NCBI GenBank assembly: GCA_017984435.1
Contig: JAGNZK010000026.1
Span: 1-40,293, forward strand
DNA length: 40,293 bases
Source: Nitrosomonas sp.
GTDB lineage: Bacteria > Pseudomonadota > Gammaproteobacteria > Burkholderiales > Nitrosomonadaceae
Direction of reading: 5' to 3'
Positions within the stretch are counted from its first letter, which is position 1, and every line of letters starts with the position of its first letter. Positions 1 through 40,293 of this stretch are shown piece after piece. The notes beneath the pieces are model-generated. The model saw only the letters and a list, made by a program, of their open reading frames with translations. It made no database searches and was not told the DNA's origin. The translations under genes and the position numbers were made by a program.

Positions 1-237
1 GAGAAATTACGCCAAAAGTGTCATGACCTTAAAACAATACCTTTGATTGGACAACAGCGCGATGATTTGCGCAAGAATCTCAGAATCGTTGCCATTGATA
101 AAAACGCGATTGCAGCTTTTGAGGTTATTGAGGATAAACAAATCGTCACTATTCTTAATATTTTTTATGGTGGCCGAGATTATGAAGCGATTATGGGTAG
201 TGAAACACCGCATATAAATGATGGGCTAGATAGATAA
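1..237 (+). CDS. RelE/ParE-family toxin, C-terminal part (cut by window edge)
   Basis: The frame is open from base 1, so the gene starts outside the window. The visible tail contains IPLIGQQRDDLRKNLR, then a beta-rich stretch ending IFYGGRDYEAIM. This is the usual C-terminal layout of ParE/RelE plasmid-stabilisation toxins (P-x-I-G-x-x-R-x-D-L-R, then x-V-x-I-L-x-I-x-x-G-x-R-D). Known family members are gyrase poisons or ribosome-dependent mRNA interferases; which applies here cannot be told. The antitoxin would normally lie just upstream, outside the window. The stop codon is one base before the start of the recombinase gene, so the two are probably co-transcribed. A toxin beside an integrase suggests an addiction module stabilising a mobile element (inference). 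Confidence 0.72.
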   Translation, partial: EKLRQKCHDLKTIPLIGQQRDDLRKNLRIVAIDKNAIAAFEVIEDKQIVTILNIFYGGRDYEAIMGSETPHINDGLDR

Positions 238-238
238 C

Positions 239-1189
239 ATGACAGATCTTATAACTACAGTCAATCGTGCACTCACTGCAAAAGAATTTCAGGGTCTTGC
301 TGATGTTCCACCTGAAGTTGAATGGTTTGCCAATTTAGGTAACGCCGAGACTCGGCGCGCTTATGAAAATGCCTTAAAGGATTTTATGAATTTCACAGGT
401 ATTCAGAATCCGGAAGAATTCAGGATTGTAACTCGTGCCCATATTATTGCCTGGCGCGATGATTTGTTGAGTCGAACATTAAGTAGTATGAGCATTCGCC
501 ACCGTTTGGCGGCAATATCTTCTTTATTTGAGTACTTGTGTGAGAAAAATACAGTTACGCATAATCCAGTCAAGGGTGTGAAGCGACCAGCGGTAGAAAG
601 TTATGAGGGGAAAACTCCGGCAATCGGCGATCATCAGGCACGCGAGTTGCTTAATGCGCCAGATGGTAGCTCACTTAAGGGCAAGCGCGATCGTGCAATA
701 CTGGCCACCCTACTCTATCACGCACTGCGGCGTCATGAATTGTGCAAATTGAAGGTTAAGGATTTTAAGCAGGAGCGCCGTGGTGTACCCCATATAAAGA
801 TTTCCGGCAAAGGAGGAAAAACTCGTTATGTACCACTGCATCCTGCTGCAAGCGGTTTAATCCATGATTATTTGGATGCTGCAGGACATAGTCTGGAAGA
901 TACTGGGGCATTATTCCGTTCAGCCAGTAATAACCGAGATAAGGAATCACAAAAACCAATTACGCCAGACGGCGTATACAAGTTGGTACAGAAATACTCT
1001 GAAAAATTGGGTTTCAAGATCGGCGCACATTCGTTACGCGCAACGGCAGCCACTAATGCACTGGATCATCAAGCAGATATTGCGAAAGTGCAAGAATGGT
1101 TGGGTCATGCCAATATTGCTACCACAAGAATTTATGATCATCGTAAAACCCGACCAGAGGATAGTCCAACGTTTAAGGTTGCTTATTGA
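239..1189 (+). CDS. Tyrosine recombinase / site-specific integrase (XerC/D-like)
   Basis: A 316-residue protein with the two-domain layout of tyrosine recombinases. The N-terminal SAM-like core-binding domain spans roughly residues 25-115 and the catalytic domain about 125-305. Catalytic residues are visible: Arg164 in HALRRHEL, a beta-hairpin Lys in GKGGKTRYVPLH (191-194), His264 and Arg267 in AHSLRATA, His290 in WLGHAN, and nucleophile Tyr299 in TRIYDHR. It catalyses strand exchange through a 3'-phosphotyrosine intermediate. The ATG follows the toxin stop by one base with no clear ribosome site, so translation may be coupled. No att site could be identified. It probably belongs to the mobile element that carries the metal genes or to a neighbouring one. 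Confidence 0.92.
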   Translation: MTDLITTVNRALTAKEFQGLADVPPEVEWFANLGNAETRRAYENALKDFMNFTGIQNPEEFRIVTRAHIIAWRDDLLSRTLSSMSIRHRLAAISSLFEYLCEKNTVTHNPVKGVKRPAVESYEGKTPAIGDHQARELLNAPDGSSLKGKRDRAILATLLYHALRRHELCKLKVKDFKQERRGVPHIKISGKGGKTRYVPLHPAASGLIHDYLDAAGHSLEDTGALFRSASNNRDKESQKPITPDGVYKLVQKYSEKLGFKIGAHSLRATAATNALDHQADIAKVQEWLGHANIATTRIYDHRKTRPEDSPTFKVAY

Positions 1190-1344
1190 TTGCTTAATTG
1201 TTTGTGTCAAACAACATAGCATAGGATTTATTCTGGATAATCTGAGTAAGTTTAGGTTTGAATTGATTGTGGATTATGTATGGCTTTTCAGTATCGCGTC
1301 AAAAGTTCACATAAATCATTAACTGGATTCACGTTTGATCTTGG

Positions 1345-1369
1345 TTCAGTGATGAAGTGAATCACTGAA
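1345..1369. repeat. Inverted repeat between convergent transcription units
   Basis: TTCAGTGAT (1345-1353) and its exact complement ATCACTGAA (1361-1369) are separated by 7 bases. A smaller perfect dyad, TTGTTTG-TGT-CAAACAA, lies at 1198-1214 just after the integrase stop. The 1190-1437 gap separates the integrase (+) from the DUF2182 gene (-), so these hairpins may end transcription. Neither is followed by a clean T-run, so termination is only a possibility. Nothing else is visible in the gap. Confidence 0.4.
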
Positions 1370-1437
1370 TTGTTTGCAGCATACTAATTTTTATTAGGGC
1401 TAAGTAATACTTTTTCGTACGATAGAATTCGTTTTGA

Positions 1438-2208
1438 TCAAAGCCACAAAAGCCAAACTCCCCAACCAAGAAACAGAACACCGACCGTTTTTGAGAAATA
1501 TTGCTGATGTATCGGCAAGACCTTTTCAATTAAAACAAGCACCGTGATCAATGCCATCGCCAGCAGATTCATTACGCCTACAGCGAACATGATCATCATC
1601 TGCGCCCAGCAGCAACCTAGGCACATGCTGCCATGCTTCAGCCCCATTTGAAAAGATCCTCTTGCGCCATCACGCCATTCGGTCAACAAAAATCCCATGG
1701 GAGATCGACAATTTTGCAGAAAACTATTTTTTAACGGCGTAAATTGATAGATACCCGCCAAAATAAAAATAATTGCAGCCATTGTTTCATTCTGATTATC
1801 CATCATCGGCGATAAAAAATGCAGCCCATGCATTTGCCATTGCAATACTGTTAGCGCGATACTAAACACTAACCATACCAGTAAATATGCCAATGAAAAT
1901 AATGAAACAAACGGATGAATTGCCTGCGTGTGCTGCTGACAGATTCTGGCATATACCAAAATCATCGGAATGGCGGAAGGCAACATCATGGCTGCCATCA
2001 TTACCGCCCACATCAGATAAACTAGGCCAAAATCTATCCATTTCCAGGCAAATGTTTCAGATGGCGGCATCCACATTTCAGACATGGGCAGGGATGTCAT
2101 TTGCCAGTTCTGATAAAACAGATAAAACCAGGCAGCTACAATAACTGCCAGCATGGCTATCCAAGTAGCCAGTTGATTTTTAGGCATTAAATAGTTATAG
2201 ACAATCAT
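1438..2208 (-). CDS. DUF2182 integral membrane protein (predicted metal-binding)
   Basis: About 256 residues from the chosen ATG at 2208. A longer in-frame extension to 2442 exists but would overlap the preceding gene. Several hydrophobic segments are visible, along with the hallmark motifs of the DUF2182 family: MWAVMMAAMMLPSAIPM near residues 40-55, and GLKHGSMCLGCCWAQMM towards the C-terminus. The Met- and Cys-rich helices are why the family is called a predicted metal-binding membrane protein; the reaction or substrate is not established to my knowledge. It is the last gene of a minus-strand operon, 52 bp after the DUF1326 gene. DUF2182 and DUF1326 genes are often neighbours, so the two products probably act together. 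The ribosome site is weak, and a second in-frame ATG lies at 2187. Confidence 0.85.
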   Translation of the reverse strand: MIVYNYLMPKNQLATWIAMLAVIVAAWFYLFYQNWQMTSLPMSEMWMPPSETFAWKWIDFGLVYLMWAVMMAAMMLPSAIPMILVYARICQQHTQAIHPFVSLFSLAYLLVWLVFSIALTVLQWQMHGLHFLSPMMDNQNETMAAIIFILAGIYQFTPLKNSFLQNCRSPMGFLLTEWRDGARGSFQMGLKHGSMCLGCCWAQMMIMFAVGVMNLLAMALITVLVLIEKVLPIHQQYFSKTVGVLFLGWGVWLLWL

Positions 2209-2260
2209 TTTGGTAGAGATTGTCCATGCGTAAAATATTTCAAAAATGTTGTTTAATGCT

Positions 2261-2869
2261 TCAAGGTTGATACGTAAATGGCGAGTAATAACCATTACGT
2301 TCGGTAAATTTCCAGGCCTTATCATAATCGTGGTATTCATATTGACTGGATTTTGCCACCACAGCCGGGTGGCTGGGTACAACACATAAGGGTGGGTTAT
2401 CAATGGTTGCATCTCCGCCTTTGATTCCCTGGATACTCTCAATTGTTGCCTGTGCGATATCAGGAATAATTAATTGCCGCTTGTTACCTTGTTCCTGATA
2501 ATCAATTTTAACCTTCTTGATACCCCATACTTCAGTGACGAAACCCATCAAAATAGCCGGATGACCACCAAGTTTTCCTGCAAAGATTTGTGTGATCGCA
2601 TCAAACTGCGCGTCCGTGGCGCGTTCATCCACATACAACGCGGCTTGCCAGTTACCCTCTTTCATATGACCCGGCGAATAGCAGGCTAATGCAACATTCA
2701 GACCATCCAGTTTTTCACTATTCAAATAGCCGGAATCAATATGCCACGCGACCAGCAGTTTGCAGTTCCCTTCAGAGGGCGGTTGCAGCCAGACACATGG
2801 GCAGGCGGTTTCACAATTACAGGCTTCAAAATAACTGCCCTGCAAGTTCCAATTAGTTGTTGTATTCAT
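2261..2869 (-). CDS. DUF1326 domain protein, Cys-rich N-terminus
   Basis: A 202-residue protein starting MNTTTNWN. The start at 2869 has an AGGAAA ribosome site about 5 bases upstream; an upstream in-frame extension inside the SDR gene is rejected. Near residues 15-30 lies EACNCETACPCVW, a C-x-C-x3-C-x-C cluster typical of DUF1326 and suited to thiol chemistry or metal binding. No signal peptide or membrane segment is seen. DUF1326 has no assigned biochemical activity that I know of. It sits 16 bp after the SDR gene and 52 bp before the DUF2182 gene, in a single operon. The pairing with a Cys/Met-rich membrane protein in a metal-resistance region suggests a role in metal handling (inference). 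Confidence 0.85.
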   Translation of the reverse strand: MNTTTNWNLQGSYFEACNCETACPCVWLQPPSEGNCKLLVAWHIDSGYLNSEKLDGLNVALACYSPGHMKEGNWQAALYVDERATDAQFDAITQIFAGKLGGHPAILMGFVTEVWGIKKVKIDYQEQGNKRQLIIPDIAQATIESIQGIKGGDATIDNPPLCVVPSHPAVVAKSSQYEYHDYDKAWKFTERNGYYSPFTYQP

Positions 2870-2885
2870 AATATTTCCTAATAAT

Positions 2886-3620
2886 TTAGAACGGCTCCTT
2901 GAAGGGCCGCAAATCCAGTTCATGAGTCCATGCGCTGCGTGGTTGCTGATGAATGGCCCAGTACGTTTGCACAATATCTTCCAATTGCAGCAGCCCTTCC
3001 TGACCTTTGGCCTCAACATACTCTGGAAACTGACTGCGTGCACGGTCACCATCAATCACACCGTCAATCACCGTATGCACCACATGCACACCTCGCGGTG
3101 AAAATTCTCTCGCCAATCCTTGTGCCAGTGCCCTCAATCCAGCCTTAGCTGATGCAAATGCAGTAAAAGGGGGCTTGGCTCTTAATGAACCGGTTGCCCC
3201 AGTAAAAAATACTGTGCCTTGCTGTTGCGCTTGCATGATTGCCATGATTTCTTTGGCAAACAGGAATGCACCCAAACAGTTCTGTTGCCACAGAGTGGTG
3301 AATGTTTTCACGTCAGTCTGCAGAAATGGTGCAGGGATATTGCTGTCCACATTGTAGGCAGCAACCCGAACGACATCGCCGCGTTCCCGCAGCACACCAA
3401 AACACTGCGCAACATCCTGCTCAACAGTCACATCAGCAATAATGGATGTTGCTGTCCCCCCTACTTTTTGTATGAGCTGTACGACATGATTTAATTTTTC
3501 TTCACTACGGCCTACAATAAAAACATGCAAGCCTTTTTCAGCAAAATACGTGGCCAGCGCTGCACCCAAACCGCGCTCAGGCCCGACACCGACAACAATT
3601 GCTGAACCCGGCTGGTCCAT
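2886..3620 (-). CDS. SDR-family protein with Phe in place of the catalytic Tyr
   Basis: A 244-residue Rossmann protein. The N-terminal VVGVGPERGLGAALA (about residues 9-23) is a variant of the Gly-rich TGxxxGIG cofactor loop, and IVGRSEEKL follows beta2. The usual YxxxK catalytic pair reads F-A-S-A-K (TAFASAKAGLRAL, about residues 154-166), so the proton-donating Tyr is Phe, while the Lys and the upstream GATGS serine region remain. A subgroup of SDR proteins shares this FASAKAGLRALAQ block, so this is likely a family trait and not decay. Classic oxidoreductase activity is therefore doubtful. The start lies 2 bp after the stop of the DUF938 gene, indicating translational coupling. Role in the operon unknown. 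Confidence 0.85.
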   Translation of the reverse strand: MDQPGSAIVVGVGPERGLGAALATYFAEKGLHVFIVGRSEEKLNHVVQLIQKVGGTATSIIADVTVEQDVAQCFGVLRERGDVVRVAAYNVDSNIPAPFLQTDVKTFTTLWQQNCLGAFLFAKEIMAIMQAQQQGTVFFTGATGSLRAKPPFTAFASAKAGLRALAQGLAREFSPRGVHVVHTVIDGVIDGDRARSQFPEYVEAKGQEGLLQLEDIVQTYWAIHQQPRSAWTHELDLRPFKEPF

Positions 3621-3622
3621 CG

Positions 3623-4276
3623 TTAAATCTTCCCGAAGATCAATGAAAAGTTATTGCTGGGCATATTAATTCGTTCCTTGAGTTCCAAACCATAATTGGC
3701 GGCTGCCTTCTTCAAATCGGCGACATCCTTCAAACCCCATTCGGGTACTCCGACAGAACTTAAGGTTTCATGGAAAGCTTTATTGGAATCGGTAGAAAAC
3801 TGGCCTTCAATCTGGAATGGTCCATAGATCAGCAAAAAACCATCATCTTTCAGCAGATGTGCAGCACATTTCATCATGCCATCGGCAATTGAAATCGGTG
3901 CTACCTGAAAAATATTAATGCAGAAAATAGCGGCAAATGATTTTTCTGGCCCTGGATTAAACCAAGTCTGCGGATCCGTCAAATCCAGATGAACCGGATC
4001 TGCAATATTATTATTGCCGAGATTGCCGCTTAATTCTTTGATGTTATCAAAAACTTCGACATCTTTATCCGATGGCTGAAAATGCAGATGTTCAAAATGC
4101 GGTGCAAAATAATTAATATGCATACCGCTACCGCTGGCCATTTCCAAAATACGCTCAGGATCTTTTGGTAATTTGTCTTTCAACACACCTAAAATTGGTT
4201 CACGATTACGCCCACCCGCCCAAGCAACATACTCACTCAGTGGATGTGGATCTAACGGAGGGATTTCCTGATTCAT
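3623..4276 (-). CDS. DUF938 family SAM-dependent methyltransferase-like protein
   Basis: A 217-residue protein with a strong AAGGAG ribosome site before the ATG at 4276. It shows the methyltransferase fold signature ILEMASGSGMHINYFA (motif I, about residues 42-57), then QPSDKD, an IFCINIFQVAP block, LLIYGPF, and the C-terminal EWGLKDV and NMPSNNFSLIFGK motifs that define DUF938. The substrate is unknown for the family as far as I know. It is the first gene of the four-gene minus-strand operon ending with DUF2182. The intergenic region upstream is shared with the divergent DsrE gene. Confidence 0.85.
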   Translation of the reverse strand: MNQEIPPLDPHPLSEYVAWAGGRNREPILGVLKDKLPKDPERILEMASGSGMHINYFAPHFEHLHFQPSDKDVEVFDNIKELSGNLGNNNIADPVHLDLTDPQTWFNPGPEKSFAAIFCINIFQVAPISIADGMMKCAAHLLKDDGFLLIYGPFQIEGQFSTDSNKAFHETLSSVGVPEWGLKDVADLKKAAANYGLELKERINMPSNNFSLIFGKI

Positions 4277-4410
4277 GCTTGGCTCCTTTGGTAATTGAAT
4301 TGTAAATTCTGAGGTATAGTATAACGCAATGGCGCTTATCGATCATCAAACCGTTGTCAACATGACATTTGAGAGTCTAACGAACGACTATTGGAACTGA
4401 AGGAGATTAA
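4277..4410. other. Divergent intergenic region between the DUF938 operon and the DsrE gene
   Basis: 134 bp between two head-to-head genes, so promoters for both directions should lie here. On the minus strand, TATACT (plus-strand AGTATA, about 4316-4321) is a reasonable -10 hexamer, but no well-spaced TTGACA accompanies it. On the plus strand only the AAGGAG ribosome site just before 4411 is clear. No strong operator dyad was seen. Confidence 0.35.
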
Positions 4411-4731
4411 ATGAAGCTTGTAATTATCATTTATTCGAATGACCCTGAAACTGTATGGAACGCCTTCCGGCTTAGAATTTTCTCCCGCAAGCAAGGGGAT
4501 GTTGTTTCAGTCTTTTTGCTTGGAAAAGGTGTGGAAGTAGAATCTCTTGATAGAGACAAGTTTGATATTACCGGACAGATTCACAGTTTTTTGGATATAG
4601 GTGGTGCAATTCTAGCTTGTGGAACCTGTCTTAAACTTCGCCAGTCTGAAGAGTTAGGAATCTGCCCGATATCCACGATGCAGGATTTATATACGCTGAT
4701 TCACGATTCAGATAAGGTATTGAGCTTTTAG
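4411..4731 (+). CDS. DsrE/DsrF-like sulfur-relay family protein
   Basis: A 106-residue protein with AAGGAGATTAA directly before the ATG. The sequence begins MKLVIIIYSNDPETVWNAFRLR and has the SVFLLGKGVEVE strand-turn typical of DsrE-like folds. A conserved ACGTCLKLR segment near residues 70-78 carries two cysteines; in the family such Cys residues bind sulfur or act as persulfide carriers. It is cytosolic, with no signal peptide. The next gene, a methyltransferase, begins 12 bp downstream, so the two are likely one transcript. The role may be thiol or persulfide transfer; the partner is not evident. Confidence 0.82.
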   Translation: MKLVIIIYSNDPETVWNAFRLRIFSRKQGDVVSVFLLGKGVEVESLDRDKFDITGQIHSFLDIGGAILACGTCLKLRQSEELGICPISTMQDLYTLIHDSDKVLSF

Positions 4732-4743
4732 AGAAATTACCCC

Positions 4744-5358
4744 ATGGATAATAAGCAGCATTGGGAACAGGTATATACCACTAAGGCATCTGACTCAGTT
4801 AGTTGGTTTCAGGAACACGCTGACCAGTCTCTGCGACTAATCCATAATACAAGACTCGGTAAAGATGCGGCCATTATTGATGTGGGAGGGGGAACTTCCA
4901 GACTAGTAGATGACCTTGTGGCAGAAGGCTATACTGATTTGACAGTATTTGATCTGTCATCAACTGCGCTTGCTGTTGCAAGGCAGCGTTTGGGGAAACA
5001 TGCGGATATTGTTCACTGGATAGAAGGCGATATTACCCGTGCAAAGTTTCCCATGAACCGATTCGACATTTGGCATGACCGTGCAGTGTTCCATTTTTTG
5101 ACTGATCCGGCAGATCGCCATGCTTATGTCGAGCGTGTCTTAAGTTCGGTTCGGCCAGGTGGACATGTGATTGTTGCCACTTTTGCCGAAGATGGACCAG
5201 AAAAATGTAGTGGTCTACCCGTGATGCGATACCAACCTGAAGCCCTACATGCGGTATTTGGAGATACTTTCCAGCTGGTCGAACATGAGAAAGAGGCACA
5301 TCACACTCCGTTTGGCACCGTTCAGCAGTTTGTGTATTGCTATTGCCGCAAGAGGTAA
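4744..5358 (+). CDS. Class I SAM-dependent methyltransferase
   Basis: A 204-residue protein. It opens with the QHWEQVYTTKASDSVSWFQ block common to a widespread bacterial methyltransferase group. Motif I follows as IIDVGGGTSRLVDDL (about residues 44-58), then acidic motif II VFDLSS, EGDIT, and DIWHDRAVFHFL. Substrate not determined. The group is sometimes annotated as trans-aconitate or thiopurine methyltransferase-like. Its position beside a DsrE protein and an arsenite-type transporter makes a thiol or metalloid substrate possible (inference only). It forms a likely two-gene unit with the DsrE-like gene and is convergent with the transporter gene downstream. Confidence 0.85.
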   Translation: MDNKQHWEQVYTTKASDSVSWFQEHADQSLRLIHNTRLGKDAAIIDVGGGTSRLVDDLVAEGYTDLTVFDLSSTALAVARQRLGKHADIVHWIEGDITRAKFPMNRFDIWHDRAVFHFLTDPADRHAYVERVLSSVRPGGHVIVATFAEDGPEKCSGLPVMRYQPEALHAVFGDTFQLVEHEKEAHHTPFGTVQQFVYCYCRKR

Positions 5359-5430
5359 TAGCTAATTCTCCGAATATTTTTAGTAACTGCATAATCTTTC
5401 CCGCATAGAAGCACAACTTATTTATCCTGA

Positions 5431-6429
5431 TTACTTCTTTTTGCTAAGCGCTTTTGAGATTTCTAAACTTTTAGACTCTTGAAAGATAATCGAAGGCACC
5501 AAGCGTATGTAAATCAACTCACCGACCAACTCCACCAGCGTTTGAGTAACGATTACGACAGATGCCAGAATCCAACCGTCCGGCAAAGCTAGCGCTAAAG
5601 GCAGAACCACCAATGAATTCCGCGTTCCTGCGCTAAAAACGAGCGCTCTTCCTGCCTGTGTGTCCAGGCGAAATGCATATGCTATCAAGCGAGCAAGAAA
5701 GGGCATGATAGCCATAAAGGCAATATAAACTGGCACGACTTGTTCCACAACAGGGAGGTATTCTTCTATTCTGCCAATTTGAGATGCCACAACGAGAAGT
5801 AATGTAACCGCCATAAATGGCACCGGAAACCACGCCGTGACCTCAAGCCAGGTTGCACCGCTACGCTGGCGCTTTGCCCAAAACTCCGTTAGTAAGGCAA
5901 GCCCCAGTGGAAAAGCAATGAGTATAAGAAAAGCCTCAAGGAATGGCTCAGCACTCATGACTTGTGCAGCTTGTTCTCCCATGAAAAGCCATAGATACAC
6001 GGGCAAAAGAAGCATCTGGGTAATCAGTAGCAAAGGCGTGGAAGCAAGCACGAGTCGGGCATTGCCACGACCAAGGTGGGTAAAAACGACAACGTAATCA
6101 ATACAAGGTGTTAACAGAACCAGATATACCCCGAGTAGCAGTGGCGGGTGCTCCGGTAAAAGAAGCGACAAAAACCAAACCACGATGGGTACGATAATGA
6201 AATTGACCATCAATAGTGCCGCTGTAAACCGCTTGTTCGCAAACGCTTCGCGCAACTGAAGGAAGGGAATCTGCGTAAACATACCGTAGAGCAACACAGC
6301 AAGCACGGGGGAAATCAAATACTCCAGGCTTGCGCCAAAGCTAGAATTCCACAGCCCAAGCCCCATCCCGACAGCCAAGGCCACAGCATATAATCCTATC
6401 TGATTTTCTTCCAGCTGTTCTCTTCGCAT
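5431..6429 (-). CDS. ACR3/BASS-superfamily transporter, possible arsenite efflux permease
   Basis: A 332-residue polytopic membrane protein with about ten hydrophobic segments. The ATG at 6429 is preceded by AAGGAAACACA. The segment LTPCIDYVVVFTHLGRGNARL resembles the conserved TPCxx region of ACR3-type permeases, whose Cys is needed for As(III)/Sb(III) export. SAGTRNSLVVLPLALALP matches the second conserved block of the bile-acid/sodium symporter superfamily. No arsR or arsC homologue is near, so arsenite as substrate is an inference from family resemblance. It is convergent with the methyltransferase gene and divergent from the CDF gene. The 198-bp divergent gap (6430-6627) should hold promoters but shows no clear operator. 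Confidence 0.72.
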   Translation of the reverse strand: MRREQLEENQIGLYAVALAVGMGLGLWNSSFGASLEYLISPVLAVLLYGMFTQIPFLQLREAFANKRFTAALLMVNFIIVPIVVWFLSLLLPEHPPLLLGVYLVLLTPCIDYVVVFTHLGRGNARLVLASTPLLLITQMLLLPVYLWLFMGEQAAQVMSAEPFLEAFLILIAFPLGLALLTEFWAKRQRSGATWLEVTAWFPVPFMAVTLLLVVASQIGRIEEYLPVVEQVVPVYIAFMAIMPFLARLIAYAFRLDTQAGRALVFSAGTRNSLVVLPLALALPDGWILASVVIVTQTLVELVGELIYIRLVPSIIFQESKSLEISKALSKKK

Positions 6430-6627
6430 TGTGTTTCCTTAAAATACATACCGTAGTGGGACAGCGAACAATTTGTGCCATAATTTGGCGCAGCGTTTTA
6501 TTTCAATGTTTCTGATCATGTTGATCATAACCATTGTAGTTCAGTCTACGAATCTCCGATCGGTTCCATCTAATTTTAATATATCCGCTATTTTTAGAAA
6601 TTTACATGTCGGAAAGAGAATCTATAT

Positions 6628-7548
6628 ATGGCACATAACCACTCCCATGATCATGATCATAGCCACGTTCCCAAAAACTTTGATCGCGCATTCGCAATTG
6701 GGATTGCGCTTAATTTAGGTTTTGTTGTGGTCGAAGTTGTTTTTGGTTTATTTGCAAATTCTCTCGCGCTGTTGGCAGATGCAGGCCATAACCTCAGCGA
6801 TGTTTTGAGTTTATTATTCGCGTGGGGCGCAAGCGTCTTAGTGCGCAAGTTACCAACACAGCGGCATACTTACGGTTTGCGCCGTACTTCGATTTTGGCT
6901 GCATTGATTAATGCGCTAGTTTTGCTTGTTGCTGTCGGTGCTATCGCCTGGGAAGCCATTCTCAGATTTGGCCATCCCGAAGCAGTGGCAAGTGACACAG
7001 TCATCTGGGTGGCATCAGTTGGCATAGTCATCAACGGGTTCACGGCATGGCTGTTCATGTCCGGCCAAAAGCAAGATATGAATATTCGCGGTGCATATTT
7101 GCACATGATGGCTGACGCAGCAGTTTCTTTTGGCGTTGTTTTGGCAGCTATTGCCATAAAATTTACGGACTGGTTGTGGTTGGACCCAGCCATGAGCCTT
7201 GTGGTCGCCGTAATTATTGGTATTGGCACTTGGAGCTTGCTCCGTGAATCGCTAAGCCTTGCTCTTGATGCTGTGCCAGCAAATATCCATCCGGCCAAAG
7301 TTGAGGCTTACCTCGCTAGTCTTCCAGGGATTGAAGCAGTTCACGACCTACATATCTGGGCAATGAGCACGACAGAAATTGCGCTAACCGTGCATTTAAT
7401 AAAGCCAGATGCAGTCATTGATGATTTGCTATTGGTTCAAATTAATAATGAATTGCGTGAGCTATTTGGAATTCAGCATACTACTGTCCAATTTGAGCGT
7501 GGAGATACATCCCATCCCTGTAAGCAAGCACCAGCAGAAGTGGTTTAA
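6628..7548 (+). CDS. czcD: Cation diffusion facilitator (CzcD-like Zn/Co/Cd exporter)
   Basis: A 306-residue CDF protein. The N-terminus is His-rich (HNHSHDHDHSH) and is followed by six predicted membrane segments. Metal-site motifs are visible in TM2 (LLADAGHNLSDVLS) and TM5 (HMMADAAVSFGVV). The C-terminal cytoplasmic domain (AVPANIHPAKVEAYLASLPGIEAVHDLHIW) has the ferredoxin-like fold signature. The family exports divalent cations from the cytoplasm to the periplasm by proton antiport, feeding RND systems such as the czcCBA set further right. A GGAAAGAG ribosome site lies about 10 bases before the ATG. It stands alone on the plus strand, divergent from the ACR3-like gene. Confidence 0.92.
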   Translation: MAHNHSHDHDHSHVPKNFDRAFAIGIALNLGFVVVEVVFGLFANSLALLADAGHNLSDVLSLLFAWGASVLVRKLPTQRHTYGLRRTSILAALINALVLLVAVGAIAWEAILRFGHPEAVASDTVIWVASVGIVINGFTAWLFMSGQKQDMNIRGAYLHMMADAAVSFGVVLAAIAIKFTDWLWLDPAMSLVVAVIIGIGTWSLLRESLSLALDAVPANIHPAKVEAYLASLPGIEAVHDLHIWAMSTTEIALTVHLIKPDAVIDDLLLVQINNELRELFGIQHTTVQFERGDTSHPCKQAPAEVV

Positions 7549-7648
7549 AGTAGAAATGAGTAACTTTTGTTTTATCATCACAATAAATAATTATTCGAAA
7601 GCTCCGCAGGTTTTGTAAACTTAATAATTACGTGATAAATATGCATAA

Positions 7649-7876
7649 ATGAAAACGATACAGTTGCAATCGACTATTACTTGCCCGAATTGTGGAACTC
7701 AAAAATTGGAGACGATGCCGATCAATGCCTGTCAATTTTTTTATGAATGTGAATCTTGTCACCATTTATTGAAGCCTAAAGCTGGAGACTGCTGTGTTTA
7801 CTGCTCTTATGGCGATGTGCCATGTCCACCGATTCAACTATCCGGTAGCAATTCTTCTTGCTGTACAGATTCTTGA
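7649..7876 (+). CDS. GDCCVxC-domain Cys-rich small protein
   Basis: A 75-residue protein containing two zinc-ribbon-like knuckles (CPNC and CESCHH) and the diagnostic motif GDCCVYCSYGDVPCPP near residues 46-61. A family carrying this motif is recognised and sometimes has selenocysteine; here the motif cysteines are encoded by ordinary TGC and TGT codons. Twelve cysteines in 75 residues suit metal or thiol chemistry. It often occurs near mercury or other metal-resistance genes (recall, not tested). No ribosome site is evident before ATG 7649. It lies 100 bp downstream of czcD with no visible terminator, so it may be on the same transcript. Confidence 0.8.
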   Translation: MKTIQLQSTITCPNCGTQKLETMPINACQFFYECESCHHLLKPKAGDCCVYCSYGDVPCPPIQLSGSNSSCCTDS

Positions 7877-8054
7877 ACACCAAGTGCTAAACGTTATCGT
7901 GGTTTCTAGTCCTTATTGGAATTCTGTCAAGGTTGCAATAAACCTGTTTAGACTTAACTTAAAAGGCACTCAATTTGATAAGTTAATATAAATGCGTACA
8001 TTAAATATCTATATCATCTTGAACGCTACTAATTTTTAAGTTAAACAAATTCTT

Positions 8055-8163
8055 AATAAAGCACTCCGCTGCTTGCAGCAGCGGTATAAACTACGCATTT
8101 CAATGTACTAGTTTCAACTAGCTTCTCTGTTCCAAGGAGTGGGGAATTGAACCTGCAAAGATT
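8055..8163 (+). repeat. Structured intergenic repeat, copy 1
   Basis: A 109-bp block homologous to 18807-18913. It can fold into a three-part structure: an outer stem CACTCC (8062-8067) with GGAGTG (8136-8141), a perfect 8-bp hairpin CCGCTGCT-TGC-AGCAGCGG (8066-8084), and CTAGT-TTCA-ACTAG (8108-8121). It ends with the shared GGGGAATTGAACC. The two copies differ in stem sequence but keep the pairing. It lies between the GDCCVxC and CusF genes. The rest of the 7877-8238 gap shows no gene; a weak dyad TAAGCA/TGCTTA lies at 8179-8196. Confidence 0.72.
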
Positions 8164-8238
8164 GTTCAAATCGAATGTTAAGCAGATTATTGCTTACTAA
8201 TATGTGTGCAAAACTATATTTATATCGGAGTGATAATC

Positions 8239-8589
8239 TTGAAAAGAAACATTAGTAATGTTTTTACCAATATTTGCAGTATGTTCGTGCTAATAATATT
8301 GTCTGGAGTGTTGGCCATGCAACTTGCCGATATAGCAATCGCAGCACAGGAAGAAATGGTCGTCTCTCATGAGGGTATAGCAACTGTCAAAGCGATTGAT
8401 ATGAACCAAGGCATCGTGAAGCTAGCCCATGGCCCGATTGCATCCCTCAAATGGCCGTCTATGACCATGAATTTCAAGATTAAGGATAGAGCATTATTGC
8501 AAGAAATCAAGGTGGATAATGTTGTGACCTTTACATTCATTCAATCAGGCAGTGACTATATAGTCACGCGTATCCAGTCTAGCAAATAG
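8239..8589 (+). CDS. cusF: CusF-type periplasmic copper-binding protein
   Basis: About 116 residues from a TTG start at 8239, chosen because GGAG lies 8 bases upstream; an ATG at 8206 has no ribosome site and would add 11 residues before the signal peptide. An N-terminal hydrophobic signal segment ends near IAIAAQ (about residues 33-37). The mature domain reads GIATVKAIDMNQGIVKLAHG followed by PIASLKWPSMTMNF. His64, Trp72, Met75 and Met77 match the Cu(I)/Ag(I) ligands of E. coli CusF, including the Trp cap. It would pass metal to the CusCBA pump encoded at 28395-34028, or buffer copper in the periplasm. It is the first gene of a cluster with HupE/UreJ and DUF6488 proteins. Confidence 0.88.
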   Translation: MKRNISNVFTNICSMFVLIILSGVLAMQLADIAIAAQEEMVVSHEGIATVKAIDMNQGIVKLAHGPIASLKWPSMTMNFKIKDRALLQEIKVDNVVTFTFIQSGSDYIVTRIQSSK

Positions 8590-8618
8590 CCATCAAAACC
8601 ATTTTTTAGAAAAATATA

Positions 8619-9419
8619 GTGCCAACTCCGGATATGCGCTTCTTTACCAGATACAAATTTATAATATTATTATTTTTATTAATACCAGTTTCAGCGTTAG
8701 CACACGGTATTTCTGAGGAAGATAAGCTGCGAATGTTGAGTGGTGGATACCTCCAATACATAGGGCTTGGTGCTACCCACATGCTGACTGGATATGATCA
8801 TTTACTGTTCCTATTTGGGGTAGTGTTTTTCCTGACCAGTTTCAAGGATATAGCAAAGTTTGTAACAGCCTTCACGGTCGGACACTGTATTACACTGATT
8901 TTTGCAACCTTCTACCAGATTACCTGGAATTATTTTTTGATTGACGCGATTATTGCACTTAGTGTTATCTATAAGGGTTTTGACAATAACGGCGGCTTCC
9001 AGAAGTATCTGGATATGAAATCACCCAACCTGTTAGGCGCGGTTTTTTTATTTGGTTTACTACACGGCTTTGGCCTTTCAACTCGCCTTCAGCAGTTGCC
9101 ACTCGGCGACGATAGCACTGACATTCTATTACGAATATTGAGTTTTAATCTGGGTGTAGAAATAGGGCAGATCGTTGCTTTAGTGGTCATGGTGGCTTTG
9201 CTTTCTTTATGGAGACATAAACTATCTTTTCAACGATTTAGCTTTGCATCTAACCAATCTCTTATTTATGCCGGAGTACTCTTGCTGTTGATGCAATTAC
9301 ACGGGTATCAGCATGATTCTGATCCTGATAGTTTCCGCTTTCCCAGCCAAGAACACAAACATGCGCATGAGGATCTAGAAGTTGAGCAGAGCATTGATAC
9401 GGGGCGTGAAAGCCTTTAA
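8619..9419 (+). CDS. HupE/UreJ family membrane protein
   Basis: A 266-residue protein from a GTG at 8619; an in-frame ATG at 8634 is an alternative, and neither has a good ribosome site. A signal peptide ends at VSALA, leaving AHGISEEDK as the mature start. Then come GATHMLTGYDHLLFLFGVVFF, AFTVGHCITL, FGLLHGFGLST and SFNLGVEIGQ, the conserved His-containing helices of HupE/UreJ proteins. Family members are linked to Ni, Co or other metal uptake or efflux. The C-terminus is His-rich (HDSDPDS, QEHKHAHEDLEVE), fitting metal binding. It lies 29 bp after cusF and 26 bp before the DUF6488 gene, so the three form a likely operon with a copper theme. Confidence 0.88.
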   Translation: MPTPDMRFFTRYKFIILLFLLIPVSALAHGISEEDKLRMLSGGYLQYIGLGATHMLTGYDHLLFLFGVVFFLTSFKDIAKFVTAFTVGHCITLIFATFYQITWNYFLIDAIIALSVIYKGFDNNGGFQKYLDMKSPNLLGAVFLFGLLHGFGLSTRLQQLPLGDDSTDILLRILSFNLGVEIGQIVALVVMVALLSLWRHKLSFQRFSFASNQSLIYAGVLLLLMQLHGYQHDSDPDSFRFPSQEHKHAHEDLEVEQSIDTGRESL

Positions 9420-9445
9420 TTTACTAACTACCGAGGAGTAATTTA

Positions 9446-9796
9446 ATGAAGAAACTATTGATGATAACGATTTTGGTTGCTGGAATATTTGGGGCTGGCG
9501 GGGCAATGGCAGCGGAAAGCAGTAGTTGCCATTTTCACGGCAGCAAGGTTGCTACGGAAGAGACTGTAATAAACTGCGCGACTGAGCGAAAAGAAATATT
9601 GATTAAGCAAGGTAAGATCGATCCATCATGGAAAATGATTGAACAAGATAAGATCGAGATGGTAGATGGGAAAAAAGGCAAAGAATGGCTAGTCACATTT
9701 ACTAATCCTGCTGTTGATGATAAGACGAAAGAGAAACTTTATTTATTTTTCACATCCACAGGCAATTTTATTGCCGCAAACTTTACCGGCAATTAA
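9446..9796 (+). CDS. DUF6488-like secreted small protein
   Basis: A 116-residue protein with a GAGGAG ribosome site before ATG 9446. The signal peptide MKKLLMITILVAGIFGAGGAMA is followed by AESSSCHFHGSK, a Cys-His-rich start that could bind metal. A second Cys lies in VINCATERK. The rest, with EWLVTFTNP, LYLFFTSTGNFIAANFTG, looks like a compact PepSY-like alpha/beta domain. I recognise the family as the one NCBI calls DUF6488 (from recall); no function is assigned. It closes the cusF-HupE cluster and is followed at once by a strong terminator, so the operon is three genes. Confidence 0.75.
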   Translation: MKKLLMITILVAGIFGAGGAMAAESSSCHFHGSKVATEETVINCATERKEILIKQGKIDPSWKMIEQDKIEMVDGKKGKEWLVTFTNPAVDDKTKEKLYLFFTSTGNFIAANFTGN

Positions 9797-9838
9797 GCAC
9801 ATTCACACTTAGAGATAACACTTTGCGCACCAATTCTT

Positions 9839-9864
9839 GACCGCTATGGCAGCGGTCTTTTTTT
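9839..9864 (+). terminator. Rho-independent terminator of the cusF-HupE-DUF6488 operon
   Basis: Perfect stem GACCGCT (9839-9845) / AGCGGTC (9851-9857) with loop ATGGC, followed by seven T. It lies 42 bp after the DUF6488 stop and overlaps the last codons of the convergent DUF3147 gene by two bases. Confidence 0.92.
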
Positions 9865-10213
9865 ATAGTTGAACCCCGATCCTGGGTAAAAAAAACATGA
9901 AACTAAAATAACAGCTAATGGTAGCCACACCGGATAAGCTAAGGCTAAGCCAAAAACCCAAGCCATGTTTAAGAAATATGGGCAGCAATACGAAAAACAG
10001 AAGCGATGGCAATACGAACCAAAATATTTGCTTTGACAGATCTGCGATTTGCGATACTGCAGCTCCCTCAATATGGAGCCAGATAAAAGCTAATAACGAT
10101 GTAAGCGGCAGAGACGCTACAAGTGCAGCAAGTCCTGTATTTCGCTTGGCAATCTCTGCAATCGCTACTATTACAATGGCCGAAATAATTATTTTGAGTG
10201 CGTAATAAAGCAT
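9863..10213 (-). CDS. DUF3147 family small membrane protein
   Basis: A 116-residue protein with four predicted membrane helices: LKIIISAIVIVAIAEIA, LAALVASLPLTSLLAFIWLH, FWFVLPSLLFFVLLPIFL and GFWLSLSLSGVATISCYF. The RNTGLAALVASLPLTSLLAF segment is typical of DUF3147 (GlpM-like) inner-membrane proteins. Function unknown. It is a single minus-strand gene between two plus-strand units. No clear ribosome site precedes the ATG at 10213. Confidence 0.8.
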   Translation of the reverse strand: MLYYALKIIISAIVIVAIAEIAKRNTGLAALVASLPLTSLLAFIWLHIEGAAVSQIADLSKQIFWFVLPSLLFFVLLPIFLKHGLGFWLSLSLSGVATISCYFSFMFFLPRIGVQL

Positions 10214-10274
10214 AAGGTCTAATTTTTAATAGCCATAAGTATGGCAATACTATTCATAGAGAATGAATATATTC

Positions 10275-10550
10275 ATGAAAAACTTTTCTGCAGTATCATA
10301 TCAAACCGACTCTCAGGCACTAATCACGAAACAAACAAACCCTTTTCAGCATCAAACTTGGAAACAACGCCAACAGTATTGGAAGAAAAAGTCTGTTCCC
10401 TGGCTTGAACATCAAGCTGAACGTGGCAACGAATATTGCAGTGCTGTTTACCGTGCATTACAAGCCAGCTGTGGCATACAAACTTCCATGAGTTGTAAGG
10501 GTAATTGTTTCTTTGACACGCTAAAAACTGAAAACTTGCATCATTATTGA
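10275..10550 (+). CDS. Small Cys-containing hypothetical protein
   Basis: 91 residues from ATG 10275, which has GAGAATG about 10 bases upstream; ATG 10263 has no room for a ribosome site. No family recognised. It is hydrophilic with no signal peptide or membrane segment. Visible features are an aromatic and basic stretch QTWKQRQQYWKKKSVPWLEHQ and a C-terminal cluster of four cysteines (EYC, ASC, SCKGNC) that could bind a metal. It lies between the DUF3147 gene and the carbonic anhydrase gene and could share a transcript with the latter. The region is free of competing frames, and codon use looks ordinary. Confidence 0.55.
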   Translation: MKNFSAVSYQTDSQALITKQTNPFQHQTWKQRQQYWKKKSVPWLEHQAERGNEYCSAVYRALQASCGIQTSMSCKGNCFFDTLKTENLHHY

Positions 10551-10693
10551 TTTAAAACGAGAGAAAATGTTAAATGGCTTATTTTTGAGTATATCAAAGT
10601 ATATTATAATTGCACGAGGCGACATGCAAAGATCAGTAACTAAATACCTGCTCATTTACTCTGATGTGAATGATTTTAAATACCGGAGCTTTT

Positions 10694-11467
10694 ATGTGTC
10701 AGGTATGTGACAAAAAGAACGAATACCTTCAGCATGATTCACGAAAACGTTTATTCCTGAAATTGGCGGCAGCCTCTGCGCTGGGTTTGGGTATTAGTGG
10801 TGCAGGTATCGCCAGTGTGGAAGAAACAAAGGTACCTTTGCCGTCATCTACCAAAATCCCGCCCCAGCCTGAGAACGTGCTTACCCCTGATCAAGCTTTG
10901 GAAAGATTAATGGCAGGCAGCAAGCGGCATGGTAGTGGTCAATCGACTGTATCCTTGGACATACATACTTCCCAGGATGCTCTGGTTAAAGGGCAAAACC
11001 CCTACGCTGCCATTTTGGGTTGCGCCGACTCCAGAGTCGGTCCTGAACAGTGTTTTGATGAGGCTCACGGGGATCTATTTGTGGCTCGAGTTGCTGGTAA
11101 TTATATAACTGTCGATTTTCTGGCCACGCTTGAATATGCGGTTGCCGTATTACATACACCGTTGATCATGGTGCTTGGCCATGAAAGCTGTGGAGCTGTG
11201 GGAGCCGCTATTGATGCCATTGATAAGAATAAACAGTTTCCAGGACACATCCAAACAATGGCAACTGCATTATCGCCTGCAGTCAGAGCAGCGAGAAATA
11301 TGCCCGGAATGCTATATGAAAATGCGGTCAAAATGAATGTCATCCTCACTGTTGCCGAGCTGAAGAATAGTACCCCGATCTTGAGTCAATCCGTGAAGGA
11401 GAAAAAAATTCAGATAGTAGGCGGAGTATACCGACTAGGTACAGGTATAGTTGAATTAGTTTCTTAA
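10694..11467 (+). CDS. Beta-class carbonic anhydrase with export signal
   Basis: 257 residues from ATG 10694, chosen because CCGGAG lies 6 bases upstream; an in-frame start at 10670 would add 8 residues. It begins MCQVCDKKN, then SRKRLFLKLAAASALGLGISGAGIAS, a Tat-like signal with KR in place of RR in the RRxFLK motif. Zinc ligands Cys110, His163 and Cys166 and the catalytic dyad Asp112-Arg114 (GCADSR, GHESCGAV) mark an active beta-carbonic anhydrase that interconverts CO2 and bicarbonate, probably in the periplasm. A TATAAT-like -10 lies near 10604-10609 without a convincing -35. It is not obviously connected to metal resistance, apart from zinc use. Confidence 0.9.
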   Translation: MCQVCDKKNEYLQHDSRKRLFLKLAAASALGLGISGAGIASVEETKVPLPSSTKIPPQPENVLTPDQALERLMAGSKRHGSGQSTVSLDIHTSQDALVKGQNPYAAILGCADSRVGPEQCFDEAHGDLFVARVAGNYITVDFLATLEYAVAVLHTPLIMVLGHESCGAVGAAIDAIDKNKQFPGHIQTMATALSPAVRAARNMPGMLYENAVKMNVILTVAELKNSTPILSQSVKEKKIQIVGGVYRLGTGIVELVS

Positions 11468-11475
11468 GCTTAAGA

Positions 11476-11768
11476 ACTTAGTGGTATTGGGAAGTTAAAG
11501 CGAACTGAAACGTAATAATTTGAGAATTGCCTAATAGATTGATGGTTAAAATAAAATTCAGTTTCTTTCAAGTGCAAATAAACAGTATATATTCAGATAC
11601 ACCAGCGATCTTTGCCAAACGGCGTTTAGCAAAGCCCCAGAAAGACTCCATACTGTAAATACGCAAGTTCTCATGGTGTGGAGAATCAATGCCTAACTTT
11701 GGCACCGGCCGCTTGCGCCAACTCGGTACCCGACTAACGCTAAATTGTTGTGGGTCGTAGCGAGGCAA
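11476..11768 (-). pseudogene. IS1595-family transposase remnant (frameshifted)
   Basis: The minus-strand frame ending at 11568 encodes YSMESFWGFAKRRLAKIAGVSEY, the conserved C-terminal block of IS1595-type transposases. After SEY the frame breaks. A neighbouring frame then continues TVYLHLKETEFYFNHQSIRQ and runs to a stop near 11476, as expected for the family's end. So this is a C-terminal fragment carrying a frameshift, and the N-terminal part and DDE residues are missing. It differs in sequence from the complete IS1595-type element at 37895-38942. It sits directly downstream of the czcA stop, marking an old insertion at the edge of the czc operon. 11769-11859 shows no readable gene. Confidence 0.75.
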
Positions 11769-11859
11769 AGGCGGATACTGTCGTTTTCATGCATAACATG
11801 CACACGGCTCCAATCGTTATAAAGCTAGATATCATCCCGTTGAACTAGCGGCGCTGTCA

Positions 11860-16607
<4,748 letters not shown>

Positions 16608-16635
16608 AATTTAATCCTTAATCTTTTTCCTGCCA

Positions 16636-18069
16636 CTAGGGTTGGCGTAAGTTGATTTCATGATTGGCCCTGATACTATCGATAGGCCCTGCAATCAGGC
16701 GTTCGATGTCATTCACCAGGCGCTGATAGTTTGCCAGTGCACGTACATAGAGCACTTGATTCTGAAATAAAACACGTTGCGCATCCAGCAGCTCCAGCAA
16801 ACCAAATTTCCCCAATTCATAGCCCCTGCGCATCACATGAAAAGCACTCTTAGCACCGGGCAATATCTCGTCACGCAATATATTAATTTCATTCCATGCC
16901 GCTGACATCATTTCATAAGATTGCGTAAGCTCAGTTTTCAATCGCAACTCCATCGCGGATTGCTCATCCACGGCTTTGTCTACTCGTTGATAAGCATCTT
17001 TGATATTTCCTTGGTTACGATCGAATAACGGTAATGGCACCATCACGCTCGCCACAGCCGTGTTACCGCCCAGCTGTGCGTGATGTACAACGCCTGCATT
17101 AATGGTAAGGTTAGGGATGCGGCGCGTTTGCTCTACTTCCAACAATGCTTTACGTTGCTCAATATTTTTCATCGCGCGCAGTGCCATTGGGTTTTTTAAT
17201 ACACGCTCTTCTAGCATTTGGAAACTAGGAGGGGGAATCAATATTTCAAGATTCCCCAAGGCTTTATTGAATTGCGGAGAGGCGCTATCCCATAACAATG
17301 CCAGTCGTCTGCGCGCTGATATTAAATCCCGTTGCGCTTGTTCATATTCAATACGCGTAGTCGATAGCCCCACCTTGACCCTGGTTTCTTCGATAGGCGC
17401 CACTTTCCCGCCTTGCACACGTTCGGTCACACTATTAACCACGTTTTGTGCAACTTGCCGGGTTTCTTCAGCAAGCCTGAGCCGCTCTTGCGCAGCGAGC
17501 ACTTCCGTATACACATTGGCCACTCTGGCAATAATTTCCACCCGCCGGATTTCATAATCCTTGGCGGCCAGATCTTCACCCAGTAGCGCAGCGTTAACCC
17601 GAGCCGCGCGTTTCCCACCCAGCTCAATCAATTGCCCGATCCGGATGGTGGTCAGCTGCTGAACTACTTCCTGCGCTACTGAATCCGCTGAATTGAGATC
17701 ACCACGAAGCTTTTGTATGTTTCCGATATTCTCAACGTTTACTGACAGCTCCGGATTTCTCAGTAAACCAGCCTGCAATGTTGCCCCTTCCAATGCACGC
17801 ATTTCCTTGGAAAAAGCTGCCAATTCAGGGTTGCGGAGTAACGCAAGGTTAATTGCGTCACGTAAAGTCAGATTATTTCCCGCATCACCGACTACTATTG
17901 AATCGGTTGGATAACTTTTTATTCCATTAGATGGGGCACTAAACAAATCAGTACTGGCTTTTATCTGGGATGAGAAACCCAGCAATAAAGTAGAACTTAG
18001 TAATAGTATAATTCGTAATTCTGGAGCTACCCAATAGCATAACGCTATGAACAGATTGCTCAATTTCAT
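16636..18069 (-). CDS. czcC: Outer-membrane efflux protein, TolC/CzcC type
   Basis: 477 residues from ATG 18069, chosen because GGAGGG lies 5 bases upstream; an in-frame extension to 18177 is rejected. A hydrophobic signal segment (IILLLSSTLLLGFSSQIKA) precedes the mature protein. Two OEP repeats are visible: LTLRDAINLALLRNPELAAF, and later helical segments ending with KFGLLELLDAQRVLFQNQVLYVRALANYQR. These form the outer-membrane barrel and periplasmic tunnel of the tripartite pump. First pump gene of the operon, 117 bp downstream of the czcI-like gene. Confidence 0.9.
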   Translation of the reverse strand: MKLSNLFIALCYWVAPELRIILLLSSTLLLGFSSQIKASTDLFSAPSNGIKSYPTDSIVVGDAGNNLTLRDAINLALLRNPELAAFSKEMRALEGATLQAGLLRNPELSVNVENIGNIQKLRGDLNSADSVAQEVVQQLTTIRIGQLIELGGKRAARVNAALLGEDLAAKDYEIRRVEIIARVANVYTEVLAAQERLRLAEETRQVAQNVVNSVTERVQGGKVAPIEETRVKVGLSTTRIEYEQAQRDLISARRRLALLWDSASPQFNKALGNLEILIPPPSFQMLEERVLKNPMALRAMKNIEQRKALLEVEQTRRIPNLTINAGVVHHAQLGGNTAVASVMVPLPLFDRNQGNIKDAYQRVDKAVDEQSAMELRLKTELTQSYEMMSAAWNEINILRDEILPGAKSAFHVMRRGYELGKFGLLELLDAQRVLFQNQVLYVRALANYQRLVNDIERLIAGPIDSIRANHEINLRQP

Positions 18070-18186
18070 GGAATCCCTCCGTAAGTGCTTAAGCCTATAA
18101 AACAGGTATTCGACAAGCTTGAATTGCCCTGTTTTTGCGGTGTTATGGATCGAAGGAACGATCCACAAACAACACAATTTAAGAAT

Positions 18187-18561
18187 TTAGCTTAAAGCAA
18201 TGCTGCGAGGAGGACGAAGAGGTAGATCGGGGATTACTTCAGGAATAATGGCGGAAATGAATACGGTTAAAACTTCTGTGGCGATCTGATCAGGTATCAG
18301 CGGAAAAGAATTAAAGAAAAAAGGTTGATACTGTCCCGTTGAATGCAGGCATAAATGGGTTGTCGCATCAAGATCAGCACCATCCTTGGAAACATTGGTT
18401 CGATGCGATTCCAGATGTGTGGCGGGATCAAGGGACAGCGCCTGATGAGCATGATCCAGTTCATGCGCAAATACCTCTCCTCGAAAGGATAAACTAAGCC
18501 CATTCGCCAGTATGCTAATAATTAGCATAAAGATAATAGGATAAATAGGATATCTCCGCAT
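18187..18561 (-). CDS. Small CzcI-like periplasmic protein
   Basis: About 124 residues from ATG 18561 (a TTG 9 bases upstream is the alternative). A signal segment (IYPIIFMLIISILANGLSLSF) is followed by a His/Asp-rich region (AHELDHAHQ, HLESHRTN, THLCLHSTGQ) and a proline-rich end VIPDLPLRPPRSIALS. Position just upstream of czcCBA, signal peptide, single Cys-His motif and a Pro/Arg tail all resemble CzcI-type proteins, which modulate czc expression or bind metal in the periplasm. The protein at 34348 upstream of cusCBA has the same plan, with PEQPQRPPL at its end. Sequence similarity is weak, so the family call is tentative. Confidence 0.55.
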   Translation of the reverse strand: MRRYPIYPIIFMLIISILANGLSLSFRGEVFAHELDHAHQALSLDPATHLESHRTNVSKDGADLDATTHLCLHSTGQYQPFFFNSFPLIPDQIATEVLTVFISAIIPEVIPDLPLRPPRSIALS

Positions 18562-18806
18562 AGGATCCAAATTTTTTATATGTAAGCAAAATGTTACACG
18601 GATATAATCATTTCACATTATTCGAATATTTGCAATTTAGAAATTTTTGTAAAAAAATTCTGGCCTTCTATGTATTTCGAGGCGTGGAAAAATATAAGCA
18701 GAATAAAACTTGAATATCTCGTAATTAATACGCAGAAATCATGCCTTATTTATATTAATTTACAATCAACAAGATGATCCATCCAGCGATTATGCGGCGC
18801 ATGGAA

Positions 18807-18913
18807 AATAAAGCACCCCGCCGCAAGCAGCGGAGTATTAACTGCGCTCTCCAATCTGCTGGTTTTCAACCAGCTTTCGCCCCAATGGGCGGGGAATTGA
18901 ACCCTCAGAGATT
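18807..18913 (+). repeat. Structured intergenic repeat, copy 2
   Basis: A 107-bp block homologous to 8055-8163: AATAAAGCACxCCGCxGC at the left, TAxxAACTxCGC in the middle and GGGGAATTGAACC at the right. Outer stem CCCCGCC/GGCGGGG and inner hairpin CTGGTT-TTC-AACCAG replace the T/A-richer stems of copy 1. A short open frame across it (18774-18986) is not a gene. The rest of the 18562-19393 gap holds only the palindrome at 19242 and AT-rich sequence with no gene that I can see. Confidence 0.72.
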
Positions 18914-19241
18914 AAAAGATTTCGTCATTTATTGTCTTAAATCTCAGATAACACGGATTCGCACAGATGCTACTTTATGGCTCTGAAATCTGTATTCATC
19001 TGTTTTTATAGGGGGCTGTCTGTTCCACTGTACGCGTGGTCATTGAAGTACTCATTCCGTAGCCTTTTAGTTAGTTCGGAATTTTCTAGGATTTTCTTGC
19101 AAAGGTACAAATTGGGGCAGGTGTATATTTTAGATACGTTTCTAATAAATTCATGAAGTGTGAAAAATGTTGTTATCGACACTCCATTTTTTATGGCATG
19201 CCGTTAATTTAATTGTTAAATCTTAGATGCAGAATCATGGG

Positions 19242-19258
19242 TGCGACATTTTGTCGCA
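19242..19258. promoter_or_regulatory. 17-bp palindrome, copy 1, upstream of secreted protein gene
   Basis: TGCGACATTTTGTCGCA is a perfect 7-bp dyad around TTT. It lies 135 bp before the ATG at 19394. The same sequence, with matching flanks (GGG before and TTG after), recurs at 20234-20250, 104 bp before the next gene. Repetition with fixed flanks at similar distances from two start codons suggests an operator or activator site. This copy is followed by six T, so a terminator is an alternative here, but not for copy 2. Confidence 0.55.
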
Positions 19259-19393
19259 TTGTTTTTTCTTCCAGGAAGAAAGATACTCCTTATAGGTATT
19301 AGCAACAGTATTAAATAGTCAAAATTATGAATACGACTAAATCCCTATTACACAATTACTTTCTTAGTATTTCTCTTAGGAAATAGAATAAAC

Positions 19394-20143
19394 ATGAACA
19401 AAATGAAATTACTTGCACGTACATTGACTGGCATCATGCTGATGGGTTTGGGGCAGAGCGTGCTGGCGCATACGCGCCTAGATGTTCCCACGCAAACTGA
19501 AGGAACTCGGACAATCAATAATATCGTAATTGGTCACTCCTGCAGTGATACTGTCCGTGTTATTGGGACATCAGTTGTATTTCCAAATGGTCTGGATTCA
19601 GCTATTCTCGTGGATGGTCAGCCGCATGGTGGTCCATTGACTGATTTCCTGACAAATTATGGAAATAATTTTCAGCTTTTATGGAATCGCGGAGCATTCG
19701 ATGCGATGGCAGAGAAAAAAGATTCAAACGGTAACGTGGTTGGATTCTGGGTGGGCGGTGGACCCGGTATGCCGAGCGATTTGAATGTTGCCACGCCTGT
19801 GAGACTTACAGCAGCCGGAATCGAACCGACATCCTGCGCCAGTAGCGTGAAGATCAGTGTTTCGATTGCTAATATCTGCGAAATTACCGGTGTGGGTGAT
19901 TTTGGCAGAGAAGGTGTCGTTGATCTGTGGACGCATAATAACCTGGGTACCCCGTATGATCGCGTGAGCACAACCGACGATGGCCCGGCTTCATTTACTA
20001 TTACGCGCGATCTGGTAACAAATCCATTGCCTTCATCATGTGGTGGTACTGGCGTCACTGTAGAAGTAAAACCATCGGCCGCGCAAATTAATCGCGATAT
20101 GCCAGTTGTAATTGACGGGCAACAGATCTGGCCGCTGCCGTAG
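19394..20143 (+). CDS. Secreted protein of unknown function with predicted N-terminal His after cleavage
   Basis: A 249-residue protein with signal peptide residues 1-25 (MNKMKLLARTLTGIMLMG...VLA). The predicted mature start is His26-Thr-Arg-Leu-Asp. Four cysteines (50, 148, 162, 216) could form two disulfides in the periplasm. The mature start (H-x-x-L/V-x-P, then a GHSC block and SVVFPNG) vaguely recalls YcnI/DUF1775 copper proteins, which also begin with a metal-binding His; the resemblance is weak and I do not assign the family. There is no clear ribosome site beyond TAGGAAATAGAA about 7-12 bases before the ATG. It is followed by a strong terminator at 20186-20222, so it can be a single-gene unit. 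Neighbours are another secreted protein and a TlpA-like thioredoxin. Confidence 0.7.
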   Translation: MNKMKLLARTLTGIMLMGLGQSVLAHTRLDVPTQTEGTRTINNIVIGHSCSDTVRVIGTSVVFPNGLDSAILVDGQPHGGPLTDFLTNYGNNFQLLWNRGAFDAMAEKKDSNGNVVGFWVGGGPGMPSDLNVATPVRLTAAGIEPTSCASSVKISVSIANICEITGVGDFGREGVVDLWTHNNLGTPYDRVSTTDDGPASFTITRDLVTNPLPSSCGGTGVTVEVKPSAAQINRDMPVVIDGQQIWPLP

Positions 20144-20185
20144 ATCGCTAAACCATGAGCTCTTTACGGAGCTTGCCGCAACGGG

Positions 20186-20222
20186 AAAACCCGACAAGAT
20201 ATTGCTAGCTTGTCGGGTTTTT
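20186..20222 (+). terminator. Rho-independent terminator
   Basis: Perfect stem ACCCGACAAG (20189-20198) / CTTGTCGGGT (20209-20218), 10-base loop, then TTTT, preceded by AAA. It lies 45 bp after the stop of the secreted protein gene at 19394. Confidence 0.93.
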
Positions 20223-20233
20223 GTTGATGGGGG

Positions 20234-20250
20234 TGCGACATTTTGTCGCA
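20234..20250. promoter_or_regulatory. 17-bp palindrome, copy 2, upstream of second secreted protein gene
   Basis: TGCGACATTTTGTCGCA, identical to 19242-19258 with the same GGG and TTG flanks. It lies between the terminator at 20186-20222 and the gene at 20355, 104 bp before its ATG, so it is positioned as a regulatory site of that gene. No sigma-54 (GG-N10-GC) promoter was found between it and the gene. Confidence 0.55.
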
Positions 20251-20354
20251 TTGCTATTTGTTTGCCTGAACAAGATAATAAGATCAGGTACTACGATAAA
20301 GGTGTAGCTCCAGAAATAGCTTAATGCGTCTTTACGACATGAGGAGAATTAGTT

Positions 20355-20816
20355 ATGCAACCCAACATCTTGAAAAAATTATTAATCAGCATTTTCATGT
20401 TGGCGTATACGATAGGTTATGCGCAGCTCAGTGGAGCGGATGAAGGTGGTGCAGTATTGGATCCAACGGGTACCGTTAGAAATTTTACCGGTTATGCGCA
20501 AATCACCTGCTTTGATAACGGCAATGGACCGGCTGATTATTTAGAAGCCGATATCATAGACCTTTCCGCCCCAGTGGAACATTTATTGGTTAATTTGCTG
20601 TTGCTAAAGGGTGACAGGGCAATTAGTGTCAGTGATACAGTTTCAGGGGATGCAAATCCAAGTCCACCCATTATACTGCAAGGAGGGAACGGGGTTTATT
20701 TGTTGGTGGTGAACAAAACCGATGTAGGTCCAAGACAATTTGTAGTCGACTATCATTGTAAGACAGCAACAGGTGCTCATACCGGAACAGATATTAATGT
20801 CAAACAATTTGAGTGA
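20355..20816 (+). CDS. Secreted protein of unknown function, two cysteines
   Basis: A 153-residue protein with GAGGAG 8 bases before the ATG. The signal segment LLISIFMLAYTIGYA is followed by an extracytoplasmic domain with no recognised family. Cys52 (ITCFDNGNG) and Cys135 (DYHCKTATG) could form one disulfide. The sequence is rich in beta-favouring residues (VEHLLVNLLLLKGDRAISVSD, VYLLVVNKTDVG, FVVDYHC), suggesting a small beta-sandwich. No lipobox or anchor was seen. Its upstream palindrome matches that of the preceding secreted protein, suggesting shared control. The TlpA-like thioredoxin gene begins 126 bp downstream and may act on the disulfides of both secreted proteins (inference). Confidence 0.65.
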   Translation: MQPNILKKLLISIFMLAYTIGYAQLSGADEGGAVLDPTGTVRNFTGYAQITCFDNGNGPADYLEADIIDLSAPVEHLLVNLLLLKGDRAISVSDTVSGDANPSPPIILQGGNGVYLLVVNKTDVGPRQFVVDYHCKTATGAHTGTDINVKQFE

Positions 20817-20941
20817 TTCTTGACGTTTAGGATGTTAAACCGTGATTTATTTGATATCCCAGTTTCTTATAGTGGTGAACCTGGAAGATGATTGAATAGC
20901 ATTGTCAAATGATTCAAATAATCAATGAAGGTACCAGAACA

Positions 20942-21451
20942 ATGATTAAGAAAATAAAGTGGTTGTTCTTTATAGTTCCAATGCTGAGTCTGTATACAAC
21001 GACATCGGTTGCAGAACATCTGGATAAGATCTCGCCTGCCTGTACGCTGACTACATTGGAAGGTGCGCCCGCGCATAATTTGCAGGAATTTAAAGGGAAA
21101 GTTGTTTACATGGATTTCTGGGCATCTTGGTGTCTCCCTTGTGTGAAATCCTTTCCTTTCTTAAATGAGCTCGATCATGATTTAAAAGAACAAGGCTTAC
21201 ATGTCATTGGCATCAATCTGGATGAGAAAGTTACGGATGCCCAGGAATTTCTTGCTAAACATCCGGTGGATTTTTCTATTGTTGCGGATCCCAGTAAACA
21301 ATGCGCCAAAGGTTTTGAAGTAATAGCAATGCCAACATCCTATTTAATTGATCGAAAAGGAAACATTCGGCATATACATCGAGGATTTCGTTCTGGTGAA
21401 ACTAACGAGTTGCGTGCTTTAATTACTCAACTTGTGATGGAACATCCATAA
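20942..21451 (+). CDS. TlpA/ResA-like thioredoxin-fold protein, exported
   Basis: 169 residues from ATG 20942; GAAGG lies about 10 bases upstream, and an in-frame ATG at 20909 is rejected because it would precede the signal peptide by 11 residues. Signal segment WLFFIVPMLSLYTTTSVA. The thioredoxin fold follows, with redox motif WASWCLPCVKS (Cys64, Cys67), INLDEKVTDAQEFL, and the cis-Pro loop AMPTSYLIDRKG. The family keeps periplasmic cysteines reduced, as in cytochrome c or oxidase maturation, or delivers reductant to secreted partners. It lies downstream of two Cys-containing secreted proteins, which are plausible clients. Confidence 0.9.
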   Translation: MIKKIKWLFFIVPMLSLYTTTSVAEHLDKISPACTLTTLEGAPAHNLQEFKGKVVYMDFWASWCLPCVKSFPFLNELDHDLKEQGLHVIGINLDEKVTDAQEFLAKHPVDFSIVADPSKQCAKGFEVIAMPTSYLIDRKGNIRHIHRGFRSGETNELRALITQLVMEHP

Positions 21452-21523
21452 GGACCTACATCGACGACCCCAGTTTTCATAAAAAAGTCAATATGCTACG
21501 ATCGGTTAGACTAATGCTTATAA

Positions 21524-21577
21524 TCAGGTATCGGTTTGACAGGTTGTATCAATGGGCTCCTTGGTAAATTTAGACAT
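21524..21577 (-). other. Very short frame with a strong ribosome site
   Basis: On the minus strand AAGGAGGCAGC precedes an ATG at 21577 that opens MSKFTKEPIDTTCQTDT and stops after 17 codons. The ribosome site is among the strongest in the window, yet the frame is very short. It could be a leader peptide, a tiny protein, or the beginning of a gene cut by rearrangement. The surrounding 21452-21808 gap shows no other supported gene. Low confidence. Confidence 0.2.
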
Positions 21578-21808
21578 GCTGCCTCCTTGTATCCATAACA
21601 GATGTTAATGAGGAATGACATTATAGTAAGTCATGTATTTGTATATCGGTTATAGCAGATTCTCTGGTCTGATAGACATTGCCGGTCAATCTCTTTGCCT
21701 ACATTTAAGGCAACAATCAGAAGTCTATTTGCCCCTATACTTAGCACATTCATCTACAACCTCATCCACAGATTTTGTGGAAAAAATCTCTTACTGATTA
21801 TTGGTATT

Positions 21809-22235
21809 CTACAAAGAAAAACGATCTTCCAGCCAGCCCGCCCACTTCACCGCCATGACAATCAAATCAGCACGATACTTTGCATTATATTTTTTTGGAG
21901 TACGCGAATGATAATAGGCTGCTCTCGTCCAGATGTCGCCTTTATCATTCTTGATATGTAAACGGACTCGCCAAGCGGCTAGATCATAAGCATAACACCC
22001 CGAATTTGCTACATGGGCAGGAGTAATGCCATATTTGGATAAATCTTGAAGAAACAAAGTATTAAATTGCATTGAGCCAACATCATGAGTACCGTTACTG
22101 TTACGCACCCATTGACCTGGTTTTCCGCCCTCTTTCGGCTATTGCGAGTAAGATATTAGCTGGTATTTCATACTTAATGGCTGCTGTAATTGAGCACACC
22201 ACTCTTTCTTGCATATCCGGTGGCAAATCCATCAT
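21809..22235 (-). pseudogene. VirB1/TrbN-like lytic transglycosylase, frameshifted
   Basis: The start ATG near 22235 opens MDLPPDMQERVVCSITAAIK, then IPANILLAIAE with the catalytic Glu region. At about 22131-22136 one base is in excess. The correct frame continues EGGKPGQWVRNSNGTHDVGSMQFN, LQDLSKYGITPAHVANSGCYAYDLAAWRVRLH, and YYHSRTPKKYNAKYRADL up to a stop at 21809. Joined, the two halves give a typical small T4SS peptidoglycan hydrolase of about 140 residues. The single frameshift in the CTCTTTC run would abolish activity unless it is a sequencing error. It lies downstream of a VirB6/TrbL-like fragment on the same strand, as in conjugation clusters. Confidence 0.78.
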
Positions 22236-22263
22236 CGAACAAATCGCTTAAATACCTTATTCA

Positions 22264-22516
22264 TTATTTACCCCTTCCTTGCGAAATATTGTTCATACCT
22301 GATGATTCCTGGGCCTGGCCTTTTTCAATGGCGCTACGTAATGCATCCGTTCCTGCGCTTCTTGCTGCTGTCAGCCGACCGGCTGCCAGTGTGCCGCCAT
22401 AAGACGCAACGGCTGCTGCCAGTCACAATGCCAGCCAGCAACAGCGGTAATCTGGCAATCAATACAAAAAATGCCATCGTAAATATCAACATAACCGCCA
22501 GTTCTTCATAATTCAA
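22264..22516 (-). pseudogene. VirB6/TrbL-like conjugal transfer protein, C-terminal fragment, frameshifted
   Basis: The frame begins next to a MITE-like inverted repeat, so the N-terminal part is lost. It reads ELAVMLIFTMAFFVLIARLPLLLAGIVTG, then needs a +1 correction near 22418 to continue AAVASYGGTLAAGRLTAARS and a Ser/Gln-rich tail ending NNISQGRGK at the stop 22264-22266. A hydrophobic segment followed by an Ala/Gly-rich helical region and a hydrophilic tail is the usual C-terminus of TrbL/VirB6 inner-membrane proteins of type IV secretion. The family call rests on pattern and on the neighbouring VirB1-like gene. Confidence 0.55.
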
Positions 22517-22662
22517 AACGTTTTATACCTCTATACTATTTTCAGTAATAAGGCTAAAACGCATGAAAATCCGCCGAACTACAGGATATGGCGCTACTTA
22601 AAGCCTTTAATCATCCCCAAAATGTATCAAACTGAAAATAGTTCATAGGTATAAAACGTTTT
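22515..22662. mobile_element. MITE-like element 1 (148 bp, 32-bp terminal inverted repeats)
   Basis: The left end 22515-22546 and the right end 22631-22662 are inverted copies matching at 29 of 32 positions (outer part AAAACGTTTTATACCT, inner part CTATTTTCAGT). Only 84 bp lie between them, with no coding capacity, and these contain a second short inverted pair (AAGGCT/AGCCTT). No clear target duplication was found. It abuts the truncated VirB6/TrbL-like fragment and is likely the cause of its truncation. Confidence 0.72.
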
Positions 22663-22711
22663 TACCCATTTTGGCGTAGAAACTAGATAACAGATCACTC
22701 AATCAGGAGCA

Positions 22712-22823
22712 TCACAAATAGCTGAATACCGGCTGTGCCTTTAAATCCCCTAAATTTCCATTACGTACAACTTCAGGGAAATCGCCCCAATCAGCACTCT
22801 CACCGGTACTGCCAAGTTAACTG
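22712..22823 (-). pseudogene. Unidentified gene fragment (C-terminal end)
   Basis: A minus-strand frame reads GSTGESADWGDFPEVVRNGN then LGDLKAQPVFSYL and a stop at 22712. The residue mix looks protein-like, and it lies just upstream (in minus-strand order) of the VirB6-like fragment, so it may be the tail of another transfer gene. No family recognised; a stop codon lies immediately before the segment. Confidence 0.25.
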
Positions 22824-22859
22824 TATCTGAGCGATAATAGCGGAATAAATAGTGCAGCG

Positions 22860-23060
22860 GCCATATACAAACGCCATCGATTTAACTTAAGTCACCGGGA
22901 CATCGAAGACCGGTTGGCTGAAAAGGAGATCGATGTAACTCATGAATTGATTCGTCTGTGGTGCATCAAGTTTGGCCCAAGATATGCCAGAAAGCTGAGG
23001 CACCAACACGAAGATTGGCCAATATTCCGGTTATTCTCGCAGAGAGTTTTAACCATATGA
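22860..23060 (+). pseudogene. IS6-family transposase N-terminal fragment
   Basis: The plus-strand frame reads YKRHRFNLSHRDIEDRLAEK, then EIDVTHELIRLWCIKFGPRYARKLRHQHEDW. This matches the N-terminal helix-turn-helix of IS6/IS26-type transposases (RFNLSYRDIEELLAERGIxVSHETIRRWCxKFGPxYARRLR). The DDE catalytic core is missing; the frame stops at 23058-23060. No IS6 terminal repeats could be placed. Confidence 0.8.
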
Positions 23061-23078
23061 ACTATAGATCAAATCTTA

Positions 23079-23608
23079 TTTTGTAATTTAGGTTCTATGT
23101 CCCGATCTAAATCCAACGAATATGGCCCTTTATACGGGTATTGCAGAAGAACCCCACTTAATAACCCCAAGTAAAAACCGGTTCAACAACATGTTGAATC
23201 TGCAAACTCACAATCAGTCCAAAATACCGCGCATCAAAAGAATTGGGGTTTACATCAGACATAAGCAGATATTCAGAATCACCCAGCATCTTCTCCCCCA
23301 AACGATATTGCGGCAGTTCAGAACCATCAATATCTGTTTTTAACTGGACACTGTTAGGCAACAGTTCACCGTTAACCTTAATCCCTGCCCCACCGATAGA
23401 AACAGTGTCTCCTGCCTGTGCAAAAACACGTTTCAGCAACATCCCATAACCGCCCGGACAATTACCCGTGCTAATGTAATGCCGTGCCATAGCCATATCA
23501 AAAACTTCGTCTTGTGGTGGACAGAAAGAGACGTATGCGCCCTTCCCTACTGGTTCATCAACTATCTTGTAAAACCCCACCGGAAAACTCGGCGTATTAT
23601 TGTAATAA
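23079..23608. repeat. 530-bp duplication, copy 1 (traF region)
   Basis: Direct repeat of 38943-39472: same orientation, equal length, no indel. It covers most of traF and 79 bp beyond its stop. The first 79 bases differ at about one position. Predicted proteins differ at about 14 of 140 residues, all after the first 54. The right end of homology is abrupt at 23608, within traF. Confidence 0.9.
23158..23608 (-). pseudogene. traF: traF-like conjugative signal peptidase, N-terminally truncated copy
   Basis: The frame encodes YYNNTPSFPVGFYKIVDE onward to HVVEP-FTWGY, the same protein as 39022-39564 but lacking its first roughly 32 residues, including the membrane anchor. The upstream frame meets a stop codon just before the homology break. 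The catalytic Ser (in PSFPVG) and Lys (in LLKRVFA) are still present, but without the anchor and a start the gene is presumably dead. It lies between an IS6 remnant and MITE-like element 2. Confidence 0.82.
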
Positions 23609-23665
23609 TTGCTGTTTTACGCTGATTGGATTATCAATTAAGAAATCCTTAACGATAAACTGAAA

Positions 23666-23811
23666 GGCTATGTCATCGTTAATTATGGGTCACTGTAAAT
23701 AAACACAAACTATTATTTATAAACAAGTCATTAACCAAAAAACTAATAATTGATATTTTGCCTCAAATTCATTTGGTTACATGACAACCACTAACTAACG
23801 ATGACATAGCC
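23666..23811. mobile_element. MITE-like element 2 (146 bp, terminal inverted repeats)
   Basis: Left end GGCTATGTCATCGTTAATTA (23666-23685) and the right end (about 23790-23811, reading GGCTATGTCATCGTTAGTTA on the minus strand) are near-perfect inverted repeats of at least 20 bp. The 100-bp interior is AT-rich with no gene. The termini differ from those of MITE-like element 1. No unambiguous target duplication was seen. 23812-23960 holds nothing else that I can identify. Confidence 0.7.
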
Positions 23812-23960
23812 AACTGTAAGATAAAGGCATAAGCCCACATCGTACAAGTGAAAAAGCTGCTCAATTATCAATCCTGAATAAATACGTTTCTGTGCATAGG
23901 CTACATTCTGATAATCAAGTAGAAAGTAAGATTTATCTAATAATGTAAGCTGATCAAATG

Positions 23961-24314
23961 TTATTTAGCTTCTGCACCCATTTTCCGATGAGAGGCTGCC
24001 ATTTCCAAATTCTCTTTTGTAGCTAGCTCGTACGCACGTATCAAACCTTGGCACATTGATCCCATGTCTAGCCCTTGTCTACCATAGTATTGGCTTTCTG
24101 CTTGATATTTTTCATACATTTTTTGGTGTTCCTGAACTTTTGATTGCATCTCCTTAGCAGCTGCATCGTAATATTTAGCTAGTGCCTCATGGTCAGCAGG
24201 AGTTTTAGCATTTTGAACAGCTTGTCCCATGTCCATTGAGTAAGCATTCATTTGCACACCGAAAAGTAATAAACCCAGAATAATTAAAAATAAAACACTA
24301 ATTTTAGTTTTCAT
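23961..24314 (-). CDS. Small helical secreted protein, paralogue A
   Basis: A 117-residue protein with signal peptide MKTKISVLFLIILGLLLFGVQMNAYS. The mature part is almost wholly helical and charged: NAKTPADHEALAKYYDAAAKEMQ, VQEHQKMYEKYQAESQYYGRQG, LDMGSMCQGLIRAYELATKEN, LEMAASHRKMGAEAK. Heptad-like spacing suggests a helical hairpin or coiled coil. One Cys lies in SMCQGLIRAYE. It is clearly paralogous to the adjacent 24409-24765 gene. No functional family recognised. It is the last gene of the minus-strand cluster that includes the HD-GYP, P-type ATPase and cus genes; GGTGATC precedes the ATG. Confidence 0.72.
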   Translation of the reverse strand: MKTKISVLFLIILGLLLFGVQMNAYSMDMGQAVQNAKTPADHEALAKYYDAAAKEMQSKVQEHQKMYEKYQAESQYYGRQGLDMGSMCQGLIRAYELATKENLEMAASHRKMGAEAK

Positions 24315-24408
24315 AAGATCACCATAAATCCATTATAGTAGTAGGAGCATTAATATTACTACGTCAGGAGCATTTGCACTAGCATGCAATGTGGTTAAAG
24401 CAGAAAAA

Positions 24409-24765
24409 TTATTTAATCGCTTCGGCCATTATGCGATGAGATTTAGCCAAATCCATATTTTGCTTTGTAGCTTGCTCATACACATATATCAAAGCACGAC
24501 ACATTGATTCCATATCTAAGCCGCGTTTTCCATAATATTGTCTTTGTGCTTCATATTCCGCTAGCATTTTCTTATGTTCTTCTGCATTTGACTGCATCTC
24601 CTTTGCAGTATCCTCATAATGCTGAGCAAGTTCATTATGGGCACTAGGAGTTTTTGCATTCCGAATTTCTTCAGTCATATCCATCTGATAAGGTTCAAAA
24701 GGCGCACAGGAAGTTAGTACCCAGAACAAACCAAAAATAGCTAATGATAAAATCGAGATTCTCAT
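24409..24765 (-). CDS. Small helical lipoprotein, paralogue B
   Basis: A 118-residue protein paralogous to its downstream neighbour: NAKTPSAHNELAQHYEDTAKEMQ, YEAQRQYYGKRGLDMESMCRALIYVYEQATKQNMDLAKSHRIM. Here the signal peptide ends LTSC, a lipobox, so this copy should be lipid-anchored, whereas paralogue A has a normal signal peptide. The conserved YYGxxGLDMxSMC core and the single Cys are shared. Function unknown. The tandem pair, one anchored and one soluble, could form a heteromeric periplasmic complex (inference). The ribosome site is weak. Confidence 0.72.
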   Translation of the reverse strand: MRISILSLAIFGLFWVLTSCAPFEPYQMDMTEEIRNAKTPSAHNELAQHYEDTAKEMQSNAEEHKKMLAEYEAQRQYYGKRGLDMESMCRALIYVYEQATKQNMDLAKSHRIMAEAIK

Positions 24766-24818
24766 AGTTATATGCCCTTATTGTTATGGTCGCAGTTAAT
24801 ATCCTACTAAAAATTTCT

Positions 24819-25586
24819 TCATTCCTGCAAGGGAGAAGCCCAGTAACATTTAGCGATGACCATTTTTCGAAGTGTTTCTTCCTCAGCGCTGAAAGCTTCT
24901 ATGGTTTCTGGGTCAAACTGACTTCCTGCCATGCGCAATATCTCCGCCTTGGCTATATCAAATGAATTTGCTTTACGATAAGGTCGATCAGAAGTAATGG
25001 CATCTAAAGTATCAATAACCATGAAAAGGCGTGCACCTAAAGGAATCTGACTGCCGCTCAGCCCTTTTGGGTAACCTGATCCATCATAGCGTTCCTCATG
25101 ACAGAGAATAATATCTGCGGCATCCGTCATGCCGGGTATTTGCGATATGAGATGATAGCCTTTTTCGGGATGTGTTCGCATTTCAGTCCACTCAGATTCT
25201 GTCAAAGAATCGGGTTTCAATAATATGGCATCGGAAATACCAATCTTGCCAATGTCGTGCAACAAAGCTCCCCAGTAAATTTGCTGAATGGTATTTGGAT
25301 CGACGGAAAACCGACGTGCAAGCACTAATGTATGGCAAGCAACGCGTTTAGAGTGCAAACTGGTCTCGTGTTCTCTAAGATCCAGTGCGCTCACCAAGGT
25401 TTCTGCCAGGAGATTAAACATGTCTTCCTGTCTTGCGCAGGTATCTCTAGTTTTGAGGAAACAATGTTCGGAACAATATGTATCACCCGCAGAATTATAG
25501 GGTTGTTTTGCAATCAAGTTTCCACAATGTCGGCAATAAGCTTTCAATTGGTGCCCTGCTTTAGCTACTTGATCATTGTTTGTCAT
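24819..25586 (-). CDS. HD-GYP domain phosphohydrolase with N-terminal zinc-ribbon-like motif
   Basis: 255 residues from ATG 25586 (AGGG six bases upstream; the ATG at 25592 lies too close to that site). The N-terminal segment YCRHCGNLIAKQPYNSAGDT, then YCSEHC, carries a C-x2-C ... C-x3-C metal-site pattern. The HD-GYP domain (about residues 55-250) shows HSKRVA, LLHDIGKIGISDAILLKP, THPEKG, HEERYDGSGYPKGLSG and MVIDTLDAITSDRPYRK. The family hydrolyses cyclic di-GMP. The usual HHE triad reads CHE, so the first metal-ligand His is Cys. It lies 43 bp after the P2-type ATPase gene. A metal-sensing input to c-di-GMP turnover is possible but unproved. Confidence 0.87.
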   Translation of the reverse strand: MTNNDQVAKAGHQLKAYCRHCGNLIAKQPYNSAGDTYCSEHCFLKTRDTCARQEDMFNLLAETLVSALDLREHETSLHSKRVACHTLVLARRFSVDPNTIQQIYWGALLHDIGKIGISDAILLKPDSLTESEWTEMRTHPEKGYHLISQIPGMTDAADIILCHEERYDGSGYPKGLSGSQIPLGARLFMVIDTLDAITSDRPYRKANSFDIAKAEILRMAGSQFDPETIEAFSAEEETLRKMVIAKCYWASPLQE

Positions 25587-25629
25587 ATGCATCCCTGTAG
25601 CTAGAGATCAATATATTGTTGTGTTTATT

Positions 25630-28332
25630 TTAATTTTTCCCTAAGTGGCGATAACGGATCACTTTTCTCAGTTCCAAAACAATCAAGGGTATGAATCCTA
25701 CCGCGAACCACCCTACGCACTGACTTAGCGTAATAGGTTCTACTCCGAACAAGGTTTGAAACATTGGAACATGGTGTATCGCCAACTGCAAGCCAAAGCA
25801 TACTGCCACAACCAAAAATAACCTTATATTGGAAAACATGCTTATTTCCCAAATGGCCCGCTGCTCGCTTCGGGCCCCAAAGGCGCGCAGCAACCCGGCA
25901 ATCACTAAAGTAGTAAACGCAGCATCGCGGGCTTGTTCAAGACTGCTATCCATTATGTAGAGCTCATAGGCAAATACACCCAGCGTCACGCTGGCGGTCA
26001 GTAAGCCGGTAAATAGTGTTAGCTTGATTAAATCACGATTGATTAACGCCGTCTGTGGATTCCGCGGTGGACGGTCCAACACGTCGGAGTCAACCGGATC
26101 GGTCGACAACGCCAGAGCCGCAAAGCCATCAGTTACCAAGTTGATCCACAGAAGATGTAAAGGCAATAGAGGAAGCGGCCAGCCCAGTAGAACTGCGACC
26201 AGCATCACGATTAATTCGCCGGTACTGCTACCCAGCAGATAGGCCAAAGTTTTAGCAATGTTGTCATAAATGCCTCGTCCTTCTTCCACAGCAGCGACAA
26301 TAGAAGCAAAGTTGTCATCCGTAATAATGATATCCGCCGCTTCCTTGGTCACCTCGGTGCCAGTAACGCCCATAGCGATACCAATGGATGCTTCCTTGAT
26401 TGCGGGAGCATCGTTCACCCCATCTCCGGTCATCGCCACTACCGCACTTTGCGCCTTCCACGCGCGGACGATGCGAAGCTTGTGCTCGGCGGTGACGCGC
26501 GCATAAACGGAAACCCTTGATACACGCTCCTTCAGCGCTGCGTCATCCAATCGATCGAGTTCGATGCCTGTGAGAATTTCGTCATTCTTACCCAGAATAC
26601 CCAGCTCACGCCCTATCGCTCGTGCCGTATCAGGATGATCACCAGTAATCATCACAGTTTTGATGCCAGCCCGTTTGCATTTGGCCACAGCCTCTTTTGC
26701 CTCGGCGCGTGGCGGATCCTGTAAGCCTATTAGCCCCAGAAAGATAAGTTCCTTCTCGATTTCGGCATTATCTGTCACTTTGCCTTCTTCGAAACTGAAG
26801 CCATCCAGGATACGCTCAGCAACCGCAAGCATGCGTAGCGCATCGTTTGCCAGCAACGTATTAGCATGGAGAAGCCGGACGCGGTCACTTTCTGTCAGAT
26901 CCCTAATTCCCTGGTCGGTACGGATTCGGGTGCAGCGGTCGAGAATCACTTCCGGTGCACCTTTGACGAATGCCCAGGAATGATTTTCCTGCCGACGGAT
27001 GACAGTCATGCGCTTGCGCACAGAATCGAAAGGGATAATGGCCAGTCTTGGCATTTCAGCCTCAATCATTGGCCGAGTAATATTGCCTTTGGCGGCAGCA
27101 ACCAGCAGCGCTCCTTCAGTAGGATCGCCCACTATCATGGATCGACCATCTATTAAAGCTAGCTCGGCATCGTTGCAAGCAGCCGATGCACGGAGCAGCG
27201 CGAGAAGTGATGGGGTTCCCTCTACCGGGATTTCTGCATTTCCGACAAAAAACGCCCCCTCGGTTGAATAACCTTCGCCAGTGATGCGATACAAGTTATC
27301 TGCCGTGGCTAATTTACAAGCAGTCATTTCGCCCATCGTCAGGGTACCCGTCTTGTCCGTGCAAATGACCTGAGCGCGGCCTAATGTTTCAATCGAAGCC
27401 AGGCGTCGCACCAATGCATTCCGACGCACCATGCGCTGTACACCCAAAGCAAGCGCGATAGTCACTACCGCCGGCAATCCCTCGGGGATAGCAGCAACAG
27501 CGAGACTCACCGTGCTTAAGAAGAGCTCAAATGGCGCTATCCCCCGCAATAATCCTAGCCCAAAAATCAGTGCAACAATGCTGAAACAGGCCAGCAATAA
27601 CATATGTCCTACCCGGTCGAGCTGGACTTGCAACGGAGTTTCTCCACTTTCGGCAGTCTCCAGCAGTTTAGCGATATGGCCGAGTTCCGTTTCCATGCCG
27701 GTATTAACCACCAATGCGCGACCGGAACCGCCTGTTACGCTGGTACCAAGAAAAACCATATTTTTTCGCTCGGCCAAAGCTGTTTCTGGAGGCAGATTAT
27801 CCGTAAATTTGTTTACAGCTTGCGATTCACCAGTTAGCGGCGCTTCGTTGATGCGTAGAACAGAGGCCTGAATCAGGCGAGCATCCGCAGTAACCAGATC
27901 CCCTCCTTCTAGCAGCAGAATATCGCCGGGTACGATTTCGGTTGCAGCAACTACCACGCTATGGCCATTACGCACTACGCGACAATGAGGTGCTACCATA
28001 TCAGCTAAAGCGGCAGCAGCCTTTTCGGCACGATATTCTTGAATGAAACCAATCAGTGCATTCAATATTACGATGGCAATAATGGCGATGCCATCCACGG
28101 TTTCACCCAGTGCTGACGAAATAGCTGCTGCGCCAATCAACACCCAGATAACCAGGCTTTTAAACTGACTTGCCAAAATAACAAAAGCTGAAAATCGCTT
28201 ACCCTTTTGTAGTTTATTAGGCCCATTACGGACGAGGCGGGCAGCGACTTCCTCATCGGTTAGCCCCTTTTCTGTATCGGTCACAAGAAGACTTGCGAGT
28301 TCGGCTGTCGATTGGTTATGCCATAAGGTCAT
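25630..28332 (-). CDS. P2-type cation-transporting ATPase (Ca2+/Mn2+-type)
   Basis: 900 residues from ATG 28332; a TTG at 28386 would add 18 residues. The N-terminus WHNQSTAELASLL...GLTDEEVAARLVRNGPNKL is the classic cation-ATPase domain. Motifs: LTGESQAVN (actuator), PEGLPAVVTIALALGVQRM (TM4), CTDKTGTLTMGEMT (phosphorylation), MITGDHPDTARAIG and MTGDGVNDAPAIKEA (hinge). PEGLPA without CPx places it among P2 ATPases (PMR1/SERCA-like), not heavy-metal P1B pumps. The substrate is probably Ca2+ or Mn2+ export. It begins 62 bp after the cusA stop, same strand, so it is probably co-transcribed with the cus genes. This is an unusual partner for a copper pump. Confidence 0.9.
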   Translation of the reverse strand: MTLWHNQSTAELASLLVTDTEKGLTDEEVAARLVRNGPNKLQKGKRFSAFVILASQFKSLVIWVLIGAAAISSALGETVDGIAIIAIVILNALIGFIQEYRAEKAAAALADMVAPHCRVVRNGHSVVVAATEIVPGDILLLEGGDLVTADARLIQASVLRINEAPLTGESQAVNKFTDNLPPETALAERKNMVFLGTSVTGGSGRALVVNTGMETELGHIAKLLETAESGETPLQVQLDRVGHMLLLACFSIVALIFGLGLLRGIAPFELFLSTVSLAVAAIPEGLPAVVTIALALGVQRMVRRNALVRRLASIETLGRAQVICTDKTGTLTMGEMTACKLATADNLYRITGEGYSTEGAFFVGNAEIPVEGTPSLLALLRASAACNDAELALIDGRSMIVGDPTEGALLVAAAKGNITRPMIEAEMPRLAIIPFDSVRKRMTVIRRQENHSWAFVKGAPEVILDRCTRIRTDQGIRDLTESDRVRLLHANTLLANDALRMLAVAERILDGFSFEEGKVTDNAEIEKELIFLGLIGLQDPPRAEAKEAVAKCKRAGIKTVMITGDHPDTARAIGRELGILGKNDEILTGIELDRLDDAALKERVSRVSVYARVTAEHKLRIVRAWKAQSAVVAMTGDGVNDAPAIKEASIGIAMGVTGTEVTKEAADIIITDDNFASIVAAVEEGRGIYDNIAKTLAYLLGSSTGELIVMLVAVLLGWPLPLLPLHLLWINLVTDGFAALALSTDPVDSDVLDRPPRNPQTALINRDLIKLTLFTGLLTASVTLGVFAYELYIMDSSLEQARDAAFTTLVIAGLLRAFGARSEQRAIWEISMFSNIRLFLVVAVCFGLQLAIHHVPMFQTLFGVEPITLSQCVGWFAVGFIPLIVLELRKVIRYRHLGKN

Positions 28333-28394
28333 GATGGTATTCTGTCCATTAACATTAATGAATTCACTACGATTTTTCCGATTCAATGCTGTAT

Positions 28395-31300
28395 CTATGT
28401 TTTATCTGCCAGATACTTGATATCCGTATGCCAACGCCAAATCACATAGATCGCCGGAATTACAAATAGGGTCAGCAGCAGGGCCGAGCCAACGCCGCCG
28501 ATCATCGGTGCAGCCAATCGCTTCATCACATCAGCACCGACGCCGGTGGCCAGCATGACCGGCATCAAACCGACGATATTGGCCAAGCCTGTCATCATCA
28601 CCGGGCGGATGCGTTCCATGGCTCCCGATTTCACAGTTTCCAGCAAGTCATCGAGGGAGTTCAATTGCCCGGATTCTCGCCGCCGCTTTACTGCCCCGTC
28701 TAAATAGGACAGCATGATGGCACTGGTCTCTGCAGCCACCCCAGCCAGCGCAATCAAACCGACCCATACGGCGATGCTCATATTGTAGTTCAGCCAATAC
28801 AGCGCCCAAAGACCGCCGACCAGAGAGAGCGGTACTCCAAGCATAACCATGAGTGTTTCGGCGACGGAACGGAACGTAAAATAATACAAAAGAAAAATAA
28901 TGGCGAGGGTCAATGGTACGAATATTTTAAGCCGTTCCTTCACTCGTTCCATGAATTCATATTGCCCCGACCAGACTAGTATATAACCAGGGGGTAATTC
29001 AATCTTGTCGCGTACTACCTGTTTCAAATCTTCCACATAACTACCCATGTCACGATCTGCCATATCCACGTATACATAACCAGACAACATACCGTCCTCA
29101 TCACGGATCATGGCAGGGCCGCTGACCATGCGTAATTCCACCAACTGGGCCAGGGGCACTTGTGCACCATTGGGCGTGCTTACCGTCAGCCGCCCCAGTT
29201 TGTCCAGGTCATCGCGCAGTTCACGCTGGTAGCGCAGGTTGATAGGATAGCGCTCACGCCCTTCAATGGTGGTGGTGATGTTTTCCCCGCCGATACCCGA
29301 TTCGATGATTCTGCTCACGTCCATGACGGTGAATCCATAGCGGGCGATTTCATCGCGGTTGATGTTAATATCTAAATAATAGCCGCCCGAAACTCTTTCC
29401 GCGTAGACGCTACGGGTACCGGGAACATCCTTGGCGACCATCTCGATTTCTTTGCCGATAGTCTCAATAGTCTTCAAATCCGGCCCGAAAATCTTTATGC
29501 CCACAGGCGTGCGTACGCCAGTCGTGAGCATGTCAAGGCGCGCTTTGATGGGCATAGACCAGGTATTAGTTACACCAGGAAACTGCAAAGCTTGGTCCAT
29601 CTCGGTGATTAAGTCTTCATAACTCAGGTCTTTGCGCCATTGTTCCTTGGGTTTCAGCTCAACGAGCACTTCCATCATGCTGAATGGTGCCGGATCGGTG
29701 GACGTATCGGCACGCCCAGCCTTGCCAAAAACGAGTTCCACCTCGGGAAAGGATTTTAGCTTCTGATCCATTTGCTGCAATAATTTACCCGCTTCCGTCA
29801 CCGAAATACCCGGCAGGGTAGTTGGCATATAGAGAATCGTACCTTCGTAAAGTGGTGGCATAAACTCTGACCCAATGCGCTGCAAAGGAATCACAATGCT
29901 CGCCATTAAAATTAAGGAAAGTACGATTAGACTCCATCGGTAACGCAAAGCTAGAGCCAGCAGCGGCGCGTATATCCGTTGCAATAGTCGTGTGACCGGG
30001 TGACGTTGTTCCGGGATAATGCGACCACGAATTAAAATTGACAACAGCGCCGGGATCAACGTCACGGCGAGTACTGCGCTCATGGCGATGGCCAGTATTT
30101 TAGTTAGCGCCAGCGGCGTAAATAGTCGACCTTCCTGGGCTTCCAGGACGAATACGGGCATGAAAGCGATTGCAATAACCAGAAGTGAGGCAAAAATCGG
30201 CGGCCCGACTTCCTTGGCGGAATCAATGAGTATCTGCTCGCGATCACCTTTGCGTCCATTTCGCTCCCACTCTTCCAACCGCCTGTGGGCATTGTCCACC
30301 ATAACGATGGATGCATCTACCATATCGCCAAGGGCGACGATAATGCCGCCTATTGCCATGATATTTAATCCAACGCCGAGATAATACATGGGGATGAACG
30401 CAATCAATACTGCCAAAGGCAAGGTAATTATCGGGATGAGCGCGGAGCGCAGGTGCAGTAAAAATCCGACAATGAGCACGCTGATCACTACCAGTTCTTC
30501 GATTAGGTTTTCTGTAGCAGTAGCGATGGATTCGTGGATCAGGTTGCTGCGATCGTAGACAGCAACAATCTTGACTCCCTTGGGCAGAGACGGCTCGATC
30601 TCCTTGAGCTTGGCATTGACCCGTTCAATGACGGCGGAAACATCCTCTCCATAGCGCATGACAACCACGCCACCCACCGTCTCACCTTGGCCGTTCAGTT
30701 CCACGATGCCGCGCCGCATGTCCGGCCCCAGCCCGACCGAGGCCACGTCGCGCAGCAGGATCGGGGTGCCATTGGCACTAACGCCCACGGCGATTTTTTC
30801 GATGTCGGCGGTGGACTTGATGTAGCCACGCCCTCGGATCATGTACTCAATACCGGAAAACTCCACTACCCGGCCACCCACATCCAGATTGCTCATACGT
30901 ATCTTGTCGAGAATCTCATTCAGGTTGAGTTTATAAGCCAACACCTTAGTGGGGTCGAGGTTGATCTGGTACTGGCGTACGAAACCGCCCACACTGGCGA
31001 CTTCCGCCACCCCGTCCACAGCCGCCAGCCAGTAACGCAGATACCAGTCCTGAAACGAGCGCAACGAAGCGAGATCCTGCTGACCACTTTCGTCAACTAA
31101 GGCATATTGGAATACCCAGCCCACTGCTGTGGCATCCGGTCCCAGTTGCGGCGCTACGCCTTCCGGCAGTTTGCCGGATAACTGGTTCATATATTCCAGA
31201 ACACGGGATCGCGCCCAGTAAATATCAGTACCTTCCTTGAACAGAACATAGACATAAGAAAAACCAAAATCCGAAAATCCCCGCACAACGGTCACATTGG

Positions 31301-31529
31301 GTGCGGATAGCAGGGCAGTGACAATCGGATAGGTGATCTGATCTTCCACCAGATCTGGAGATCGCCCCATCCACTTGCTATAGATGATGACTTGAGTATC
31401 GGACAAGTCCGGCAGGGCATCGATGGGGGTATTTTTCATTGCCCATAGACCGGCAGTAGCCGCACCAAACACCAGCAAAAATACGATGAGTCGGTTTCTG
31501 GCGCAAAATTCGATGAGATTTTCGATCAT
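28395..31529 (-). CDS. cusA: RND Cu(I)/Ag(I) efflux pump, CusA type
   Basis: A 1044-residue HME-RND permease; AAGG precedes the ATG at 31529. TM4 carries ALGDMVDASIVMVDN (399-413) with Asp at 405 as in E. coli CusA; the following Glu of the EN pair is Asp412. The three Met of the copper-binding cluster are present as YMPTTLPG (568), FSMMEV (618) and LDMLTTG (667), spaced 50 and 49 residues as in E. coli CusA. These features mark a monovalent copper/silver pump, in contrast to the czcA at 11860. It lies 10 bp after cusB. Works with CusB, CusC and probably the CusF at 8239. Confidence 0.94.
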   Translation of the reverse strand: MIENLIEFCARNRLIVFLLVFGAATAGLWAMKNTPIDALPDLSDTQVIIYSKWMGRSPDLVEDQITYPIVTALLSAPNVTVVRGFSDFGFSYVYVLFKEGTDIYWARSRVLEYMNQLSGKLPEGVAPQLGPDATAVGWVFQYALVDESGQQDLASLRSFQDWYLRYWLAAVDGVAEVASVGGFVRQYQINLDPTKVLAYKLNLNEILDKIRMSNLDVGGRVVEFSGIEYMIRGRGYIKSTADIEKIAVGVSANGTPILLRDVASVGLGPDMRRGIVELNGQGETVGGVVVMRYGEDVSAVIERVNAKLKEIEPSLPKGVKIVAVYDRSNLIHESIATATENLIEELVVISVLIVGFLLHLRSALIPIITLPLAVLIAFIPMYYLGVGLNIMAIGGIIVALGDMVDASIVMVDNAHRRLEEWERNGRKGDREQILIDSAKEVGPPIFASLLVIAIAFMPVFVLEAQEGRLFTPLALTKILAIAMSAVLAVTLIPALLSILIRGRIIPEQRHPVTRLLQRIYAPLLALALRYRWSLIVLSLILMASIVIPLQRIGSEFMPPLYEGTILYMPTTLPGISVTEAGKLLQQMDQKLKSFPEVELVFGKAGRADTSTDPAPFSMMEVLVELKPKEQWRKDLSYEDLITEMDQALQFPGVTNTWSMPIKARLDMLTTGVRTPVGIKIFGPDLKTIETIGKEIEMVAKDVPGTRSVYAERVSGGYYLDININRDEIARYGFTVMDVSRIIESGIGGENITTTIEGRERYPINLRYQRELRDDLDKLGRLTVSTPNGAQVPLAQLVELRMVSGPAMIRDEDGMLSGYVYVDMADRDMGSYVEDLKQVVRDKIELPPGYILVWSGQYEFMERVKERLKIFVPLTLAIIFLLYYFTFRSVAETLMVMLGVPLSLVGGLWALYWLNYNMSIAVWVGLIALAGVAAETSAIMLSYLDGAVKRRRESGQLNSLDDLLETVKSGAMERIRPVMMTGLANIVGLMPVMLATGVGADVMKRLAAPMIGGVGSALLLTLFVIPAIYVIWRWHTDIKYLADKT

Positions 31530-31539
31530 AATCGTTGCC

Positions 31540-32793
31540 TTAGTGCTTCATGCCAGGCATGCCGCCAACCGCTGACTTCAATTGGCTTTCGGAGTCAAGC
31601 AGGAAGTTGGCTGAAGTGATGACGTGTTCGCCCTCCTGGATTCCTTCCAGTATTTCTACCCAATCGCCACTGCGTTGGCCAATTTTGGCATTGCGCCATT
31701 CGAGCCGACCGCCGCCAAGATGAATAAAAATGATCTGCCGCTCACCCGATTCCAATACTGCATTCTTGGGTACGACAAGCCGCACACCCAGCGGAATTTT
31801 GAGCTCCAGATTAGCGTACATGCCGGGTTTAAGCTTTTCTCCCGGATTATCTAACTCGAAGCGCACCTTGCCGGTGCGCGATAGTGGATCAATGGTGGGA
31901 TAAATGAAGGTGATGCGCGTTTGAAGCGTCATATCCGGCACATAGGATAGTGTTACGGTGGCGCGCTGACCTATCTCTATCAGCGGCATCTCATATTCGT
32001 AGATATCGCCCATAATCCAGATGTGGGATAAATCGGCGATAGTATAGAGCTCATCGCCAGGCTTCACGTGCAATCCTGTTACCGCCGTTCTGTCGATTAC
32101 GGTGCCGCTTTGCGGCGCATGGATTGGTAGGGTTGTGAGTACAATGCCTGTACGCTCAAGATCTTGAATATGGTGCGGTTCTATATCCCACAACAGCATT
32201 CTACGACGTGATGCTTCCAGCAAAGCTCGTGCACCTTGTGCTACTTCGGGAAACTCACTTTTTCCCAATGTCTGACTACTCTGTAGCGAAATTAGATATT
32301 CTTCCTGCGTTGCCAATAATTCAGGACTATATAAGGTGAACAATTTTTGTCCTTGCTTAACGTGTTCTCCTGTGAAGTTAACGAACAATTGATCTACCCA
32401 GCCCTCCAGTTTTATGGTAACGCGGGAAAGCAGCTTTTCATCCACTTCCACCCGGCCTACGGTACGAATAACATGATCTACTGCCTGTCGTTTTGCCAGT
32501 TCGAACGTGACGCCGATTGATTGCAGTCGTTTTGGGCTGACAAACAGCATATTCTGCGACTCGGTAGATTTCTCGGTCTGTGAAGAATGCGCAAGTTCCA
32601 GATTGCCTTCGATTATCTGCTCTTGATTTCCATGCCCCGTTTTATCCATACTCATGTCATTGCCATGAGGAGAGTCTTCGTTAAGTTCTGATTGATTAAA
32701 GTGGAAAAACAAGAAAACAGTGATTATGGCAATTGCCACGGCAAGAACAACCAAGCCATAGCGCATACGTGATGTCAGGGAAGAGATGTTCAT
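31540..32793 (-). CDS. cusB: RND periplasmic adaptor, CusB type
   Basis: A 417-residue membrane-fusion protein. An N-terminal anchor (YGLVVLAVAIAIITVFLFFHF) is followed by a Met/His-rich segment (SPHGNDMSMDKTGHGN) that may bind Cu(I)/Ag(I), as the Met-rich N-terminus of CusB does. Lipoyl halves appear as GRVEVDEKLLSRVTIKLEGW and PIHAPQSGTVIDRTAVTGL; the hairpin lies between. It ends GGMPGMKH, again Met/His. The ATG overlaps the cusC stop by 4 bp (ATGA), so translation is coupled. Connects CusA to the outer-membrane channel. Confidence 0.93.
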   Translation of the reverse strand: MNISSLTSRMRYGLVVLAVAIAIITVFLFFHFNQSELNEDSPHGNDMSMDKTGHGNQEQIIEGNLELAHSSQTEKSTESQNMLFVSPKRLQSIGVTFELAKRQAVDHVIRTVGRVEVDEKLLSRVTIKLEGWVDQLFVNFTGEHVKQGQKLFTLYSPELLATQEEYLISLQSSQTLGKSEFPEVAQGARALLEASRRRMLLWDIEPHHIQDLERTGIVLTTLPIHAPQSGTVIDRTAVTGLHVKPGDELYTIADLSHIWIMGDIYEYEMPLIEIGQRATVTLSYVPDMTLQTRITFIYPTIDPLSRTGKVRFELDNPGEKLKPGMYANLELKIPLGVRLVVPKNAVLESGERQIIFIHLGGGRLEWRNAKIGQRSGDWVEILEGIQEGEHVITSANFLLDSESQLKSAVGGMPGMKH

Positions 32794-34028
32794 GGAGCTA
32801 CCCCTATGATTCCTTCCAGCCGAGCCAACGCCTTTTTATGTTCAACCATTTCACTGTGGAACTCCAGTTCATTTTCTTGTAAGGTTAGTAAGCTATTAAG
32901 CAAAGTCAGAAAATCCACACGACCGACTGCATAGCTGGCTTGAGCTGAAGCGAGCGTTAAACGTGATTGGGGAATAATGGCATCTCTCAATAACTTGATA
33001 AGCAGCTCAGCGCGCTCGGCTTGAGCCATGTCATCTTTAATGCGAGCCAGTAATTCTTGCCGTAGTGCATGAAGATCCTGAAATACCGCCTCACGACTTG
33101 CAATTGCTTCATTCACACCTTCTCGTTGTTTAGTGGCGTAATAAAGTGGGATTTTGATATTCAACATAACTTGGTAGCCATTCACATTCATGACTGGATC
33201 GCGCGTTCCAAGGCCACTGAGCTCGAAATCTGGATAGTATTCCCGCTTGGCCAGCGCAATGGCTTGATTACCTTGCTCTACGGTTCTTTGCTGACCATGC
33301 AACAAAGGAGAAGATTGATCCAGTAAATCGTTTAGTTCCGCAATAGAATAACGCATCGGTGTGAATCGAATTTCCTCGGGCATGCCTAGCGGATCGCTCG
33401 GAAGTCTATTCAGAATTCGATTGATGCCCGCGTGTAGTGATTGCCTACGTTGTTCCAGAGTGGCTAAACGTGCCAGTAAGCGTGAAATTTCGGTTGAGGC
33501 CCGCAAAACATCCTGCTGTGCTGCCTGGCCAACCGAATAGCGGGCAGTGGCAGTCTTTTCAAACTGCTGCAACAGCAGCATTGTTTGTTGTAAAACACGA
33601 ATTGAGTCATGTACGAAGTGCAGATCGTAGAAAACCTCTTTTAATCGGGCTATCACTGCTAATTGTGTTGCCAGATAATCCTGTTCAATGCGATCTGATC
33701 TTCGAGCGGCAATCTCGCCTTTAAGTCCTAACTTACCGGGGAACGGAATTTCCTGACTTAATCCATACATTACATCCTGTCGGGCCATATCGCGATATCC
33801 CATCGTTACTTTTGGGTCAGGTAGAGTCTGTACTTGTGGGATCACAGCTCTGGCTGATTCCCATCGCTGCAGACTTGCACGAATATCTGGGTTCTTTGCT
33901 AGCGCCTCCTGAACAAGTTCGTCTAGCCTGGAGAAAACCTCACCACCGAAAACTAAACTACAACATAAGAAAGTGCTCAGAAAAAAAACGACTTTACAAT
34001 AAATAGCTGGGAATTTTATGCCTCTCAT
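32790..34028 (-). CDS. cusC: Outer-membrane efflux protein, TolC/CusC type
   Basis: 412 residues with signal segment VVFFLSTFLCCSLVFGG. TolC features: LDELVQEALAKNPDIRASLQRWESARA, PDPKVTMGYRDM, YGLSQEIPFPGKLGLKGE, and the second repeat KREYYPDFELSGLGTRDP... with the helical end VGRVDFLTLLNSLLTLQENELEF. No lipobox is obvious, so lipid anchoring as in E. coli CusC is uncertain. Start ATG 34028 overlaps the stop of the 80-codon TolC-like fragment upstream by 4 bp, and its own stop overlaps cusB by 4 bp. Confidence 0.9.
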   Translation of the reverse strand: MRGIKFPAIYCKVVFFLSTFLCCSLVFGGEVFSRLDELVQEALAKNPDIRASLQRWESARAVIPQVQTLPDPKVTMGYRDMARQDVMYGLSQEIPFPGKLGLKGEIAARRSDRIEQDYLATQLAVIARLKEVFYDLHFVHDSIRVLQQTMLLLQQFEKTATARYSVGQAAQQDVLRASTEISRLLARLATLEQRRQSLHAGINRILNRLPSDPLGMPEEIRFTPMRYSIAELNDLLDQSSPLLHGQQRTVEQGNQAIALAKREYYPDFELSGLGTRDPVMNVNGYQVMLNIKIPLYYATKQREGVNEAIASREAVFQDLHALRQELLARIKDDMAQAERAELLIKLLRDAIIPQSRLTLASAQASYAVGRVDFLTLLNSLLTLQENELEFHSEMVEHKKALARLEGIIGVAP

Positions 34029-34267
34029 TGCAATCTACCCATTTCTGAAGCCAGTGGTAGATTTCCAGCACTGTAACTGATTTCGAGATCAGGCTGGGTG
34101 CCTTGAGATGGAATCGTCACTAATGCTGCTGCTCGAGCCCGCATTTGCGCCAAATCTGGATTATATCGAACCGTTAGAACATTATGATTTGTTCCAGCAG
34201 TAGCACTGTTTACAAGTAGTAACCTGTCTAAAGAGATGCTGTTTAACAAAATAAATAGTGGGGACAT
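34025..34267 (-). pseudogene. TolC-family N-terminal fragment upstream of cusC
   Basis: 80 codons reading VRYNPDLAQMRARAAALVTI, then PSQGTQPDLEISYSAGNLPLASEM. This is the N-terminal helix and strand block common to TolC-type efflux proteins (NPxLAxxRARxxA...P-x-P-x-I-S-x-x-x-x-N-L-P), but the protein then ends. The complete cusC follows with a 4-bp ATGA overlap. It looks like the remains of a second tolC-like gene, deleted internally, leaving a short frame coupled to cusC translation. There is no good signal peptide or ribosome site. Confidence 0.6.
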
Positions 34268-34347
34268 AAAATATCTCGTGTTCTTGGTACCAAAGCTTAA
34301 AGCGAGGTCCAGCCCAAGAAAGATTCGGTGCGCGTCTTATCGTTTAT

Positions 34348-34716
34348 CTATGTTAGAGGAGGACGTTGAGGTTGCTCAGGAATGAATGAGATAGGTTTAG
34401 CTATTAGCGAGATTGCATAGGAAAAGCTATCAGAGGGAATTACCGCAGAGAGTGCAGATATAATAACTGTACTAAAGCTTGCTTGACATAAAGCGTTTGC
34501 CTCACACTCTTGATTAGAGATCACGCTGCTATCCATTGGTTGCTCGTGATGAATAGTGCGGAGGTGGTCATTAATTATAATAATAACATCGGTATTTAAC
34601 TTGTTATCAGCATTTTCTTCATGTAAGCACAGTGGTATCCCAGCAGAGAATGTTCCTTGCACTGGTAACCAAAGCATAATTAGAACCAAAAATAATCTGT
34701 GCACTAAAAGCTTCAC
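34348..34716 (-). CDS. CzcI-like small periplasmic protein
   Basis: 122 residues from a GTG at 34716 with GGA four bases upstream. Signal peptide RLFLVLIMLWLPVQGTFSAG. The mature part has a Cys-His motif (PLCLHEENAD), a central HLRTIHHEQPMD, further cysteines (NQECEANALCQ) and a proline-rich tail FIPEQPQRPPLT. CzcI proteins of Cupriavidus-type systems share the signal peptide, an early C-x-H-E and an ERPQ-type tail. It is the first gene of the minus-strand cus cluster, matching the place of the gene at 18187 before czcCBA. Likely a periplasmic metal-binding modulator of pump expression (inference). Confidence 0.65.
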   Translation of the reverse strand: MKLLVHRLFLVLIMLWLPVQGTFSAGIPLCLHEENADNKLNTDVIIIINDHLRTIHHEQPMDSSVISNQECEANALCQASFSTVIISALSAVIPSDSFSYAISLIAKPISFIPEQPQRPPLT

Positions 34717-34782
34717 CTGATCCGCTCAAATTTGATTTTTTTTGATTGAATTGCAAAATACACAACATTACATATCTAACAC

Positions 34783-34812
34783 TTTTTACACTAAAAGTAT
34801 ATTAGGTGTCAA
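34783..34812 (-). promoter_or_regulatory. Candidate promoter of the czcI-cusCBA cluster
   Basis: On the minus strand TTGACA (34812-34807), an 18-bp spacer and TAAAAA (34788-34783). The spacer and flanks hold an imperfect dyad with ACAC and GTGT arms. The -10 ends 66 bp before the GTG of the czcI-like gene. Long-spaced promoters with a dyad across the spacer are typical of MerR-type control, but the dyad here is weak. Confidence 0.45.
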
Positions 34813-34836
34813 TTATGCTTTAGGTAGTCAAAGGCT

Positions 34837-34867
34837 CTAGACTAGAAAATATAATCTGCTAGTCTAG
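34837..34867. repeat. Perfect inverted repeat around an AT-rich core
   Basis: CTAGACTAG (34837-34845), 13 AT-rich bases containing TATAAT (34850-34855), then CTAGTCTAG (34859-34867). The arms are exact complements. It lies upstream of the cus cluster promoter on the minus strand and upstream of copA on the plus strand. No T-run follows, so an operator is more likely than a terminator. The rest of 34717-35022 shows no gene. Confidence 0.5.
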
Positions 34868-35022
34868 TAATTAACCTGATTGTTACAACAAGCTTGTTCA
34901 ATATTATTTGCATTGGTGTTTCTACCCGCAAAATAGCCCTGCTTTGAAATAAATGTTGACGCCTATTGAAAATATTGACCAAGTATAAATTTCAACATTG
35001 CATACTACACAGCTGTGAAACT

Positions 35023-35055
35023 GCAATTCCCCACCGACTTGCCACAGGGAATTGC
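35023..35055. repeat. Hairpin with exact 9-bp arms upstream of the copA promoter
   Basis: GCAATTCCC (35023-35031) and GGGAATTGC (35047-35055) flank a 15-base loop. It ends 11 bp before the -35 of the copA promoter. On the minus strand it contains GTGGGGAATTG, recalling the right end of the structured repeats at 8055 and 18807, but the remainder does not match. Confidence 0.5.
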
Positions 35056-35066
35056 AAGCTTAATGC

Positions 35067-35097
35067 TTGACATTCCAATGATTGGAAGGTTTAGCAT
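35067..35097 (+). promoter_or_regulatory. CueR/MerR-type copper promoter of the P1B ATPase gene
   Basis: TTGACA (35067-35072), a 19-bp spacer and TAGCAT (35092-35097). The spacer holds the dyad TTCCAAT-G-ATTGGAA (35073-35087) and continues GGTTTA, very like the E. coli copA promoter (CCTTCC...GGAAGGTTTA between -35 and -10). An over-long 19-bp spacer with a central dyad is the hallmark of MerR-family activation, here most likely by a CueR-type Cu(I) sensor. No merR-type gene is in the window. The leader to ATG 35321 is about 220 nt and contains a five-codon frame (35129) with a good ribosome site. Confidence 0.8.
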
Positions 35098-35320
35098 TGC
35101 TAATAAAAAACCAGCATCACGGGAGAAAATGCAACAAAAATATTAAAAGTGCTCGGGCTGGAGTGAAAATACATACATTGAATAACAGAGAAAGTGCCAA
35201 CCACTCACTAGCAAAATATTTGACACGGGCTTTAATTAAGCTAAGTTGTAGAACTTGTACTTCTAATTTCTGGATATTTCTTCCATCAAAAACATGTACT
35301 TCTTTAGAAGGATAAAAATT

Positions 35321-37492
35321 ATGCGAATAGAACACCACAAACATGCAGAAAAGACTGCTCGTGTTTCTCAGTCTACTGACGCAGACGTGATCTACACCTG
35401 TCCCATGCACCCGGAAATACGGCAAAATGGACCCGGGAATTGCCCAATTTGCGGAATGGCGCTGGAGCCGGAAACAATAACAGGCGAGGAAGGTGAAAAT
35501 CCGGAGCTGACCGATATGCGCAAGCGCTTCTGGATCGGCCTTGCCCTGACCCTGCCAGTCTTTGCACTGGAAATGGGTAGCCATATTTTTGATCTTCATC
35601 GCTATATTAGTGGTACGCTATCCAACTGGATACAGTTGGTACTGGCCACACCTGTTGTGCTTTGGGCTGGAAAACCATTTTTTGAGCGCGGCTGGGCCTC
35701 CCTAAAAACCCGCAACTTGAATATGTTTACGCTGATTGCCATGGGTACGGGCGTGGCATGGCTGTACAGTATCGTGGCGACACTGGCTCCCGGTATTTTT
35801 CCTGAGGCTTTCCAGCAGGATGGCGCTGTCGCGGTATATTTCGAGGCTTCCGCTGTTATCACGGTACTGGTGTTATTGGGGCAGGTTCTCGAACTGAAAG
35901 CGCGCGAACAAACAGGCGGTGCAATCCGTGCCTTGCTTGATCTAGCACCGAAAACAGCTCGTCGGGTGAACGAAAGCGGCGAAGATGAGGATGTGCCTTT
36001 AGATCAAATTAAGGTTGGTGATCTAATACGTGTGCGCCCCGGTGAAAAAGTGCCACTCGACGGGATTGTAGCCGAAGGCCAGAGTGCTGTTGACGAATCC
36101 ATGATTACGGGTGAATCGATGCCTGTTAAGAAAGAGCTGCAGAGTAAAGTTATCGGTGGAACGATGAATCAAACCGGTAGTTTTGTCATGAAGGCCGAGC
36201 TTGTCGGTAAAGACACGATGCTTTCACAAATCGTCCATATGGTTGCGGAAGCGCAACGCAGCCGCGCCCCGATACAGAGGTTGGCAGATATTGTTGCCTC
36301 ATGGTTTGTTCCGGTTGTCATCTTGGTGGCAGTGCTTGCTTTTATCATCTGGGGCATATATGGGCCTTCTCCAGCGTTTAGTTATGCGCTCATCGCCGCT
36401 GTCAGTGTCCTGATTATCGCCTGCCCCTGCGCTTTAGGATTAGCCACACCCATGTCCATTATGGTTGGGGTGGGTAAAGGTGCTCAGGCAGGCGTACTGA
36501 TCAAGAACGCAGAGGCGCTGGAGCGTTTGGAAAAAGTTGATACGCTGGTTATTGACAAGACCGGAACATTGACCGAAGGCAAGCCGACTGTGACAAAAAT
36601 TGTAGCCACTAACAGTTTTGAAGAGGATGATCTTCTGTTGCTGGCCGCTTCATTGGAACAAGGCAGCGAACACCCGCTTGCTCATGCCATTGTTGTTGCG
36701 GCGAAAAAAAAGGGGTTGAATTTGGTTGCGGCAGATGAATTTGACTCGCCAACGGGTAAAGGAGTGATCGGTAAAATCAACGGACAGGCTGTTGTGCTTG
36801 GTAATGTCATGTTGATGGAGGAGAAATCTATTAATGTATCCTCTTTATCAACGCAAGCCGACGAACTGCGCTCCGACGGCGCAACCGTGATTTATATCGC
36901 CGTGGACGGTCAGGCTGCCGGGATTTTGTCTATCGCCGATCCGATTAAGGAAACAACACTGGATGCAATCCAGCAAATTCAAAATCTGGGTATTCATATT
37001 GTCATGTTAACTGGTGACAATCGCCGTACTGCAGAAGCTGTTGCAAAAACGTTAGGAATTGAAGCAGTAGAAGCTGAAATTCTGCCGGGAGACAAAGGCA
37101 AGATCGTTAAAAAGCTGCGCGATGAAGGACGTATTGTTGCCATGGCCGGGGACGGCACAAATGATGCTCCAGCATTGGCTGCTGCCGATGTTGGCATAGC
37201 TATGGGAACAGGTACAGATGTAGCCATGGAAAGCGCAGGCGTGACCTTGTTGAAAGGCGATCTGATCGGTATTGTCCGCGCCCGCAAACTGTCTGTTGCT
37301 ACCATGAACAATATTCGGCAAAATCTGTTCTTTGCTTTTATTTACAATACCGCAGGTGTACCCATAGCGGCAGGCATACTGTACCCGCTCTTTGGAATCC
37401 TGCTTTCACCCATTATCGCCGCTGCAGCAATGTCATTATCCTCGGTCAGCGTTATAGGCAATGCTCTGCGGTTAAGATTATTGAAATTGTAA
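35321..37492 (+). CDS. copA: P1B-type Cu(I)-exporting ATPase with N-terminal Cys/His metal site
   Basis: 723 residues from ATG 35321, chosen for AGAAGGAT about 7 bases upstream; ATG 35294 is rejected. In place of HMA domains, the N-terminus has [22 protein letters not shown] (two parts, Cys27, His30, Cys41, Cys44), a short heavy-metal-binding motif seen in many environmental CopA proteins. [21 protein letters not shown] (Cys368-Pro-Cys370), [11 protein letters not shown] (Asp412), SEHPLAHAI (the HP motif) and [18 protein letters not shown] follow. TM7 Tyr-Asn (FIYNTAGVP) and TM8 Met-x2-Ser-Ser (MSLSS) with CPC define the Cu(I) class P1B-1. It exports cytosolic Cu(I) to the periplasm, where CusF and CusCBA could take over. 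Confidence 0.94.
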
Positions 37493-37677
37493 GATTTTAA
37501 ATCCGGAGTTATTTTTTCATAAAGGACGCCAGAGGAATTGCTCTCCCGAATCCTTCTGGCTACCTCAAAATGATAATTACACATGCATTTGACGAAATCA
37601 GCGTCAAAGAATGATAGAAAACTGCAGTTTAGAGAAATTAAAATATCCTATTTTTAGATTATTTTGCAATAGAATCT

Positions 37678-37794
37678 TCAAATTAGCGCAACGTTGTTTG
37701 CACACGGCCCCTTTTGTCCTTGCCCGACATCATCTGGAGTGATGAAACCGAATCCTTTGTCCGCATTGAACCACTTTACTGTGCCTTTACTCAT
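37678..37794 (-). pseudogene. Cold-shock protein gene with in-frame internal deletion (38 codons)
   Basis: GAGGAAAA precedes an ATG at 37794. The frame reads [20 protein letters not shown] then [18 protein letters not shown]. The first 22 residues match CspA-type proteins including RNP1 (KGFGFI), and the last 13 match the C-terminal strand (QGQKGPQAxNVxxL), but about 28 residues between them, with RNP2 (VFVHF), are missing. The frame stays open, so a 38-residue product is possible but cannot form the five-stranded barrel. Upstream 37795-37894 and downstream 37493-37677 show no gene. Confidence 0.75.
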
Positions 37795-37894
37795 GCCGAA
37801 TTTTCCTCGTTGGATTAATATTTTCTCGATCTTTATTCATAAAGCAGATGCTGACATGGTCTTTATGAATAAATAATGTTTACCCATTAAACTT

Positions 37895-38942
37895 CCTGAT
37901 TTGAAAGATTGTTCAGCCAAACCCGATTTTTTCTATTATAAGGCGCATACTGCCCCAAACAAACCCATCAAAGAGAAACTGCCATGGCCATGAACCGTAT
38001 CCAATTCCAAGCAGGCTTGTCCTTACCTGCATTCCTTGCGCAGTTTGGCACAGATGAACAATGCGCGGATGCATTGGAAGCGTCCCGTTGGCCGCAAGGA
38101 TTCAGCTGCCCAGGCTGCGGCAACGCGAAATACTACTTGCTTAAGTTAGGAAAACACAAGAACTTCCAATGCAAGTGCTGCCGGTTGCAGACATCTCTGA
38201 TCGCAGGCACCTTGTTCCAAAGCACCCACCTGGCGCTAAGCATTTGGTTCTTAGCAATTTATCTAATCAGCCAAGCCAAGACCGGTTTGTCGGCACTCGA
38301 CCTTAAGCGGCAGTTGGGCGTGAGCTATCCCCCGGCTTGGCTGATTCAGCAGAAGCTGATGCAGGCGATGGTCGAACGGGATGCCAAGTACACGCTGTGT
38401 GGTAATGTCCAAGCGGATGATGCTTACCTTGGCGGAGAATTGGCTGGCGGCAAGGCAGGCCGGGGTTCCGAGAACAAGGTGCCTTTTGTGGCGGCCATTT
38501 CGCTCAGTGCCGAAGGCCGTCCCCTGTATATTAAAATGGCACCGGTTCCTGGTTTTACGCGCAAAGCGGTTTCCGACTGGGCTAACGCTGACCTCCAGCC
38601 AGGTTGTATAGTCACTTCCGATGGATTGGGTTGTTTTGCCGGGGTTACTGATGCAGGCTGCCAGCACCGGGCAATCGTCGCGGACGGTCGCAAACCCAAA
38701 GAATTACCAGAATTCAACTGGATCAACACGGTTTTGGGCAACCTCAAAACCAGCCTGGGCGGCGCTCATCATGCATTCGATTTCGCCAAATACGGAACCC
38801 GTTACCTCGGTGCGTTTGTTTACCGTTTCAACCGGCGCTTCCATCTTGAGATGCTTCCACTACGTCTACTCGCCGCTGCAGCCACTACCGGGCATCGCCC
38901 AACACGTTGGCTTCGGCAAGCTGAAGAATCTTTCTAATCAGG
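37895..38942 (+). mobile_element. IS1595-family insertion sequence, complete (1048 bp)
   Basis: Terminal inverted repeats of 23 bp, 37895-37917 (beginning CCTGATTTGAAAGATT) and 38920-38942 (complement beginning CCTGATTAGAAAGATT), match at 21 of 23 positions. They enclose one transposase gene whose stop codon lies inside the right repeat. The 8 bp next to each end (TTAAACTT and TTTTGTAA) are not a direct repeat, although the family normally makes an 8-bp target duplication, so one flank was probably rearranged after insertion. Confidence 0.88.
37984..38937 (+). CDS. IS1595-family transposase
   Basis: A 317-residue protein. The N-terminal zinc ribbon (SCPGCGN at 41-47; FQCKCC at 61-66) is followed by a helical linker (TLFQSTHLALSIWFLAIYLIS, LKRQLGVSY) and an RNase-H-like DDE-type core: VQADDAYLGGELAGGKAGRG (first Asp), VTSDGLGCF (second Asp), then WINTVLGNLKTSLGGAHH near the expected third catalytic position (Asn or Glu in this family). 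The C-terminal YRFNRRF block is typical. The gene appears intact and the element may be active. It differs clearly from the remnant at 11476-11768. Confidence 0.9.
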   Translation: MAMNRIQFQAGLSLPAFLAQFGTDEQCADALEASRWPQGFSCPGCGNAKYYLLKLGKHKNFQCKCCRLQTSLIAGTLFQSTHLALSIWFLAIYLISQAKTGLSALDLKRQLGVSYPPAWLIQQKLMQAMVERDAKYTLCGNVQADDAYLGGELAGGKAGRGSENKVPFVAAISLSAEGRPLYIKMAPVPGFTRKAVSDWANADLQPGCIVTSDGLGCFAGVTDAGCQHRAIVADGRKPKELPEFNWINTVLGNLKTSLGGAHHAFDFAKYGTRYLGAFVYRFNRRFHLEMLPLRLLAAAATTGHRPTRWLRQAEESF

Positions 38943-39472
38943 TTTTGTAATTTAGGTTCTATGTCACGATCTAAATCCAACGAATATGGCCCTTTATACG
39001 GGTATTGCAGAAGAACCCCACTTAATAACCCCACGTAAAAAACGGCTCAACCACATGTTGAATCTGCAAACCCGCAATCAGCCCAAAATACCGCGCATCA
39101 AAAGAATTCGGATTCACATCTGACATAAGCAGATATTCAGAATCACCCAGCACCCGCACACCCAAACGATATTGCGGCATTTCAGAACCATCAATATCTG
39201 TTTTTAACTGGGCACTGTTAGGCAGTAAGCCATCATTTACAGTAATACCCGCCTCATTAATAGAAACAGTATCCCCGGCTACCGCAAAAACACGTTTCAG
39301 CAACATGCCATAACCGCCTGGACAATTACCCGTGCTAATGTAATGCCGTGCCATAGCCATATCAAAAACCTCGTCTTGTGGTGGGCAGAAAGAGACGTAT
39401 GCGCCCTTCCCTACTGGTTCATCAACAATCTTGTAAAACCCCACCGGAAAACTCGGCGTATTATTGTAATAA
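38943..39472. repeat. 530-bp duplication, copy 2 (traF region)
   Basis: Direct repeat of 23079-23608. Its left end is the first base after the IS1595 right terminal repeat. It includes the traF 3' two-thirds and 79 bp of downstream sequence. On the minus strand this downstream part also keeps an open frame (LLQYPYKGPYSLDLDRDIEP and KLQN) up to the IS boundary. Confidence 0.9.
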
Positions 39473-39564
39473 ATACCCGTGAGTCGAAAAACAATACTCA
39501 ACAGAAATATCCCGGCACTGACAGACAAAACAATGCCTGCCAGAATATTGCGTATTTTTCTCAT
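39022..39564 (-). CDS. traF: TraF-type conjugative transfer signal peptidase (S26 family)
   Basis: 180 residues with an N-terminal anchor (ILAGIVLSVSAGIFLLSIVFRL). The catalytic Ser lies in NTPSFPVGFYK and the general-base Lys in GMLLKRVFAVAGDTV. MSDVNPNSFDARYFGLI is the family's SDNRxxSxDSRYxG block. In RP4-type systems TraF cleaves and cyclises the pilin TrbC and is needed for conjugation. The ATG overlaps the stop of traG by 4 bp (39561-39564), the RP4-like order traG-traF. A truncated duplicate lies at 23158-23608. Confidence 0.9.
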   Translation of the reverse strand: MRKIRNILAGIVLSVSAGIFLLSIVFRLTGIYYNNTPSFPVGFYKIVDEPVGKGAYVSFCPPQDEVFDMAMARHYISTGNCPGGYGMLLKRVFAVAGDTVSINEAGITVNDGLLPNSAQLKTDIDGSEMPQYRLGVRVLGDSEYLLMSDVNPNSFDARYFGLIAGLQIQHVVEPFFTWGY

Positions 39565-40293
39565 GATGATTGGATTATTTTGTCGCTGTAAGCCGGTGCA
39601 GGAACAGCAGCCCGTGCAGAAAACACAGAATCTTGAAAGTACAAAGGCTGCTTGCCATATATAGCAGGATAACCCGCCACATAAATAATCATGTCACCTG
39701 GCTTGGTAATCTTGCCTTCAGCATCTTTTTCTGGTGAAGTCATGCGTAAACACTCGTCAGGTGTTAGTAAAGGACGCTGTGTTTCCTGCATGGTTCGCGT
39801 CACGTTGCCGTGCATCACCCCTACCCGCCTACCACTGGTCGTAATCTGCTCCTTGATGACCGTGGTTTGTCCGGTCAGCTTGGATAAATGCTCGGCGGTT
39901 TCAATCCGGTTGGGTGGAAAGGCATTTTGAATATGACAATTGGACGTGATCGCCTCATCGTGGCCGTATCCCGTCTCGCGGCTTTTAAGCTGATTGATAT
40001 CTTGGCAGATCAAATAGGCTTTAATACCGTAGCCAGCAATAAACGCCAAGGATTCCTGAAAGATTTCCAGTTTACCCAGACTGGGAAATTCATCGAGCAT
40101 CAACAAAAGCCGATGCTTATAGTTCGCCACCGGCTGACCATCCTTAAAATCAAGCCTGTCTGCTAATGTCCGCACAATCATATTCATCATGATGCGCACC
40201 AGTGGCCGTAAACGAGTTTTATCGTTAGGCTGCGTCACAATGTATAAACTGACAGGGTTAGCGTTGTGCATCAAATCACGAATTGCAAAATCC
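39561..40293 (-). CDS. traG: TraG/VirD4-type coupling protein, C-terminal part (cut by window edge)
   Basis: The frame is open to the right edge (DFAIRDLMHNANPVSLYIVT), so the gene starts outside the window. Visible are PNDKTRLRPLVRIMMNMI, the Walker B region HRLLLMLDEFPSLGKLEIFQ, the conserved GIKAYLICQDINQLKSRETGYG block, and ETAEHLSKLTGQTTV, all typical of the C-terminal half of TraG/VirD4 T4SS coupling ATPases. It recruits the relaxosome to the transfer channel. Walker A lies outside the window. Translationally coupled to traF. Confidence 0.9.
   Translation of the reverse strand, partial: DFAIRDLMHNANPVSLYIVTQPNDKTRLRPLVRIMMNMIVRTLADRLDFKDGQPVANYKHRLLLMLDEFPSLGKLEIFQESLAFIAGYGIKAYLICQDINQLKSRETGYGHDEAITSNCHIQNAFPPNRIETAEHLSKLTGQTTVIKEQITTSGRRVGVMHGNVTRTMQETQRPLLTPDECLRMTSPEKDAEGKITKPGDMIIYVAGYPAIYGKQPLYFQDSVFSARAAVPAPAYSDKIIQSS

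Follow-up and report, generated by a model that had tools for sequence, protein, structure and literature searches.

Gene content of the locus

Within the analysed window, a 40,293-nucleotide stretch from Nitrosomonas sp., three genes (ORF1, ORF2 and ORF3) lie consecutively and head to tail on the forward strand between two blocks of metal-efflux genes (named by eye), as a preliminary description of this DNA had stated in placing them in a metal-resistance island. The features considered here are as follows.

19242–19258, no strand: perfect 17-bp palindrome TGCGACATTTTGTCGCA, upstream of ORF1; candidate operator
19394–20143, + strand: ORF1, 249 residues, secreted YcnI/DUF1775-like protein; YcnI-like domain at about residues 26–205 plus a C-terminal extension
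19469–19471, + strand: codon of His26, predicted mature N-terminus of ORF1
20234–20250, no strand: identical palindrome in the interval separating ORF1 from ORF2, upstream of the latter
20355–20816, + strand: ORF2, 153 residues, secreted jelly-roll protein of a family seen in the window's genus only
20909–21451, + strand: ORF3, 180 residues, TlpA/ResA-like thioredoxin with CLPC (Cys75/78) and further conserved Cys45 and Cys132
21470–21619, + strand: possible decayed DUF4266 remnant (tblastn in a 5-kb stretch, 57 residues, 30% identity, E 0.066; not significant)

ORF1 resembles YcnI

ORF1 carries a predicted 25-residue signal peptide followed by HTRLD..., giving 224 mature residues. The cleavage site in ORF1 was assessed by a rule-based check on aligned relatives. 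Across 77 non-redundant relatives of ORF1 the −1 residue is Ala (66), Ser (9), Gly (1) or Thr (1) and the −3 residue is Ala (48), Val (22), Thr (5) or Leu (2). His at mature position 1 (His26) is present in 77/77 relatives, as are Trp179 and the four Cys (50, 148, 162 and 216); Trp246 is also invariant, and His48 occurs in 76/77. The 224-residue mature protein with an N-terminal His and four Cys that had been proposed from the sequence is therefore borne out. His26, His48 and Trp179 form a candidate metal site.

No Pfam or NCBIfam family scores above its cut-off for ORF1. The DUF1775 family (PF07987) is likewise below its Pfam cut-off, has no match in the window's own genome and is absent among the 14 Pfam families listed for the 77 relatives. 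Searched against 398 genomes of the phylum, the ORF1 family profile found 29, two of them Nitrosomonas, and a DUF1775-type ORF is present in each of the 27 non-Nitrosomonas loci; the matches cover mainly the first 60–75 profile positions, signal peptide included. Profile–profile comparison of the ORF1 family with DUF1775-type proteins gave 96.3% (96.7% with other settings), compared with 7.9% for ORF1 against ORF2, though both of these share a signal peptide followed by A-H. The stricter setting aligns ORF1 residues 8–68 only, signal peptide included. A looser, low-threshold setting also pairs Cys162, Trp179 and Pro198-Ala199 of ORF1 with Cys142, Trp149 and Pro162-Ala163 of L117; Trp149 appears, by way of 3esm, to correspond to Trp137 of YcnI. 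The pairing of Trp179 with Trp137 is of low confidence.

The AlphaFold model of ORF1 (pLDDT 93.3, pTM 0.87) is predicted to have the YcnI fold: its best structural matches are YcnI structures, clearly separate from the remaining matches, and the first aligned pair places His26, the residue found in all 77 relatives, on His27, a copper ligand of YcnI. The Glu50 ligand of YcnI is not conserved, and His48 lies one position before it. According to the available part of PMC8424229, this Glu is missing in many proteobacterial members, and His48-x-Cys50 of ORF1 corresponds to the HGC motif seen in 25/25 aligned proteobacterial DUF1775 proteins.

On the evidence of profile searches, profile–profile comparison and the model, ORF1 is thus a YcnI/DUF1775 (PF07987) relative, sharing the predicted fold, the mature N-terminal His, the proteobacterial HxC motif, conserved Cys and, with low confidence, a conserved Trp. 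However, it falls below Pfam detection, lacks Glu50, has an extra C-terminal segment of about 45 residues with the invariant Cys216 and Trp246, has no fused membrane anchor or PCuAC domain that we could see, and sits in a thioredoxin/flavin operon. The earlier comparison of its N-terminal His with that of YcnI was a good guess, and we found neither cleavage elsewhere nor an unrelated family devoid of conserved His and Cys. The accompanying view that neither secreted protein belongs to a recognisable family is not supported for ORF1. ORF2 has no Pfam or NCBIfam family above cut-off.

ORF2, the thioredoxin and their distribution

The predicted structure of ORF2 (pLDDT 87.0) is a jelly-roll with similarity to many unrelated domains. 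The two Cys already noticed in it, Cys52 and Cys135, together with His134, His142, Asp69 and Asp94, are each present in 50/50 family members. Position 29, the first residue of the predicted mature protein, is His in 46 of the 50 and Asp in 4, the window's ORF2 being one of these four; the 25 close copies (not de-duplicated) all carry Asp29 too. Most ORF2 relatives thus resemble histidine-brace copper proteins in having a mature N-terminal His, but the window's ORF2 does not. Metal binding by ORF2 is a guess from this His pattern. Tandem ORF2 duplicates occur at L056 (9118–10085) and L099.

ORF3 matches Redoxin in Pfam (E 6.5e-24), in agreement with its earlier description as a TlpA-like thioredoxin. 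Its gene falls into two groups, with synonymous divergence of 0.04–0.12 to L032, L034 and L038 and of 0.76–1.09 to L031, L035, L037 and L044. Because the thioredoxin is divergent while ORF1 and ORF2 remain close, the comparison suggests recombination within the cassette.

Relatives of ORF1 were found in 80 of the 200 genomes searched (the window's own included), that is in 80 of the 86 of its genus and in none of the 114 outside it. Relatives of ORF2 occur in 62/121 genomes, all of the same genus, and for both families occurrence exceeds chance. Two of the six genomes of the genus in which ORF1 was not matched are 80–83% complete. There are up to seven ORF1 matches per genome; the window's own genome (92% complete) has four clear copies and one weak one, three copies of ORF2, one DUF3570 (contig C47) and one ApbE (contig C83). 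It also holds, at L232 (contig C53, 3807–5413), a very divergent ORF1 paralogue of 293 residues (family profile E 7e-42), transcribed divergently from a fecI/fecR pair with two palindromes between.

A core-genome operon with a flavinylation cluster

We examined the gene neighbourhood in 54 loci that were chosen for holding ORF1 and were not de-duplicated. ORF1 is accompanied by ORF2 in 44, by a thioredoxin in 41, by a protein of about 900 residues in 37, by a protein of about 80 residues ending in CxC in 25 and by a 300-residue protein in 24. In Pfam, representatives of the last three match DUF3570 (E 8.8e-103), DUF4266 (6.2e-19) and ApbE (1.2e-68), respectively. Among 53 ORF1 copies, 14 stand without an ORF2 in the vicinity and 22 without the ORF2–TlpA pair. 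The DUF3570, DUF4266 and ApbE genes stand next to the thioredoxin in many core-genome copies but are absent at the window copy. The usual neighbours in the core-genome loci that we fetched are hrcA, hemH, recN and nadK-type genes (named by eye), not efflux genes. The three-gene metal-island system originally envisaged is therefore larger than supposed, as DUF4266–DUF3570–ApbE follow in many core copies, and is not specific to islands, given its presence in 80/86 genomes.

A cluster of thioredoxin, DUF4266, DUF3570 and ApbE genes is described in the available part of PMC8238504, where DUF3570 is shown to be flavinylated, two conserved flavinylation motifs are reported for it and its function is called uncertain. 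Core-genome copies in Nitrosomonas share the gene set and the order thioredoxin–DUF4266–DUF3570–ApbE, and an SGAT-type [S/T]GA[S/T] motif is present in 30/33 long Nitrosomonas DUF3570 copies. They differ from the clusters in that part of PMC8238504 in that ORF1 and ORF2 precede the set, that DUF3570 mostly has one SGAT motif rather than two (a second was seen in two of about 30), that the thioredoxin is of the Redoxin/AhpC-TSA type rather than the paper's PF13899, and, at the window copy, that the flavin half is missing. DUF3570 is also longer in Nitrosomonas, at about 900 residues against 373–452 in 20 loci from other genera. In those 20 DUF3570 loci (9–16-kb stretches of 18 genomes), HMMs of the Nitrosomonas genes label a thioredoxin in 18, DUF4266 in 16 and ApbE in 15, two of these labels falling on implausibly long ORFs. 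Because ORF1, ORF2 and DUF1775 are found in none of the 20, ORF1 and ORF2 look like a Nitrosomonas addition to the front of the known cluster.

The proposal of an undescribed periplasmic metal or redox system fits the conserved gene set, but its rear half is the flavinylation cluster described in the available text of PMC8238504. Each half, YcnI-type and flavinylation, is of a known kind; the literature searched yielded no description of their union, of the ORF2 family or of the palindrome regulon. Among the clusters seen here, this is the first association of DUF3570/DUF4266/ApbE with a copper-protein fold. The YcnI relationship, the two palindromes, the missing downstream half and the N-terminal His of most ORF2 relatives go beyond the preliminary description.

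A second cassette type (L063, L064, L065, L068, L071, L074 and L079) is marked by a secreted HEAT-repeat protein, encoded between ORF1 and a paralogue of ORF2, and by the lack of a directly following thioredoxin.

The island copy is shortened and under purifying selection

The alignment of the window with three near copies (L031, L035 and L037) extends over about 19144–21443, after which the sequences diverge. Beyond this point L037 has DUF4266 and a 906-residue DUF3570, and L031 and L035 have shorter DUF3570 pieces. A tblastn search of a 5-kb stretch found nothing significant downstream of the window trio; the weak DUF4266-like trace at 21470–21619 lies in the expected place and orientation.

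In comparisons of the window with seven near copies, dN/dS is 0.10–0.16 for ORF1, 0.06–0.25 for ORF2 and 0.08–0.23 for ORF3. The island copy is under purifying selection, and these ratios make it probable that the cassette, though shortened, still functions. In a midpoint-rooted tree made with FastTree, the island ORF1 appears to nest among other Nitrosomonas core-operon ORF1s and away from the core copies of its own genome, in line with transfer of the cassette between species. We hold with moderate confidence, as part of the overall explanation given below, that the window trio derives from a Nitrosomonas envelope operon, of which it is a mobile and truncated copy.

A palindrome shared with metal-uptake genes

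The two palindromes give four strand matches in the window, a number reached by none of 100 shuffles (mean 0.14). The form TGYGACANNNTGTCRCA occurs eight times in the window's own genome, and a backward-pattern control does not occur; the eight sites comprise the window's pair, a pair at the core cassette, a pair between fecI/fecR and the ORF1 paralogue divergent from it, and single sites at a further ORF1 paralogue and elsewhere. The exact form TGCGACANNNTGTCGCA is present in 66 of the 86 genomes of the genus and absent from 20, with the backward control in two. The palindrome lies upstream of 46/53 ORF1 copies (25 exact, 21 relaxed), compared with 1.0% (exact) and 2.1% (relaxed) of random windows of the same loci; of the seven copies that lack it, five stand second in a tandem pair.

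We also inspected 40 further palindrome loci from 13 genomes, hand-picked from the site list so as to favour genomes that lack ORF1. At 24 of them the site is next to fecI/fecR, tonB-exbB-exbD or a gene for a TonB receptor, for a BNR protein (in most cases itself beside a TonB receptor) or for a PepSY protein. Near the remaining sites lie a multicopper-oxidase-like gene, polysaccharide-type genes, the gene of an unnamed membrane protein or nothing informative. The spacer is all A/T at 90 of 92 distinct sites. The site TGCGACA-WWW-TGTCGCA (L211–L250) looks like the operator of a Nitrosomonas metal-uptake regulon, which it appears to define.

A Fur-box match of at least 15/19 is found at 10 of the 92 sites, and all six tonB loci belong to these ten; neither palindrome of the window has a match of 14/19 or better. 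As N. europaea Fur has an E. coli-like box according to the available part of PMC3050691, the regulator that recognises the palindrome is probably a different one. A RegA-like protein is possible: the palindrome core in the window, GCGACATTTTGTCGC, fits the B. japonicum RegR consensus GNGRCRTTNNGNCGC given in the part of PMC5506826 that was available, and a RegA-like regulator is encoded next to a histidine kinase in the window's own genome. However, this protein scores 197.9 bits against a required 250, the spacers of most other palindrome copies do not fit the consensus, and the adjoining genes concern metal uptake rather than the respiratory functions of RegA/PrrA/RegR, so the neighbours do not favour such a regulator.

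Proposed function and alternatives

We give an even chance to the explanation that the operon encodes an envelope system capturing a metal, most likely Cu(II), and coupling this to thiol/flavin electron transfer. In the full operon ORF1, through its N-terminal His, would bind the metal outside the cytoplasmic membrane, most likely as Cu(II), and most ORF2 members (N-terminal His, His134 and His142) would do likewise. ApbE would attach FMN to DUF3570, an outer-membrane-type protein, and the TlpA-like thioredoxin, the CxC protein DUF4266 and flavinylated DUF3570 would pass electrons to or from the metal or its Cys ligands. The metal would thereby be captured, or its redox state changed, for use, and this under conditions that also induce TonB-dependent uptake. 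The window's ORF1–ORF2–TlpA could work with the core-genome DUF3570 (C47) and ApbE (C83). Gene order, N-terminal His conservation, the YcnI fold, the shared palindrome, the co-occurring flavinylation genes and purifying selection are computed; metal binding itself, copper over other metals, the direction of electron flow and uptake over resistance are what we infer. The uptake-like regulon points to acquisition, the islands to tolerance and the Fur-linked promoters to iron.

The neighbours of the palindrome regulon look more like iron than copper uptake, which counts against the copper reading. The same genes could instead serve reductive iron assimilation, the flavin/thiol module reducing ferric iron at the cell surface with no part for copper, and ORF1 and ORF2 binding or handing over iron or repairing oxidised ligands. 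We consider this rather unlikely, as ORF1 shares its fold and its N-terminal His with a copper(II) protein, such a His being typical of copper sites, and the window's two palindromes have no Fur-box match of at least 14/19. It draws its strength from the palindrome at tonB-exbBD, fecIR and TonB-receptor promoters, several with strong Fur-box matches, and from available parts of two papers, in which iron assimilation is suggested for some DUF3570 clusters (25 with a VIT1 transporter; PMC8238504) and N. europaea TonB receptors respond to iron and Fur (PMC3050691).

An accessory role in metal resistance, in which the two secreted proteins would oxidise surplus Cu, or some other metal, or sequester it within the periplasm, would account for the capture of the cassette by metal-efflux islands: the window copy and several others (L040, L050, L053, L069 and L247) adjoin RND, CDF or P-type ATPase genes (by eye). 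This, too, seems unlikely, given a family present in 80/86 genomes of the genus, a palindrome common to uptake genes and the core-genome neighbourhood of hrcA, hemH, recN and nadK-type genes (by eye) instead of efflux genes. Least probable is maturation of a secreted protein, such as an ammonia-oxidation cuproenzyme that the cassette would oxidise, reduce or metallate with ORF1 as copper chaperone and TlpA as thiol partner: the four invariant Cys of ORF1 would suit it, and TlpA-like proteins in other bacteria reduce the thiols of copper-site proteins, but no ammonia-oxidation gene was seen beside the fetched copies (by eye) and six genomes of the genus, two of them 80–83% complete, have no ORF1 match.

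Returning to envelope metal capture, its most specific form casts the full operon as a dedicated copper-acquisition machine of Nitrosomonas, in which two secreted proteins with N-terminal His would catch Cu(II), a thioredoxin/CxC/flavin relay would reduce or release it under an operator shared with TonB genes, and the island cassette would be a mobile capture module plugging into the host's single DUF3570 and ApbE. We consider this form rather unlikely. Nitrosomonas has to provide its ammonia monooxygenase with copper. Ammonia oxidisers in general require this metal, and the route by which the bacterial ones obtain it is poorly understood; the operon offers a genus-wide candidate with a testable copper ligand, and the trio may be one way in which these organisms handle metal outside the cell. 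The available part of a 2026 study (PMC13003922) notes a remaining lack of knowledge on copper competition among soil ammonia oxidisers.

Other genes of the island

By eye, the window encodes a tyrosine-recombinase-like protein (239–1189), two TraF-like S26 peptidases, one of them confirmed by Pfam, and transposase-like and coupling-protein-like proteins (together with the recombinase at 239–1189, 23158–23580, 37984–38937, 39022–39564 and 39561–40274). On the strength of these genes, the metal island appears to be conjugative. Adjacent genes at 23961–24314 and 24409–24765 encode two small exported proteins that are related to each other, are about 118 residues long and have no Pfam family above cut-off, and a carbonic-anhydrase-like protein with an N-terminal export-type sequence is encoded at 10670–11467 (by eye).
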